A DNA stretch of 60,974 nucleotides from Gammaproteobacteria bacterium (GTDB lineage: Bacteria; Pseudomonadota; Gammaproteobacteria; UWMA-0217): contig JALSHZ010000081.1 in assembly GCA_026981985.1 (NCBI GenBank), forward strand, positions 1 to 60,974, given 5' to 3'. Shown here in pieces: positions 1-60,974 of this stretch. The notes below the pieces were generated by a model. It ran no database searches, was not told where the DNA came from, and worked only from the letters and a program-made list of their open reading frames with translations. Position numbers and translations under genes: made by a program. Positions within the stretch are counted from its first letter, which is position 1, and the number at the start of each line of letters is the position of its first letter.

Positions 1-77
1 TGCGCTCGTTCGGACGCATAACGTCGGACAATTTGCCAGGCGTTAGCACTGCAGGAAAAAAGCTCCGTGGCTATTGC

Positions 78-350
78 TCAAGTTCGGTGCCTATCGATAT
101 CTTCGGAAAGCCATACCTTAATGAGCGATTGGTAAGGCATATCTCGCTTATTAGCCTCAATATTAATGCGTTCCAGTAACGCCTCTGGAAGCCGAAGGGA
201 AATGGTTTTGGTTGACGGCTCCAGATTTGGGAATAAAGCTGGTTGGGCTTGATTCCAGTCCATATAGTCACTGGAATCATTACTTTCCCAGAAGACTCGT
301 TCCTCGGCTTCGGTCTTGAATTTAGGTGGCGTTTTTTTGGGCTTGCTCAT
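78..350 (-). CDS. brnA: BrnA-type (CopG/ribbon-helix-helix) antitoxin
   Basis: Predicted 90-residue antitoxin of a type II toxin-antitoxin pair; BrnA proteins bind the BrnT RNase toxin and repress their own promoter. The N-terminal half is charged and carries an FxTEAEERxFWE stretch (about residues 12-23). The C-terminal half is a ribbon-helix-helix: a beta strand 'TISLRLPEALLERI' followed by two helices. The start is set at the ATG at 350, which overlaps the end of the toxin reading frame as in intact brnTA operons; an upstream in-frame start exists but lies inside the toxin remnant. The toxin gene just upstream is truncated, so this may be an orphan antitoxin. The family call is by motif only. 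Confidence 0.75.
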   Translation of the reverse strand: MSKPKKTPPKFKTEAEERVFWESNDSSDYMDWNQAQPALFPNLEPSTKTISLRLPEALLERINIEANKRDMPYQSLIKVWLSEDIDRHRT

Positions 351-441
351 AATAGATTCTCTCCTTTCGATGCATAGCACGGGCTGAGATCACGCGAATC
401 AAGGTTCCGGAAGCACGCAGTGTAAAGGTGTATGAAGCAAC
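322..441 (-). pseudogene. brnT: BrnT toxin remnant (C-terminal third only)
   Basis: A 39-codon open stretch, in a different frame from brnA, reads 'TLIRVISARAMHRKERIYYE'. This is the C-terminal signature of BrnT RNase toxins (IRxISAR, then a basic RKER and a tyrosine). It ends at a TAA at 322-324 and overlaps the brnA start by 29 bases, the arrangement of intact pairs. Reading upstream in the same frame gives no recognisable BrnT N-terminus (no FEWDxxKxxxNxxKH motif), no plausible start codon and a TAG near 510. About two thirds of the toxin is therefore missing. It is most simply a decayed toxin next to a surviving antitoxin. Confidence 0.7.
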
Positions 442-542
442 CGATTTTCGTCGGCTGTGCCAAGAGCCCCTGGTAACGTGCCTCGTGTTGGCTGCTATGC
501 TTCCGATCTAGCAGCCTGCCGGCGATACCCCAAAACAAACCC

Positions 543-2018
543 TCACCCCAGAAACGTTAATATTTCCTGCTCAATCTCTTCCTTGTCGATCACAGTCTGC
601 TGGGCGATGTCCTTGCCGAACAGCGCGGCGATTTGCTCTGGAATCGCGATACCCGCCATTTCAGCAATGGTTTGTAGCGCGTCGAGATCACTCATGCCCG
701 TTTTTCCCGTGAGCGCAGCGGCGATGGTCGGGGAAAACTTGGTCCATTCTGCGGTGGAATAGGCGATGGTTTTGAGCGGCTTGTCCGCCTGCGTTTCCCA
801 GGCTTTGAAGCAGGTGGCGGTGTGCGGGTCCATCAGGTAGTCGTCGTTTTCAAAGGTCTTCGTAATATAGTGCAACCCTTCTTCATCCGTGCAGAAGTCA
901 GCGGCGAATATCGCTTGCAGGGTCTTCAGTTCATCGCTGGTCAGCTCGTAGTATTTTTCCTCATCCAGCTGTTGCATCAGCTCGCGGGTACGCTCGGCGC
1001 CAAACAGGTCGAACAGGATACGCTCGACATTGGATGACTTGAGGATATCCATTGCCGGTGATGTGGTCGCAACCAGCGAGGTGCTGCGCATGTCGTATTT
1101 GCCTTCGTTGATAAGCCGCGTCAGCACATTGTTGCGGTTCGAGGCGATGAGGATTTTTTCCACGGGCAGCCCCATTTTCATCGCATAGTAGCCGCCGAGG
1201 GCATTGCCGAAGTTGCCGCTGGGAACGTCGAGATAGACTTTATCCCCAAGCGTGATCGCAGCCTGACGGACCAACTCCAGATAGCTGTGAATGTGATAGA
1301 CGATCTGGAAAATAATGCGCCCGAAATTCACCGAATTGGCAGCAGACAAGGAAATATGTTTCTCACGCAAGGTGGCGTTGAAGGCCTCAGAGCCCAGCAG
1401 CATTTTCAGCGCCGTTTGCGCATCATCGAAATCACCGTGGATGCCGATGACTTTCAGATTGGGCGCATCCTCGGTGACCATCTGCAAACGCTGCACATCG
1501 GAGGTGCCGCCATCAGGGTAGAGACAGGCCACGCGCACGTTGTCGCGGTTCTTGAAGGTTTCCAGCGCGGCCGGGCCGGTATCGCCGCTGGTGGCCGCCA
1601 GGATCAGGTATTGCTCATCACGCGCCTTCGCCAGCGATGCCAGCAAATAGCCGAAAGGTTGCAGCGCCATGTCCTTGAAAGCCCGGGTCGGGCCATGATA
1701 CAGCTCGCTGACATACAGCCCTTCCTTCACCTTGACGACCGGCACCGGATTGCTGGGATCGTCGAAAGCATCATACAAGTCGAGCGCCGCATCAATGACG
1801 CCGGCGTCGATGTCGATGTCGAAGGCCGACAGTAAATCCCGCGCTAACGTCTTGTAATCCGACGTCAGATGGGCTTCGAGAAAATCCGCTCCCAAAGCCG
1901 GCAAACGCTCCGGCGAGTAGATACCCCCAAATGAGGACATGGGTGAAAGAATGGCGCTTGAGAAGCTGACCTTTTCCAGCCGCTGACCATCGTTGCCGCG
2001 GGTTTCTATGAAGTTCAT
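543..2018 (-). CDS. thrC: Threonine synthase
   Basis: Converts O-phospho-L-homoserine to L-threonine, the last step of threonine synthesis, using pyridoxal phosphate (PLP). The 491-residue product has the long-form N-terminus (FSSAILSPMSSFGGIYSPE). The PLP lysine sits in TRAFKDMAL (about K115) and the phosphate-binding loop is SGDTG (about 144-148). The ATG at 2018 (MNFIETRG) is chosen over a TTG 12 bases upstream because it matches the family N-terminus and has a GGA-type ribosome site. In related bacteria thrC usually follows hom; here the upstream side is occupied by a repeat element, so the gene stands alone and its promoter must lie in about 2019-2150 or in the repeat. Confidence 0.95.
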   Translation of the reverse strand: MNFIETRGNDGQRLEKVSFSSAILSPMSSFGGIYSPERLPALGADFLEAHLTSDYKTLARDLLSAFDIDIDAGVIDAALDLYDAFDDPSNPVPVVKVKEGLYVSELYHGPTRAFKDMALQPFGYLLASLAKARDEQYLILAATSGDTGPAALETFKNRDNVRVACLYPDGGTSDVQRLQMVTEDAPNLKVIGIHGDFDDAQTALKMLLGSEAFNATLREKHISLSAANSVNFGRIIFQIVYHIHSYLELVRQAAITLGDKVYLDVPSGNFGNALGGYYAMKMGLPVEKILIASNRNNVLTRLINEGKYDMRSTSLVATTSPAMDILKSSNVERILFDLFGAERTRELMQQLDEEKYYELTSDELKTLQAIFAADFCTDEEGLHYITKTFENDDYLMDPHTATCFKAWETQADKPLKTIAYSTAEWTKFSPTIAAALTGKTGMSDLDALQTIAEMAGIAIPEQIAALFGKDIAQQTVIDKEEIEQEILTFLG

Positions 2019-2146
2019 GCGGAGATCCAAAACGTTGTCGGGAACGCCGGATTATCCCTGCTTTGATGGCGGGATGCCATAGTGTGTTGGCGATGTGGAG
2101 TATGGCTTTTTCCGGAAATATAGACACTGGTGAGATGGAATGGAGG

Positions 2147-2495
2147 TAACTGCTCAGCTTACCCCCTGTGTTCGCGAACTCTGCGTTGCCTACGTGGATG
2201 TTAGGTGAGGGGCGTGAGCAGGATGCGGAAGCTTTGAAAGTGCTCATTTACACTTGTAAACGCGGCTTGGGCTTCCTGCGTCGATCTACCTCTTCCATCC
2301 CTGGTTCGGTGGTACGGCGATTGAAATCGCCCCAACCAGCGGGTGTCGTCGGCTTGGGCATCCTGCGTCGCTCTACCTCCTCCATCCCTGGAGTCGTCGG
2401 CTTCGGCATCCTGCGTCGCTCTACCTCCTCCATCCCTGGAGTCGTCCACGCTTCCGCCTTGATTTGATGCAAAACGGGGGCAATCTGAGCAGTTA
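2147..2495. repeat. MITE-like element E1 with 48-bp tandem repeats
   Basis: This 349-bp intergenic element is bounded by a perfect 11-bp inverted repeat: TAACTGCTCAG at 2147-2157 and CTGAGCAGTTA at 2485-2495. Inside are two nearly identical 48-bp units (2345-2392 and 2393-2440) and a diverged partial copy at 2266-2304. Because 48 is a multiple of three, both strands stay open and give spurious repetitive ORFs of about 96-99 codons. The block around 2203-2236 (GTGAGGGGCGTGAGCAGGA and onward) recurs in element E2 at about 31.67 kb. It fills most of the thrC-tag gap (2019-2620); nothing else is visible there except short flanks that could hold the thrC and tag promoters. Confidence 0.7.
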
Positions 2496-2620
2496 AGGGA
2501 CTGTGCTGGGTAGTCACGAATGGAGTAGACTCAAACACGCGAGAGACGTAGCAGCAGGCTGAGTTCGGTGCGCAAGCTACTCAGATTATCGAAACCCACC
2601 TACCCGTAACCACCAACACG

Positions 2621-3205
2621 ATGCCAACAAACCGCTGTGCCTGGGTCAGCGACGACCCGCTCTACCAGCAATACCACGACGAAGAGTGGGGTGTTCCCTG
2701 CTTTGATGACCAGCTGCTGTTCGAGTTTCTGATTCTCGAAGGCGCTCAGGCAGGCTTGTCGTGGATTACCGTGCTACGAAAACGTGCGCACTATCAGCAG
2801 GTGTTCGACGGCTTCGACCCGGTGCAGGTTGCCTGTTACGGCACAGACAAAATCGAGGCGTTGATGCAAGATGCCGGCATTATTCGCAACCGCTTGAAGA
2901 TCCAGTCCACCATCACCAATGCGCATGCCTTTCTGGAGATCCAGCAGCAGCACGGATCATTTTCCGACTGGCTGTGGGGTTTTGTCGATGGGGAACCCAT
3001 CATCAATCACTGGCGCTCGCTGGAAGAAGTTCCGGCCTCAACCCCATTGTCAGATACCCTCTCCAAAGCATTGAAAAAACGAGGATTCAAATTCGTCGGC
3101 AGCACGATATGCTATGCCTATATGCAGGCCATCGGCATGGTCAATGACCATACCGTGGACTGTTTTCGGCACCCCAGCCATTCCCAAAAACTGTCAAGCG
3201 CTTGA
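2621..3205 (+). CDS. tag: DNA-3-methyladenine glycosylase I
   Basis: Base-excision-repair enzyme that removes 3-methyladenine from alkylated DNA. The 194-residue protein keeps the zinc-snap ligands with the E. coli Tag spacing: C6 and H19 at the N-terminus, H177 and C181 near the C-terminus (NDHTVDC). The catalytic glutamate is in ILEGAQAGLSW (about E40). Full length for the family. It lies between repeat element E1 and the divergent-style control region of the TetR gene, so it is probably a single-gene unit. Confidence 0.95.
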   Translation: MPTNRCAWVSDDPLYQQYHDEEWGVPCFDDQLLFEFLILEGAQAGLSWITVLRKRAHYQQVFDGFDPVQVACYGTDKIEALMQDAGIIRNRLKIQSTITNAHAFLEIQQQHGSFSDWLWGFVDGEPIINHWRSLEEVPASTPLSDTLSKALKKRGFKFVGSTICYAYMQAIGMVNDHTVDCFRHPSHSQKLSSA

Positions 3206-3206
3206 C

Positions 3207-3222
3207 TTGACCGGCCAGTCAA
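3207..3222. promoter_or_regulatory. TetR-type operator (site 1)
   Basis: TTGACCGGCCAGTCAA is a 16-bp near-perfect palindrome ending 15 bases before the ATG of the TetR-family gene. It fits TTGACYGNNCRGTCAA, which recurs at 3897 and 3992 before tusA and at 31890. The position suggests autorepression. That the adjacent regulator binds it is inference from location and repetition. Confidence 0.6.
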
Positions 3223-3237
3223 TTCAAACTTGGCCAC

Positions 3238-3846
3238 ATGAAACATTCCATCGGCACCAAAGATCGCATCATCGAAGTCGCCAAGCAGCGCTTTCATTCG
3301 CGCAGCTATGCCGACGTCGGTATCAAGGAAATCTGCGATGCAGCAGAGATTCAGAAAGGCAGCTTTTATCACTTCTTCCCTTCCAAACGGGATCTGGTGC
3401 TGACCGTTATCGAGGAATTCTCAGCCGACTGGGCCAGCGGATTTATTGCCGAAGCCTTCGACCCGGCGCTGCCGCCAATGGAGCGATTCGACTACCTGGT
3501 CGATGCCGCCTATTTCTGGCAGAAGTCGAGTCAGACCAAAGACGCCGATGGGCGCATGCCCGGCTGTCTGTTCGGCAATCTCGCGCTGGAGATCAGCACC
3601 CGGGACGAAGTATTGCGGGCCCGCCTCAGTTCATTCTTTCGCCTTGCCCGGGATCGGTTCCGCGAAACGCTGGAGGAAGCCGTCTCACGTGGGGATATTC
3701 CCCCCCTGGATACGACCAACACCGCCGAGGCCATGCTGGCATATCTCGAAGGCGTGATTCTGCTCGCCAAGAACCAGAACGACCCAGAGTTGATCTATCG
3801 TCTTGGCCCGGCCCTCAAGTCACTCCGAATCGAACTCAAACAGTAG
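3238..3846 (+). CDS. TetR/AcrR-family transcriptional regulator
   Basis: A 202-residue one-component repressor. Residues about 8-55 form the TetR DNA-binding domain: KDRIIEVAKQRF, then the helix-turn-helix VGIKEICDAAEIQKGSFYHF and SKRDLV. The C-terminal ligand domain (about 70-200) has the arrangement DxxxQMPGCLFGNLALE-like seen in stress-responsive TetR proteins (here RMPGCLFGNLALEIS). A matching palindrome lies directly upstream and two more lie before the downstream tusA-dsrE pair, so it probably represses itself and that sulfur-trafficking unit. The ligand is unknown. Confidence 0.88.
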   Translation: MKHSIGTKDRIIEVAKQRFHSRSYADVGIKEICDAAEIQKGSFYHFFPSKRDLVLTVIEEFSADWASGFIAEAFDPALPPMERFDYLVDAAYFWQKSSQTKDADGRMPGCLFGNLALEISTRDEVLRARLSSFFRLARDRFRETLEEAVSRGDIPPLDTTNTAEAMLAYLEGVILLAKNQNDPELIYRLGPALKSLRIELKQ

Positions 3847-3896
3847 GTCCAATATGTCATTGCCCCAGTTTTCCGTCCATTTCTTCGCCAGCATGC

Positions 3897-3912
3897 TTGA
3901 CCGATCGGTCGA
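3897..3912. promoter_or_regulatory. TetR-type operator (site 2)
   Basis: TTGACCGATCGGTCGA contains the perfect 12-bp palindrome GACCGATCGGTC and matches the half-sites of site 1. It lies between the TetR gene and tusA, about 135 bases before the tusA start. Confidence 0.55.
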
Positions 3913-3991
3913 TCAAGCACTGCGGTCGGCTCCGGCAAGCCAGTTCTATCGCAGTAATGCTGCGCTAGCTTCGTATCATTTTCGCCACTTC

Positions 3992-4007
3992 TTGACCGAA
4001 CGGTCAC
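3992..4007. promoter_or_regulatory. TetR-type operator (site 3)
   Basis: TTGACCGAACGGTCAC carries GACCG-AA-CGGTC, the same half-sites as sites 1 and 2, and ends 24 bases before the tusA ATG. Its first hexamer TTGACC could double as a -35 element, which would let a bound repressor block polymerase directly; that is inference. Confidence 0.55.
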
Positions 4008-4031
4008 CTAACCCAACAGAGAGGTAACGCC

Positions 4032-4265
4032 ATGACGATCAATATCACAGAAACACTCGACACCACCGGGCTCAACTGTCCTTTGCCAATCCTGAAAACA
4101 CGCAAGGCCATTGCGACACTCGACAATGGCGCGCTATTGAAGGTAGTCGCCACTGACCCCGGCTCGGTAAAGGATATTTCATCGTTCTGCTCCCAGACCG
4201 GCCATGAACTGATCGAATCATCCGAAACCGATGGCCAATTCCATTTTCTGATCCGCAAACAATGA
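4032..4265 (+). CDS. tusA: TusA-family sulfurtransferase
   Basis: A 77-residue cytoplasmic sulfur carrier. The hallmark Cys-Pro-x-Pro motif is at C16-P-L-P19 in DTTGLNCPLPIL; the cysteine carries persulfide sulfur. The remainder follows the TusA/SirA fold (LKTRKAIATL, then VVATDPGSVKDI). A GAGAGG ribosome site precedes the ATG. It is followed after 7 bases by a DsrE2-like gene, the TusA-DsrE2 pairing known from sulfur-oxidising bacteria, where they pass sulfane sulfur toward oxidation enzymes. Two TetR-type operators lie upstream. The neighbourhood favours a sulfur-oxidation role over tRNA thiolation. Confidence 0.9.
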   Translation: MTINITETLDTTGLNCPLPILKTRKAIATLDNGALLKVVATDPGSVKDISSFCSQTGHELIESSETDGQFHFLIRKQ

Positions 4266-4272
4266 GGAGAGC

Positions 4273-4728
4273 ATGATGAACAGTGCTGAAATTACCCGCA
4301 TCGACAACGGCTCGATTCCCGAAGATCTCGACGCCTGGTTCGATCAGAAGTTCGAAGAAAAAATGCAGGAACGTGAGGCGGCCCACACACCGTCGATGAC
4401 GATCATCGCGACCAAGGGGACGCTGGATATGGCTTACCCGCCCTTTATTCTTGCCTCGACCGGTGCCGCCCTTGGCTGGGATGTCTCCATTTTTTTCACC
4501 TTCTATGGCCTGGCCCTGCTGAAGAAAGATCTCGATCTGAAAATCAGCCCGCTCGGCAATCCGGCCATGCCGATGAAAATGCCGGAAGGGCCACGATGGT
4601 TGCAAGACCGCGAGTTGACGATTCCAAACGCCATCATGTCGATCGTACCCGGATCAGTGACTGGGTCGGTGCGGCATCGTTTTTACCAACCGCACAAAAA
4701 GCTGACGTCAGTCTGTTTGTGTAGCTGA
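4273..4728 (+). pseudogene. DsrE2-like protein with internal deletion and frameshift
   Basis: The reading frame begins as a normal DsrE/DsrF/DrsH-like (DsrE2) protein: an N-terminal helix, then IATKGTLDMAYPPFILAST, IFFTFYGLALL and NAIMSIVPG (to about 4653). It then leaves the family and ends at 4728 as an unrelated tail. The family's true C-terminus is present in another frame: DWVGAASFLPTAQ followed by KADVSLFV and a TAG at 4722-4724. The middle segment that normally carries a conserved cysteine and the MTxDVFGY-like block is missing. An internal deletion of roughly 50 codons that also shifted the frame explains this. The encoded 151-residue protein probably has no sulfur-carrier activity. 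Confidence 0.72.
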
Positions 4729-4809
4729 GGAGTCCGGGCTAGGTTAGGGGTAAGGCGAATGAATTCGCCCCTACTGGTATGGCGCTCGGTTGGGCTTCAC
4801 ATTGAACAT

Positions 4810-4842
4810 CACGTTATGCCGGCAGGACGCCGGAATAACGTG
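4810..4842. terminator. Hairpin between convergent tusA-dsrE and anti-sigma genes
   Basis: CACGTTATGCCGGC and GCCGGAATAACGTG pair with one mismatch around a four-base loop. The hairpin lies in the 148-base gap between two convergent units. No long T-run follows on either strand, so it is a weak intrinsic terminator at best or a small palindromic repeat. Confidence 0.4.
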
Positions 4843-4876
4843 TCATTGCGCAGCATGCGTTCACACATGAAGTCTG

Positions 4877-5626
4877 TCAGATAAAGTCGATACATTTACC
4901 CTTGTACATGATCGGTCCTGAGGGGAGTTCGTTTTGCTCACGATTGCGGGGTTCAACGGTGATCGCAAACTGTTTTGCGCCTTTCATGCGCTTCCATTGT
5001 TGTTCCGACAGCTTGATATAGGTTTGTTTGCGATCGGACGGAACGACGCCGATCCGTACTGGTGCGGTATCCGGTGATTTGATTGCCCACAATTCGAGGA
5101 CACCTTCATTCTTCATTTTCGGTGTTTCCATCAGACGTACCGAAACGACCCGCCGTTGCTTGTGGCCCATAGTCACGACCATCGGTTTGTCACCCTCGCC
5201 TTCGAGCACCGAGATATAACTCAGGCTCGACATTGGCGCGGCGTTTTCGGCTATCGGCAACAATGCTCTCATGCCCAGTGTGACCGCCAAAACCGCAGTT
5301 GTCGCCTGCCAAAATCCAGGCCTGCGGAATATCGACCACCAACCGGAACCCGCCTGACTGCCATGCGTTTCGGCTTGCGCATCTGTTTGTGTAATGCTGT
5401 TTTTAAGCGATTTCCAGACGCGTGCTGGCGGCTGCGTCTCGGGGATCAGTTCGGCCATCGGATTGAGCTTTTCTTCCCACATTTCTACCGCGTAGCGGAT
5501 GTATGGCCGCTCATGGGTGAGGCGCTCGAAACGTCTGCGCGCCCGGCCGGTGAGCGTGCCTAGTACGTACTCGGCCGCCAGTGCTTCATACACTTCGGGG
5601 TTCTGGTAACGTTTCAGTCCAGACAT
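4877..5626 (-). CDS. Anti-sigma factor, RskA/ChrR-like, membrane-anchored
   Basis: A 249-residue partner of the ECF sigma factor encoded just upstream. Residues about 1-80 form a cytoplasmic sigma-binding region with the EYVLGTLTGRARRRFERL motif typical of RskA-type anti-sigma factors. One membrane segment lies at about 108-127 (FWQATTAVLAVTLGMRALL). The C-terminal 115 residues are a periplasmic RskA-like domain (VRLMETPKM...LELWAIKSPDTAPVRIGVVP). The start codon overlaps the end of the sigma gene by 13 bases, so the two are translationally coupled. The signal that releases sigma is not evident. Confidence 0.88.
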   Translation of the reverse strand: MSGLKRYQNPEVYEALAAEYVLGTLTGRARRRFERLTHERPYIRYAVEMWEEKLNPMAELIPETQPPARVWKSLKNSITQTDAQAETHGSQAGSGWWSIFRRPGFWQATTAVLAVTLGMRALLPIAENAAPMSSLSYISVLEGEGDKPMVVTMGHKQRRVVSVRLMETPKMKNEGVLELWAIKSPDTAPVRIGVVPSDRKQTYIKLSEQQWKRMKGAKQFAITVEPRNREQNELPSGPIMYKGKCIDFI

Positions 5627-6162
5627 TTTCTCAACCTTTCAACTCCGCGCCTGACCCAGGCTTTGACGGTACCCAGCGGCGCTTCCAAATGTGCGGCAAT
5701 CTCTTCGTGGGTGTGGCCATAGTAGTAAGCCATGAGAATCGATTTCCTCTGTTTTTCCTGCAACTGCTCCATGCATTCCTGTACTCGCTGCGCTGACATG
5801 CTGACGCCTGCCAGGTCACTCGGTGATGGATCTGTACTGGAGAAATCGATTCCCTCGTACTCCGTCTCCACCTCTTGCGGTCGACTGCGCTTGCTGCGCA
5901 AGACATCAAGCCCCCGGTTGCGCACGACGGTTGCCATCCAGGTCATGGACGATGCGCGCTCGGGATTGAACGAAGCGGCATTGTTCCAGATCTTGAGAAA
6001 CCCATCCTGCAACACATCTTCCGCCGCATGGGGTGTCTTCATCAGCTTGAGACAGACACTAAACAGCTTCGGCGAGGTTAATTGATACAGTCGCTCGAAC
6101 GCCTTTTCATCGCCCCTGGCACACAACCTCAGCAACTCGGCGTAAGGGTCATTCTGTGGCAT
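5614..6162 (-). CDS. ECF RNA polymerase sigma factor (SigK-like)
   Basis: A 182-residue alternative sigma factor. Region 2 spans about residues 20-95, including AEDVLQDGFLKIWNNAASFNPER and the WMATVVRNRGLDVLR stretch that contacts the -10 element. Region 4 is near 130-180, with HTHEEIAAHLEAPLGTVKAW as the helix-turn-helix for the -35 element. With the overlapping downstream anti-sigma gene it forms a two-gene regulatory unit. Such units are often self-activated, but no promoter match could be confirmed in 6163-6290. Confidence 0.92.
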   Translation of the reverse strand: MPQNDPYAELLRLCARGDEKAFERLYQLTSPKLFSVCLKLMKTPHAAEDVLQDGFLKIWNNAASFNPERASSMTWMATVVRNRGLDVLRSKRSRPQEVETEYEGIDFSSTDPSPSDLAGVSMSAQRVQECMEQLQEKQRKSILMAYYYGHTHEEIAAHLEAPLGTVKAWVRRGVERLRKCLD

Positions 6163-6297
6163 GTGAAACCTTCACAGTCAAAACATTTGGAACGCTGGAT
6201 CATAACATGCGATCCATTTCTCCATGTTTTGCGCTGCCAGAAATGACTACACCGTAATTACGCCATGAATTGACAATAAGATGCTGCGGCAGAAATA

Positions 6298-6331
6298 AAA
6301 AAAGGAGCCGAAGCTCCTTTTTTTTTGACAT
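6298..6331 (-). terminator. Intrinsic terminator after pnp
   Basis: AAAGGAGC-CGAA-GCTCCTTT is a perfect 8-bp stem with a tetraloop, flanked by A-runs on one side and T-runs on the other, so it can work in both directions. It lies 20-55 bases beyond the pnp stop on the minus strand and ends the rimP-to-pnp operon. Confidence 0.85.
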
Positions 6332-6353
6332 GAATCAAAAAAGATTCAGTACA

Positions 6354-8444
6354 TCACTCGCCCTCGGCGATTGCCTTCATGCTGAGGCGAATCCTGCCCT
6401 GACGATCCAGCTCCAGCACTTTGACGCGGACAATATCGCCTTCGCTGAGTTTGTCGGTGACTTTCTCGACGCGCTCGTTGGAGATCTGCGAGATGTGAAC
6501 CAGACCATCCTTGCCCGGCAGCACTGTGACGAAAGCGCCGAAGTCCATGATCTTGCTAACCTTGCCTTCATAGATCTTGCCCACCTCGATGTCGGCGGTC
6601 AGTTCCTCGATCATGCGCTTGGCGGCCATGCCGGCTTCCATGTCAACTGCGGCGATCTTGATGGCGCCGCTGTCGTCGATATCGACCGATGCACCTGTCG
6701 CTTCGGTAATGCCCTTGATGGTCGCGCCACCTTTGCCGATCACATCGCGAATCTTCTCCGGATTGATCTTCATGGTGATAAAGCGCGGCGCGTATTTGGA
6801 CATCTCTTCGCGATGCTCGGAGATGGCCTTGTTCATCTCGTCGAGAATGAACAGGCGGCCATTTTTCGCCTGATCCAGCGCTTGCCGCATGATCTCGCGG
6901 GTGATGCCAGTGATCTTGATGTCCATCTGCAATGCGGTAACGCCATCAGCGGTACCGGCCACCTTGAAGTCCATGTCGCCGAGGTGATCTTCATCACCGA
7001 GAATGTCGGTCAATACGGCGAATTCGTCACCTTCCTTGACCAGACCCATGGCGATACCGGCAACGGGATTGATCAGTGGTACACCCGCATCCATCATCGA
7101 CAGACTGGTGCCACAGACCGAGGCCATCGAGCTGGAACCGTTCGATTCGGTGATTTCCGATACCACGCGAATGGTGTAAGGAAATTCCTCGGGATTCGGC
7201 AGTACCGCCTGAACACCACGCTTCGCCAGACGGCCATGACCGATTTCGCGACGCTTCGGTGAACCGACACGTCCGGTCTCGCCGACGCTGAATGGCGGGA
7301 AGTTGTAGTGCAACATGAACGGCTCGCGACGCTCACCTTCCAGCGCATCGATGATCTGCGCATCACGGGTAGTACCCAGGGTGGTAATGACCAGCGCTTG
7401 CGTCTCGCCGCGGGTAAACAGCGCGGAACCGTGGGTGCGCGGCAGTACACCGGTACGAACAGTGATCGGACGAACCGTCTGCAAGTCACGGCCATCGATA
7501 CGTGGTTCACCGGCGATGATGCGACCACGGACGATGCTTTTTTCGAGCTTGCCAAACGCTGCCTGGACATCCGCTTCGGAGGGCGCGCCCTCTTCACCCG
7601 TCGCCAACTGCTCGATGAGGGATTTCTTGATCTCGCCGATGCGATTGTAGCGTTCCTGCTTGTCGGCAATCTGGTAAGCCGCCGTCAGATCGTTGCCTAC
7701 GGCTTCCCGCGCTGCATCGATCAATGCGGTGTTTTCAGTGGGTGGCTGCCAATCCCATGCAGGCTTGCCGGCTTCAGCCTTCAGCTCATTGATGGCATCG
7801 ATCGCCACCCGCATCTGTTCATGGCCGAACATGACCGCGCCGAGCATCACATCCTCGGGCAGCATTTTCGCTTCTGATTCAACCATTAGTACTGCGTCGG
7901 CAGTACCGGCAACAACCAGATCGAGCGACGACGCTTCGAGCGCCTCACGGCCGGGATTGAGCAGGTATTCACCATCGACATAACCAACCCGTGCAGCGCC
8001 AATCGGCCCCATGAACGGCAGGCCGGAGATCGCCAGCGCCGCCGAGGCACCGATCATCGATGGCACTTCAGGATCCACATCGGGGTTCAACGACTTGACC
8101 GTTGCAATCACCTGGGTTTCGTTGGTAAACCCTTTCGGGAACAACGGACGCAGGGGACGATCCATCAAACGTGCGGTCAGCGTCTCCTTTTCGGAAGGAC
8201 GGCCCTCACGACGGAAGAAGCCGCCGGGGATCTTGCCCGCGGCGTAGGTACGCTCCTGGTAGTCGCAAGTCAGGGGAAAGAAATCCCGCCCCTCGACGGC
8301 TTCCTTGGCGGCGACGACGGTCACCAGCACCACGGTGTCCGCCATATTGATGAGCACGGCACCAGTTGCCTGGCGCGCGATCTCACCCGTTTCCAGCGTG
8401 ACGGTATGCTCGCCGAACTGGAAGGTCTTTTTTATCAGTGACAC
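6354..8444 (-). CDS. pnp: Polyribonucleotide nucleotidyltransferase (PNPase)
   Basis: Phosphorolytic 3'-5' exoribonuclease of the RNA degradosome. The 696 residues show the full architecture: first RNase PH domain (about 1-215), helical linker (240-320), second RNase PH domain (325-545) with the [23 protein letters not shown] block, KH domain (about 553-610, [15 protein letters not shown]) and S1 domain (about 620-690, [17 protein letters not shown]). It follows rpsO by 18 bases, the standard rpsO-pnp pair; in E. coli the leader between them is the site of PNPase autocontrol. Confidence 0.98.
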
Positions 8445-8462
8445 GATGCTTCTCTCCTAAAG

Positions 8463-8729
8463 TTAACGACGCAGACCGAGATCAGCAATCAGTGACTTGT
8501 AGCGTGCTTCATCCTTGCCTTTAAGGTAGTCCAGCAGCTTACGGCGCTGGTTGACGAGACGAATCAGACCACGACGCGAATGATGATCGTGTTTGTGTTT
8601 TTCGAAGTGGGGGGTAAGGTCCTTGATGCGCGCGGTCAGAAGAGCCACTTGCACCTCCGGGGACCCGGTATCGGAAGCAGATCGCTGGTATTTCTTGACG
8701 ATCTCTGCCTTTCCTTCAGTCGTAATCAT
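8463..8729 (-). CDS. rpsO: 30S ribosomal protein S15
   Basis: Primary 16S rRNA-binding protein of the small subunit platform, 88 residues. The sequence [14 protein letters not shown], then [15 protein letters not shown] and the basic [20 protein letters not shown], is canonical. The start is the internal ATG at 8729; an upstream in-frame extension is not part of the family. It leads the rpsO-pnp pair and is separated from truB by 489 bases of repeats, so it probably has its own promoter near 8735-8830. Confidence 0.98.
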
Positions 8730-8897
8730 AAGCCAAAGCTCCAGAGTGTGTTGTGCAATAAATAAACGACACTCCGACTGGTCATCCAGCCGGAGACAAG
8801 CGGTGGAGTATAACATTCGATCAGATCGCCCCCCACCTGTGCACGATCTGACGTTTCAAATCTATTTTGGCTGCCAGCGTTCGCCGCCGTTCCACCG

Positions 8898-9216
8898 TTG
8901 TTGGGCACGCTGCGCTTTGCCCAACCTACCGACCTACCAAACATATGGCCTCCCCCTTTCTTAAAGGGGGATTGAGGGGGATTTGCCGGGGCTTGCTGCC
9001 AACGGTGAGCCGTTGAAATCCCCCCCCCTGCCCCCCTTTGCGAAAGGGGGGAGCTGCTATATTGCCTATCTGAACTCCGACGTCTGCGTTACTTCCGGTG
9101 TTCAAGGCCGTACCACTATTTGTTGGGCACGCTGCGCTTTGCCCAACCTACCGACAGGCGGTTTCCAACTCTTTCTAGCCCTGTAGGGTGTGCGCCGATT
9201 AGGTGCGCACCAACCT
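8898..9216. repeat. Cluster of three intergenic repeat types between truB and rpsO
   Basis: Within the 489-base gap are: (a) two direct copies of a 36-bp unit beginning TTGTTGGGCACGCTGCGCTT at 8898-8933 and 9120-9155, internally palindromic (TTGGGC...GCCCAA); (b) between them a G/C-homopolymer palindrome at about 8941-9057 whose arms are CCCCCTTTCTTAAAGGGGG and CCCCCCTTTGCGAAAGGGGG; (c) at 9183-9215 a GTAGGGTGTGCGCC...GGTGCGCACCAA unit that also occurs near 55717. No gene is visible. These resemble REP/BIME-type repeats. Bases 8734-8897 hold the probable rpsO promoter and leader. Confidence 0.75.
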
Positions 9217-9218
9217 AC

Positions 9219-10139
9219 TCAGTTCTGCATCATCAGGCGGCGTGGTAGCAACTTCCCTTCGCTGAACTGGCCCAGGCCAATAAACCGCCCGCTCGCCGAA
9301 TAGATCCGGCAGCGTGCATTGTCGGTGCCGCCGGGCCAGTCCAGTGCCTGACCATGGACGATGCGTGCCGACTGTGCTGTATCCAATGTCACTGCGGGCC
9401 AGTGAGGCAGCGCCTGATCCATCGGCAGCAGCAGTTCATCGAGTGCCTCATATCCTCTAGCCGCCAGCGATTCGAGTTCGGTCAGTGGCACCATGTCTCT
9501 GCCCTCGTAGGGATCGACATGGCGGCGTCGCAGCATCGTCACATGCCCGCAACTGCCGAGCGCGGCGGCAATATCCTCGACCAGGGTGCGTATATAGGTG
9601 CCTTTAGAGCAGCTGACTTCGAGCGAAAAGCTTTCACGCTCGATATTCGTCACCACCAGCCGGCTAATGGTCACCGGTCTTGGCTCCCTTGCAACGACCT
9701 TGCCTTCACGCGCCAGTTCATAGAGCGGACGACCATCGCGTTTCAATGCCGAATACATCGGCGGAACCTGCATGATATCGCCGCGAAACTGCTGCAATAC
9801 TGCTTCGAGCCGCCGCCTGTCACAAGCGGGAACGTCCATCTGCTGAACGACTTCGCCTTCGGTGTCGCCGGTGGCCGTTGCCATACCGAGGCGCGCCGTT
9901 ACCGCATAGTGCTTGTCGGCATCCAGCAGCCACGACGACAGCTTGGTTGCTTCCCCAAGACAGATTGGCAACATGCCGCTGGCGAGTGGGTCCAGCGCAC
10001 CGGTATGCCCCCCCTTGCGCGCCTTGAACAGCCGGATCACCTGTTGCAGCGCGGCATTCGAACTCATGCCCAATGGCTTGTCGAGCAACAGCACACCGCT
10101 GACATCCCGACTGCCGGGACGTTTGCGCCCGCGCCCCAT
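9219..10139 (-). CDS. truB: tRNA pseudouridine(55) synthase
   Basis: Makes the universal pseudouridine 55 in the T-loop of tRNAs. The catalytic aspartate is in GHTGALDPLASGMLPICLGEATK (about residue 48), preceded by the VLLLDKPLGMSSN motif. The 306-residue length is normal, with a small C-terminal domain. It starts immediately after the rbfA stop. A run of repeats follows its stop, so transcription may partly end there rather than continue into rpsO. Confidence 0.97.
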   Translation of the reverse strand: MGRGRKRPGSRDVSGVLLLDKPLGMSSNAALQQVIRLFKARKGGHTGALDPLASGMLPICLGEATKLSSWLLDADKHYAVTARLGMATATGDTEGEVVQQMDVPACDRRRLEAVLQQFRGDIMQVPPMYSALKRDGRPLYELAREGKVVAREPRPVTISRLVVTNIERESFSLEVSCSKGTYIRTLVEDIAAALGSCGHVTMLRRRHVDPYEGRDMVPLTELESLAARGYEALDELLLPMDQALPHWPAVTLDTAQSARIVHGQALDWPGGTDNARCRIYSASGRFIGLGQFSEGKLLPRRLMMQN

Positions 10140-10499
10140 CTAGTGTTCGTCCTTTGCCCTGGCCTTGGCGATCAATGCTTCCAGATCCTTGGCTTTTTCC
10201 GCTGTCTCGTCGTAGATGAAATGCAGCTCCGGCGTGAAACGTACCCGCAATGCCTTGCCGAGGCGCGAGCGCAAAAATCCTTTTGCGCGGTCGAGACCCG
10301 CCTGCGTCTCGAGAGGATCACCCTGATCGGCAAACAGTGTGTAATAGACTTTCGCGTGACTGAGATCAGGCGAGACCTCCACCTCCTCGATGGTGATCAT
10401 GCCAACACGAGGGTCTTTGATTTCGCGACTGACCAACTGCGCCAGATCACGGTGGATCTGCTCGGCCAGCCGCAGCGCGCGCGGATATTCTCTTGGCAT
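10140..10499 (-). CDS. rbfA: 30S ribosome-binding factor A
   Basis: Late 30S assembly factor with a KH-like fold, 119 residues. Diagnostic stretches are RALRLAEQIHRDLAQLV, EIKDPRVGMITIEEVEVSPDLSHAKVYYT and LRSRLGKALRVRFTPELHF. The ATG at 10499 is chosen because an upstream in-frame extension overlaps infB and lacks similarity to RbfA. The start overlaps the last base of infB and the stop abuts truB. Confidence 0.96.
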   Translation of the reverse strand: MPREYPRALRLAEQIHRDLAQLVSREIKDPRVGMITIEEVEVSPDLSHAKVYYTLFADQGDPLETQAGLDRAKGFLRSRLGKALRVRFTPELHFIYDETAEKAKDLEALIAKARAKDEH

Positions 10500-13090
10500 T
10501 ACAGCTCGCGTTTGACCTCGGTACGGACGAAGTTCTCGATCTGATCGCCGGGCCGCACGTCGTTGTAGTTCTTCACCGCAATACCACATTCGGTACCGGA
10601 CTGAACCTCTTGGACGTCGTCCTTGAAACGCCGCAGCGATTCGAGTTCGCCCTCATAGATGACGACATTATCGCGCAACACGCGAATCGGGTTGCCGCGT
10701 TTGACCACACCTTCGACGACCAGACAACCTGCGACCGCGCCAAATGCCGAGGACTTGAACACATCCTTGACCTCGGCAATACCGACGATCTCCTCGCGTA
10801 ACTCGGGCGCCAACAGCCCACTGAGCGCTTGCTTGACGTCGTCGATGACGTCGTAGATGACGTTGTAGTAACGCAGATCGACTTCGTTTTCCTCGACGGC
10901 CCGGCGCGCAGTGGCGTCGGCACGGACGTTGAAGCCGATCATGATGGCTTTGGATGCCACCGCTAGATTGACATCTGATTCACTGATGCCACCCACATTG
11001 GCGGCTACCACATTCACCTGGACTTCATCGGTGGAGAGCTTTTGCAGCGCATCGCGCAACGCTTCGGCGGAACCCTGTACATCAGCCTTGATGAAGACGT
11101 TGACAATGCCCACCTCGCCGTCTTGCATCTGCTTGAACAGATTCTCCATCCGTGCCGCCTGCTGCTGCGTGAGTTTGCTTTCGCGCATCGTGTCCTTGCG
11201 TGACTCGGCCGCTTCACGCGCCTTGCGCTCATTCTCGACGGCAATCACGTTGTCGCCCGCATTCGGCACACCGGACAGACCCAATACCTCGACCGGCGTC
11301 GATGGCCCGGCTTCTTTCACCTTATTTCCGTTCTCATCGAACATCGCACGTACGCGACCGAACTCCGACCCGGAGAGAATGATGTCGCCCTGTTTCAGGG
11401 TGCCGGATTGCACCAGGATCGTCGCCACCGGCCCACGTCCCTTGTCGAGTGACGACTCCACAACAACGCCGGATGCGAGACCATCGACTGGCGCCTTCAG
11501 CTCCTGAACCTCGGCCAGCAACTGAATGTTCTCCAGCAGATCATCAACACCCTCACCCGTGTGCGCCGACACATTGACGAAGATCGTGTTACCGCCCCAC
11601 TCTTCCGGAATCACTTCCAATGCGGCCAGTTCGTTGCGCACACGCTCGGGGTCGGCCTCGGGCTTGTCGATTTTATTGACCGCGATGATCATCGGCACAC
11701 CAGCAGCTTTTGCGTGCTGGATCGCCTCTTTCGTCTGTGGCATGACGCTGTCGTCGGCCGCAACAACCACAACAACGATATCGGTGACCTGCGCCCCCCG
11801 CGCCCGCATTGCGGTAAATGCCGCGTGACCTGGTGTGTCGAGAAAGGTGATACCACCATTGTCACCATCCACATGATAGGCACCAATATGCTGGGTAATG
11901 CCGCCAGCTTCACCTGCCGTCACCTTGGTGCGGCGGATGTAGTCAAGCAGCGAGGTCTTGCCGTGATCGACATGCCCCATGATGGTGACGACCGGCGCAC
12001 GTGGCAGTTGCTCGCGATCATCCGCGCTGCTCATGGCATGCTCGGCGAGCTGGGTTTCCAGATCCTTGTCTTCCTTGAGCTTGACCTTGTGCCCTAGCTC
12101 CTCGGTAACCAACGCCGCGGTATCCTGATCGAGCACCTGATTGATAGTGGCCATCACGCCCATACCCATCAACGCCTTGATGATCTCGGATGCCTTGACG
12201 GCCAGCGCCTGTGCCAGATCGCCAACCGTGATGCTGTCACCGATTTCCACCTCTCGCACCACCGGCGCGGTCGGCTTTTCGAAACCGTGCTTGCTCTCGG
12301 TCTGAATCACGCGACGGCCATGTTTCGACTTGCGTCTGCCAGCGCTGCGATCAACATGCAGGCGATCACGTGAGAAACGCGATGGCTCTGCCTTGCGATG
12401 TGCTGGCTTTTTCTTGGCCTTGGGTTTTTTCTCCGCAGCAGGCGCGGGTGGCGGAGGCGGTGGTGTTACCGCGGGCTCAGCCGGTTGAGCCGCTTGCTCA
12501 GCAGCCTTCTTGGCCGCTTCTTCCGCCAGCCGCTTCTCTTCCTTGAGTCGCTCTGCTGCAGCCCGTTTCTGCGCTTCTTCTTCCTGCTTTGCCTTCTGCG
12601 CATCGACCAATGCCTTGCGCTCACGCTCCACCTGTTTGGTCAACGCATCGAGACCAGATTCAACCGGCGCTGGTTCTACCTCTGCGGCAAGCTGTGCTGC
12701 TGGTGCCTGGGTTTCGACGACTTCAGCTGGCTCTTGTGGTGGCTCAGTTGTTGCCGCAGGCGCCGGCTTGGCAGGGGTTTCTTCCTTGGCAATGGTGCGG
12801 CGCTTTCGCACTTCCACCTGAACGGTTTTAGAGCCGGTACGCCCCCCGCTCTTCACCTTCAGTGTTCCCACGCTCTTGCGCTTGAGCGTGATCTTCTTGC
12901 CACCCCCTGCGCTACTTTCTTTCTGCCCGTGACTGGCCCGCAGATGCGCCAACAGCTTCATTTTCTGCGTTTCGTCGAGTTCCTGTTCTGCACTCGATGC
13001 CTCGACACCGGCTTCTTTCAGTTGCGTCAGCAGCTTGTCCACTGATGTACCAACCACTTCGGCCAGCTGTTTAACGGTAATATTACTCAT
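10499..13090 (-). CDS. infB: Translation initiation factor IF-2
   Basis: GTPase that places initiator tRNA on the 30S subunit. The 863-residue protein has an N-terminal IF2N domain ([14 protein letters not shown]), a long charged Ala/Glu/Lys/Pro-rich linker (about 60-270), a second IF2N region, and the G domain with [12 protein letters not shown] (G1), DTPGHAAF (G3) and NKID (G4), followed by domains II-IV. The ATG at 13090 begins the conserved MSNITVKQL; a longer in-frame start is not supported. It is 19 bases downstream of nusA. Confidence 0.98.
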
Positions 13091-13109
13091 TGGATTCTCC
13101 CCCCTTTCA

Positions 13110-14612
13110 TCATTCGGCTTGCTCAGCAGCAAACCAGGGTTCGCGTGCGGTCATGATCAGGGCGGCGGCGCGCTCTTCATCGATGCCCTCGATATCGAGA
13201 ATATCCTCGACAGCCTGTTCCGCAAGATCTTCCATGGTGCAGATGCCCTTCGCCGCCAGTCGCTTGGCTGTATCTTCGTCCATTCCTTCCATCGCCAGCA
13301 AATCTTCGGCCGGTGTACCGCCTTCGAGTTTTTCCTCTTCAGCAATGGCGCGAATCAGCAATGCGTCCCGGGCACGATTCCGCAGTTCCGCAACAATGTC
13401 CTCGTCGAATTCCTCGATCTCGAGCATCTCCTCTTCGGCCACATAAGCAACCTCGTCGATGCTGGTAAAGCCTTCCTGCACCAAAATGGCGGCGACATCT
13501 TCATCGACATCGAGATATTTCATCAGATCGTCGAGATAGCGACGCGCTTCTTCCTCGCCTTTTTCTTCGGCATCGGCTTCGCTCATCACATTCAATTCCC
13601 AGCCGGTCAACTGGCTGGCCAGGCGGATATTCTGTCCATTGCGGCCTATGGCCTGCGACAGCTTCTCTTCGGTGACGGCAACATCCATGCTGTGCTTGTC
13701 TTCGTCGACGACGATCGACACCACATCGGCGGGTGACATCGCATTGATGACGAACTGTGCCGGGTTGTCGTCCCAGAGGATGATATCGACACGCTCACCA
13801 CCCAACTCGTTCGAAATCGTCTGTACCCGGGAACCGCGCATACCGACACAGGCACCCACGGGATCGAGCCGCGGGTCATTGCTGCGCACCGCAATCTTCG
13901 CACGCAAACCAGGATCACGTGCGCTACCCATGATATCAATCAGACCCTGACCAATCTCAGGCACTTCCAGTTTGAACAGTTGTTCGAGAAATTCCGGCAT
14001 CGTCCGGCTCATGAAAAGCTGTGGGCCGCGCTGCTCGGAACGAACATCATACAAATAACCGCGAACACGATCGCCCATGCGCAGCGTTTCGCGAGGAATC
14101 AGATGATCGCGGGAAATAAAGGCTTCGACATTGTTACCAAGATCAACGAACACACCCTTGCGTTCTGCCCGCTTCACCAGCCCCATCAGTAACTCGCCAA
14201 CTCGATCTTTGTAAGCCTCGACAACCAGCTCCCGCTCAGCCTCGCGAACCTTCTGCATGATGACCTGTTTGGCAGTTTGCGCCGCGATACGACCAAATTC
14301 GACCGACTCTATCGGCTCCTGGATGAAATCACCCACTTCGATATCAGGGTTCTTTTCTTTGGCGTAGCTATACAAGATTTGTGTCTTTGGTGATTCGAAC
14401 TCGGGATCCTCATCATCAACCACCTGCCAGACACGAAATGTCTCGTAACTGCCGGTATCTCGGTCGATCACGACTTTCGCATCAATCTCACCACCATGTT
14501 TTTTACGGGTGGCAGATGCGAGTGCGGCCTCAAGCGCCTGGAAAATAATTTCCTTGTCGATGCCCTTTTCATTGGATACGACATCAACAACCATCAAAAT
14601 CTCTTTATTCAT
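13110..14612 (-). CDS. nusA: Transcription elongation/termination factor NusA
   Basis: RNA polymerase-associated factor for pausing, termination and antitermination, 500 residues. Order: N-terminal polymerase-binding domain (1-125), S1 domain (about 135-200), two KH domains (about 205-345, with [27 protein letters not shown] and [18 protein letters not shown]), then two acidic helix-hairpin-helix repeats (about 365-495, [16 protein letters not shown] and [15 protein letters not shown]). The start overlaps rimP by 4 bases. Confidence 0.98.
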
Positions 14613-15088
14613 CGCGCCTTACCTTTATTTCCAAACTGCACGTCGACAAGCAACCTTCCCCGCGATACGGCCTCGAACGGAAAGGAGATTTCCCTGTCTT
14701 CCACTTGCATCGTGATTTCCTCACCTTCCACCGCCGCAATCACGCCACGGAAGTTGCGGCTTTCGTCGATCGGCCATTTCAAACGGACCTTGGCATCGTG
14801 ACCGATATTGTCGCGGTAGTGTTCCAAGCGTAATAGCGGGCGATCGATACCCGGTGAAGACACTTCGAGCGTATAGGGAACCTTGATCGGGTCTTCCACA
14901 TCCAGCAGGCCACTCAGCTGATAGCTGATCTGCGAGCAGTGATCCAGTGTCACCCCGCCCGGACGGTCAATGAAGATGCGCAGCAACGCCGACTTGTTCA
15001 TTGGTCGATAGTCGATGCCCCACAGCTCACAGTCGAAGCTGGTGACAACGGGTTCGATCAAGGCTTCCAGTGTTTCGATATCAGTCAA
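14609..15088 (-). CDS. rimP: Ribosome maturation factor RimP
   Basis: Assembly factor for the 30S subunit, 159 residues, first gene of the rimP-nusA-infB-rbfA-truB unit. The N-terminal domain shows [21 protein letters not shown], then [19 protein letters not shown] and [16 protein letters not shown]; the C-terminal SH3-like part follows. It begins 16 bases after a terminator-like hairpin on the same strand. Confidence 0.95.
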
Positions 15089-15103
15089 ACGAATTTTCCA
15101 AAC

Positions 15104-15131
15104 AAAAAAAGGGCCATTGGGCCCTTTTTTA
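15104..15131 (-). terminator. Terminator or attenuator in the rimP leader
   Basis: On the minus strand GGGCC-CAAT-GGCCC followed by seven Ts forms a textbook intrinsic terminator, only about 15 bases before the rimP ATG. A second terminator follows the tRNA further upstream. This one may attenuate read-through from the tRNA-fMet promoter. Confidence 0.75.
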
Positions 15132-15236
15132 TCATTCTCATATCAGCGACACCCTCCAGCTTCCTACCAGCGAAAGCGGGTGTTGCCGATTGAACCACAC
15201 GGCTCCGCAAGCCGGTCTGCAACCGAACCTACGGAC

Positions 15237-15262
15237 AATAAAAAAGCCCCTGAAAGGGGCCC
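15237..15262 (-). terminator. Terminator after tRNA-fMet
   Basis: On the minus strand GCCCC-TTTCA-GGGGC followed by six Ts starts 8 bases after the encoded CCA end of the initiator tRNA. Confidence 0.85.
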
Positions 15263-15269
15263 CAACAAT

Positions 15270-15346
15270 TGGTAGCGGGGGCAGGATTCGAACCTGCGAC
15301 CTTCGGGTTATGAGCCCGACGAGCTGCCAGACTGCTCCACCCCGCA
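15270..15346 (-). tRNA. Initiator tRNA-fMet (anticodon CAT)
   Basis: A 77-base gene with encoded CCA. The anticodon arm CGGGCTCATAACCCG has the three G-C pairs diagnostic of initiator tRNA, the D-arm is GCAGTCTGGCAGCTCG, and position 1 (T) opposite 72 (T) is unpaired, as needed for formylation. It sits upstream of rimP-nusA-infB exactly like metY in E. coli. Confidence 0.97.
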
Positions 15347-15430
15347 ACTGAGGATGCGAATAATAGTGCTGCCTCCCGGATTAATCAAGCCCTTTTTTGG
15401 ACAGCCCTTTTTTGGACTTTTCCGCAACCC

Positions 15431-15463
15431 AAGGAAGATGGCGCCAATACGGCCATCTTCCTT
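15431..15463 (-). terminator. Strong hairpin after the calcium-repeat protein gene
   Basis: AAGGAAGATGGC and GCCATCTTCCTT form a 12-bp perfect stem with a 9-base loop, 10 bases past the stop of the minus-strand gene at 15474. No T-run follows, so termination is inferred from position and stem strength. Confidence 0.5.
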
Positions 15464-15473
15464 GCCGGCAGCG

Positions 15474-16844
15474 TCAGTCGACAGCGGACAGAACACACCG
15501 CCTGCGCCACAGCAGCCCCAGCCCGCCAAGCATGATGAGGCCACTACTGCCGAGCCCGCCGTCGAGCTGCGTCCGGACCAAACCGCTGCCCGTGCTGTTT
15601 TCTGACGCGCCGCTGCCTGCCCCGGCAACACTGGTCTGGCGATAGTCAGGAACACCATTGCCATCGCTATCGATAGCCGAGAATGATTGGCGTGCTCCTG
15701 CATCCCAACCATCTTGCTGACTGTCTGTGAAGTTATCGACGATGCCATTGGCATCGCTGTCGTCGAGTCCCGCTTCTCGCAGGTCGAAAACGCTGTCGTT
15801 GTCACTGTCGAGATCGAGGAAGTCACGGGCACCATCACTGTCAGTATCCGGCAATTCCCACGGCGCGGACTCCAGTACGTCATGATAGCCATTACCATTG
15901 GCGTCGGTGAAGCCGTCTACCCGACCATCATTGTCAACATCGCTACCCAGTGCTTCGATGATATCGGGCAGACCATCGTTATCGGCATCGAGATCGAGCT
16001 GGTTCGGGTGACCATCGCCATCGAAATCGTCAGCACCTTCATCGACATCCTTGATGCCATCGTTGTCATCATCGATATCGATGCTATCGATCACGCCATC
16101 CCCATCGGAATCCAGACCCGTGGGCACACAACGCTGAAAGCTGACGGCTGTCATGGCGAAGTCGTTGCCACCTGAACTGGTAATCTGCGCATCGTTGATC
16201 GTCAGTGTCACTGAAGTTGATGTGAGATCGACCACAACACCAAGACGGCGCCACTTGTCTTCGCTCGCCTCGATGGCGCAACTGTTATCGACTGGATCGA
16301 GTCCGCCACCCGCATCACAGACAGGGATGTCATCACCTATCTGAATGCCATTGGCACTGAAGCTGACCATTGGCGCAACCAGGTCGGTAGCCTGCTCACC
16401 CGGCTTGAGGGCATTCGAGAAATAGGCGCTGAATCGATAGCTGCCAGCAGTAACATTCGAAACCTGCTGCTGCCAGATGGTAGTGGGTGCGCCGGGATCA
16501 TTGCCATTGTAGGCCAGCCAGTTACCAGCAGCCGGCACCGAACCTTCCCCCGGAAATGCTGACTGGACAATATAACTGCCATCATCCACAGCGCCGGTGA
16601 CCACACCGATACCCGTATGCGGATAGGTGGTGCCATTGTCATCGAAGGGATATTGTCCCAGCGGTGCCTGATAGAGGCCCGGCGCAGTAAAGTCAGCGTA
16701 GCCATTGGCAAATGTGCCATTGCTGATCAACTCGTTACCGTCGGGCTGATAGCCCGCTGGACACCCTTTCTCGGCCTGAACTGGCATTGAGAGCACAGCA
16801 AGAAGAACAGCCGGCGCAAGATGACATAAAGAAGTCCGTTTCAT
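15474..16844 (-). CDS. Secreted protein with thrombospondin type 3-like calcium repeats and GlyGly-CTERM-like tail
   Basis: A 456-residue exported protein of unknown function. It has a signal peptide (about 1-24, ending VQA-EKG), an N-terminal domain (about 30-240) resembling a carbohydrate-binding-type beta sandwich (ELISNGTFANG...WQQQVSNVTAGSYRFSAYFSN), then five or more DxDxDGxxDxxD calcium-binding repeats (about 245-410), a Gly/Ser linker, and a C-terminal GLGSSG-hydrophobic-RRR tail like the GlyGly-CTERM signal processed by rhombosortase. A second protein of this style is encoded at 41611-44028. It lies between nuoN and tRNA-fMet, on the same strand but functionally unrelated. The domain names are by eye. 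Confidence 0.75.
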   Translation of the reverse strand: MKRTSLCHLAPAVLLAVLSMPVQAEKGCPAGYQPDGNELISNGTFANGYADFTAPGLYQAPLGQYPFDDNGTTYPHTGIGVVTGAVDDGSYIVQSAFPGEGSVPAAGNWLAYNGNDPGAPTTIWQQQVSNVTAGSYRFSAYFSNALKPGEQATDLVAPMVSFSANGIQIGDDIPVCDAGGGLDPVDNSCAIEASEDKWRRLGVVVDLTSTSVTLTINDAQITSSGGNDFAMTAVSFQRCVPTGLDSDGDGVIDSIDIDDDNDGIKDVDEGADDFDGDGHPNQLDLDADNDGLPDIIEALGSDVDNDGRVDGFTDANGNGYHDVLESAPWELPDTDSDGARDFLDLDSDNDSVFDLREAGLDDSDANGIVDNFTDSQQDGWDAGARQSFSAIDSDGNGVPDYRQTSVAGAGSGASENSTGSGLVRTQLDGGLGSSGLIMLGGLGLLWRRRCVLSAVD

Positions 16845-16971
16845 GATGGTTTTCCAAAAATGACTGTGAATTCAGCCCTTTTTCTACCATCCAAAACCGC
16901 CAGTGCGCGATCTACCCGGTTCGATTACGATGTAACAAAAGATGGACGGCAACTTTTTGGGGGTATACGCG

Positions 16972-18405
16972 TCATCCGCCAGCAAAAACTGCCAGACAGG
17001 TGGCTGTCAAAATGCCGGGGAAGAGTCCGAGCGCGATCATGCTCAGGCTGTTAACAGACAATACGACACCGGTATCCATCGCCTGCCGACCCGACGCTTC
17101 TCGCTCGGGCTTGTCCACATACATCAGCTTAATGATACGCAGATAGTAGAACGCACCAATCACCGACATCAGCACGGCGTAGACCGCCAGAGCGACGTGG
17201 CCCGATTCAACCAGTGCCTGCAATACCCAGAACTTGGCAATAAAGCCGGCGGTTCCGGGAATACCAATCATCGACGCCATTAATATCAGCATCAGGAAGG
17301 CCAGCCAGGTGTGGGATTCGTTCAGCCCTTTCATGTCATCGAGATGCTCAGCCTCGAACCCCTTCTGGCTCAGCACGATCAGAATGCCGAAGGTACCCAA
17401 CGACATCAGCGCATAGATCACGGTATAGAACAGCGCCGAGCTGTAACCTTCATTGCTGCCAATCATCACGCCAAGCACGATAAAACCAACATGTGAAATC
17501 GTCGAATAGGCCAGCATACGCTTGATATTGGTCTGGGCGATGGCAACGATATTGCCAATGGCCAGCGACAACACCCCAAGCAGCATCATAATCTGCCCCC
17601 AACTCGCCTGCTGGCTGTCCATGCCCTCGACCAAAAGACGAATCAGCATGGCGAACCCGGCGAGCTTCGGCGCAGTGCCAAGAAACGCCGTGACCGAGGT
17701 CGGCGCCCCTTGATAGACATCCGGCATCCACATGTGGAATGGCACCGCCCCCAGCTTGAATGCAAGGCCAACCAAGATAAAGACCATGCCAAACAGAATG
17801 CTGACGCGACCATGTTCGGGCGCAGCCGCCAATCGTTCGGCAACGCTGGCAAGATCGAGCGTGCCAGTCAGCCCATAGAGAATCGACATGCCATAGAGCA
17901 ACATGCCGGAGGCGATCGCACCGAGCACGAAATACTTGATGGCCGCCTCGGATGCCTCGGACGAATCACGATTGAAAGCAACCAGCGCATACAACGACAG
18001 TGACAATAGCTCTAGGCCCATGTACAGCGTGAGGAAACTGCCGGCCGAAATCATCACCATCATGCCCAGCAATGAGAACAGCACCAGCACCGGGTATTCA
18101 CCCTTGAACAGGTTGCGATCCTTAAGGTAGTCCCGCGAATAGAACAGCACCGCGGCAGTGACAACGTAGGTAAACAGTTTCAACAGATCCGCCAAGGAAT
18201 CACGGATGAAGCTGCCACCAAAAGTGGTCACGGTCGTCGTCTGCATCCCGTTCCAGGTCAACAGAAACAGCCCCACCAACGTCAGTTGTGTGAGCCAGAA
18301 CGTCAGGTGACGCTGCTCCTGTTTCAAGAACAGATCAACGACGAGCACAACGCAGGCCATCGTCAGCAGAAAGATCTCGGGAATTGCAGGCGTAAGATCA
18401 GGCAT
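16972..18405 (-). CDS. nuoN: NADH-quinone oxidoreductase subunit N
   Basis: Antiporter-like membrane subunit of complex I, 477 residues with about 14 membrane segments. The core proton-channel region GAVPFHMWMPDVYQGAPTSV carries the family lysine/histidine pattern, and QTNIKRMLAYSTISHVGF follows. The ATG at 18405 (MPDLTPAIPEIF) is the family start; a longer frame runs back into nuoM. Last gene of the nuo operon, 14 bases after nuoM. Confidence 0.96.
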   Translation of the reverse strand: MPDLTPAIPEIFLLTMACVVLVVDLFLKQEQRHLTFWLTQLTLVGLFLLTWNGMQTTTVTTFGGSFIRDSLADLLKLFTYVVTAAVLFYSRDYLKDRNLFKGEYPVLVLFSLLGMMVMISAGSFLTLYMGLELLSLSLYALVAFNRDSSEASEAAIKYFVLGAIASGMLLYGMSILYGLTGTLDLASVAERLAAAPEHGRVSILFGMVFILVGLAFKLGAVPFHMWMPDVYQGAPTSVTAFLGTAPKLAGFAMLIRLLVEGMDSQQASWGQIMMLLGVLSLAIGNIVAIAQTNIKRMLAYSTISHVGFIVLGVMIGSNEGYSSALFYTVIYALMSLGTFGILIVLSQKGFEAEHLDDMKGLNESHTWLAFLMLILMASMIGIPGTAGFIAKFWVLQALVESGHVALAVYAVLMSVIGAFYYLRIIKLMYVDKPEREASGRQAMDTGVVLSVNSLSMIALGLFPGILTATCLAVFAGG

Positions 18406-18419
18406 CGGATTGACTCGGT

Positions 18420-19937
18420 TTATAGTTTCGAACCAGCGGCCTGCTGGATCAGATGATCGACGCTCGTATGCATGACATCGAGCAGCGGATTCGGCCACAC
18501 ACCAAGCGCGATGACCGCGATTGCCAGCACCGCCAGAAAGACGAATTCGCGGCGATTGATGTCGGTCAGCGCCGCTACTTTCTCATTGGCAATGTCACCG
18601 AAAACGACGCGCTTCACCATCCACAGCGTATAGGCGGCGCCAAGAATCAGGGTGAGCGCGGCCAGGAAGGCAAACCAGAAGTTGGCGCGGAAGCTGGCGA
18701 GAATGACCATGAACTCACCAACAAATCCCGAGGTGCCGGGGAGACCCGAGTTAGCCATTGCAAACAGAACGAAGAACCCGCCAAATACCGGCATCACTTG
18801 AATCACACCACCATAGTCGCCGATGTCACGCGAGTGCATACGGTCATAGAGCACGCCGACGCTGAGAAACATCGCACTGGAAATGAAGCCATGCGAGATC
18901 ATCTGCACCATACCGCCTTCGATTCCCATCGCAACACCCTGAGTACCGCCAGTGTTTTCGACAATCGTGTAGAGCAGGAAGAAGCCCAACGTGACGAAGC
19001 CCATGTGGGAGATCGACGAGTAGGCGATCAGCTTTTTCATGTCTTTCTGCGCCAGTGCGACAAAACCGACATAGACGATGGCGACCAGCGACATGAAGAT
19101 CACCAGCCAGTCCAGCGCGCGGCTGGCATCAGGCGTAATAGGCAGCGAAAAACGCAGAAAGCCGTAACCACCAATCTTCAGCATGATGGCCGCCAGAATG
19201 ACTGAACCCCCAGTCGGTGCTTCGACGTGGGCATCCGGCAACCAGGTGTGCACCGGCCACATCGGCACCTTGACACCAAATGCCAGCAAAAACGACAAGA
19301 AGATGAAAATCTGCGCCTGCTCGCTGATGGCGAGGTCGTGATATTCAAGAATGGAGAAACTGCCTGACTGGGTGTAGAGGTAGATCAGCGACACCAGCAT
19401 GAACACCGAGCCGAGAAAGGTGTAAAGAAAGAACTTGATCGAAGCATAGACCCGACGAGGTCCACCCCAGATGCCGATAACGATGAACATCGGGATCAAC
19501 ATCGCCTCGAACAGCAGGTAGAACAGCACCGCATCAAGTGCGGCGAAGACGCCAACCATGACGCCGTTGAGAATCAAAAACGCCGCCATGTACTGCGCAA
19601 CCCGGTATTGAATGACCTCCCAGCCAGCAATCACCACCAATACGGTGGTAAAGGTGGTCAGCAGGATCAGCGGCATCGAAATGCCGTCAACACCAAGGTG
19701 ATAGTGGATATTGAAGGTGCTGATCCAAGAGTGCTTTTCGACAAACTGCATCGCCGCAGTCGTGGTATCGAAGCCGGTATACAAGGGGATGCTGAGCAGG
19801 AATGTCAGCAGCGAAATCCCCAGCGCCAACTTGCGCACCAACGCCTGATTGCCTTCACCAACGGCTAACAGCGCGAAGCCACCGACAATTGGCAGCCAAA
19901 TAAGAATGGACAATAACGGCCAGTCTGAAAACATCAA
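18420..19937 (-). CDS. nuoM: NADH-quinone oxidoreductase subunit M
   Basis: Antiporter-like proton-pumping subunit of complex I, 505 residues. Diagnostic stretches are YHLGVDGISMPLILLT, KVPMWPVHTWLPDAHVEAPT (channel lysine and histidines) and AQKDMKKLIAYSSISHMGF. Nine bases separate it from nuoL. Confidence 0.97.
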   Translation of the reverse strand: MMFSDWPLLSILIWLPIVGGFALLAVGEGNQALVRKLALGISLLTFLLSIPLYTGFDTTTAAMQFVEKHSWISTFNIHYHLGVDGISMPLILLTTFTTVLVVIAGWEVIQYRVAQYMAAFLILNGVMVGVFAALDAVLFYLLFEAMLIPMFIVIGIWGGPRRVYASIKFFLYTFLGSVFMLVSLIYLYTQSGSFSILEYHDLAISEQAQIFIFLSFLLAFGVKVPMWPVHTWLPDAHVEAPTGGSVILAAIMLKIGGYGFLRFSLPITPDASRALDWLVIFMSLVAIVYVGFVALAQKDMKKLIAYSSISHMGFVTLGFFLLYTIVENTGGTQGVAMGIEGGMVQMISHGFISSAMFLSVGVLYDRMHSRDIGDYGGVIQVMPVFGGFFVLFAMANSGLPGTSGFVGEFMVILASFRANFWFAFLAALTLILGAAYTLWMVKRVVFGDIANEKVAALTDINRREFVFLAVLAIAVIALGVWPNPLLDVMHTSVDHLIQQAAGSKL

Positions 19938-19946
19938 TATCTCCCC

Positions 19947-21935
19947 TTAGCCGTTCAGCACAAACCAGCCGAGCAGGCCGACAAGTCCGAGAATCATTGC
20001 GAAAGAATAGTGGTACAAATAGCCGGTTTGCAGCAGGCGTAACAGGCTCGCCGATACGGCAACAACCTTGGCCGCACCATTGACGATCAGCCCATCGATC
20101 AACAACCGGTCACCGACATTGGAAAACAGCGCACCGATCTTACGAAAACCGGCACCGAAAACGGCGTCGTTGAATTCATCGAAGCCATATTTGTTCATGA
20201 GCAGGCGATAAATGCCATTGAAACGCCGCGCCGTCGCATCGGCAATGCCCGGTTTCCGGGTATAGATGAACCAAGCCGACACGAGCCCCGCCATTGCCAG
20301 CCAGAACGGCGGCATGGTCAAACCATGGGTTACAAAGGCGACAACACCATGAAAGTGCTCGGTAAGATGATGAATGGCTTCGTGTTCAGGAGCAACAAAA
20401 ATAACACCTTTGAAAAACTCGCCTACCACCAGCGGATCGATAAAAATACCAGCGAAGACTGACGGTATCGCCAGCAACACCAGCGGCAATGTTACGACCC
20501 ATGGAGATTCTTTCAGATGCGCACGGGTGTGTTCGTCCATCCGCTCTTTCGTATGAAATACCAGAAAGAACATCCGAAAGCTATAGAACGCCGTGACGAA
20601 GACACCCAGCAGCACCGCCCAGTACGCAAAACCAGCACCGGGAATATGCGATGCTGCGACCGACTCGATAATCGAATCCTTGGAAAAGAAACCGGAAAAG
20701 CCGGGAAAACCAATCAACGCCAGCGAACCGATCAGAGAGGTGACATAGGTGATCGGCATGTATTTGCGCAGGCCGCCCATTTTGCGGATGTCCTGCTCGT
20801 GGTGCATGGCGATAATGACCGAGCCTGCCGCGAGGAAAAGCAATGCCTTGAAAAACGCATGCGTCATCAGATGGAAGATGCTCGCGGCGTAGGCTGATGC
20901 GCCAAGCCCCACTGTCATGTAACCCAACTGGGACAGCGTCGAGTAGGCAACAACACGCTTGATATCGTTCTGTACGATACCGATCAAGCCCATCAGGAAA
21001 GCGGTGAGCGCCCCGATGACAAGAACGAATGACAGCGCAACCTCACTCAACTCAAACAGTGGCGACATCCGCGCCACCATGAAAATACCAGCGGTGACCA
21101 TGGTCGCAGCATGGATCAGCGCCGAGATCGGTGTCGGGCCTTCCATCGAATCAGGCAGCCAGACGTGCAGCGGCATCTGCGCCGATTTACCCATGGCACC
21201 AATGAACAGCAGGATACAGGCCACCGTGATCACCGACCACTGGGCATCGCCGACAATATTCATGGTTTGGTGCTGCATCTGTTCGGCCTGACCGAATACC
21301 GCAGCATAATCGAGACTGCCGGCGTACATCAGAATCACTGCGATACCCAGCAGAAAACCGAAATCGCCGACGCGATTGACCAGGAATGCCTTGAGGTTCG
21401 CGTAAATCGCCGTCTCCCGCGTGGTCCAGAAACCGATCAGCAGATAAGACACCAAACCCACCGCTTCCCAGCCAAAGAACAGCTGCATGAAGTTGTTGGC
21501 CATGACCAGCATCAGCATCGAAAAAGTAAACAGCGAAATATAGGCGAAGAAGCGCTGATAGCTGTTCTTACCCGCCAGGCTGACCTCAGGCCAGTTATGT
21601 TCATCATCCGCCATATAGCCGATGGTATAGATGTGCACCATCAGCGAGACGAAGGTCACTACGACCATCATCAACGCTGTCAGGTTGTCGATAAGGAAAC
21701 CCACCTGAAAACCGATACCGTCACTGAAGGCCCATTGGTACAGCGTGGCGTTCAGTGGCTCCGCACCATCGATGGCGAAACGTTTGAAGGCGATGGCTGC
21801 ACAAACGAAGGAGATGGCAACGCCGGCAATGGTTATGCGATGTGCATTCTTGCGACCGATGCGGCCACCGAACAGGCCGGCGATAATCGCGCCTACCAGT
21901 GGCGTGAACGGGATAAGCAGATAAATCAGATCCAT
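19947..21935 (-). CDS. nuoL: NADH-quinone oxidoreductase subunit L
   Basis: Distal antiporter-like subunit with the long lateral helix, 662 residues. Core motifs are GKSAQMPLHVWLPDSMEGPTP and VQNDIKRVVAYSTLSQLGYM; the C-terminal part from about 520 holds the amphipathic lateral helix and last membrane segment. Three bases downstream of nuoK. Confidence 0.97.
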   Translation of the reverse strand: MDLIYLLIPFTPLVGAIIAGLFGGRIGRKNAHRITIAGVAISFVCAAIAFKRFAIDGAEPLNATLYQWAFSDGIGFQVGFLIDNLTALMMVVVTFVSLMVHIYTIGYMADDEHNWPEVSLAGKNSYQRFFAYISLFTFSMLMLVMANNFMQLFFGWEAVGLVSYLLIGFWTTRETAIYANLKAFLVNRVGDFGFLLGIAVILMYAGSLDYAAVFGQAEQMQHQTMNIVGDAQWSVITVACILLFIGAMGKSAQMPLHVWLPDSMEGPTPISALIHAATMVTAGIFMVARMSPLFELSEVALSFVLVIGALTAFLMGLIGIVQNDIKRVVAYSTLSQLGYMTVGLGASAYAASIFHLMTHAFFKALLFLAAGSVIIAMHHEQDIRKMGGLRKYMPITYVTSLIGSLALIGFPGFSGFFSKDSIIESVAASHIPGAGFAYWAVLLGVFVTAFYSFRMFFLVFHTKERMDEHTRAHLKESPWVVTLPLVLLAIPSVFAGIFIDPLVVGEFFKGVIFVAPEHEAIHHLTEHFHGVVAFVTHGLTMPPFWLAMAGLVSAWFIYTRKPGIADATARRFNGIYRLLMNKYGFDEFNDAVFGAGFRKIGALFSNVGDRLLIDGLIVNGAAKVVAVSASLLRLLQTGYLYHYSFAMILGLVGLLGWFVLNG

Positions 21936-21938
21936 CGT

Positions 21939-22244
21939 CTACCCCTTCATCTCGTCGAGATCCTGGACGTTGATCGTCCGGCGATTACGGAACACCACCA
22001 CTAAAATGGCGAGGCCGATAGCCGCTTCGGCAGCAGCGACGGTGAGAATGAAAAACACGAACACCTGACCGGAGATATCCCCCAAATAATGGGAAAAGGC
22101 AATGAAGTTGGTATTCACCGCCAGCAGCATGAGTTCGATGCACATCAGCAACACGATGACATTCTTCCGGTTGAGGAAGATGCCGGCGATGCTGATGGAA
22201 AACAGAATCGCGCCGAGCACGAGAAAATGTGTCAGTGGAATCAT
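21939..22244 (-). CDS. nuoK: NADH-quinone oxidoreductase subunit K
   Basis: Small three-helix membrane subunit, 101 residues, with the two conserved membrane glutamates in [10 protein letters not shown] (about E36) and [13 protein letters not shown] (about E72) that form part of the proton path. The start overlaps nuoJ by 4 bases. Confidence 0.97.
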
Positions 22245-22846
22245 GAGCCGTTTTCCTTCTTTTCTGCCTTCATGCTGACCAGGCGAACACGATCGTTGCG
22301 CCGTACCTTGATCTGCTCGATGGGCGTCTGGTATTTCGTTGCCGGACGGCGCCGCAATGTCAGCGAGATGGCGGCAATAATGGCGACCAGCAATATCACA
22401 GCAGCAATCTCGAACGGATAGACATAGTCGGTGTACATCACCGCGCCAATGGCCTCGGTATTGCTGACATCGGCCACTTTTTCGACGGGTGGCCGCACAT
22501 TGAAGATACGCTGCGTCAACACCATGCCCATCTCGACCACCATGATGATTGCCACCACCAATGCAACCGGCATATAACTGGCGAAACCTTCACGCATTTC
22601 GGCGATATTGACATCGAGCATCATCACCACGAAGAGGAACAGCACCATGACCGCGCCGACATAGACCAGCACCAGCAGAAGGCCAAGGAACTCCGCTTCC
22701 AGCAATATCCACATGCAGGCGGCGGAAACGAAGGTCAGCACCAGAAACAGTGCCGCATGCACCGGGTTCTTCACCGTCACCACGCGCAGCGCGGCCAGCA
22801 CCTGAATGGCGGCAAAGAAATAGAAAAGAAACTGCACAAAAGTCAT
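22241..22846 (-). CDS. nuoJ: NADH-quinone oxidoreductase subunit J
   Basis: Membrane subunit of complex I, 201 residues with five membrane segments. [39 protein letters not shown] and the conserved tyrosine/glycine pi-bulge region (VYVGAV) are present. A basic C-terminal tail follows the last segment. Confidence 0.96.
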
Positions 22847-22864
22847 GACAGGTCTGAACTCCGG

Positions 22865-23353
22865 TTAGCGGTAGGGCGCGTCGGCAGCGCGGTCTTTCGC
22901 AATCTGTTCTTCGTATTTATCGCCAATCGCCAGCAACTTGTCCTTGGTCATAATCTGCTCACCGCGCTGCTCGAAGTGATATTCGAGCAGCCGCGTCTCG
23001 ACTATCGAATCGACAGGACAAGCCTCCTCGCAGAAACCGCAGAAGATACACTTGAACAGATCAATATCGTAGCGGGTGGTACGCCGGGTACCATCCTCGC
23101 GCTCCTCCGACTCGATAGTGATCGCCAATGCCGGACAGACGGCTTCGCAGAGCTTGCAGGCAATACAGCGTTCCTCGCCATTGGGGTAGCGCCGCAGTGC
23201 ATGCAGGCCGCGAAAGCGAGGTGATTGCGGTGTTTTCTCCTCCGGGTAGCGAATGGTGAACTTGCGCGAGAAAAAATACTTCCCGGTGACGCTCATCCCT
23301 TTCAGCAGCTCGACGAGGGTGAAACTCTTGACGAAATGTTTGAACTGACCCAT
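22865..23353 (-). CDS. nuoI: NADH-quinone oxidoreductase subunit I
   Basis: Peripheral-arm subunit with two [4Fe-4S] clusters (N6a, N6b), 162 residues. The two ferredoxin motifs are [13 protein letters not shown] and [13 protein letters not shown], separated by about 40 residues. Confidence 0.98.
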
Positions 23354-23367
23354 GACCTGCTACCCCA

Positions 23368-24438
23368 TTATTCCCATGGCTTCCAGCCCAGCGCAATCGC
23401 CAGGCCTTCGCCGAAAATCCACACCAATGTCACCGGTATCAACACCTTCCAGCCCAGCCGCATGATCTGGTCGTAGCGATAGCGCGGAAAGGTGGCGCGA
23501 AACCAGAGAAACAGCAGCAAAAAGAAAGCGGTCTTGAAAACAAACCAGTGTACGCCGCTGTCGAGAAAAGAACCCAACACCGGAATTGTGAAGGCCGATG
23601 CCGGCAGAATGCCGTCGAATGGTGACAACCAACCGCCGAGAAACAGGATTGTCGTCAACGCGCCAATCAGAATCATGTTGGCGTATTCGGCGAGAAAGAA
23701 CACGGCAAAGGCCATGCCTGAATATTCGACATGAAAGCCCGCTACGATTTCGGATTCACCCTCGGCCACATCGAACGGCGCGCGGTTGGTTTCCGCCACA
23801 CCAGAAATAAAGTACACCAGAAACAGGCCAATCAGGGGAATGAAGAACCAGTGATGAATACCGCCGCGTTGCGCATCGATGATCTCGCCCAGATTGAGGC
23901 TACCGGCCGCCATCAGTACGCCAACGAGCGCAAAACCCATCGCTATCTCATAGGCGACGATCTGCGCCGCCGACCGGAGCGCGCCGAGCAAGGCGTATTT
24001 CGAATTCGACGCCCAACCCGCAATAATGACGCCGTAAACACCGAGCGAGGTCAGGGCGAGAATATACAGCAGGCCGGCATTGATATTACTCAGCACCAGC
24101 GTGTCGGAAAATGGCACGACTGCCCAAGCAGCCAGCGCCGGGGCAAGTGAAATCATCGGCGCAATGATGAACAGGAACTTGCCGGCGTTCGCGGGAATGA
24201 TGATTTCCTTGAACATCAGCTTGACCGCATCGGCGATCGGCTGCAGCAACCCTTTCGGGCCCACGCGGTTCGGCCCCATGCGGATCTGCATATAGCCAAT
24301 AACCTTACGCTCTGCCAGCGTCAGATACGCCACGGCAATCATCACCGGCAACAGGATCGCGACGATCTTGATCAGAATCAGAACGACGGTGACCAGTTCT
24401 TGCGGCAGGAAATCCAGTAATGCTGCTATCGTTTCCAT
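23368..24438 (-). CDS. nuoH: NADH-quinone oxidoreductase subunit H
   Basis: Membrane subunit forming the quinone chamber floor, 356 residues with about eight helices. [30 protein letters not shown] and [24 protein letters not shown]-type loops, rich in conserved charges, identify it. Confidence 0.97.
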
Positions 24439-24448
24439 GGAACCCCTG

Positions 24449-26824
24449 TCAGTTCGCTTTTTCTATTTTGATCGGGCCGCAGATGGCACCGAGCCGGCTG
24501 CCCACCTCACTGCCGGCGCGGACGACGACACAACCGTCAGCGACGCCATCGTTGATGACCAGCGGCATCTCTGCCGACTGCTCTTCCTGGCTTGCCTTGA
24601 CCTGCTCGACCCCGGCCAGTCCATATTTGTCTGCTTCGGTCATATTCATTTCCGCGGCATTCTGGGTGCTGCCATCATGTGTGGCCTGCAGCGCCGGGGA
24701 ACGCCGCACGATCGCATCACTGGCGTAGATGGCGGTAGTGCCAACCCGCGTCAGGCCAATGACCGGCGCGATACGGGCATAGCTGTCAGCAACCGCAGTC
24801 TGCGCATTGAATTCAAAATCGTCCGAAAACAGCTGCTGCAATGCCTCGCGTACCGAATTAACGCTCAGGTAGTCCATCCCCTCCTGTCCGGCCAGACTTC
24901 CCAGCGTGCGCAATATCTTCCAGCCAGGACGCGCATTACCCAGAGGCTCGATGGCAGCACGGAAACTCTGCCAGCGCCCTTCGACGTTGACGAAGGTACC
25001 CGACTGCTCCAACCAGGTAGCCATCGGCAGGATTACGTCTGCATAGTCGAAAGCCGCTGGACTGGCATAAGGAGACATAGCGACGACGAATTCCGCATTA
25101 CTCAGCGCACTGCGCGCCAGCGCCGGGTCGGCGAGGTCAAACTCCGGCTCGAGATTCATCAGGAAAAAGGCTTTCCTGCCCTGCTTCAGCATTTCCTGCG
25201 TATGCTCGCCACTGCTGTCGACTACGGCCATGGCAGCACCACGATGTGGTAGCGCGCCAGCCAGACAGGCGCCCGCAGTATTGCTGCCCTCGCTGACGCT
25301 GCCGAGCACGATATTCCCGCTATTGGCACAGACGGTGGCCAGCCCGCGAATGATGGCCGCATGGGGATGATGCAAGGCATCGGCACCCAGCAGCAGCAGC
25401 GACTTGTCCGTCCCAGCCAGGGCATCCGCAATGGCTTGCTCTTCATCACCCGCTTCAGCCTTGGCGATCAATTTTTCCAGCGCCGCGGGTGCTGGCGAAC
25501 CGGACTTTTTCAGCAGCAGACCGGCAATCGCTGCCAGCCGCTCTACCATGGCATCCGGGCTGACGATCAACTGTGCGTACTGGTCGAAGCGGAAATCGTA
25601 GTCCTGGCAATTGATGGAGGCAATCTCAGCGCCGGCGAGACCAGCCTTGCGGATACGGTGTCCCAGCAGCGGCGCCTGCCGCCGCGCATCGAAACCGACC
25701 AGCAACAGAGTGTCGAGGGTTTCTATCGTTTCGAGGCTGACACCGAGCCACGGAAACAGTGGCAGGATATCCTGATCACTGAAATCTGTTTCACGCAAGC
25801 GGTGATCGATCGATGTCACCCCCATGCCGCGCAAATATTGCTGCGCCAGGTAGAGTTCCTCGACGGTCGAGTTGGGTGACAGCAATGCGCCGGTGTCTGC
25901 GCCCCCGATCTCGCCGAGGCGCGTGTTGACCTGTGACAGTGCCTCTTCCCAGGATACCTTGTGCCATTCGCCATTGCGCTTGATCATCGGTTCGAGGCAA
26001 CGATCGTCGGCATAGATACCCTGGTAGGAAAAGCGATCGCGATCGGAAATCCAGCATTCGTTGACGGCTTCGTTATCGCGCGGCACGACGCGAATAACAC
26101 GCCCATTTTTCGTATGCACCGTGATATTGGAGCCTACCGCATCATGGGGCGCGACCGAATCGTGCTCGACGAGCTCCCAGGGGCGTACTTGAAACCGAGA
26201 TGGCTTGGCGGTCAACGCACCGACAGGGCAGAGATCGATAATATTCGCCGCCATTTCCGAATCGACGCTGTGGGCAATGAAGGTACCAATCTCCATGCGG
26301 TCGCCACGGCCGGTCGCGCCCATTTCCCGCACACCGCTGATCTCCTCGCCGAAGCGCACGCAACGTGTACAATGGATGCAACGGGTCATCTCGGTTGCGA
26401 TCAGCGGGCCGATATCCTTGTCGGGAACAACCCGCTTCATTTCGGTGTAGCGCGACACGCCACTGCCATAGGCAACAGCCTGATCCTGCAGCTCACACTC
26501 GCCGCCCTGGTCACAGACCGGACAATCGAGCGGATGATTGATCAGCAGAAATTCCATCGTACCCCGCTGCGCATCCTTCGCCAGCTCGGACTGGGTGAAC
26601 ACTTTCATCCCGGGCGCAACCGGCGTGGCACAAGCAGGCAATGGCTTCGGCGCCTTTTCCACTTCAACCATGCACATGCGGCAATTGGCCGCCACCGACA
26701 GTTTCTTGTGGTAGCAGAAACGGGGAATGTCGATACCGGCTTCGTCGGCCACTTCGATCAGCATCCGCCCCGCTGTGGTTTCGATCTCGATGCCGTCGAT
26801 TTCAAGGGTAATCTTATCGCTCAT
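24449..26824 (-). CDS. nuoG: NADH-quinone oxidoreductase subunit G
   Basis: Large iron-sulfur subunit of the NADH module, 791 residues. N-terminal [2Fe-2S] ferredoxin domain ([18 protein letters not shown]), His-Cys3 cluster region ([18 protein letters not shown]), a four-cysteine motif [16 protein letters not shown], then a molybdopterin-oxidoreductase-like domain (about 220-690) that no longer binds a cofactor in complex I. The start overlaps nuoF by 4 bases. Confidence 0.97.
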
Positions 26825-28137
26825 GCTTCAGCTCCCCCTGCCATCAATTCGGGCGTCCCACTGCCGGCCACCATGCTGTGACCATGTTCGATGTAATACT
26901 GAAATTCATGGCGGTAGTGCTTGACGAAACTCTGCACCGGCATGGCGGCCGCGTCTCCTAGTGCGCAGATCGTCCGCCCCATTATCTTGCCAGCGATATC
27001 ATCGAGCTTATCCAGGTCTTCGGGCCGCCCCTTGCCATCTACAATGCGGCAAAGCATGCGGTACAACCAGCCAGTACCTTCCCGGCACGGCGTACACTGA
27101 CCGCAGGACTCGGAATAGTAGAAACGGGACAAGCGCTGAAGCGCCTTGACCATATCGGTGGTGTCATCCATGACGATGACCGCACCAGAACCAAGGAAGG
27201 AGCCGACCGCAGCGATCGAATCGTAGTCCATGTTGAGCTGCATCATTTCATCACCCGGCACGACCGGCACCGACGATCCGCCGGGAATGACCGCCTTGAG
27301 CTTGCGGCCCTTCCAGATTCCGCCCGCCATGCACAGCAAGTCCGCAAATGGGGTACCAAGGGGAATTTCAAAGTTGCCGGGGTTGGCGACATGGCCGGAA
27401 ACGGAAAACAGCTTTTCTCCACCGGCCTTCTCGACCCCCAGCTCGGCGAACCATTCTCCGCCGTTACGGATGATCGCGGGCACCGACGCCAGCGACTCGG
27501 TATTGTTGATCGTCGTTGGCTTGCCATAGAGACCGAAATTGGCGGGGAACGGCGGTTTGAAACGCGGCTGACCCTTCTTGCCTTCCAACGATTCGAGCAG
27601 GGCTGTTTCCTCACCGCAGATATAGGCGCCTGCACCCAAGCTGGGATAGAGATCGAAATCGACACCGGAATCGAGAATATTCTTACCGAGATAACCGGCC
27701 TCATAGGCCTCTTTCACCGCCGCTTCGAAACGCAGATAGGGCTCGTCGAGAAACTCACCACGCATGTAGTTGTAACCGACTGTCGCGCCAATGGCGTAAC
27801 CGGCGATAATCATTCCCTCGACCAGTGCATGTGGGTTGAAACGAAGAATATCCCGATCCTTGCAGGTACCCGGCTCGGACTCATCCGAGTTGCAGACGAT
27901 ATATTTCTGCCCTGGCGCGCTGCGCGGCATGAAACTCCATTTCAATCCGGTCGGAAACCCCGCCCCGCCCCGGCCACGGAGATTGGATTTCTTGACCTCC
28001 TCGATGACATCGTCGGGCGACATCTTGTCCTTGAAGATCTTTTCCAGCGCTTCGTAGCCGCCAACCTTACGGTAACTCTCAAGCGTGTGGGCCTGCTCGC
28101 TGAACTGGAGTGTGTTGAAACAGATGCTGTTTGTCAT
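26821..28137 (-). CDS. nuoF: NADH-quinone oxidoreductase subunit F
   Basis: NADH- and FMN-binding subunit, 438 residues. The nucleotide sites are [17 protein letters not shown] and [19 protein letters not shown]; the N3 cluster motif is [12 protein letters not shown]. The start overlaps nuoE by 4 bases. Confidence 0.98.
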
Positions 28138-28652
28138 TTCGCCTGATCCAGTTGATCGAGGATTTCGTCGACCTTCTCGATGGTGAGGTTCTCGTGGTAG
28201 ACATGGTCAACCTGCATCATCGGCGCGCCGCAACACCCCGCCAGACACTCTTCCTCTTTTTTCAGAAAGAACTTTCCATCCGGCGTACTCTCCCCAAGCT
28301 TGATGCCAAGGCGGTTTTCCAGATGCGCGACGATCTCGTCGGCACCGCGCAACATGCAGGAAATATTGTTACAGACCGAAATCTCGTGTTTACCCACGGG
28401 TTCGAGGTTGTACATCGAATAGAAGCTGGCCACCTCGTAGACAGCGATTTCGGGCATGCCGATATAGTCTGCCACGGCGTCCATCATCTCGACGCTAAGG
28501 TGGTGCTGGGGGTCGTGATGCTGCACCGCCCGCAACGCCGCCAGCACAGCCGACTGGCGCTTGTCTTCGGGATAGCGCGCGAGCCAGTCGTCGATCTCCT
28601 GCTTGAGTGACTCACCCAGCAGATCTGACTTTCGCTTCGTCTCAGTCGTCAT
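28134..28652 (-). CDS. nuoE: NADH-quinone oxidoreductase subunit E
   Basis: Thioredoxin-fold [2Fe-2S] subunit of the NADH module, 172 residues. The cluster ligands are in CNNISC (CxxxxC) and CLAGCCGAP (CxxxC). Its first base is the last base of the nuoD stop. Confidence 0.97.
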
Positions 28653-29905
28653 TAGCGGTCGATCTCCCCAAAAACGATGTCCTGCGTACCGATAATCGTC
28701 ACCACGTCCGCCAGCATGTGACCACGTGACATTTCATCCAGCGCCTGCAAATGTGCATAGCCTGGCGCACGAATCTTCACCCGGAAGGGCTTGTTGGCGC
28801 CATCCGAAATCATATTGATGCCGAATTCGCCCTTAGGGTGTTCGATCGCGGTGTACACCTCCCCTTCTGGCAGGGAATAGCCTTCAGTGAACAGCTTGAA
28901 GTGGCTGATCAGCGACTCCATGCTCTCCTTCATTTCGACGCGCGATGGCGGCGCGATATGCGGGTCATCCACCATTACCGGACCGGGGTTGGCGCGCAGC
29001 CACTCGACACACTGCCGGATAATGCGGTTGGCCTGGCGCATCTCTTCGACCCGAACCAGATAGCGATCATAGGAGTCACCCTCCTTGCCGACGGGAATAT
29101 CGAACTCGACACGATCGTAGACCTCATAGGGCTGCTTCTTGCGCAGATCCCACTCGACACCAGAGCCACGCAACATCGGCCCGGTCAACCCCATCTGCAA
29201 CGCCCGCTCAGGGCTGACGACGCCGATCCCGACCAAGCGCTGCTTCCAGATGCGGTTGTCGGTCAACAGCGTTTCGTATTCGTCGACATAGCCCGGAAAG
29301 CGGTCGGTGAAGTCTTCGATGAAGTCGAGCATCGTACCTTCACGATTGGCATTGAGGCGCTTGAGATCAGCCTTGCTGCGGAAGCGGCTTGCCTCATACT
29401 TCGGCATGCTGTCGGGGAGATCGCGGTAAACACCGCCGGGACGATAATAGGTCGCGTGCAGGCGCGCACCGGAAACGGCTTCGTAGACATCCATCAGATC
29501 CTCACGCTCGCGGAACGCATAGAGGAACATCGTCATCGCGCCAACATCGAGCGCGTGCGCACCGATCCACAGCAGATGATTGAGAATCCGGGTGATCTCG
29601 TCGAACATCACACGAATGTACTGGGCCCGCAGCGGCGGTTCGATGCCGGCCAGCTTTTCGATCGCCATGACATAGGCGTGCTCATTGCACATCATCGACA
29701 CATAATCGAGCCGATCCATATAACCGATGCTCTGATTGTACGGCTTGTTTTCAGCCAGCTTTTCAGTGCCGCGATGCAGCAAGCCGATATGCGGATCGGC
29801 CCGCTCGATCACCTCACCGTCCATCTCCAGCACCAGACGTAACACCCCATGCGCGGCAGGATGCTGAGGCCCAAAGTTGAGCGTAAAATTCCTGATATCA
29901 GGCAT
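28652..29905 (-). CDS. nuoD: NADH-quinone oxidoreductase subunit D
   Basis: Quinone-site subunit related to the large subunit of NiFe hydrogenases, 417 residues. [23 protein letters not shown] and the C-terminal DIVFGEIDR end are canonical. The ATG at 29905 ([11 protein letters not shown]) matches the family; the longer frame would run into nuoC. Separate from nuoC, unlike the fused nuoCD of enteric bacteria; overlap with nuoC is 8 bases. Confidence 0.97.
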
Positions 29906-30608
29906 CATCACCTCCCGTCGTGGTAGCAGTATCGCTACCGGTTTCGCGCCGCACCTTGGGCACCAGGACACGCGGCTCGATTGACACTGGCTGGTAGATC
30001 ACGCGGCGCGTCTCGGGGTCGTAGCGCATTTCCACATTACCAATCTGCGGGAAGTCCTTGCGGAAGGGGTGGCCGATAAAGCCATAGTCTGTGAGCAGGC
30101 GACGAAGGTCGGGGTGGCCGGAAAACATGATACCGAACAGATCGAAAGCCTCACGCTCATACCAGTTGGCGGCATTCCAGATCTCGATGACAGACGGGAC
30201 GATCGGCATCGACGTATCGGGGCAATAGACGCGCACGCGCAAACGACGATTGTTCGCCACCGACAACAGCAGGTACTCGACTGCAAAACGATTGTCGGCG
30301 AACTCTGGTTCAGGCGCATCATCGAAAGTAAAGCGCCCCGCCGTCACCGGCTCGACCCCGCGACTGAACCCAGTAGACGACGCCTCGTCAGTTTTCCACT
30401 CGGTAGCGCCGTAACCAAGGAAATCCACGCCGAACAAGTCGATCAACTGTTCATAGCCGTGTTTATCGCGCAACACCCGCGACACCTCTAGTAAGCAGTC
30501 CGCTGCGACTGTCACTGTGGCTTCCCCAAAGCCCACGACGGACGATATTCCCGCATCGGGAAATGCCTCAGTCAAACTATCTACAAGCGAAATTGCAACA
30601 TCATTCAT
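29898..30608 (-). CDS. nuoC: NADH-quinone oxidoreductase subunit C
   Basis: Peripheral-arm 30-kDa-type subunit, 236 residues. The signature [29 protein letters not shown] and HPFRKDFP are present. The N-terminal 60 residues are less conserved. Confidence 0.96.
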
Positions 30609-30623
30609 CGGCAGATCCCCAGC

Positions 30624-31100
30624 TTATCGGGCGATGGTATTGGTACGGCGAATCTTGTCCTGGAGCTGGATAATGCCGTAGAGCAACGCCTCAGCCGTAG
30701 GGGGACACCCAGGCACATAGATATCGACCGGCACAATGCGATCACAACCCCTGACCACCGAATAGGAATAGTGATAGTAGCCGCCACCATTGGCACAAGA
30801 ACCCATCGAAATCACCCAGCGCGGCTCAGCCATCTGGTCATAGACCTTGCGCAGCGCGGGCGCCATCTTGTTGCAAAGCGTACCGGCCACGATCATCACA
30901 TCCGACTGACGCGGACTGGGGCGAAAGATAATGCCAAATCTGTCGAGGTCGTAGCGAGCTGCACCGGCCTGCATCATTTCAACAGCACAGCAGGCCAACC
31001 CAAAGGTCATCGGCCACATCGACCCGGTTCGCGCCCAATTGATGAGCTTGTCGGCAGTGGTTGTTACGAACCCCTTTTCCAGTACGCCCTCTATTCCCAT
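30624..31100 (-). CDS. nuoB: NADH-quinone oxidoreductase subunit B
   Basis: Carries cluster N2, the electron donor to quinone; 158 residues. The cluster ligands are in [21 protein letters not shown] and [14 protein letters not shown]. The start is set at the ATG at 31100 ([11 protein letters not shown]); the upstream extension overlaps nuoA and is not part of the family. Overlap with nuoA is 10 bases. Confidence 0.98.
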
Positions 31101-31447
31101 TCCAGAGCCCCCTTGCGCCACTCGTAGATAAAACCGACGATAAGAATACCAAGAAAAATGGCCATTGCGACGAGACCGAAGATACCGATCTGATCGAGCA
31201 CGATAGCCCACGGAAACAGGAACGCTATTTCAAGATCAAAAATAATGAAGAGAATCGCAACGAGATAAAACCGAACATCGAATTTCATCCGCGCATCTTC
31301 GAATGCCTCAAAGCCGCACTCGTATGGAGAGTTTTTCGCAGGATCAGGGCGGCTACTGCTCAACATAAACCCCATGCCCATTGCAGCCGCGCCTACTACT
31401 ATACCTATAGCAAGAAAAATCAGGATAGGAAGATACTGGTCAAGCAT
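31091..31447 (-). CDS. nuoA: NADH-quinone oxidoreductase subunit A
   Basis: Three-helix membrane subunit, 118 residues, with the conserved loop [41 protein letters not shown]. First gene of the 14-gene nuo operon. The promoter should lie in 31448-31610, before repeat element E2, or upstream of it. Confidence 0.97.
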
Positions 31448-31611
31448 GCTTCAAACTCCGCCTTTTCCGTTCATGCCAATCGCTCAAACCAGCAAAAACG
31501 ATCTATTGCGAGCCAACCGAAAAGTCAGACCCGGACTCAAATCAAGAGGTATTGTGACAGAAATTGTCGCTCGACTCACTAATTAGTAACCCGAGGCTTT
31601 CGTATTTTTTA
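31448..31611. other. nuo operon leader region
   Basis: This 164-base stretch between nuoA and repeat element E2 is AT-richer than its surroundings and has no open gene. It is the most likely site of a nuo promoter, but no convincing -35/-10 pair could be fixed by eye. Confidence 0.4.
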
Positions 31612-31777
31612 GTAACTACTCAGCTCACCACTGGAATGCGCCATCTCTGCGTCCTACAAGGATGTAGGTGAGGGGCGTGAGCAGGACGCGGAAGCTTTGG
31701 GAAATGGTCACTTACACTCGTGAACTCACATTTCCCGCCTTGATCTGACGCATTTCAGCGGCAATCTGAGCAATTAC
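31612..31777. repeat. MITE-like element E2
   Basis: A 166-bp element with imperfect terminal inverted repeats GTAACTACTCAG (31612-31623) and CTGAGCAATTAC (31766-31777), matching 10 of 12. Its left end aligns with E1 and E3 (TAACTRCTCAGCTYACC and later CTCTGCGT), and its middle shares the GTGAGGGGCGTGAGCAGGA...GCGGAAGCTTTG block with E1. It lies upstream of nuoA. Confidence 0.7.
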
Positions 31778-31889
31778 GGTTCTACTTGAGCGAGCGCTGA
31801 ATAGTTACATTTTTTAAACTAAAAACTCTTCAAATTGCAGGCGCCAGCTTAAAGAAAACCAGCGCAGAAGACAAATACAAACCAAGAAA

Positions 31890-31905
31890 TTGACTGAACA
31901 GTCAA
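31890..31905. promoter_or_regulatory. TetR-type operator match (site 4), palindrome downstream of tRNA-Leu
   Basis: TTGACTGAACAGTCAA is a near-perfect 16-bp palindrome; with flanking AAA/TTT the arms reach 10 bp. It fits TTGACYGNNCRGTCAA of the TetR/tusA locus. Twelve bases further, GATCGGTCGATC also appears, as it does next to site 2. An alternative is a short-loop hairpin ending the tRNA-Leu transcript, but the two-base spacer and lack of a T-run argue for a protein site. Confidence 0.45.
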
Positions 31906-31957
31906 TTTTCCGAAAGATCGGTCGATCTCCGACCCGTTGCGATATACCTTACTAAAA

Positions 31958-32042
31958 TGGTGCCGATGGCCGGAGTCGAACCGGCACGGCTTGCGCCACT
32001 ACCCCCTCAAGATAGCGTGTCTACCAATTCCACCACATCGGC
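31958..32042 (-). tRNA. tRNA-Leu (anticodon GAG)
   Basis: An 85-base class II tRNA with encoded CCA. It starts GCCGATGTGGTGGAATTGGT, has the anticodon loop TTGAGGG, a long variable arm and T-loop GGTTCGACTCC. It begins 2 bases after the secG stop and is probably processed from a secG transcript, as with leuU in E. coli. Confidence 0.96.
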
Positions 32043-32044
32043 AT

Positions 32045-32428
32045 TTATTCAGGAATATCTACAGGCAAACCCTTCTGCCCGCTTTCTTGCTTTACTGCAG
32101 GCACATCGACTGCCGGAACATCAGCCACCGGCGCTTGCGGCACACTTGCTTCGATTTTGTCGATGACCGACTCCACGCCGCCAGCATTTTTTGCCTGATA
32201 AGAGACGATATAGGCCAAACCCAGGCAATTGAGAAAAAACAGTGCCGCAAGAATCGCCGTGGTTCGTGTCAGGAAGTTACCGGCGCCACGCGACCCGAAT
32301 ACGGTTCCGGATGCGCCACTGCCAAAAGCTGCGCCAGCGTCCGCACCCTTGCCATGCTGCATCAACACGAGCGTGATAATGCTGATGGACAGGAGGACTT
32401 CCGAAATCATCAAAACCGTATAGATCAT
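32045..32428 (-). CDS. secG: Protein-export membrane protein SecG
   Basis: Small accessory subunit of the SecYEG translocon, 127 residues. Two membrane segments (about 2-22 and 52-72) flank GADAGAAFGSGASGTVFGSRGAGNFL; the C-terminal tail is acidic/proline-valine rich and longer than the core fold needs. It follows tpiA by 15 bases and is followed by tRNA-Leu, a conserved gammaproteobacterial order. Confidence 0.95.
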   Translation of the reverse strand: MIYTVLMISEVLLSISIITLVLMQHGKGADAGAAFGSGASGTVFGSRGAGNFLTRTTAILAALFFLNCLGLAYIVSYQAKNAGGVESVIDKIEASVPQAPVADVPAVDVPAVKQESGQKGLPVDIPE

Positions 32429-32443
32429 GCTTGCTTGAACCTT

Positions 32444-33196
32444 TTAGTTGGCCGCCGTACAGATGCCGAGAAAATCCTCGGCGTTGAGCGACGCGCCGCC
32501 AATCAGGCCGCCATCGATATCTGGCTTGGCAAACAGTTCAGCTGCATTGTCAGGCTTGACACTGCCGCCATAGAGAATCTGCAAACCTTCTGCCACGCCG
32601 GCATCCTGTGCGGCAATGCGCGAACGAATAAACTCGTGAACCGCCTGCGCCTGTTCTGGCGAGGCAGTCTTGCCGGTACCAATCGCCCAGACTGGCTCAT
32701 AGGCAATAACCGAATTGGCCATTGCTGCAATACCCACCAGATCAACGACCGCGTCCAACTGACGTGCGACAACCTCTTCGGTCGTACCATTCTCGCGCTC
32801 TTCGAGCAGCTCCCCGACGCATAGAATGGGTACCAGGCCAGCCTTTTGCGCCGCCTCGAACTTGCTGGCGGTGATCGCATCCGTTTCACCGTACAGACTG
32901 CGACGCTCCGAATGCCCGACGATGGCATAGTGACAGCCAATCTCTTTCAACATGGGGGCCGCAACCTCTCCGGTATAGGCGCCCTGCTCATGCTCCGAAT
33001 TGTCCTGTGACCCGAGCTTGACAGCTGAACCCGACAGCAGATCACGAACCTGAGGCAGATAGGGATAAGGAGGACATACAGCAACATCGGCATTCTGGAC
33101 GTTGCTCATACCAGCCAGAATACCACTGACCAGCGCTTCATTTCCCGCAAGGGATCCGTTGAGCTTCCAGTTACCAGCCACGAGTATCTTTCGCAT
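32444..33196 (-). CDS. tpiA: Triosephosphate isomerase
   Basis: Interconverts glyceraldehyde 3-phosphate and dihydroxyacetone phosphate in glycolysis and gluconeogenesis. The 250-residue barrel has the substrate lysine in AGNWKLNG (about K11), catalytic histidine in AIVGHSERR (about 95) and catalytic glutamate in AYEPVWAIGTG (about 168). The ATG at 33196 (MRKILVAGNWK) is chosen over a longer frame. Bases 33197-33421 upstream hold its promoter region and no gene. Confidence 0.97.
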   Translation of the reverse strand: MRKILVAGNWKLNGSLAGNEALVSGILAGMSNVQNADVAVCPPYPYLPQVRDLLSGSAVKLGSQDNSEHEQGAYTGEVAAPMLKEIGCHYAIVGHSERRSLYGETDAITASKFEAAQKAGLVPILCVGELLEERENGTTEEVVARQLDAVVDLVGIAAMANSVIAYEPVWAIGTGKTASPEQAQAVHEFIRSRIAAQDAGVAEGLQILYGGSVKPDNAAELFAKPDIDGGLIGGASLNAEDFLGICTAAN

Positions 33197-33421
33197 TGTT
33201 GTCGAGCCTTTTTGTGTCGCCATTCAAGAGGCGGGAAGCTTACCGATGGTCGCTACAGAAAGCAACATCACGACCACAGGCCTCGGTCCAGATCTCCTAC
33301 CGGATCGCGTAGCGGGGCCGCTCAAGGTGCTGTCGTAGCAGGCGCTCGCGACCGAGTGAACACCAGCCATCACACCGCATTGAGCGGTCGCAGTATGTAA
33401 TGAACTGCTGAGAAATCCGGG

Positions 33422-34000
33422 CTAAACCAGATCGGCAACCAGGCTCTTGCGCGCCGCTTCACCCAGCGTGACGTGGTGCTGATAATTTTCATGGTCGATG
33501 CCAACGGTGATATCGGCACCGGCTTTTGCGGCTTCGACCATTGGCTGCGTCAGTTCGAAGCGCATGAAGTGGACGCTGGAGGTTTTGTCTTCGGTTTCGC
33601 GTTCGAGATCTTCATCAGAGATGGCGTATACCTTGTCGTTGTCGCCAACCTGAACCCAGGTTTTCCGGTCGATGCCAATAAGCCGCGCCAGTTCAGTCTT
33701 GCGCTCCTCGGGATCGGGGAATTCGATCATCTGCGTCGCTTTCCAGCTACTGCCGGTGGGAACCATCGGGTTATAGGCGTCCAGCTCTTCCTGGATACCC
33801 TCAGCATCGAAGATCTTCTCGATCCGCAGCATTTCCTGAATCTGGTATTGCACCAGGAAGCGGTTTTCAAAGTGCATTGTCACACTGGTGCCAACCGGAA
33901 TGACGCGGATCTTTTTCTCTTCCATCGCCTTGCGGCGGAAGTCATCACGCTGATTGGAATATTCTTCCAGCGACAGCAAGTCTTCTCTTTTCAATGTCAT
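33422..34000 (-). CDS. DUF3501 family protein
   Basis: A 192-residue soluble protein recognised as DUF3501 from MTLKREDLLSLEEYxxxRxxFR, MHFENRFLVQYQIQEMLRIE and YNPMVPxGxxxxATxMIEFPD. No catalytic motif is known. It is 9 bases downstream of an Fe-S protein and in the same direction as rubrerythrin; this three-gene association recurs in proteobacteria and suggests a peroxide- or redox-related job, which is inference. Confidence 0.85.
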   Translation of the reverse strand: MTLKREDLLSLEEYSNQRDDFRRKAMEEKKIRVIPVGTSVTMHFENRFLVQYQIQEMLRIEKIFDAEGIQEELDAYNPMVPTGSSWKATQMIEFPDPEERKTELARLIGIDRKTWVQVGDNDKVYAISDEDLERETEDKTSSVHFMRFELTQPMVEAAKAGADITVGIDHENYQHHVTLGEAARKSLVADLV

Positions 34001-34009
34001 GGTGTCACC

Positions 34010-35344
34010 TCAGATTCCGTAAGCTTTGCGCAGCAAGCGCAGCGGATGTTCGGCGGCTGATCCATCATCGACGCCATGCGCAATCTGCGCGCCAGCCATC
34101 GGACAATCACTGCTGTAATGATCGGGCTGGTCTTTCTTGACCTTGTTGAACACCGGCCGGCAGATCTTCATTGAAATGTCATGAAATTCGGACTTTACCG
34201 CATAGGTGCCGTCATGCCCGGAGCAACGTTCGATCGTATCGATTTCGGTGTCTGGCACCTTTTTCAGCAGATCGCGTGTTTTCAGGCCGATGCGCTGCAC
34301 CCGCAGGTGACAGGCCGCGTGGTAGTCGATCTTGCCGAGCGAGTGCTTGAAATCGGTATTCAGCAAGCCTTCCTTGTCGCGCAGCATCAGATACTCGAAA
34401 GGGTCGAAGATATGATTTCGCACTTTGACCACATCGGCGTCGTCGGGGAACATCAGCGGCAACTCCTGCTTGAACATCAGCACACAGGAAGGAATTGGCG
34501 CAACGATATCCTTACCTTCGTCGATCGCCCTGATCATCGCCGGAATATTCACCTTGCGGGCTGCGTCCACGGCTTCGAGGTCACCCAGCTCCAGTTTCGG
34601 CATGCCGCAGCAGCGTTCCTTGTCCAGTAGCGACACAGGGATGCCGTTGTGTTCAAAAACGGCCACCAGATCTTCCGCCAGTTCGGGCTGGTTGTGGTTG
34701 CCGTAACAGGTGGCGAACAAAGCCACCTTGCCGGTGGTGCGGCCTGCTGGCTTGGCATCGCCGACGGTCTGATGACCAGCCAGCCGTTTGCGCGCGGTCT
34801 TGCTGTGGAACTCGGGCAACACCGCGTTTTGGTGGACACCGAAGAACTTGTCCAGCTGCTTGCGGAACAGCTTGTTCTTGTTCATCGTATTGACGACACC
34901 GGAGACCACAGGGATGCCGGCCAGCGAACCGACCTGATCGGTGGAACTCAATACCTTGTCGCGCAGCTTGTCCTTGCCCTTTTTGTGCTTCACCGCCTTG
35001 GCGCGCAGCATCAGATGCGGGTAGTCCACATTCCACTCGTGAGGCGGCACATAGGGACACTTGGTGAGATAGCAGAGATCGCAGAGATAACAGTGATCGA
35101 CCACTTTCCAGTAGTCTTCCTTCGCCACCCCATCGACTTCCATCGTCTCCGACTCATCGACGAGATCGAACAGCGTAGGGAATGAATTACAGAGACTGAC
35201 GCAGCGCCGACAGCCGTGGCAGATATCGAAAACACGCTCCAGCTCGGCAAACAGTGAGGTTTCGTTATAGAAATCGGGGTTTTTCCAGTCGATGGGATGA
35301 CGCGTGGGCGCCTCCAGACTGCCTTCACGATATCCGCCAGCCAT
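34010..35344 (-). CDS. Iron-sulfur oxidoreductase (GlpC/HdrD-like, two ferredoxin motifs plus CCG domains)
   Basis: A 444-residue cytoplasmic electron-transfer protein. Two [4Fe-4S] motifs lie near the N-terminus: C42-x2-C45-x2-C48-x3-C52 (CHGCRRCVSLC) and C85-x2-C88-x2-C91-x4-C96 (CYLCDLCYLTKC). The C-terminal half has two CCG-type regions (ERCCGMPKLELGD and AACHLRVQRIG...ERCSGHDGTY), as in heterodisulfide reductase subunits and GlpC; the second has CSG instead of CCG. No flavin or quinone domain is seen. Sitting between rubrerythrin and DUF3501, it may supply electrons to rubrerythrin. Confidence 0.85.
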   Translation of the reverse strand: MAGGYREGSLEAPTRHPIDWKNPDFYNETSLFAELERVFDICHGCRRCVSLCNSFPTLFDLVDESETMEVDGVAKEDYWKVVDHCYLCDLCYLTKCPYVPPHEWNVDYPHLMLRAKAVKHKKGKDKLRDKVLSSTDQVGSLAGIPVVSGVVNTMNKNKLFRKQLDKFFGVHQNAVLPEFHSKTARKRLAGHQTVGDAKPAGRTTGKVALFATCYGNHNQPELAEDLVAVFEHNGIPVSLLDKERCCGMPKLELGDLEAVDAARKVNIPAMIRAIDEGKDIVAPIPSCVLMFKQELPLMFPDDADVVKVRNHIFDPFEYLMLRDKEGLLNTDFKHSLGKIDYHAACHLRVQRIGLKTRDLLKKVPDTEIDTIERCSGHDGTYAVKSEFHDISMKICRPVFNKVKKDQPDHYSSDCPMAGAQIAHGVDDGSAAEHPLRLLRKAYGI

Positions 35345-35512
35345 ATCTATCTCCTCTGCGAGCAGCGCCCGTCAGATCGACGTGCGCGATATAATGTAGA
35401 GTGGATAAGCACAGCGCCATCCACCAGACGAAAACGTTAGTTGTCACGGCAGGCAGAGGCAAAGCCTCCACCCGCCGCAAAAACAAGGCAAGAATACTTG
35501 CCAGCTTCAGAC

Positions 35513-35932
35513 TCAGTCGTCCATCGAATCCAGCGCTTTCTGGAAACGGTTGGCGTGAGAGCGCTCGGCCTTGGCCAATGTCTCAAACCAATCGGCGATC
35601 TCGTCGAAGCCTTCCTCGCGCGCGGTCTTCGCCATGCCAGGGTACATATCGGTGTACTCGTGGGTCTCACCCGCGATAGCCGCTTTCAGGTTGTCGGCAG
35701 TGGCACCAATCGGCAGGCCAGTCGCTGGATCGCCAGACGCTTCCAGATACTCGAGGTGACCGTGGGCGTGACCGGTCTCGCCTTCTGCGGTGGAACGGAA
35801 TACAGCGGAGATGTCGTTGTAGCCTTCAACATCGGCCTTTGCTGCGAAGTAGAGGTAGCGGCGGTTCGCCTGAGATTCACCAGCGAATGCGTCTTTCAGA
35901 CTTTGCTCGGTTTTGCTGCCTTTCAATTCCAT
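35513..35932 (-). CDS. Rubrerythrin (diiron peroxidase, rubredoxin-less)
   Basis: A 139-residue ferritin-like four-helix protein with the diiron ligands in [42 protein letters not shown] and [14 protein letters not shown]. The C-terminal rubredoxin domain of classical rubrerythrins is absent, so reduction must come from another protein, perhaps the Fe-S oxidoreductase downstream. Rubrerythrins reduce hydrogen peroxide. A PerR/Fur-like palindrome lies about 95 bases upstream. Confidence 0.92.
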
Positions 35933-36026
35933 CGTGTAGTCTCCTGTTCGAATGGTTTGATGGTTGGTTGGTAAAACAATGCGCTATCGGCCATGGCAAC
36001 TGGTTGTCGCCGCTTGACCGCGCATA

Positions 36027-36043
36027 TTTAGAATTAGTCTAAA
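36027..36043. promoter_or_regulatory. PerR/Fur-like palindrome upstream of rubrerythrin
   Basis: TTTAGAATTAGTCTAAA has 6-bp inverted arms around a 5-base centre. The inner 15 bases agree with the PerR box TTATAATNATTATAA at most positions. It lies in the 305-base gap between divergent rubrerythrin and xseB, about 95 bases before the rubrerythrin start. Apart from this and the xseB promoter region (36045-36237), nothing else is seen in the gap. Confidence 0.5.
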
Positions 36044-36237
36044 CGCCGACTAATGTAACAGATCACCTTTTGCTGTCAACCCGACATCACAATCGATGGG
36101 GTTACAACAGATGGCGAATTTTTCACGCCATCCAACCATAGCCGATTCTACCCACGAGCGTGAAGACGATCACAGTCCATTGACCGCTTTTGACTTCTCG
36201 AGTAGCTTTGCACCACCTTGACCCTCCGGACTGATCC

Positions 36238-36513
36238 ATGCCCCGCAAAAAGACCACCAAACAACCCGATTTCGAAGAATCGCTGCACGCCCTGGAAGCA
36301 CTCGTCGAACGCATGGAAAGCGACGAACTGACACTGGAAGAGTCGCTGCAGGAATTCGAGCGTGGCATGGCGCTGACCAAGCAATGCGAGAAACTCCTCG
36401 ACGAAGCTGAACAACGCGTGCAAATCCTCACTGCGAAGAATCGTCTAGAACCCTTTGACAAGGCGAGCGATGACACCTTGCCCGATGACTTCGACGACGA
36501 GATTCCGTTCTGA
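36238..36513 (+). CDS. xseB: Exodeoxyribonuclease VII small subunit
   Basis: A 91-residue helical subunit that coats the XseA nuclease. FEESLHALEALVERMESDELTLEESLQEFERGM and LTKQCEKLLDEAEQRVQIL are diagnostic. Two bases separate it from ispA, the standard xseB-ispA pair. Confidence 0.96.
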   Translation: MPRKKTTKQPDFEESLHALEALVERMESDELTLEESLQEFERGMALTKQCEKLLDEAEQRVQILTAKNRLEPFDKASDDTLPDDFDDEIPF

Positions 36514-36515
36514 CC

Positions 36516-37412
36516 ATGACCACCTCACTCACCCAGGTAATGCCCACATGGCTGGCGCGCATCGAAGACCGCCTCGCTCACTGGCTGCCGCCACAAAAGC
36601 GATACAACGCCACATTTCATGAAGCGATGCGTTACAGCACGCTGGATGGCGGCAAGCGCATTCGGCCACTGCTGATCTACGCTACCGGCACCGCCACCGG
36701 ACAAAACCTCGATGAACTCGACGGCCCCGCCTGCGCGGTCGAGATGATCCACGTCTACTCGCTGATTCACGACGATCTGCCCTGCATGGACGACGACGAC
36801 CTACGCCGTGGCAAGCCCACCTGTCACAAGGCTTTTGGCGAAGCCACCGCAGTGCTCGCCGGCGACGCACTGCAAGCACTGGCATTCAAGATTCTCGCCA
36901 CCGACCCGGCCATGACCAGCGACCCCGCGATCCGTTTGAACATGATCGCCACCATCGCCACCGCCGCGGGCTACCAGGGCATGGCTGGCGGTCAGGCCAT
37001 CGACCTCAACTCGGTCGGCAAGAAACTAAGCCTGATCGAACTGGAAGAAATGCACATCTACAAAACCGGCGAGCTGATCCGCGCCGCCGTCAACATGGCC
37101 GCCAGCAACCGCGCCGACCTGCCGCCCGAACAAGCGCAAGGACTCAACCACTACGCCGAATGCATCGGCCTAGCCTTCCAGATCAGAGACGACATCCTCG
37201 ACATCGAAGGCGACACCGAAACCCTGGGCAAACAAAGCGGCGCCGACCAAGCGCTGGGCAAACCCACCTTTCCCGACATCATCGGCCTGAAAGAATCGAA
37301 GATCCGCCTGCGCGAACTGCACCAGCAAGCCCTGACCGCGCTCGAAAGTTTCGACGACAAAGCCGACACCCTGCGCGACATCGCCAACTACATTGTCGAT
37401 CGTGTGCGATAA
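36516..37412 (+). CDS. ispA: Farnesyl diphosphate synthase
   Basis: Condenses isopentenyl diphosphate with dimethylallyl and geranyl diphosphates to make farnesyl diphosphate for quinones and undecaprenol. The 298-residue protein has the first aspartate-rich motif in HDDLPCMDDDDLRRG (about 86-100) and the second in QIRDDILDIEGD (about 225-236). In many relatives dxs follows; here argA follows after 180 bases with no visible gene. Confidence 0.95.
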   Translation: MTTSLTQVMPTWLARIEDRLAHWLPPQKRYNATFHEAMRYSTLDGGKRIRPLLIYATGTATGQNLDELDGPACAVEMIHVYSLIHDDLPCMDDDDLRRGKPTCHKAFGEATAVLAGDALQALAFKILATDPAMTSDPAIRLNMIATIATAAGYQGMAGGQAIDLNSVGKKLSLIELEEMHIYKTGELIRAAVNMAASNRADLPPEQAQGLNHYAECIGLAFQIRDDILDIEGDTETLGKQSGADQALGKPTFPDIIGLKESKIRLRELHQQALTALESFDDKADTLRDIANYIVDRVR

Positions 37413-37592
37413 CCTTCTTCAGTCGGTGCAAAGCCATCTCAAATCGCGCAATGGACTTGGCGTATTCGTCGCATCCTCATTGCCTTGGCGGAAACACCCC
37501 ACCCTCCTCCTGTGATGTGATCACCACCTGCTGATGATGCTCTCAAGCTCCCTTGGCTTTGCGAACCAGCCACCAAGTGATAACTTCTCCCC

Positions 37593-38894
37593 ATGAAAGC
37601 CGATCAAATCAATATCGTACGCTGGTTTCGTGATGCTGCGCCTTACATCAATCAGCATCGTGACAAGACCTTCGTCGTCTATTTTTCTGGCGCAGCAATC
37701 GCCAGCCGCGGCTTCGACAACCTGATTCACGATCTTGCCATTCTTCATGCGTTGGGCGTGCGTCTGGTACTGGTCTATGGTGCCCGCACGCAGATCGACG
37801 ACCGTATTCATCTGGAGAACATCATCCCCTATTTCGCCCATGGGCTGCGCATTACCGACGACAAATCGCTGGGGCCGGTGATCGAAGCAGTGGGTCGGTT
37901 GCGCGTGATCATCGAAGCACGATTGTCGCTGAGTCTGGCGAACACACCGATGTCGGGCAGCCGTATCCGGGTGTGCAGCGGCAACTTCATCACCGCGCGA
38001 CCCTTGGGTGTCATCAACGGCATCGACTATCACCACACCGGCGAAGTCAGAAAGGTGCAGACGGACGCGATCGAGTCGCAGCTCGCGGCCGGCCAGTGCG
38101 TGCTGCTGTCACCACTGGGCTACTCCCCGACGGGAGAAGTGTTCAACCTCAATGCCGAGGAGGTCGCCACCCGCACCGCCATCGCGCTGGGCGCAAGCAA
38201 GCTGATTCTGATGAATGACAAGCCACTGCCGGAAGACTTTCCTGCCCAGCTGACACCGGCGCAGATCGACGAACTGCTACTGGCAGACCAATTCCCGGGC
38301 ATGCTGGCGACCCATCTGCGCAATGCCCGCACAGCGATTGCCGACGGCGTGCAGCGCTGCCACATCATCGACCACGAGCTGGACGGCAGCCTACTGCTGG
38401 AGCTGTTCACCCGCGATGGCGCCGGTACGCTGATCTCTGCGCATGCCTTCGAAGGCATGCGCCAGGCCACGATCAACGACGTCGGCGGCATCCTCGAACT
38501 GATAGAACCACTGGAACAGCAGGGTCTGCTGGTGCGCCGCTCGCGTGAACAGCTGGAGCTGGAAATCGCCCATTTCACCGTGATCGAACGCGACGGCAAG
38601 ATCATCGCCTGCGCCGCACTGTACCCATATACCGCAGAAAAGGCCGGCGAGATCGCCTGTGTCGCCGTTCACCCCGATTACCGCCAGGACCGGCGCGGCG
38701 AACGGCTGGTGGAATATCTGGAGAAGGAAGCGCGGCTGCAACGACTGAAGTATCTGTTCGTGCTGTCGACACAGACGATGCACTGGTTCATGGAGCAGGG
38801 CTACCAGCCGGCCAGCCTCGACGACCTGCCCGTCGAGCGGGCGAGCCTGTACAATTACCAGCGTCAATCGAAAATCTTCATCAAACATCTCTGA
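37593..38894 (+). CDS. argA: Amino-acid N-acetyltransferase (N-acetylglutamate synthase)
   Basis: First committed step of arginine synthesis, acetylating L-glutamate with acetyl-CoA. The 433 residues comprise an amino-acid-kinase-like N-terminal domain (about 20-285, GVRLVLVYGARTQID) that binds arginine for feedback inhibition, and a C-terminal GNAT acetyltransferase domain (about 295-430, VAVHPDYRQDRRGERLVEYLE). It is followed after 4 bases by a phosphodiesterase gene. Confidence 0.95.
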   Translation: MKADQINIVRWFRDAAPYINQHRDKTFVVYFSGAAIASRGFDNLIHDLAILHALGVRLVLVYGARTQIDDRIHLENIIPYFAHGLRITDDKSLGPVIEAVGRLRVIIEARLSLSLANTPMSGSRIRVCSGNFITARPLGVINGIDYHHTGEVRKVQTDAIESQLAAGQCVLLSPLGYSPTGEVFNLNAEEVATRTAIALGASKLILMNDKPLPEDFPAQLTPAQIDELLLADQFPGMLATHLRNARTAIADGVQRCHIIDHELDGSLLLELFTRDGAGTLISAHAFEGMRQATINDVGGILELIEPLEQQGLLVRRSREQLELEIAHFTVIERDGKIIACAALYPYTAEKAGEIACVAVHPDYRQDRRGERLVEYLEKEARLQRLKYLFVLSTQTMHWFMEQGYQPASLDDLPVERASLYNYQRQSKIFIKHL

Positions 38895-38898
38895 CGCC

Positions 38899-39669
38899 GT
38901 GGACACACCGCTCGACATCATCCAGATCACCGATCTGCACATCGCTCACCCGCCACGCAAGCTGCCCGACTCGTCCCTAACGACGAAGGACAGCCTCGAA
39001 GTCGTGTTACAGACAATCGCGCGCGACGAAGACCCAGCATTCATGCTCTGTACCGGTGATCTCGCCAATCACCCCGATCCAATCGCCTACCGGCACATCC
39101 ATGAGATAGTCGGCGTGGATGGATGCCCGGTATACTGCCTGCCTGGCAATCACGATGATCCACTGATGGCACAAGAAGCTGCAACGTTGCAGCCATCACG
39201 ACTCGAGTGGTGCCGGGTCATTACACGTGGCAACTGGGTGATCATCATGCTCGACTCGCATGTGGAGGGGCGTATCGACGGGCGCCTGGCTGCAACAGAG
39301 TTGGCCTTTCTCGAGCAGACACTGACGGCACACCCCGATCATCACGCCCTCATCTGCCTGCACCATCATCCCGAACCGATGCAGAGCCGCTGGCTGGATA
39401 ACCACATCCTGAAAAACGCCACCGAGTTCTATCTCGTAACCGACAAACACCCACAGCTTCGAGCCATCCTCTGGGGACATGTTCACCAAGCATGGTCAGG
39501 GCAGCGCGGGCAAGTCCAACTTCATGCCACACCATCGACCTGTTTCCAGTTTCTGCCACGCAGTGATGACTTTGCGTTCGACCAGCGCCCGCCCGCCTAT
39601 CGCCGCATCCGCCTCCACAGCGATGGAAATTTCACCTCCAGCGTCAATTTCTGCGAACTAACTTTGTAA
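38899..39669 (+). CDS. cpdA: Metallophosphoesterase, CpdA-like cyclic-AMP phosphodiesterase
   Basis: Predicted 3',5'-cAMP phosphodiesterase, 256 residues. All binuclear-metal motifs are present in order: ITDLHIA (DxH), CTGDLANH (GD), LPGNHDD (GNHD), CLHHHPEP and WGHVHQAWSG (GHxH). The start is a GTG at 38899, directly after argA, so translation is probably coupled. Substrate specificity for cAMP rests on the CpdA-like layout and is not certain. Confidence 0.82.
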   Translation: MDTPLDIIQITDLHIAHPPRKLPDSSLTTKDSLEVVLQTIARDEDPAFMLCTGDLANHPDPIAYRHIHEIVGVDGCPVYCLPGNHDDPLMAQEAATLQPSRLEWCRVITRGNWVIIMLDSHVEGRIDGRLAATELAFLEQTLTAHPDHHALICLHHHPEPMQSRWLDNHILKNATEFYLVTDKHPQLRAILWGHVHQAWSGQRGQVQLHATPSTCFQFLPRSDDFAFDQRPPAYRRIRLHSDGNFTSSVNFCELTL

Positions 39670-39788
39670 AAAAGTTGTCACAGTTGGGAACGCATGCAGA
39701 AAAAGTGCTACCTGGCCCAACCGGCCAACATAAACACCGTAGTCATGCCTTTCTCCCACGTCGACAATATAAACAAGAGGCTGCTTTC

Positions 39789-40613
39789 GTGGAACTGTCC
39801 CAACAAATCAAGACCTACCTGTCTCAACCCAACCCTGACCTGCTGGAAGCATCATTGCTGGTTGCACGGCATGCACAGCCATCACTGGTTACAGCAGAAT
39901 ACACCTGGCTGATCGATTCCTGGGCTACCGAGCTGGCCGAGCGCCTGCAAGGATTGCCCGACGCCCGCGCAAAACTGAAAAAGATCAATGACTTCCTATT
40001 TCGGGAACTGGGTTTCAGTGGCAATCACGACGATTACTACGACCCTCGCAACAACATGATCAACCACGTCATCGAGCGCCGCAAAGGCATACCGATCACG
40101 ATGGCAGTGCTGTACATCACGTTGGCACAACGGGTTGGGCTGGATGTCGTCGGCGCATCATTTCCCGGCCATTTCCTGGTCAAGATGAACCTCGACGAGG
40201 GCCTGATCGTTCTCGACCCCTTCAACAAGGGTGTCAGTCTTGGCGAAGACGATTTGAAGACCTTGCTCGAATACAACAATCTCAATACCGACACTGACAT
40301 GCTCTCTGTATCGCTACGCACCGCAACGCCGGAAGAGACGATACAGCGGATGTTGCGCAACCTGAAATCGGTTTACATCAAGGAAAAGCGCCAGGAATCC
40401 GCCCTGGAAATTCTCAACCTGATGCTCACCATCAATCCGAAGCTCACCGAGGAGCGGCGCGAACGCGGCCTGCTGCTGCGCGATATGGGCTGTCACCACA
40501 CCGCCCTGCTCGACCTGAACGACTATATGGAGCGCTCGAAAAAAGAGGAGCGGATCGCCGAGATCCGCCCCATCATCGTTGACCTGTTGCGGAGCACACC
40601 CGCGTTGCACTAG
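39789..40613 (+). CDS. SirB1-family (transglutaminase-like) protein with TPR-type tail
   Basis: A 274-residue protein. The SirB1/Transglut_core2 region spans about 45-190 (INDFLFRELGFSGNHDDYYDPRNN, RRKGIPITMAVLYITLAQRVGL, GASFPGHFLVKM, LDPFNKG). The C-terminal 80 residues are tandem helices resembling TPR motifs. The active-site cysteine of true transglutaminases is not evident. The GTG at 39789 is preferred because AAGAGG lies 8 bases upstream; a TTG at 39675 would add 38 residues of low-quality sequence. Function is unknown. Confidence 0.82.
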   Translation: MELSQQIKTYLSQPNPDLLEASLLVARHAQPSLVTAEYTWLIDSWATELAERLQGLPDARAKLKKINDFLFRELGFSGNHDDYYDPRNNMINHVIERRKGIPITMAVLYITLAQRVGLDVVGASFPGHFLVKMNLDEGLIVLDPFNKGVSLGEDDLKTLLEYNNLNTDTDMLSVSLRTATPEETIQRMLRNLKSVYIKEKRQESALEILNLMLTINPKLTEERRERGLLLRDMGCHHTALLDLNDYMERSKKEERIAEIRPIIVDLLRSTPALH

Positions 40614-41614
40614 CGAATAGAAATCTCCACACGTTCGCTAACCCCCTTGCCGTCGCCGCTGCCAATACCCTGGCTGCTGAGGCGGCGGGGGGAGATGCCT
40701 TTGGAGATGAGATACTTTTTGACACGCACCGCACGCCCCAATGACAACCTCAGGTTTTCATATTCATCCTTGCCCGATGCCGCATAGCCCTTGATATCGA
40801 ACCGCAGTTTGAAGAAGGCGGCAACATCACGGGCAAAGCGGTCGAGCTGGCGTGTGGCCTCGGCGTCGAGCATATCGCTGCCCGGCTGGAACTCGATGAC
40901 CGGCATGGTCAGGCTAAGCAATGCCCGGCTGCGCTCGGAACGCTTTGGCTTGGTCGTGGTGACGGTGGTACCGTATTTCACGCCGGTCGGGGCCACGGCA
41001 GCCACAGACTTGCCAAAACGCTTGACCAGCCCGACCGTCAGCATCGCCGCGTCCACATCATAGGCGGTGTATTCCAGCCGCAGGCCGAAACCGTCGCGCC
41101 AAGCGTATTCGGCGCCCGCACCAACCAGAACATGGTAGTCGTTCCCGCGCTCAAACAGCAGGTTGCTGCTGTTCTGCATCGCCCCCACGCCCAGCCGGCC
41201 ATAGAGTGAAAAGCCTTGTCTTGGCACCCCGGGGTAGTAGTAGCGCGATGGCGGCTGCGGTGACTGGTTGTAGAAATAGGCCAGTGCGGTGACGCCAAAA
41301 TCCCGATAGGCAACATGGCCGACCGGATCTCCACCAACATTGGACACTTCGGCTTCGCCGAGATCGGCATAATATCCCTCGACGCTGAAATAGCGCGAAA
41401 GATCATAGCCAGCAGCGATCATGAACCCGGCATCATTGTCGTCGCTGATTCGGTAGCAATCACAATCCGATGCTGGCTTGACACTGGAAAACCCCGCAGC
41501 CCCAGAGAGGAACCAGCGCGAATCCGCGGCGGTCTTGGCCACCGGTGCACCCACTAACGGGCCAGCAGCAAGCGCGAAGGCAATGGTTGCAAGCAGAAAC
41601 TTGTTGGCTGTCAC
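40610..41614 (-). CDS. OmpA-family outer-membrane protein
   Basis: A 334-residue protein with a signal peptide (about 1-22), an N-terminal eight-stranded beta-barrel domain (about 30-200; alternating strands such as DAGFMIAAGYDLSRYFSVEGYYADLG and GLRLEYTAYDVDAAMLTVGLVKRF), and a C-terminal OmpA/Pal peptidoglycan-binding domain (about 230-334; EFQPGSDMLDAEATRQLDRFA, NLRLSLGRAVRVKKYLISKGI, SERVEISIR). It overlaps the preceding surface-protein gene by 4 bases, so the two are co-translated. Tail-to-tail overlap of 4 bases with the SirB1-like gene. Confidence 0.9.
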   Translation of the reverse strand: MTANKFLLATIAFALAAGPLVGAPVAKTAADSRWFLSGAAGFSSVKPASDCDCYRISDDNDAGFMIAAGYDLSRYFSVEGYYADLGEAEVSNVGGDPVGHVAYRDFGVTALAYFYNQSPQPPSRYYYPGVPRQGFSLYGRLGVGAMQNSSNLLFERGNDYHVLVGAGAEYAWRDGFGLRLEYTAYDVDAAMLTVGLVKRFGKSVAAVAPTGVKYGTTVTTTKPKRSERSRALLSLTMPVIEFQPGSDMLDAEATRQLDRFARDVAAFFKLRFDIKGYAASGKDEYENLRLSLGRAVRVKKYLISKGISPRRLSSQGIGSGDGKGVSERVEISIR

Positions 41615-44028
41615 GATTGAAAACCCTCCCTGTGGGCATGAATCTTATTCCGTTTCTCTTGCCGCATCAGCCTGCCCGATATCAGCAGCGCCGGCAAGAA
41701 CCACCAAGTCATCGCTCCTCCGCCCCAGCCTGAAATGCCGGTCCGCAGCCGTGCTCCACTTACCTCCTGAAAGTCGGGAATACCATTGCCATTGGCATCG
41801 AGGGCGCGATTTCCGCCATCCCCCAGCACCGTCCCACGACCACCATCGTCGCTGCCAAGATCATCGATTCGACCATCCCCGTCGAAATCAACTCCACCGG
41901 CTTCGATAATGTCGAAAATGCCGTCGGCATCACTGTCGAGCTGGCGAAAATCGGCGACGCCATTGCCATCACTGTCGAGTGGTTGATGATAGCCCGACAC
42001 ACCGTCAGCCCTGCCATCGGCGTCGTCATCCTGCAAACCGGCCTCGATGACATCACCAATACTGTCATTGTCGCTATCCAGATCGAGATAGTCAGCCAGG
42101 CCATCACCATCCGTGTCCGTGATCTTGTAAGCATCGACTGCTGGCACCGAGGTGGAAGCGACATCGATTCGACCATCGGCGTTGCCATCTACCCGCGCGA
42201 CATCGTCCAGTGACAAGGACGACTCAAAAATATCGAAGATACCATCACCATCGGCATCAAGGTCGAGCTGATCGACCACGCCATCTCCATCGCTGTCCGC
42301 CGCAGCCTCGATATAATCGGGAATGCCGTCATTGTCATCATCGGGGTCGATTTTGTCCGCCAAGCCATCCAGGTCACTATCACCATTTCCCGGCTGCAGA
42401 ATGCGAATACGCACGGAAGCCGTACTCGTCTCCCCCGCCGCCCCTGTCAACGTGTAAGTAAAGCCATCTTCACCCTGAGCATCTGCTGCTGGTGTATAGA
42501 CAAATGCATCGCCGAGCCGCCGCAGCTCGCCCGATTCAGGCAATGCCGCAACATGCATGTCAACATCACGAGCCACCGGAATGCGGTCATTCCGCAGCAC
42601 ATTCAGCAATACCGATTGCCCCGCCATCACAACAAAGTCATCCCCCCTGGCAAGTAATGCCGCATCGGCACCAGCGACGTGAAACAGCGCCAGATCGATC
42701 ACCGTTTCATCCTCCTGCCGAAGATCGACAAGCCGTGGCAGCGGTGCACCAGCCACCCGATAATTGTCGGGAAAACCTGCACCATCCGTCACCAAGTCCA
42801 ACCAATATCGGCCAACGGGAAGCCCGTTGAATTGATAATCACCACGCGCATCGGTCTTGCGCACGCCGATCAAGCGGTCCAAACCCTGCTCGAAGCGACC
42901 ATCTCCGTCATCCATATACAAGCGTAACGTCAATCCTTCCAGCGCATCTTCCCCTTCGTCCTGTTTTCCTGAACCAGCGGCATCACGAAACACCTTGCCA
43001 GACAATGACAGCAGCTCTGCTGCGGTGAAGTACGCACCAATTCCGCCGTACAAATCGCCATCACCACCGAAATTTCCAGTTGCATCGGGTACGTTGCTGC
43101 GGCTGGTGGTCAATGGATAGGCCGCAGGGTTCAACAGATCGATCGTCTCCTCGACATCGGCGCCGAATAGTGAGAAACCGTAGAGCATTTCACCGGGCTC
43201 GATACCGAGCGCGTCAAGAGAGACGAAGGTCGCACCGAACATCTCAACGGTATCGCTGCGCAGGGAAACCGGCGGGCCGTTGGGCGGCTGGTGCGCATTG
43301 GCAAGGAAATCGCTCCGAAGCGCGATATCAGAGACGCCATAACGCAATGCATCGGCATCTGAGCTGTCGTGTGCGTGAATGGTTAGCAGATCACCGTATC
43401 CGGCCACCCGCCCGGTCGCATCGAGCGCAGTAATGGCCGCGACCTTAACCGGGCTGTTGGCACCCTTTTCGGCAATGAGAAAACCAGCTCGATCGAACAA
43501 TTCAGCCTTCGGCGGCGGGAGAATACCGCTGGGGAAAATAATATCGATCCGCTCGATATTGCCAGCCGTTGCCAAGCCGCCGGAATCCTGATTAGAAAAG
43601 ACATCGAGCAATCCCCGATTGACAATGTTTTCCCGCAGCAACCGCCCAGCCTCACAATTCGCTGAATCATCACCGGGAAAATCAGGCTGAAACGAGAGCA
43701 ACTTGCGGCCCATCTCCACAAATAGCGAGCAGCTCATGCCGCTGACCTGGGGGTTATCGACCCTGTGAATAGCAATGCGTGGCGCGGGATAGCGATGAGT
43801 GAACCTTGCGCCCCCATGGGAAAACGCTTCAAGCGTCAGGTTGACACCGACACCCCAACGATAGCGGTCATCACCAACCTTATAGGAAGAAGGCGCAGCG
43901 AAACGGTGTGCCAGCTCGACCTCTGCCACCTCACCGCGCGCCAAAACGATCGCCGGCAACAGCAGCCCCGTCACGAGGGCAAAACGGGACAGCCCCTCCA
44001 ATAACCATCTCAACTCATTCACCGACAT
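41611..44028 (-). CDS. Large surface protein: SdrD-B-like and cadherin-like domains, calcium repeats, GlyGly-CTERM-like tail
   Basis: An 805-residue exported protein of unknown function. Signal segment at about 10-31. A unique N-terminal region (about 35-345) contains two cysteines (CSLF, NCEAG). Then come an SdrD-B/Cna-B-like domain (about 355-440; LSGKVFRDAAGSGKQDEGE ... DYQFNGLPVGRYWLDL), a cadherin-like beta domain (about 465-550; LNVLRNDR ... FVYTPAADAQGEDGFTYTL), at least eight acidic DxDxDGxxD repeats (about 555-755), and a C-terminal GWGGGAM-hydrophobic-RLMRQEKR tail resembling a GlyGly-CTERM sorting signal. It is translated with the downstream OmpA gene, suggesting an anchored surface complex. 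Domain boundaries are estimated by eye. Confidence 0.75.
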   Translation of the reverse strand: MSVNELRWLLEGLSRFALVTGLLLPAIVLARGEVAEVELAHRFAAPSSYKVGDDRYRWGVGVNLTLEAFSHGGARFTHRYPAPRIAIHRVDNPQVSGMSCSLFVEMGRKLLSFQPDFPGDDSANCEAGRLLRENIVNRGLLDVFSNQDSGGLATAGNIERIDIIFPSGILPPPKAELFDRAGFLIAEKGANSPVKVAAITALDATGRVAGYGDLLTIHAHDSSDADALRYGVSDIALRSDFLANAHQPPNGPPVSLRSDTVEMFGATFVSLDALGIEPGEMLYGFSLFGADVEETIDLLNPAAYPLTTSRSNVPDATGNFGGDGDLYGGIGAYFTAAELLSLSGKVFRDAAGSGKQDEGEDALEGLTLRLYMDDGDGRFEQGLDRLIGVRKTDARGDYQFNGLPVGRYWLDLVTDGAGFPDNYRVAGAPLPRLVDLRQEDETVIDLALFHVAGADAALLARGDDFVVMAGQSVLLNVLRNDRIPVARDVDMHVAALPESGELRRLGDAFVYTPAADAQGEDGFTYTLTGAAGETSTASVRIRILQPGNGDSDLDGLADKIDPDDDNDGIPDYIEAAADSDGDGVVDQLDLDADGDGIFDIFESSLSLDDVARVDGNADGRIDVASTSVPAVDAYKITDTDGDGLADYLDLDSDNDSIGDVIEAGLQDDDADGRADGVSGYHQPLDSDGNGVADFRQLDSDADGIFDIIEAGGVDFDGDGRIDDLGSDDGGRGTVLGDGGNRALDANGNGIPDFQEVSGARLRTGISGWGGGAMTWWFLPALLISGRLMRQEKRNKIHAHREGFQS

Positions 44029-44678
44029 CCCAAATCCCTTTAGCTATAAAGCTTAATTTCCTGAAAAACCGAGGTTTTCTCGAAGATACCAATTATAGCC
44101 TATTTTCGCGGGGGTAAACCTGACTCATCAAACCCAGATAGAAGAACTTGCGAGTGCAAAATCACTAGACATCCAGTTTCACAACGTTGCACCTTCACGA
44201 CGGCCGCGAACAACGCATAGCCCATCGGAGCTAGACCTTTTGGTCAACAAACGATTCATAGGCACACCGCTACCGTGACCCATAACTCAATGACTTACGC
44301 CACGACTCCACGTCACTGGAGGGCAGCCCACGGACATCTATCTAGCCGTCACGGGTTACTGTGCAGATCGTCACTTGTTGTTAAATTACACACAGCCATA
44401 GGGATTGGGTCATCAATACTATGGCTGCAGAAGTTCATTCATCCGTTCTTCTGCTGTTTTACCGGGTTACAAGACGACGATCGGACGGACAAAATCAGAA
44501 ATTGGTGATAGTCCGCCATCAGGAACGACAACAACTGATCCGGGATCACATCAGCACTGTGTAACAACGGGGGTTGGTTGCAGAATGCTGGCCAGAATGT
44601 GGAACCGGATAATGATCCTCCTGATTTCCGGCAACCGTGCTTTGACCCGGTCTTTGTATTCCAGTGGGGGCTGGATTT

Positions 44679-44712
44679 AAAGCTGACGCATTGGCGTCAG
44701 CTTTATTTTTTT
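44679..44712 (+). terminator. Orphan intrinsic terminator
   Basis: AAAGCTGACGC-ATTG-GCGTCAGCTTT is a perfect 11-bp stem followed by ATTTTTTT on the plus strand. No plus-strand gene precedes it for about 4 kb, so it ends either an unannotated small RNA or a decayed gene. Confidence 0.8.
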
Positions 44713-44726
44713 CTGGTGTTCGTTCG

Positions 44727-44800
44727 TAACTGCTCAGCTCACCACTGAAACACGTCATCTCTGCGTTCAGATCCTGTATCCGCTTCAATCCCAGCTGTAC
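44727..44800. repeat. Left end of MITE-like element E3
   Basis: TAACTGCTCAGCTCACCACTG at 44727 is shared almost exactly with E2 and is followed by a matching CTCTGCGTT. No matching right end was found downstream before 45 kb, so the element appears truncated; the right boundary given is approximate. Confidence 0.5.
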
Positions 44801-45051
44801 CACAGCCCATTTCGCTTTGGCGTCCGCCATGCTCTATGATGCCTGTAACTTGTCGTAACACTTGGCGGTAACCATATCACCAGCCATGCTGCTATGACGG
44901 ATTGCAGCCAAAACACCAGCCTCATCACATCTGTGTTGATGTAAACAACTGATATTTAGAAAGTTGGTGTGACGCCTTCTACGTTTTCAGGCTATGAAAA
45001 GGCTACAATCACCGCAGTAATCAATGTCAACAGGAGACCCCACCAGCAACC

Positions 45052-47682
45052 TTGAAAACCCCATCGACCAATCTGCTGCTGTATGTCATCGTCGCCGCGC
45101 TAACGATTTTTGCGTGGGCGGCACTCAATCGTCCTGGCGATGAACTCTCGTGGTCCCATAGCATTCAAGGCGTATCCTTTTCACCATTGCGAGCGGAACA
45201 CGACCCTACTAAAGGGCGTTACCCCACTACGGCCCAGATCGATGAGGATCTCGCCTTGTTGTCCGGCGATGTCGAGAACATCCGGACCTATACGGTCAAA
45301 GATGACTTGTACCAGATACCCCGTCTGGCCAAAGCCCATAATCTGAAGGTCACACTCGGCGCCCATCTGTCGGGCGACATGTCGGAAGACGCGGCGGAGC
45401 TCAAACGCCTGATCACCGTCGCGAAAGAAAACTGGGATACGGTAGACCGGGTGATCATCGGCAACGAAACATTGTTGACCAACACACTCACGGTCGATCG
45501 GCTGGCTACTTACCTGGATCGTGTACGGCGCTCACTGCCGATGCCGGTGAGTACTGCCGAACCCTGGCATATCTGGCTGAAACATCCGGAACTCGTCAAA
45601 CGGGTCGACTTCATTACCGTCCACCTGCTCCCCTATTGGGAGGGCTTGCCGGCAGATGCTGCGGTAGGCTATCTGCTGCAGCGCTACCGCGAACTACAAG
45701 CGACCTATCCCAACAAGCCGATCGTGATCGGTGAGGTTGGTTGGCCGAGCAATGGTCGCCAACGTGAAGCCTCAGTGCCATCACTGAGCAATCAGGCCAT
45801 GTTTCTCAAACGGTTTCTAACACTCGCCAGAAACGAAGGCTGGACATACTTCATCATTGAAGCATTTGATCAGCCATGGAAAGCAGAAACCGAAGGCGGT
45901 GCCGGTGCCTATTGGGGGCTTTACGACGTCAACCGCAGCCCCAAGTTTTCTTTCACTCAGCCGGTGCTCGACATTCCCCAGTGGAAACTGCTCGCCGCGC
46001 TTTCGGTCGCATTCGCTATCCTGGTGCTGGGCCCTTTGCTGCGCAGCGAGCACAATCTCACATCGATTGGCCGCAGCTTTCTTGCAGTGGTTACCTTCGC
46101 AGCCGTCACCGCCATTGTCTGGCTGATCTACAGCTATACCAAACAATACCTGACCTGGAGTTCCATCGTGCTGGGTTTTGTGATGTTGCTGGCCGTACTG
46201 GGCTTGATCATGGTGCTGCTGGCGGAAGCGCATGAATGGGCAGAAGCACTGTGGGCAGGGAAGCCAAAACGACCTTTTCAGCCGCCCCAGCTGACGGATG
46301 ACGAACTGCCTTTCGTGTCGATCCACATCCCGGCCTACAGCGAACCGCCCGAGATGCTGAAGGAAACCCTGAATGCACTGGCCGCTCTGGACTATCCGCA
46401 TTTTGAAGTATTGTTGATCGACAACAACACCACAGACCCGGCGCTGTGGCAGCCGGTACGTGACCACTGCCACAAACTCGGTTCACGCTTTCGCTTCTTC
46501 CACTTCGACAAACTGGCAGGCTTCAAGGCCGGCGCCATGAATGTGGCACTGCGCGAAACCAACCCCGCAGCCGAGGTGGTTGCCGTCATCGACAGCGATT
46601 ACATCGTCGAACGCAACTGGCTACGCGACTTGGCGCCCGCTTTCAGCGACCCGGAGCTTGGCATCATGCAGGCGCCGCAGGATTATCGCGACGGTGACCG
46701 GAACCTGTTCAAGGCAATGTGTCACGCCGAATACCGCGGCTTTTTCCAGATCGGTATGGTGACGCGCAACGAGCGCAACGCCATTATCCAGCACGGTACG
46801 ATGACGATGATCCGCAAATCGGTACTGACGGAAGTCGGCGGCTGGAGCGAGTGGTGCATCACCGAAGATGCAGAGTTGGGTCTGCGTGTGTTCGAACACG
46901 GCTACAAAGCGCAATATGTGCCGGTCAGCTATGGTCGCGGCCTGATCCCGGACAACTTTCTCGATTTCAAAAAGCAGCGCTACCGCTGGGCCTACGGCGC
47001 CATGATCATCATGCGCCGCCACTTCAAGGAGCTGATGGGCTTCAAGCCAACCCACCTCACCCGTGGCCAGCGCTATCATTTCATCGCCGGCTGGCTGCCG
47101 TGGGTATCCGACGGCCTGAGCCTGATCATCAACATGACTGCGCTGTTCTGGACCGTAGGCATGGTTGTATTGCCAGAACATTTCGATCCACCACTGATGA
47201 TGTTTGCGCTGTTTCCATTGGCGCTGTTTGCCTTCAAGCTGGTGAAGCTGACTTTTCTCTACCAGCTGAGAGTAGGTGCCAATGCACGCCAAAGCCTTGG
47301 CGCAGCGATCGCCGGACTCGCGCTGGCACACGGCATTTCTCGCGCAGTGATTACCGGGTTCACCAACAGCAGCCTGGGCTTTTTCCGCACACCGAAAATG
47401 GCCAGCCATTCTGCCTTTCTGCAAGCGCTGAACCATGCGCGTGAAGAGCTACTGCTAATGCTGGCGATGTGGCTGGGTGCCTGGGCCATCTGGCAGATCC
47501 ATGGCTTGCAGATACCAGACACGAAAATCTGGATCACCATGCTGCTGGTGCAGTCCATCCCCTATGCCGCAGCGGTGACAATGAGCCTGATCAGTAGCCG
47601 GCCGGACCTCCCCGCCAGTCTGATCGGCCCCATGGCCAGTCTGAAAAAACCGGCCTACCCTTCCGATTCACCCACGGCATGA
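45052..47682 (+). CDS. NdvB-like beta-glucan synthase: GH17 domain fused to GT2 membrane synthase
   Basis: An 876-residue inner-membrane protein. After an N-terminal anchor (about 8-24) comes a GH17 domain (about 35-300) with both catalytic glutamates visible: E139 in VIIGNETLL and E228 in VIGEVGWPS. Two or more membrane helices (about 312-332, 342-362, 368-392) lead to a family 2 glycosyltransferase domain (about 418-660) with D514-S-D516 (IDSDYIVE), TED 605-607 and QRYRW 642-646, the processive synthase set. More helices follow. GH17-GT2 fusions in Pseudomonas (NdvB) make cyclic beta-1,3-glucans, the GH17 part acting as transglycosylase. The start is TTG at 45052. It converges with a phosphoglycerol-transferase-like gene. 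Confidence 0.85.
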   Translation: MKTPSTNLLLYVIVAALTIFAWAALNRPGDELSWSHSIQGVSFSPLRAEHDPTKGRYPTTAQIDEDLALLSGDVENIRTYTVKDDLYQIPRLAKAHNLKVTLGAHLSGDMSEDAAELKRLITVAKENWDTVDRVIIGNETLLTNTLTVDRLATYLDRVRRSLPMPVSTAEPWHIWLKHPELVKRVDFITVHLLPYWEGLPADAAVGYLLQRYRELQATYPNKPIVIGEVGWPSNGRQREASVPSLSNQAMFLKRFLTLARNEGWTYFIIEAFDQPWKAETEGGAGAYWGLYDVNRSPKFSFTQPVLDIPQWKLLAALSVAFAILVLGPLLRSEHNLTSIGRSFLAVVTFAAVTAIVWLIYSYTKQYLTWSSIVLGFVMLLAVLGLIMVLLAEAHEWAEALWAGKPKRPFQPPQLTDDELPFVSIHIPAYSEPPEMLKETLNALAALDYPHFEVLLIDNNTTDPALWQPVRDHCHKLGSRFRFFHFDKLAGFKAGAMNVALRETNPAAEVVAVIDSDYIVERNWLRDLAPAFSDPELGIMQAPQDYRDGDRNLFKAMCHAEYRGFFQIGMVTRNERNAIIQHGTMTMIRKSVLTEVGGWSEWCITEDAELGLRVFEHGYKAQYVPVSYGRGLIPDNFLDFKKQRYRWAYGAMIIMRRHFKELMGFKPTHLTRGQRYHFIAGWLPWVSDGLSLIINMTALFWTVGMVVLPEHFDPPLMMFALFPLALFAFKLVKLTFLYQLRVGANARQSLGAAIAGLALAHGISRAVITGFTNSSLGFFRTPKMASHSAFLQALNHAREELLLMLAMWLGAWAIWQIHGLQIPDTKIWITMLLVQSIPYAAAVTMSLISSRPDLPASLIGPMASLKKPAYPSDSPTA

Positions 47683-49334
47683 GCCATCAGACGGCGATAC
47701 TGCCGCTGCAATGTTTGCGCTGATCGCGGCTGGCAGCTTTGCGTTTCACAGTACCGACCATCGAGCAGCAGCCGATAGACCAGCGCCGGCACATCGTAGT
47801 GGTGAAAGTCTGTCAGTGACAGCGGCCTGCCCCGATCGAACACCGCCAGCAGTGTCAGCTTGCTGCTGTCTTCCCTGCCCGCCAGATATCCGAGCTGTTC
47901 ATACACGCCCTTGCCCTCAGGCATCGGCGGCACATGATCCCCGAGCACAATCACAATACTGTCCGGATCCATCTTCTTGAGCGCATTGATATGCTCGGCA
48001 ATCGCCTTGCTGCGATAGTAGATCTGGTTGACGATAGCCAACAGGTCGTCGTTGACCGGGCCGCCTGAGGTCACCTCAACCACACGAGGCCGCTGCGTTT
48101 CATCAAGCTTGAACGGGATGTGGCCGTAAATTGTCATCACATAATTCAACAGCGGCCCCGTCCCCAGCTGGCGGCGAATAAATTCGCGATTCTGTCGCAA
48201 CAACACTGCGTCGAACATATACTGCTCGGCATCGACATCACCGGTCGAAAGATAGCTATTATCGGCGGCGGCGTACTCCCGCGGAAAATGAATCTCGTCA
48301 AAGCCGACGCCTTTGAGGGCCGCCCGGGCGTTGAAGAACTCCGGCTTGAACCCCTCCGTGGCAATGCTGCGGTAGCCGATACGCTGCAAGGCATCCGGCA
48401 GACAATGAATCCTTGCAGCACTGAACAGGTTGAATTCGATGGTGCCAAACTCCTGCATGGCGGGAACGCCGCAAAGCACCTCGAATTCCGCCTGCGCGGT
48501 ATACCCCCCATAGACCGGCGAACGCGACAGGCTGCCAGTACCATCGAGCAGCAATTTGCGGAAATCGGGATGCACCGGATCCATGTTGAAACGCAGTTTT
48601 TCCAGCCGCAGTGGATCAAGAAAACCTTCCAGCATGACGATATGCACATTGCGAGACGCAGCAACGCCACGCAGTTGCTGCAAGCGCCGCTCATTCTCAG
48701 CCTCATAGCCGGCATCGTCGCGATAGTCTGCAAGCGACTGCAACGCCTGTTGCCGTCGCGCCGCCTGATAGAGCACCATCGAGATGCGTCCATTGAGGCC
48801 TACCGAACGGTAGTCAGACCAAACGATTGGCGGATTGGCTAGCGTGGTAAAACCCTGCAGAAACCATGCTGGCCGCATACTGATCACGGCAACCAGCGCC
48901 ACCAGTGGCAGCACCGACAGCAGCGCGCGTCGCGTACCTGGCCAACGCAGCCGCGACGCCACCAGCAGTAAGGGCAGGCCGAGTACGGCGGCGATACCCA
49001 ACGATTGTTGCCACGGCAGCACGTCGATCAGCTCTGGCAACTCCTGAATTTCACTGAGCCGGAAGACGCGACCCAATAACAGGTAGTAGACATCCAGAAA
49101 GAAGTAGACCAGCAGCACGGGAATAGCTGCCAGCAGCGCCCGAAACCGCTGCGCCGGCAAAAAACTGCGCACCAGCAGGTAAAAATAGAGCACCAGCGGC
49201 AGTTCCAGCGCCTTGTGCCACGACAGCGGCTGCAAGCCACCTCCGCTCCAGAACTGTTTTGTCATCACAAACAGCACCAGGGCGAATACGAGGTACTCAG
49301 CCAGATGCCTGATGGCGGTCCTGCTATGCAACAC
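47655..49334 (-). CDS. Membrane phosphoglycerol-transferase-like protein (LtaS/OpgB sulfatase superfamily)
   Basis: A roughly 559-residue protein with about five N-terminal membrane helices (to residue 165) and a periplasmic sulfatase-fold domain. Visible metal and catalytic residues are the glutamate in HIVMLEGFLDP (about E236), the nucleophile threonine in GGYTAQAEFEVLCG (about T279) and LGDHVPP (about D466-H467), as in LtaS and OpgB, which transfer phosphoglycerol from lipids. The GTG at 49334 is preferred because GGGAGAGGGAGA precedes it; an ATG at 49355 is the alternative. Its end overlaps the glucan synthase end by 28 bases, suggesting it decorates that glucan. Confidence 0.82.
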   Translation of the reverse strand: MLHSRTAIRHLAEYLVFALVLFVMTKQFWSGGGLQPLSWHKALELPLVLYFYLLVRSFLPAQRFRALLAAIPVLLVYFFLDVYYLLLGRVFRLSEIQELPELIDVLPWQQSLGIAAVLGLPLLLVASRLRWPGTRRALLSVLPLVALVAVISMRPAWFLQGFTTLANPPIVWSDYRSVGLNGRISMVLYQAARRQQALQSLADYRDDAGYEAENERRLQQLRGVAASRNVHIVMLEGFLDPLRLEKLRFNMDPVHPDFRKLLLDGTGSLSRSPVYGGYTAQAEFEVLCGVPAMQEFGTIEFNLFSAARIHCLPDALQRIGYRSIATEGFKPEFFNARAALKGVGFDEIHFPREYAAADNSYLSTGDVDAEQYMFDAVLLRQNREFIRRQLGTGPLLNYVMTIYGHIPFKLDETQRPRVVEVTSGGPVNDDLLAIVNQIYYRSKAIAEHINALKKMDPDSIVIVLGDHVPPMPEGKGVYEQLGYLAGREDSSKLTLLAVFDRGRPLSLTDFHHYDVPALVYRLLLDGRYCETQSCQPRSAQTLQRQYRRLMAHAVGESEG

Positions 49335-50056
49335 AATCTCCCTCTCCCTTGGCATGGGTTCTGGCAACAATCATCATCGGGGCAACACGAAACACTCATT
49401 TGGGAACAGCGCCATAGCATAGGTGATATGAAGCAATACCTGCGAATTCCCGTTACTGGAGGGCGATCATAGAAGTGCTATGGGGGTAAACAACATCCAT
49501 CAAACAACCATCAATCATTGAGTGATGCAATACTCTCTATTAGTATAGGGAATTGCAGATTGTTCCTGATTTGTGAACTGGCTAACATCGGCTGACTGAG
49601 GCTGGCATGCCTCAGTCAGCCGGCATGGGTTTGTCAATGCGTCCATGGCCGGGCAACGCAGGAAAACGGGTACATGACAATCCGGCCCCCAGTCGGGCTG
49701 TCAGCGATGAAGTACCTATGACAAGACTGCTCAGCGAGTAGCCACGTAACAGGTAGCGGCCCGGATTTCGGCTGAAAACGCCATGTCGGCGATCTTCGGC
49801 ATAAACCGTGCAGCCTCTCTGTAACATAACCATAAGTCAGGTCCACAAGCCTGTTGCCAAGCAAACATCAAGCGAGTCTCAGATGCGATGACGATATCCT
49901 GATCCGTTCCAGATATGTTTGCGACAGACACTCGCTTTTCTCCGCCGCGCCCCGTCTGGAATCGAATCAACCGCCTCGCTCCGACCCAGCGCTCGATCGT
50001 CGCTTGCAGCATCGTTTTGCGGCCTGTTCCAATAACGATACATAGGAGACTGACTG
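49335..50056. other. Intergenic region with a long hairpin
   Basis: This interval separates two divergent units, the phosphoglycerol transferase gene (minus) and the symporter pair (plus). It contains the 49589-49622 hairpin and otherwise no gene or recognised repeat. The promoter for the symporter unit should lie in about 49850-50050. No sigma-54 or CRP site could be set with confidence. Confidence 0.4.
49589..49622. repeat. 14-bp-arm perfect palindrome
   Basis: CGGCTGACTGAGGC and GCCTCAGTCAGCCG pair perfectly around a 6-base loop (TGGCAT). No T-run follows on either strand, so it is more likely a structural or protein-binding palindrome than a terminator. No second copy was noticed in the window. 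Confidence 0.55.
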
Positions 50057-50308
50057 ATGAGTTCCAACAACTCATACTGGCGAGCAAACCTCCGATTGAT
50101 GGCGTTCTGCCTGACAATCTGGTTCATCGTCTCATTCGTCTGCGGCATTCTGCTGGTGGACGTCCTCAACCAATATCGCCTCGGCGGCTACAAACTCGGT
50201 TTCTGGTTCGCCCAACAGGGCTCCATCTATACATTTGTCGTGTTGATCTTCTTTTATGCCTGGCGCATGAATGCGATCGACCGCAAATTCGACGTTCATG
50301 AAGACTAG
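50057..50308 (+). CDS. DUF4212 sodium:solute symporter small subunit
   Basis: An 83-residue membrane protein with two helices (about 14-38 and 55-72) and the NxYWRANLRLM and GFWFAQQGSIYTFVVLIFFYAWRMNAID motifs of the small subunit that pairs with VC_2705-type symporters. Eleven bases before the large subunit gene. Confidence 0.92.
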   Translation: MSSNNSYWRANLRLMAFCLTIWFIVSFVCGILLVDVLNQYRLGGYKLGFWFAQQGSIYTFVVLIFFYAWRMNAIDRKFDVHED

Positions 50309-50319
50309 GAGAACCTGAC

Positions 50320-52050
50320 GTGGATCTGAAAACACTAACGTATATTTTCGTCTTCGGAACTTTCGCGCTGTACTTTGCGATTGCCTGGTGGGCACGTGCA
50401 TCGTCGACCAGTGAGTTCTATGTTGCCGGCAAGGGCGTGCACCCGATTCTCAACGGCATGGCAACCGGCGCGGACTGGATGAGTGCCGCCTCGTTCATCT
50501 CCATGGCGGGCCTGATCGCCTTCCTCGGCTATGGCGGCTCGGTATTCCTGATGGGCTGGACCGGTGGCTATGTGCTGCTGGCGATGCTGCTGGCGCCATA
50601 CCTGCGTAAACACGGCAAATACACCGTGCCGGAGTTCATCGGTGACCGCTACTACTCACAGACCGCACGCATCGTCGCCGTCATCTGCCTGATCATCGCC
50701 TCGCTGACTTACGTCATCGGCCAGATGAAGGGCATTGGCGTCGCCTTTGGCCGTTTCCTCGAAGTGGACTATGCCATTGGCCTGTTCATTGGCATGGGCG
50801 TGGTCTGGGTCTACGCCGTACTGGGTGGTATGAAGGGCATCACCTACACCCAGATCGCCCAATACTGCGTCATGATCTTCGCCTACACCGTGCCAGCGGT
50901 CTTCATCTCGCTGCACCTCACCGGGCATCCACTGCCGCAGATCGGCCTTGGCAGCAAGATGGTGGGCACCGACACCTACCTGCTCGACAAGCTCGACTTG
51001 GTCGTCACCGACCTTGGTTTCAAAGAGTACACCACGGCCAAGCTGGGCAGTACGCTCAACATGTTCGCCTACACCCTGTCGTTGATGATCGGCACGGCTG
51101 GCCTACCCCATGTCATCATGCGCTTCTTCACCGTACCGTCGGTCAAGGCAGCACGCTCCTCGGCAGGCTGGGCACTGGTCTTCATCGCCATTCTCTATAC
51201 CGTTGCACCTGCGGTTGGCGCCATGGCCCGTTTGAACCTGCACAACACCATCCAGCCGGCACCGGGCGAGAATCTGGCCTATGACGAGCGGCCACAGTGG
51301 TTCAAGAACTGGGAAGCCACCGGCCTGCTGAAGTTCGAGGACAAGAACGGCGACGGCAAGATCCAGTATGTCGCCGACAAGGACAAGAACGAAATGGTCA
51401 AGGTCGACCGCGACATCATGGTGCTGGCCAATCCGGAAATCGCTAACCTGCCCAACTGGGTCATTGCACTGGTGGCCGCCGGTGGACTGGCCGCAGCCCT
51501 GTCGACCGCTGCTGGGTTGCTGCTGGCAATCTCCTCATCGATATCACATGACTTGATGAAGGGGGTTTTCGTCCAGGGCATCAGTGAACGCGGGGAGCTG
51601 CTCGCGGGACGGATCGTCATGACATTGTCGATCCTGCTCGCCGGCTATCTGGGGCTTAATCCGCCCGGCTTCGCGGCGGGAACGGTGGCATTGGCGTTTG
51701 GTCTCGCCGCGTCGTCGATCTTCCCGGCACTGATGATGGGTATCTTCTCCAAGAACATCGGCAGCAAGGCCGCCGTCGCCGGCATGGTTGCCGGTATCGG
51801 TGTGACCCTGCTTTACGTGTTCCAGCACCACGGCATCATGTTCATCAAGGGCACCGAGTTCATGATGGGCATGGAGAAGAACTGGTTCTTCGGCATCGAT
51901 CCCAAGGCCTTCGGAGCGGTTGGCGCCATCGTCAACTTTGCCGTCGCCTATCTGGTATCGAAAGTCACCGGACCGGCACCAGACCACATCCAGCACATGG
52001 TCGAGAACTTCCGGGTTCCCGCCGGCGCTGGCGCAGCAACGGATCACTGA
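50320..52050 (+). CDS. Sodium:solute symporter, acetate-type (VC_2705 subfamily)
   Basis: A 576-residue transporter of the SSS family with about 13 helices, GTG start at 50320. GADWMSAASFISMAGLIAFLGYGG, GLAAALSTAAGLLLAISSSISHD and SKNIGSKAAVAGMVAG are family signatures. An extra loop (about 315-370) carries DKNGDGKIQYV, an EF-hand-like calcium motif. Together with the DUF4212 subunit, and with acs downstream, acetate or a related short carboxylate is the likely substrate; specificity is inferred from context. Confidence 0.88.
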   Translation: MDLKTLTYIFVFGTFALYFAIAWWARASSTSEFYVAGKGVHPILNGMATGADWMSAASFISMAGLIAFLGYGGSVFLMGWTGGYVLLAMLLAPYLRKHGKYTVPEFIGDRYYSQTARIVAVICLIIASLTYVIGQMKGIGVAFGRFLEVDYAIGLFIGMGVVWVYAVLGGMKGITYTQIAQYCVMIFAYTVPAVFISLHLTGHPLPQIGLGSKMVGTDTYLLDKLDLVVTDLGFKEYTTAKLGSTLNMFAYTLSLMIGTAGLPHVIMRFFTVPSVKAARSSAGWALVFIAILYTVAPAVGAMARLNLHNTIQPAPGENLAYDERPQWFKNWEATGLLKFEDKNGDGKIQYVADKDKNEMVKVDRDIMVLANPEIANLPNWVIALVAAGGLAAALSTAAGLLLAISSSISHDLMKGVFVQGISERGELLAGRIVMTLSILLAGYLGLNPPGFAAGTVALAFGLAASSIFPALMMGIFSKNIGSKAAVAGMVAGIGVTLLYVFQHHGIMFIKGTEFMMGMEKNWFFGIDPKAFGAVGAIVNFAVAYLVSKVTGPAPDHIQHMVENFRVPAGAGAATDH

Positions 52051-52083
52051 CAGGCGTCAGTCGATGCATTGCTGAAATGGTGA

Positions 52084-52113
52084 GAAAAGGCTCCTTCGGG
52101 AGCCTTTTCTTTT
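52084..52113 (+). terminator. Intrinsic terminator after the symporter gene
   Basis: AAAAGGCTCC-TTCG-GGAGCCTTTT with a T-rich tail (CTTTTTG) begins 33 bases after the symporter stop. It separates the symporter pair from the downstream CBS-DUF294 gene. Confidence 0.88.
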
Positions 52114-52273
52114 TGCGCCATACGGTAGTCGTGGATAGGCCAATCACCTGCTCGAAGGCCGGTGCCAGGCGTCTGAGTCGCCAGATCGGCGACGGGCCGG
52201 CAGGATGCCGGCGGTCCCAGGGATTGCAGAAGCTGGTGGGCCGGGTTAGCGTAAACTGATGATTTACTGTCTA

Positions 52274-53031
52274 TAACTACTCATCGACCCAGCCCGCGCT
52301 GCGGGCACACACCGAAAAGTAACGATGTCACCGATTTAGCCGTTAAGTGGCCATTTGGCAATCTGGTTTTCTTTCCCCTTCGCACGCGCCGCTGACGGGT
52401 GCGACTGGAGGGGGCAACCGGCCATGGATGGCCGGTTGAAGCTTGCGCGGCAGGAAGCCGCTCAAGCTGACCCCGGAAGGCGTGCCCGGCAGCGGAATCA
52501 AGCGTGTGTTGGGGCGTCCTTTTTTGGGTTCCGTTTTTTGGACGAGCAAAAAATGGAACTCGCGCTGTGCGAGAGTGGGTTGGAAGAATCGTAGTGTTGG
52601 TGAGCGCAAAACCCGTACCACCGCCACTCGATATGATCGGCGAGGACGAACAGTGGGAGATTAGCTCTTTCGTCCAATCGCCACCTGGAAATCATGGTGG
52701 TATTGTTTCGTAGCCAATCAAGCGGTGGTGCTTCTGTTCCAGCCCTCTACCACGGCCCCGAGTACCTTTTTGTCAACAGCAACAAAAAGGTACCAAAAAA
52801 TGCCGCCCCGATTGCCCGCTGATTCCTGCGCTTCTCGGCCCAGCCGGGGGGCGGCCGACACGTCCCTTCGTGACGGCCGACGCAGGCCATCCATGGCCTG
52901 CCCCTGCGGGCTGATCCCGGCTGAGCCTGCGATGCTCGGGCGGGCAAAGGGGGTATCAGCGGTTGCCATACGACAGGTTTGGTGGGAAGTTACTTGGAAG
53001 TAGGTAGAAAAATATAACCGTAACTGCTCAG
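52274..53031. repeat. Large palindrome-rich element A
   Basis: About 760 bp of non-coding repeat between the symporter and the CBS-DUF294 gene. It begins TAACTACTCAT and ends by TAACTGCTCAG at 53021. It contains stacked palindromes: CAACCGGCCAT/ATGGCCGGTTG at 52415-52438, a GTACCTTTTTGT/ACAAAAAGGTAC hairpin at 52762-52793, and others. Its sequence recurs in inverted orientation as element B. Several ORFs of 60-120 codons are open but overlap on both strands and are not believed. Bases 52114-52273 show no gene. Confidence 0.8.
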
Positions 53032-53088
53032 ATTGCCGCCGACGATACATCGTCATCCCTGCCACCCAACAACCGGCCCAGCCAATCA

Positions 53089-54939
53089 ATGGAAATAGAA
53101 CTGAAGGAAATCCGCGACTTCATTGCCGCCATTCCGCCCTTCGATCGCCTCGACAAGCGCAGCATCGAAAAGCTGGTGGAAAAAATCACCATTCGTTATT
53201 TCCGCACAGGCGCGTCATTGCCACCAGAAGAAACCAAGCAGGAGCGGCTCTACATCATCCGCAAGGGCGCGTTGAGCCTGACATCCCGGAAAGGCACACT
53301 GCTGGGAAAATTAGGCGAAGCCGATATCTGTACCAGTTTCTGCCTGACCGATGGCACGAACAAATTTCAAGTGAGCGTCGATGAAGACATGCTCAGCTAC
53401 ACGATCGACTGTGACCAGTTGACCGAGATCGTCGGCGACGACTCCAGCGTACTCTCATTTATCCGCAATACAGCATCGCAACGCCTGAACCAAGCGATGG
53501 CAACACGCCAGGAAGCAGCCTCGTCCTCATCCCGCCTGATGACCATGACGGTTGACGACGTAATGCAAGCACCGGTGGTCACCATCGACACCAGCGACAG
53601 TATCCATGAGGCAGCCGTGCGTATGAATGACGAGTCCGTCTCCTCGCTCGTCATTGTCGACGGCGGCAAAGCGGTCGGCATCGTCACCGACAAGGACATC
53701 ACTCGCCGTTGCGTTGCTGCGGGCCATGCACCGAGCAATCCGGTCGAACAGATCATGACCACTGACATGATCACCACATCCAGCGACGTGATCGCCTTCG
53801 ATGCGCTGATGACGATGACGCGCAAGCATATCCACCACTTGCCGGTCATCGACGATGGCAAGCTCAAGGGGGTGGTCGCCATTTCCGATCTCATGCGTCA
53901 GGAAGGCCGCAACGCGGCCTATCTCGCCAGCGCCATCCATCGCGCCACCGACATCGACACCCTGCGCGGACTCAGCGAAACCATTCCGCAATTGCAGGTT
54001 CAGCTGGTCAACCAGAGCGCAACGCCGGATCACGTTGGTAACGTCGTTACCTCGATTACCTCAGCGCTGACCAGGCGGCTGCTGACACTGGCCGAGGAAA
54101 GATTCGGCCCACCGCCAGTGCCCTATGCCTGGGTCGCCGCCGGATCCCATGCCCGGCGCGAGCAGACCTCGCACTCGGACCAGGACAACGGCATGATCAT
54201 TGCCGACGACCTGAAAAAAGAGGATGAAGGCTGGTTCGAGCAGGTTGCCAATTTCGTCTGCGACGGGCTCAACGACTGCGGCTATGTCTACTGCCCCGGC
54301 GACGTCATGGCAAAAAACGAGAAATGGCGCCAGACGCAATCCGTCTGGCAGGGCTATTTCGACAGCTGGGTCAATATGCCGGAGCCGATGGCGCTGATGT
54401 ACTCCAGCATCTTCTTCGACCTGCGCACCATCCACGGCGACACCACGCTGCTACAAGCGATCCGCGAAAAGATGCTCGCGCAAACACCGCAAAGCACGCT
54501 GTTTCTCGCCCACCTGACGCACAACGCCCTGAAGCTGCGACCACCGCTGGGTTTCTTTCGCGATTTCGTACTGATCCACGACGGTAAACATAACGACACG
54601 CTCGATCTCAAACACAACGGCATCGCGCCCATCGTCGATCTGGCGCGGATCTATGCGCTGTCGGAAGGCATTCCTGCCGTCAACACAATCGAACGCCTCA
54701 AAGCCGCCGCCGGTACGCCTACGCTGAGCGAATCGGGGGCAGCAAACCTGCTCGACGCGCTGGAGTTCATCGGTATTTTGCGGCTGGAACATCAGGCACG
54801 ACAGATACAGGCCGGCGAACCCGCCGACAACTTCATGTCACCCAAAGAGATTTCCCGGCTGGAGCGCGAACACTTGAAAGATGCCTTCAAAGTCATCCAG
54901 ACCATGCAGGCGACACTTCAGTCCCGCTACCAGATATGA
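53089..54939 (+). CDS. Cyclic-nucleotide-binding/CBS-domain/DUF294 nucleotidyltransferase-like protein
   Basis: A 616-residue cytoplasmic signalling protein. Order: cNMP-binding-like domain (about 10-125, RYFRTGASLPPEETKQERLYIIRKGALSL), a pair of CBS domains (about 155-280, VDDVMQAPVVTIDTSD and VEQIMTTDMITTSSDVIAFDAL), then a DUF294 putative nucleotidyltransferase (about 300-450) with GSHARREQTSHSDQDNGMI, the GS-x-SDxD active-site motif, and the DUF294 C-terminal domain (about 470-610). Genes of this type often neighbour VC_2705 symporters and acs, and may modulate acetate use in response to adenylates; the substrate is unknown. Confidence 0.88.
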   Translation: MEIELKEIRDFIAAIPPFDRLDKRSIEKLVEKITIRYFRTGASLPPEETKQERLYIIRKGALSLTSRKGTLLGKLGEADICTSFCLTDGTNKFQVSVDEDMLSYTIDCDQLTEIVGDDSSVLSFIRNTASQRLNQAMATRQEAASSSSRLMTMTVDDVMQAPVVTIDTSDSIHEAAVRMNDESVSSLVIVDGGKAVGIVTDKDITRRCVAAGHAPSNPVEQIMTTDMITTSSDVIAFDALMTMTRKHIHHLPVIDDGKLKGVVAISDLMRQEGRNAAYLASAIHRATDIDTLRGLSETIPQLQVQLVNQSATPDHVGNVVTSITSALTRRLLTLAEERFGPPPVPYAWVAAGSHARREQTSHSDQDNGMIIADDLKKEDEGWFEQVANFVCDGLNDCGYVYCPGDVMAKNEKWRQTQSVWQGYFDSWVNMPEPMALMYSSIFFDLRTIHGDTTLLQAIREKMLAQTPQSTLFLAHLTHNALKLRPPLGFFRDFVLIHDGKHNDTLDLKHNGIAPIVDLARIYALSEGIPAVNTIERLKAAAGTPTLSESGAANLLDALEFIGILRLEHQARQIQAGEPADNFMSPKEISRLEREHLKDAFKVIQTMQATLQSRYQI

Positions 54940-54952
54940 GGCCGTTGCTGCA

Positions 54953-55654
54953 ATGACCTTGGCACTACTTGATCGCTGGCTTGGTCTCGATGCAAGGCGC
55001 AAGCGCATGCTGGCCAAGGCGCCGGCGGGCGCGTTGCGGGAATATCTCGCCACCCCCTTCCCCGACCCGGCAACCCCGCTGGATCGCACACCCATTCTCG
55101 CTGTCGATTTCGAAACCACCGGGCTCAACCCCGCCACCGCACATATCCTCAGCATCGGCCATGTCTGTATCGACAACAATGAGATCGTACTCTCGACGGC
55201 ACATCACACCATCGTCCACAGTCACGGCGAACTGGACGAGGAGAACGTCGTCATCCACCAGATCACGGACAGTCACAAGGCATCCGGCGAACCATTGCAG
55301 CAGGCAATTGATGACTTACTTCTGGCAATGGCCGGTCGCGTCATGCTGGTACATTTCGGCCGCATCGAGAAAGACTTTCTCACTGCTGCCTGCCAGCGGC
55401 TCTACGGCATGGCACCGATTTTCCCGATGATCGACACGCTGTTCATGGCCACGCGTCGCATGGACATGCGCACCGCCGGCTACGATCCTTCCGAGCTGCG
55501 CCTGTTCCGGCTACGCGAACATCACAGCCTGCCCCGCTACGGCGCCCACAATGCGCTCAGCGACGCCATTGCCACCGCGGAACTGTTCATGGTCGAAACC
55601 AGTCTGATGGACAGGAAGAAAACACCACCGCTGAAACGGGTGTTGCGTTACTGA
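54953..55654 (+). CDS. 3'-5' exonuclease, DnaQ-like (DEDDh)
   Basis: A 233-residue exonuclease. Exo I motif is AVDFETTGLNP (D and E metal ligands, about 53-55), Exo II lies in LVHFGRIEKDFL, and Exo III is YGAHNALSDAIATAELF (H...D). The ATG at 54953 follows the DUF294 stop by 13 bases; a longer frame would overlap DUF294. It belongs to the PolC-like exonuclease type commonly found beside DUF294 genes. The biological substrate is not known. Confidence 0.88.
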   Translation: MTLALLDRWLGLDARRKRMLAKAPAGALREYLATPFPDPATPLDRTPILAVDFETTGLNPATAHILSIGHVCIDNNEIVLSTAHHTIVHSHGELDEENVVIHQITDSHKASGEPLQQAIDDLLLAMAGRVMLVHFGRIEKDFLTAACQRLYGMAPIFPMIDTLFMATRRMDMRTAGYDPSELRLFRLREHHSLPRYGAHNALSDAIATAELFMVETSLMDRKKTPPLKRVLRY

Positions 55655-55673
55655 CACAAATTAACTGCCTTTG

Positions 55674-55743
55674 GTGCGCACGCTAACGCGCACACACCCT
55701 ACAACCAACCCACACCGTAGGGTGTGCGCCGCAGGTGCGCACC
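55674..55743. repeat. Palindromic GTGCGCAC/GTAGGGTGTG repeat
   Basis: A roughly 70-bp imperfect inverted repeat: TTGGTGCGCACGCTAACGCG and CACACCCTAC on one arm, GTAGGGTGTGCGCC and GGTGCGCACCAA on the other. The right arm matches the unit at 9183-9215. It sits upstream of the acs promoter region (55745-55835). Confidence 0.7.
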
Positions 55744-55835
55744 AAAAACCCGATGGCGAGCAGGGACGATAGTGATAACATTGTGCGCTGATATCACTTT
55801 TAGCGCGCCAGCATACACAACAAAGGAGCATCACC

Positions 55836-57782
55836 ATGTCCGAAAAAGTCTATCCGGTAGATCCTGAATTTGCTGCCCAGGCCAACGTCAACACCGAACA
55901 GTACGAAGCCATGTACAAGCAGTCGGTGGAGGACCCGGAGGGTTTCTGGGCCGAACAGGCAGAGCAGTATCTGACCTTCTTCGACAAATGGGACAAGGTG
56001 CTCGACTGGTCCTTCATGGAAGATGACCTGCACATCGAATGGTTCAAGGGTGCGAAACTGAACGTTTCCTACAACTGCCTCGACCGTCACCTGGAAACCC
56101 GCGGCGACCAGACCGCCATTCTCTGGGAGGGCGACGATCCTGATGAAATGAACCGCAGCATCAGCTACCGCGAGCTGCACGCCAACGTCAACCGCTTCGC
56201 CAATGCCCTCAAGGCGCGTGGCGTGAAAAAGGGTGATCGCGTCTCGATCTACATGCCGATGATTCCCGAGGCCACCGTCGCCATGCTCGCCTGTACCCGC
56301 ATCGGCGCGGTGCATTCCATTGTCTTCTCCGCCTTCTCGCCCGATGCGCTGGCCAGCCGCATCCATGATTCCGACTGCGAAGTGCTGATCACCGCCGATG
56401 TATCGGTTCGCACGGGCAAGTCTCTGCCCCTGAAGCAGAATGCCGATGCGGCCTTGGCGAAATGCCCCAATGTCCACACCTGCTTCGTGGTTCGGCGTGG
56501 CGATGGCAGCTGTGACTGGACCGAAGGCCGCGATGTCTGGTACCACGACGCGCTCGAAGCCGCCGACCCGGTCTGCGAACCGGAGCCGATGGACGCCGAG
56601 GACCCGCTGTTCATTCTTTACACCTCCGGCTCCACCGGCAAACCCAAAGGCGTGCTGCACACCACCGCCGGCTACCTGCTACAAGCGGCGATGACCCACA
56701 AGCTGGTGTTCGACTACAAGGACGGCGAAGTCTACTGGTGCACCGCCGATATTGGCTGGATCACCGGCCACAGCTATATCGTCTATGGCCCGCTGTGCAA
56801 CGGCGCCATCTCGCTGATGTTCGAGGGTGTACCCACCTACCCGGATGCCGGGCGCTTCTGGCAGGTTTGCGACAAGCACAATGTCGCCAGCTTCTACACC
56901 GCACCCACCGCCATCCGCGCGCTGATGGCCCAGGGCGACGAGCCGGTCAAGGCCACCTCACGCAAGAGCCTGCGCCTGCTCGGCACCGTCGGCGAGCCGA
57001 TCAATCCAGAAGCCTGGGAGTGGTACTACCATGTGGTCGGCGATGGCCGCTGCCCGATCGTCGATACCTGGTGGCAAACCGAAACCGGCGCGCACATGAT
57101 CACCCCGCTGCCCGGTGCTACCCCGCTCAAACCCGGCTCGGCATCGTGGCCATTCTTCGGCGTGCAACTGGCGCTGCTGGACAACCAGGGCAACGAGATC
57201 GAAGGCAATCCGGCCACCGGCAACCTCGCCATCAAACATCCCTGGCCATCGCAGATGCGCAGTGTCTATGGCGATCACAAACGCTTCTACGACACCTATT
57301 TCTCGATGTACAAGGGCTACTATTTCAGCGGCGACGGCGCCCGCCGCGACGAAGACGGTTACTACTGGATCACCGGCCGCGTCGATGACGTGCTCAACGT
57401 CTCCGGCCATCGTCTCGGCACCGCCGAAATCGAATCCGCCCTGGTGCTGCACGACAAAGTCGCCGAAGCCGCCGTGGTTGGCTACCCGCATGAAATCACC
57501 GGACAGGGCATCTATGCCTATGTCACGCTGATGAAGGGCGAACAAGGTAGCGACGAGCTGAAGGCCGAGCTGGTGCAACTGGTCCGCAAGGAGATCGGCC
57601 CCATCGCCAAGGTCAACATCATCCAGTGGGCACCCGGCCTGCCCAAAACCCGCTCGGGCAAGATCATGCGCCGCATCCTGCGCAAGATCGCCGCCAACGA
57701 AGTCGATGAACTGGGCGATACCTCAACACTGGCCGATCCATCCGTCGTCGATGATCTGATCAAGAATCGGCAGAACACCTGA
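55836..57782 (+). CDS. acs: Acetate--CoA ligase (acetyl-CoA synthetase)
   Basis: Activates acetate to acetyl-CoA through acetyl-AMP. The 648-residue protein has the P-loop-like [22 protein letters not shown] (about 262-284), [14 protein letters not shown] (about 411-424), [21 protein letters not shown] and the C-terminal [16 protein letters not shown], whose lysine is the site of regulatory acetylation in known Acs enzymes. AAAGGAGC precedes the ATG. It follows the exonuclease by 181 bases including a palindromic repeat, so a separate promoter is likely. Confidence 0.98.
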
Positions 57783-57797
57783 TTGATGTAACGCTGG

Positions 57798-58613
57798 TAA
57801 CTACTCAGCGACACAGCCCGCTACGCGGGCTGTGTCCCTTTTAAGTAACTTCCCATCAAACTGGTCGCCTGGCAACCACGATTTCCCCTTTGCCCGCCCG
57901 AGCATCGCAGGCGCAGCCGGGATCAGCCCGCAGGGGCAGGCCATGGATGGCCTGCGTCGGCCGTCACGAAGGGACGTGTCGGCCGACCCTCGGCTGGGCC
58001 GAGAAGCGCAGGAATTAGCGGGGAATCGGGGCGGCATTTTTTGGTACCTTTTTGTTGCTGTTGACAAAAAGGTACTCGGGGCCATGGCAGAGGGATGGGA
58101 CGGAAACACCACTGCTTGATTGGCCACGAAACAATACCACCACGCTTTCCAAGTGCTGAAGCCAACAAACCTGATCTCCCGCTTGTTGTCCTCACCATTC
58201 GTATCAAGCGAGGTGGCATCGGTTTCGCGCTCATCAACACTACGGTTCTTCCGATCCACTCTCGCACAGCGCGAGTTCCATTTTTTGCTCGTCCAAAAAA
58301 CGGAACCCAAAGCACCGCTCCATTGCGTCCTGCAATCGCGGTATTCGTACATCCCTGTACATCAAGGACGCCCCAACACACGCTTGATTCCGCTGCCGGG
58401 CACGCCTTCCGGGGTCAGCTTGAGCAGCTTCCTGCCGCGCAAGCTTCAACCGGCCATCCATGGCCGGTTGCCCCCTCCAGGCGCACCCGGCAGCGGCGCG
58501 TGTGAAGGGGAAAGAAAACCAAGTAGCCAGGTGACTATTGAATGGCTGGCTCAGTATCATTTCGTTACTTTTCGGTGTGTGCCCGCGCAGCGGGCTAGGG
58601 CGCTAAGCAGTTA
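57798..58613. repeat. Large palindrome-rich element B (inverted copy of A)
   Basis: An 816-bp element bounded by TAACTACTCAG (57798-57808) and CTAAGCAGTTA (58603-58613), 9 of 11 inverted. Its reverse complement aligns with element A over most of the length, including CAACCGGCCAT/ATGGCCGGTTG (58447-58470) and the GTACCTTTTTGT/ACAAAAAGGTAC hairpin (58044-58075). It has an extra stretch of roughly 50-60 bp near 58310-58375 that A lacks. Overlapping ORFs on both strands are artefacts of its palindromic composition. It fills the acs-TIR gap; nothing else is seen in 57783-58645. Confidence 0.82.
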
Positions 58614-58645
58614 CTAACGCTGAGTGAAGCACCGCATACGCCCCC

Positions 58646-59704
58646 TCACTCCACCTTCCGCAGCCGCGCATGCACCTTGCGCCCACTCTTTTCCGATACG
58701 AACCAGCCAATCAACGAGTCATCGGAGTTCGAGACTGAGAACTCTCCTTTGCCCACGCCAGCAATTTGAAAGCGAAATTTGCCCGGCATGTTTTTGACAA
58801 ACCTGCCACTGCCCGTCCCCTTGCCTGCCAATGTCACCTGCAGCCGTCCGCCCTGAAGTGGCCTGATCATCAGCTCAATGCCTTTATTTTTATTGACCCA
58901 ACGCCCGGACAAGCCTGGCACTGGGTCTTCCTGCTGCACCTCATTCACCGAGGCAGCCGGGGCAACCCTGGGTTTTGCTGCTGCAACTGCGGCTACCGGT
59001 TCGGCCCGCTCCCCAGCATCTGCAAGCACCGTCGTCGGACCACCTGGCGGCTCACGGTCACCCGCTGCTGGCGCAGCAACGGGTTGGTCGGGAGATGAGC
59101 CGCTGCCGGCTGATGGCCAATACCACCAACCAGCCACCAGCAACAACGATGCAATGATGGCTCCGCCGATGGCAGTGCTGCGGGAACGCGGTGCCGGCGC
59201 GGGATCGATGTCATGCGCCTGCTGCTGTTGCAGGCCATCGACCTGCCGAAGAATATCAATCAGACCGGATACGTCATGATCCCAGCGCTGCTGCTTATCC
59301 GAGATTTCGTAGAACTGTTTATCCCGCAACCAGCCAATCTTGCCCAGATCAAGATCCCGCGACAGTCTCGCCCCTTCGATAAAGACGGGAATCACCGCAA
59401 CACCGAGTTCACGCGCCCGCTCCAGTTCCAGCTCGACGTAGTTGACTGGATCATCCTGGCGGCGGCGCCAGATGTCTTCCCAGTGACGCCCGATCACAAG
59501 GACCAGCGCTGCTGCCTCCCGCAGGTTGCGTTCAATAGCCTTGCGCCAGTCACTGCCGCCGCGAATATCCTCGACATCGCGGAACACCTCGTCTGTTCCA
59601 AATGCCTTTTCGAGTTCGTCTTCCAGGCGGGCGACATAGCCGGGGACATCATCACGACGATAACTGAGAAAAATTTTCCTTTTTGCCACGGCGCTGCTCC
59701 CCAT
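58646..59704 (-). CDS. Membrane-anchored TIR-domain protein
   Basis: A 352-residue protein of unknown role. Residues about 8-155 are a TIR domain: RKIFLSYRRDD (first strand and box 1), FRDVEDIRGGSDWRKAIERNL, ALVLVIGRHW, and NYVELELERARELGVAVIPV, where E93 aligns with the catalytic glutamate of NAD-cleaving TIRs. One membrane helix follows at about 178-196, then a Pro/Ala-rich linker (200-270) and a small C-terminal beta-rich domain (about 272-352, LSGRWVNKNKGIELMI). Topology would put TIR in the cytoplasm and the tail in the periplasm. A GTG at 59689 with a better ribosome site could be the true start. It is divergent from the 7TM gene. Confidence 0.85.
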   Translation of the reverse strand: MGSSAVAKRKIFLSYRRDDVPGYVARLEDELEKAFGTDEVFRDVEDIRGGSDWRKAIERNLREAAALVLVIGRHWEDIWRRRQDDPVNYVELELERARELGVAVIPVFIEGARLSRDLDLGKIGWLRDKQFYEISDKQQRWDHDVSGLIDILRQVDGLQQQQAHDIDPAPAPRSRSTAIGGAIIASLLLVAGWWYWPSAGSGSSPDQPVAAPAAGDREPPGGPTTVLADAGERAEPVAAVAAAKPRVAPAASVNEVQQEDPVPGLSGRWVNKNKGIELMIRPLQGGRLQVTLAGKGTGSGRFVKNMPGKFRFQIAGVGKGEFSVSNSDDSLIGWFVSEKSGRKVHARLRKVE

Positions 59705-59825
59705 GTCCTGTTGCTGTAACTATAGCCTTCGTTCAGGAAAAATGCCGCGACCCAGGCGCCATGGCCGGATTGCCAGCCTTTGTACCAACAGCTATTCTCA
59801 GCGCACTTCGACTCAGCAGAAAGCA

Positions 59826-60849
59826 ATGCCCACTTTCCGACCATCGAATCCATTGACGACACTGCTGATGATACTGGCGCTGTTCATAGCCATATGCCAA
59901 GTCACCGTGGCCGGTCCTGTCAATATCGATACTACGTCTTCGGAACCCCCACCGAACACACTGCAATACCTCGAAGACCCTGACGGCAGTCTGACTCTGG
60001 AAGAAATATCATCTCCCGCTTTCGATCACCGCTTTCGACAGAACGAAAGTGACGTGCCACGATTTGGCCGCACCCGCTCCACCTACTGGCTACGCCTGCC
60101 GGTTGTACACAATAACGACCATGATCACTATTTGCTGATCGATCACCCCATCATCGGTACAGCGCAACTCTATGCAGTGCCAATCGCTACCAAGCAAGGC
60201 AGCGAGCCGTCAGCCACAACAAGCCTTGAACGCATCAGTTACCGCACGCCGCTGTTTCGGCTCGATCTGCCACACGGCCAGCCCATGATGCTCTATCTGC
60301 GCGCCTATAACGGCAAGGCGTTGCTGGAATTCCCGATTCGCTTCCTCTCTTCCGAGCGATTACTGCGGCAGAGCATTTTCGACTACGGCTTTTTTGCATC
60401 CATCCTCGTCTCGCTCTGCGTTCTCGCGGCATACAATCTCTTGCTGTACATCAACTTGCGTGAACCCAGCCTGCTGGCGCTGGTAATACTCATTGGCTCC
60501 ACGCTACTGGTGACCTACCAGGACAGCAATCTGCTGCCCTGGCTGGAGCCACTGAACAGCCCGGACAGCTATTTCTTCTCCCTGCCACTGATACTGACGA
60601 TCGCCTCGGCGCTTAACTTCTGGAAGCATGTCAATAACGGGCAAGACCCACTACTGGACAAGATCTGCCGCTGGGTGCCTGCGGCATTGATCGCAACCCT
60701 GCCATTCCTCGGCCTGGTTCCCTCACTGGAACGCGTACTCTACCTGCTCGCCGTCATACTGAGTGCCATCACGCTGCCGCTGATCATTCGCTCCCTCCCC
60801 GGCCTCAATCACACAAGCAGACAAAATGCCATTGCCGCGATTGTTTTTC
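59826..60849 (+). pseudogene. 7TM receptor with extracellular 7TMR-DISMED2 domain, interrupted by an insertion sequence
   Basis: The protein begins MPTFRPSNPL with a signal-anchor (about 9-29), followed by a 7TMR-DISMED2 sensory domain (about 55-180; STYWLRLPVVHNND and YLLIDHPIIGTAQLYAVP) and the first membrane helices of the 7TMR-DISM bundle (from about 190). The reading frame enters an ISAs1-like end at 60850 and stops 44 bases later, before the bundle is complete and before any output domain (kinase, cyclase or GGDEF). The rest may lie beyond the insertion, outside the window. The ATG at 59826 is chosen; a longer upstream frame has no support. Confidence 0.75.
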
Positions 60850-60974
60850 CAGGGCGAGCGCATATAAACTCCCATAAAACCAGCAAGATATGAGATCATA
60901 CAGAGAAACCACATTAGGAGTTTCCCGTGACCGCCTGCTTGATTGAACACTTTTCGCCGTTAGAAGACCCTCGT
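60850..60974 (+). mobile_element. Left end of an ISAs1-family insertion sequence (partial)
   Basis: CAGGGCGAGCGCATATAA at 60850 resembles the terminal repeat of ISAs1-family elements. It is followed 77 bases later by a transposase start. The element runs off the window. Its insertion cuts the 7TM receptor gene. Confidence 0.75.
60927..60974 (+). CDS. ISAs1-family transposase, N-terminal 16 codons
   Basis: A GTG start with AGGAG 6 bases upstream opens a frame reading MTACLIEHFSPLEDPR. IEHFxxLEDPR is the characteristic N-terminus of ISAs1/H-repeat DDE transposases. The gene continues past the window end. Too short for a stronger call. Confidence 0.72.
   Translation, partial: MTACLIEHFSPLEDPR

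Follow-up and report, generated by a model that had tools for sequence, protein, structure and literature searches.

A long-form dsrE2 broken by a 166-bp deletion in a TetR-tusA-dsrE2 module of a gammaproteobacterial draft assembly

Introduction

The known sulfur relay comprises TusA, rhodanese, DsrEFH, and DsrC, with DsrE2 possibly involved, according to PMC4175335. We analyzed a stretch of 60,974 nucleotides from a sulfur-oxidizing gammaproteobacterium (contig JALSHZ010000081.1 of assembly GCA_026981985.1; referred to here as the window) in which a dsrE2 gene lies directly downstream of tusA, as in tusA-dsrE2 clusters. The 127 N-terminal residues of this gene and its stranded C-terminus clearly belong to the DsrE2 family (NF047629 and PF13686; the subgroups DsrE2A and DsrE2B of PMC4175335). 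Unlike members of that family, the window gene is without 55 residues that hold the conserved cysteine, and its frame is broken. Its N-terminal extension also marks it as part of a long clade, which the passages of that paper on DsrE2 do not cover. An earlier note, made from the sequence alone, had proposed that an internal deletion broke this dsrE2 and that the sulfur relay might be either defective or served by another copy.

Disruption of the dsrE2 reading frame

The ORF at positions 4273 to 4728 (plus strand) encodes 151 amino acids. Profile matches, homologue translations, and conserved columns assign its codons 1 to 127 (4273 to 4653, plus strand), the in-frame remnant of a long-form dsrE2, to the DsrE2 family up to ...IVPG, which ends at 4653; the frame is lost after that point. 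The ORF passed the cut-off of the Pfam profile DrsE_2 (PF13686), but the match covers only profile positions 3 to 68 of 156, and against the NCBIfam profile SulfCarrDsrE2 (NF047629) it scored 114.9 bits, below the 210-bit cut-off, over positions 5 to 68 of 159. The sequence actually translated beyond the break is an off-frame tail, SVTGSVRHRFYQPHKKLTSVCLCS (4654 to 4728, plus strand, with the stop at 4726 to 4728).

The family C-terminus, ISDWVGAASFLPTAQKADVSLFV, is stranded in another frame (4653 to 4724, plus strand), which begins at 4602 and ends with a stop at 4722 to 4724; that it can be read directly after IVPG agrees with the earlier note. This C-terminus is nearly identical to that of close homologues (for example, SDWVGAASFLPTAQKADVSLFI in loci L005 and L043), and the resemblance is therefore far beyond chance. 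The frame is disrupted, with family parts readable on both sides, as in a pseudogene. Because the profiles are not matched over their full length, we designate the gene a pseudogene of the DsrE2 family rather than a working member.

Size and content of the deletion

For comparison we scored 80 homologous loci in which PGF was readable, the C-terminal motif and a stop were present, and the length exceeded 170 residues. They came from relatives and from a scan of species genomes, in which we took the best 80 of 566 confirmed candidates, a choice that favors intact, close copies; contig-edge, short-form, and decayed loci were left out, and a few loci represent the same genome counted twice. The interval between PG and the residue pair preceding the W/YxGA motif (WVGA) is 56 residues in 79 of the 80 loci and 55 in the other (L096). 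The window has 2 bases at this interval and has therefore lost 166 bp (166 mod 3 = 1), a size that comes from a protein-anchored count, as no gap opened by itself when the window was placed in a multiple DNA alignment. The junction lies at 4653/4654 (plus strand), with an ambiguity of 1 to 3 bases. These comparisons bear out the proposal of an internal, frameshifting deletion; the loss, put at about 50 codons in the earlier note, amounts to 55 1/3 codons.

The missing middle was also expected to carry a conserved cysteine, and the cysteine of the C[QLN]MTV motif does lie inside this stretch in all 80 scored loci and is absent from the window gene. The lesion is present in the assembly, and the cysteine is missing. 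The closest relative in sequence with a solved structure is 2QS7, which PMC4175335 terms a DsrE2B; in alignment, the deleted part corresponds to its cysteine region. An alignment of 77 distinct homologous proteins has 64 columns with a conservation of at least 95%. The deletion takes out 16 of these, and the window keeps all of the other 48. Homologues sharing the shortened C-terminus, which the earlier note had named as evidence against a lesion, were sought, and none occurred among the 80 scored loci.

A short dispersed genomic repeat (4747 to 4784, no strand assigned; 26 other matches in the genome) lies just downstream of the gene, and repeats of this type form regularly spaced sets on some contigs. 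Considered as a cause of the deletion, it finds no support, as it is about 90 bp from the junction and outside the deleted stretch.

Long and short forms of DsrE2

In a tree of 17 long and 19 short rows, long DsrE2 proteins, with their WFD...KM extension, separated from short ones with a branch support of 100/100. The N-terminal extension WFDQKFEEKM identifies the window gene as a long form, and in the tree it falls within the long clade, where its end branch is short and its nearest neighbor is the copy from G002, a genome of the same family. Given this place among the long forms, the window gene is no recent duplicate of the other dsrE2 in its genome. Long and short DsrE2 co-occur in several genomes as separate clades, which argues that the two are not fully interchangeable.

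A DsrE2 match, long or short, was found in 150 of the 369 genomes searched, which were drawn from the class, and most long forms among the matches listed reach the end of the query. Among the rows classified, the long copies in G037 (one contig) and G046 are interrupted by several frameshifts and/or stops, and the short copies of both genomes are intact. These genomes resemble that of the window in having lost the long form while retaining an intact short form, whereas their long copies have accumulated several disruptions and the window copy has one clean deletion. Two further candidates for decay were rejected: in G318 (L146) a segment is repeated around a scaffold gap, an assembly fault, and the fragment in G083 (L149) begins at a contig end. 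True decay and false breaks both occur in this gene.

The TetR-tusA-dsrE2 module

Upstream of dsrE2 lie two intact genes, both recognized by profiles. The first, at 3238 to 3846 (plus strand), encodes a TetR-family regulator of 202 amino acids (TetR_N and TetR_C_13). The second, at 4032 to 4265 (plus strand), is tusA, whose 77-amino-acid product with its CPLP motif matches the earlier description of this gene as intact. A palindromic operator-like site with one mismatch to TGACCGNNCGGTCA precedes tetR (3208 to 3221, no strand assigned) and is found at the same place in relatives. A motif scan located two more sites upstream of tusA, one with one mismatch (3898 to 3911) and one with none (3993 to 4006), neither assigned to a strand.

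Other TetR-tusA-dsrE2 modules (for example, L004/L064, L032, and L039) share the gene order of the window and have conserved operators, and their long-form DsrE2 proteins are about 74 to 82% identical to the window remnant over its length. The long-form dsrE2 genes of such modules in the aligned sample are intact (198 to 209 amino acids), in contrast to the broken window copy. Among the best 80 of the 566 candidates, 8 of which have a short upstream flank, the same-direction genes upstream of the long dsrE2 include both TetR and tusA in 43 loci, TetR alone in 7, tusA alone in 8, and neither in 22. Downstream of the long dsrE2 in these 80 loci, no gene formed a cluster of at least six members.

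In 38 of these 80 loci there is a TetR of at least 60% identity with tusA downstream. Sites with at most two mismatches to TGACCGNNCGGTCA occur near the tetR start in 37 of the 38 (an upstream match in L083 was left out of this count) and in the tetR-tusA gap in 37 of the 38. Shuffles, which preserved base composition only, predict about 0.55 sites in all, for a motif that was first read from the window's own sites. The conservation of these sites suggests that they are likely the operator of this TetR. The module thereby forms a regulated unit in which the regulator and operators are intact and the last gene is broken. The TetR-operator module is the new element of our analysis and a more useful by-product than the dsrE2 lesion, as the conserved operator provides a direct handle on regulation of the module. 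One additional operator-like site, TGACTGAACAGTCA (31891 to 31904, two mismatches), lies beside a stretch that looks tRNA-like by eye and may be due to chance.

A second dsrE2 and the sulfur relay

A whole-genome profile search recovered DrsE_2 at two loci. One is the window gene; the other, on contig C75, is an intact short form of 156 amino acids that scored 285 bits against the 210-bit cut-off. Profiles and ORFs give the gene order on C75 as a rhodanese-like gene, dsrE2, and dsrA, followed by dsrB, dsrE, dsrF, dsrH, dsrC, and dsrK. In this dsr-linked cluster (L003) other ORFs are, from their appearance, presumably dsrM, dsrL, dsrJ, and dsrO. Rhodanese and dsrE2 genes at 9607 to 10477 of L003 directly precede dsrA, with no tusA nearby, and this cluster differs from the rhd-tusA-dsrE2 order published in PMC4175335. 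The analyzed stretch of the C75 dsr contig yielded no TusA match; the genome has two tusA genes, the window copy and one on contig C62.

The intact dsrE2 in the dsr operon and the second tusA indicate that the relay is probably not defective, which speaks against one of the two outcomes suggested earlier. The other, that another dsrE2 copy serves instead, is upheld by the intact gene on C75 between the rhodanese gene and dsrA. Even without the window dsrE2 the parts of the relay are present, and the window tusA may continue to serve it.

Origin of the lesion

We consider the window gene to be a recently inactivated long-form dsrE2, the last gene of a TetR-tusA-dsrE2 module, whose loss was tolerated as that of a redundant paralogue (probability about 0.7). 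One deletion of 166 bp, its ends showing hardly any repeat or none, would have taken out 55 1/3 codons and with them the CQMTV cysteine, which is taken to be the sulfur carrier. The same deletion would have shifted the retained C-terminus out of frame, leaving a product of 127 native and 24 foreign residues. This 151-amino-acid product is expected to lack sulfur-carrier activity, a loss of function predicted from the sequence. The deletion would have been tolerated for two reasons: the dsr operon holds an intact DsrE2 of its own, preceded by rhodanese and followed by DsrEFH and DsrC, and TusA, a component in common with the relay, is intact both here and at a second locus. We infer the redundancy, and also that the organism itself carries the lesion and not just its assembly. 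We read it as the ordinary, recent loss of a redundant paralogue, of low interest in itself.

The loss of the long dsrE2 is probably real and recent. However, an assembly or strain-mixture artefact has to be weighed, in which the long dsrE2 of the organism is intact and the assembler either bridged two ends separated by 166 bp or picked a minority variant. We regard this as somewhat unlikely. The remnant keeps all 48 conserved positions outside the deletion, and therefore the break must be either very recent or such an artefact; the remnant has no further decay, and an assembly error would look the same. The draft nature of the assembly (149 contigs), the false break in the same gene in the G318 assembly (L146), and the break of the G001 assembly in the neighboring tetR are all in keeping with an artefact. 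However, comparison with homologues by eye reveals direct repeats of at most about 3 bases at the ends of the deletion, which suggests that there was little to misguide an assembler. In addition, a clean 166-bp deletion is an unusual assembler error, and the whole-profile search of the genome assembly, which returned only the two DrsE_2 loci, found no leftover fragment with the missing segment. G001, the only genome of the same genus, is uninformative on the deletion because its contig ends inside tetR and because its anti-sigma gene borders a different gene; tusA and the long dsrE2 are absent from its assembly.

If reads confirm that a recent deletion inactivated this gene, then the genome is a natural experiment that separates the long DsrE2 from the dsr-linked one. 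A broader and doubtful proposal is that the long DsrE2 has its own role in a TetR-operator-controlled, probably sulfur-sensing module and is lost repeatedly while TetR and TusA stay, with the module TusA then feeding the Rhd/short-DsrE2/DsrEFH line of the dsr operon.

It is very unlikely that the 151-amino-acid protein is a functional, shortened DsrE2 in which the CLCS cysteines of the tail replace the lost one. The ORF is open and follows closely behind tusA, and the off-frame tail does contain two cysteines by chance. However, no such shortening is seen in any of the 80 scored homologues, the gene has lost 16 conserved columns as well as the segment that corresponds to the 2QS7 cysteine region, and the C-terminus retained out of frame reveals the accidental origin of the tail. 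Still more improbable is a ribosomal or transcriptional frameshift that joins both parts of dsrE2 into a shortened in-frame protein, for although no stop interrupts the C-terminal frame between the junction and 4722, the 55 codons are gone from the DNA, so that the cysteine is not restorable, and no slippery site is obvious by eye at GTACCCGGATCAGTG.

Annotation of sulfur relays calls for caution: where a tusA-dsrE2 pair is taken for a sulfur relay, its dsrE2 may be dead and the functional copy may be located elsewhere.

Flanking regions

At the end of contig C25 of G001 (L168), an anti-sigma/sigma/pnp block borders a different gene, which is amidohydrolase-like by eye, and thrC is only about 40 bp from tetR in the same locus. 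The borders of this block and the position of thrC indicate that the flanks of the module were rearranged between the two species. In the window, positions 2201 to 2538 contain intergenic, tandem-like repeats that code for peptides of the RRSTSSIPG type, between genes that we take to be thrC and a DNA glycosylase-like gene.

Follow-up and report, generated by a model that had tools for sequence, protein, structure and literature searches.

The domain composition, conserved glutamate, predicted barrel fold and gene neighbourhoods of a protein encoded near the end of the window (the whole 60,974-nucleotide stretch of DNA that was analysed) were established here, and they are best and most economically explained, with about even chances, by a SARM1-like TIR NADase that would be tethered in the inner membrane and switched by an extracytoplasmic barrel. 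We infer the topology in the cell, NADase activity, ligand sensing, trigger, assembly and the defence or other biological role as follows. The N-terminal TIR domain would lie in the cytoplasm, inactive while the chains are dispersed, and the single helix and flexible linker would place the small, lipocalin-like barrel on the periplasmic face of the membrane. If the barrel bound (or lost) an envelope ligand, the chains would come together, the TIR domains would assemble and E93 would cleave NAD+, leading either to lethal depletion or to an ADP-ribose-type signal. Where relatives have patatin, SLATT and TPR-S neighbours, this signal could recruit those partners; the TIR protein of the window genome seems to work by itself. 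An earlier note on this DNA had proposed that the layout might couple an envelope signal to NAD cleavage or signal production, and this proposal gains from the conserved glutamate, the charge pattern around the helix and the separately folded tail, but not from any defence context at the window locus.

Domain layout, predicted membrane helix and predicted barrel

A TIR domain, one membrane helix and a C-terminal beta domain had been claimed for this gene from the letters of the window, and the open reading frame, Pfam, hydropathy and an AlphaFold2 (AF2) model agree on them (Table 1); within the limits of what sequence can show, the protein's structure is settled. The same layout recurs in four homologues, one of which is cut at its 5′ end.

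Table 1. Position in the window of the TIR protein gene, its parts and the divergent neighbouring gene
Feature	Position	Strand	Basis or remark
TIR - TM - beta-barrel gene	58646..59704	-	352 aa, ATG start, unbroken ORF
TIR domain, residues about 9-155	59240..59680	-	Pfam; AF2 model with Foldseek
E93 codon, candidate catalytic glutamate	59426..59428	-	SARM1 Glu column; invariant in 10/10
Single predicted membrane helix, residues about 176-196	59117..59179	-	Hydropathy and flanking charge, five family members
Pro/Ala/Ser/Gly-rich linker, residues about 197-262	58919..59116	-	Composition; pLDDT under 50
C-terminal eight-stranded beta-barrel (predicted), residues 267-352	58649..58906	-	AF2 on a five-sequence alignment, mean pLDDT 90.9, pTM 0.80
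7TMR-DISM sensor gene, 5′ part only, divergent neighbour	59826..60850	+	Pfam; probably outside the system

The single strongest hydrophobic stretch of the window protein covers residues 176-194 (mean hydropathy 1.63), and values of 2.2-2.5 are reached at the matching position in four relatives. Taken alone, the window protein's own helix score is marginal, and the AF2 helix at residues 182-193 has low confidence. All five family members have basic residues ahead of the helix, and three of them have none immediately behind it; the window protein shows both features. When the positive-inside rule is applied to these flanking charges, the TIR domain would be cytoplasmic and the barrel tail would lie outside the inner membrane (N-in/C-out). 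The linker between helix and barrel consists to 64% of P/A/S/T/G/Q in the window protein and varies from 34 to 72 residues across the family.

The tail is confidently modelled as eight strands in sequence, with a three-residue turn as the sole helical part, and it is conserved at 34-39% identity in the four homologues. This bears out the C-terminal beta domain that the note had described, although with a start nearer residue 267 than the proposed 272 (272-352). Its description as unrecognised also holds, as structure prediction and searches by Foldseek, Pfam and PDB sequence gave no confident family. Specifically, Foldseek returned lipocalins, fatty-acid-binding proteins, a designed eight-stranded barrel and a D-aminopeptidase (best E 0.01, all above 1e-3; TM-score by query 0.4-0.6, up to 0.64) and no convincing match among viral models, and the barrel has no Pfam family and no PDB sequence match. 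Because no sequence family matches and the structural matches are weak, it is named lipocalin-like by topology only: the model resembles lipocalins and fatty-acid-binding proteins in topology, without confident family membership. A barrel that acted as a structural spacer or as a protein-docking module would look the same. That it is a true periplasmic receptor, which detects a signal from the envelope or from phage entry and relays it via the helix to the SARM1-like NADase, is put forward as an unlikely reading; if true, the protein would correspond to a transmembrane Toll-type receptor, in bacterial form and with the TIR domain itself as the enzyme.

The TIR domain and its candidate catalytic glutamate

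Pfam TIR_2 matches residues 11-141 with 49.7 bits (E 6.4e-13), above the curated cut-off of 28 bits, and this part of the AF2 model mostly has pLDDT 78-92. With the full model, Foldseek ranked the TIR domain of SARM1 first, at a TM-score by target of about 0.8 (the targets being isolated TIR domains). A profile of ten TIR sequences (A7), when compared with solved structures, gave SARM1 as the best match (6.6e-13) and C. elegans TIR-1 as the next, with three bacterial TIR structure entries scoring far behind both. The glutamate of the profile segment 'dfvrlEietal' aligns with that of SARM1 'DWVHKEIVTAL', and the glutamate in 'DWVHKEI' is the known catalytic residue. Its equivalent in the window protein is E93, which sits in the motif NYVELELERA and occupies the position of the SARM1 catalytic residue in helix alpha-C. 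This column is invariant in all ten sequences, and the glutamate, which the earlier note had singled out as the candidate catalytic residue, was found in every homologue compared. The TIR domain of the window protein looks catalytically competent.

In a 25-row tree, the ten 'YRR' TIRs form one group (support 96/94), and the SARM1 row branches beside it (85/79); this placement is only suggestive because the SARM1 branch is long. With a larger sequence set, SARM1 has been reported to branch within a bacterial clade (PMC13142454). Another study found no bacterial SARM1 homologue, and observed that the frequency of the glutamate does not track reported TIR activity, the residue also being present in TIRs without known NADase activity (PMC7075850).

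Gene neighbourhoods of the window gene and its relatives

In the window, the TIR gene comes after acs and an 840-base non-coding stretch. Most of this stretch (57800-58640, about 840 bases) recurs in inverted form at 52274-52995 with about 88% identity, which suggests a multi-copy genome repeat. The gene order symporter, DUF294, exonuclease, acs is shared by the genus-mate G001, where pfk (phosphofructokinase, read from the sequence by eye) comes next, with no TIR gene at the matching locus and no TIR_2 match in its genome. Since the genus-mate lacks it, the window TIR gene is accessory. The rest of the window holds housekeeping genes (nuo, pnp, infB, nusA, acs), and therefore a defence island was rejected for the immediate region, on the side of the gene that is known. 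Of the suggestion that the region is typical of an accessory or defence locus, the first half stands and the second does not.

The neighbour on the other side is a sensory 7TM gene (7TMR-DISMED2, 3e-21; 7TMR-DISM_7TM, 6.5e-8, the latter match incomplete), whose reading frame breaks off near the contig end, about 341 residues in. The earlier note had treated this adjacency as meaningful. The gene is truncated, however, and none of the relatives' loci has a 7TM gene beside the TIR gene, so that the adjacency has no conserved meaning and a linkage to the 7TM sensor was rejected. The mobile element that the note had placed here dwindled to the last ~125 bases of the contig, which have no match in a plasmid collection and are too short to identify. 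The contig stops within about 125 bases of the premature end of the 7TMR-DISM gene, and its end sequence could be the edge of an insertion element.

These surroundings bear on two other explanations. The protein might be a non-enzymatic scaffold that works by TIR-TIR assembly in membrane signalling, possibly together with the 7TM sensor, and does not cleave NAD+; the TIR fold is indeed an assembly module in many proteins, and the two genes point away from each other, with about 120 bases between their start codons. The invariance of E93 in ten sequences, the NADase SARM1 as closest solved relative, and a 7TM gene that is truncated here and a neighbour in no relative all speak against it, and it is considered distinctly unlikely. 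Still more improbable is that a rearrangement left an accessory gene behind at a genome edge, where it decays or lies idle. The gene does adjoin the cut-off 7TM gene and the contig end, has the non-coding repeat on its other side and has a broken homologue in G069, where the TIR-TM reading frame stops before a frame-broken barrel, but the window reading frame is intact, conserved residues are retained in both TIR domain and barrel, and the tail is still 34-39% identical to those of relatives in other families.

A survey of six loci, including the window, did not show the consistent linkage to non-defence housekeeping genes that would have spoken against the note's proposal. Conflict-type neighbours were found at three of them. 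The TIR relative at G003:C11 faces a set of patatin, SLATT_3/DUF4231 and TPR-S genes, the one at G003:C369 adjoins a TPR-S/MAP3K_TRAF_bd protein and a second TIR, and the one at G069:C60 has a patatin gene 11 bases upstream. The G003 and G069 patatins share 53% identity, and PADLOC likens them to CBASS phospholipase effectors (7.9e-43). At both Granulosicoccus loci the TIR gene lies among unrelated genes, and in the window no TPR-S, SLATT or patatin gene stands beside it as far as the contig reaches. The first three loci speak for a function in immunity or programmed death, and the other three for a protein that can work by itself or serves another purpose.

Some details of these loci can be added. 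The patatin, SLATT/DUF4231 and TPR-S genes of G003:C11 are co-oriented (L032:7345-15594), with a PhoD-like phosphatase and a caspase-domain gene beyond the TIR gene. At G069:C60 (L031:4965-7396), a 192-aa protein, the patatin and the TIR-TM protein are encoded in a tight three-gene run; the 192-aa protein has no Pfam match and by eye resembles a SLOG-type fold.

Such neighbours raise the alternative of a conflict network built on an NAD+-derived signal, in which an ADP-ribose-type messenger would be read by TPR-S/SLOG-type proteins and relayed to patatin/SLATT effectors. The barrel would then only position the protein, and the tether would keep messenger synthesis close to the membrane effectors. 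The patatin, SLATT_3/DUF4231 and TPR-S genes at G003:C11, the TPR-S/MAP3K_TRAF_bd protein with the second TIR at G003:C369, the patatin directly upstream at G069:C60 and the CBASS-like character of the patatins all favour it. However, no such partners accompany the window gene or either Granulosicoccus copy, and neither the G003 patatin nor the G003 TPR-S protein has a match in the window genome; a network of this kind is possible, if on the whole rather unlikely. The likeness of the family to patatin/SLATT/TPR-S nucleotide-signal clusters thus extends to the two G003 relatives and the G069 relative, whereas the window gene has none of these genes beside it. The only TPR-S domain of the window genome belongs to a CHAT protein on another contig (G000:C121, L103:5049-10373), a 1775-aa protein with DUF7379, alpha/beta hydrolase-like, CHAT and TPR-S parts in a conflict-type architecture.

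Known systems and distribution of the layout

Under the preferred reading as a membrane-tethered NADase, the closest comparison is with SARM1, which is the top profile match among solved structures and the best fold match, and shares the catalytic glutamate column. SARM1 is regulated by its ARM and SAM domains in the cytoplasm, whereas the partner regions of the window protein are a membrane helix and a barrel. Bacterial TIR_2-TM proteins with the motif F[IL][SN]YRR.D belong to the same lineage (96/94) and also have a TIR domain followed by a helix and the conserved glutamate, but their own tails are Ig/ASH-like, W-starting beta domains, charged repeats or nothing recognisable.

With ThsB of Thoeris the window protein has in common a TIR domain with the catalytic glutamate and weak PADLOC model matches (E 0.004-0.03). 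ThsB, in contrast, is soluble and paired with ThsA, which was not seen here: the neighbours up to the contig end are acs and the 7TMR-DISM gene, with no adjacent ThsA-type effector, and the NCBIfam model ThcB4 reaches 28.4 bits against a cut-off of 220. Thoeris membership was rejected on these profiles and neighbours. Pfam found no SAVED, STING, APAZ or STAND fusion in the window protein, and the PADLOC matches cover its TIR part only; the fusion domains required of CBASS/SAVED-TIR, TIR-STING, SPARTA and Avs effectors are absent, and membership in these systems was likewise rejected.

The combination of TIR, helix and this barrel is rare. At E 0.01 the barrel profile matched six of 369 genomes of the class, strongly in the window genome (G000), in G003 (two loci) and in G355, weakly in G069, with two doubtful; over 399 genomes of the phylum the window genome was the only clear match. 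An alignment-based pattern scan of GTDB genomes returned L058 (the G355 locus) and L059, both from Granulosicoccus, along with the two G003 loci (L060, L061), and a single-sequence scan of these genomes for the window protein gave no match. G003, which carries two TIR-helix-barrel loci, is in the same family as the window genome, and the two Granulosicoccus genomes have one such gene each.

A helix after a TIR domain is, by comparison, ordinary. TIR_2 is present in 66 of 276 sampled genomes of the class, and about half of the TIR ORFs examined (19/36) have a predicted helix beyond residue 100, a rough figure because the ORF taken for L023 was out of frame and in a few cases the helix is distant from the TIR domain. 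The novelty is therefore this barrel tail, and the contrast with soluble Thoeris-type TIRs that the earlier note had drawn is weaker than implied. Within the same TIR lineage, L004 ends in an ASH/Cep192-like Ig domain, L009 in charged repeats and L005 in a W-starting beta domain, which is treated as different from the barrel because its alignment to the barrel profile was unconvincing (probability only 12.9%). Differing tails on a kept TIR domain and helix form the pattern expected of a constant output with a swappable sensor input.

The window protein appears to be a new and rare form of a widespread type of bacterial suicide or immune protein. Cytoplasmic cues are the trigger for most of the bacterial TIR effectors that have been characterised, and a lineage close to SARM1 with a fixed enzyme and helix and exchangeable outer tails would offer a test of whether envelope sensing can be coupled to NAD+ loss. 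The same lineage may also give insight into the regulation that SARM1-like TIRs had before they reached animals.

A viral or phage origin of the gene is unsupported, with no relatives of the window protein found by a pattern search of IMG/VR or in a phage collection. G003 has a further YRR-type TIR-TM gene (G003:C138, L101:1-2086), whose tail is a charged repeat; it lies near a gene with a weak DUF4231 match.
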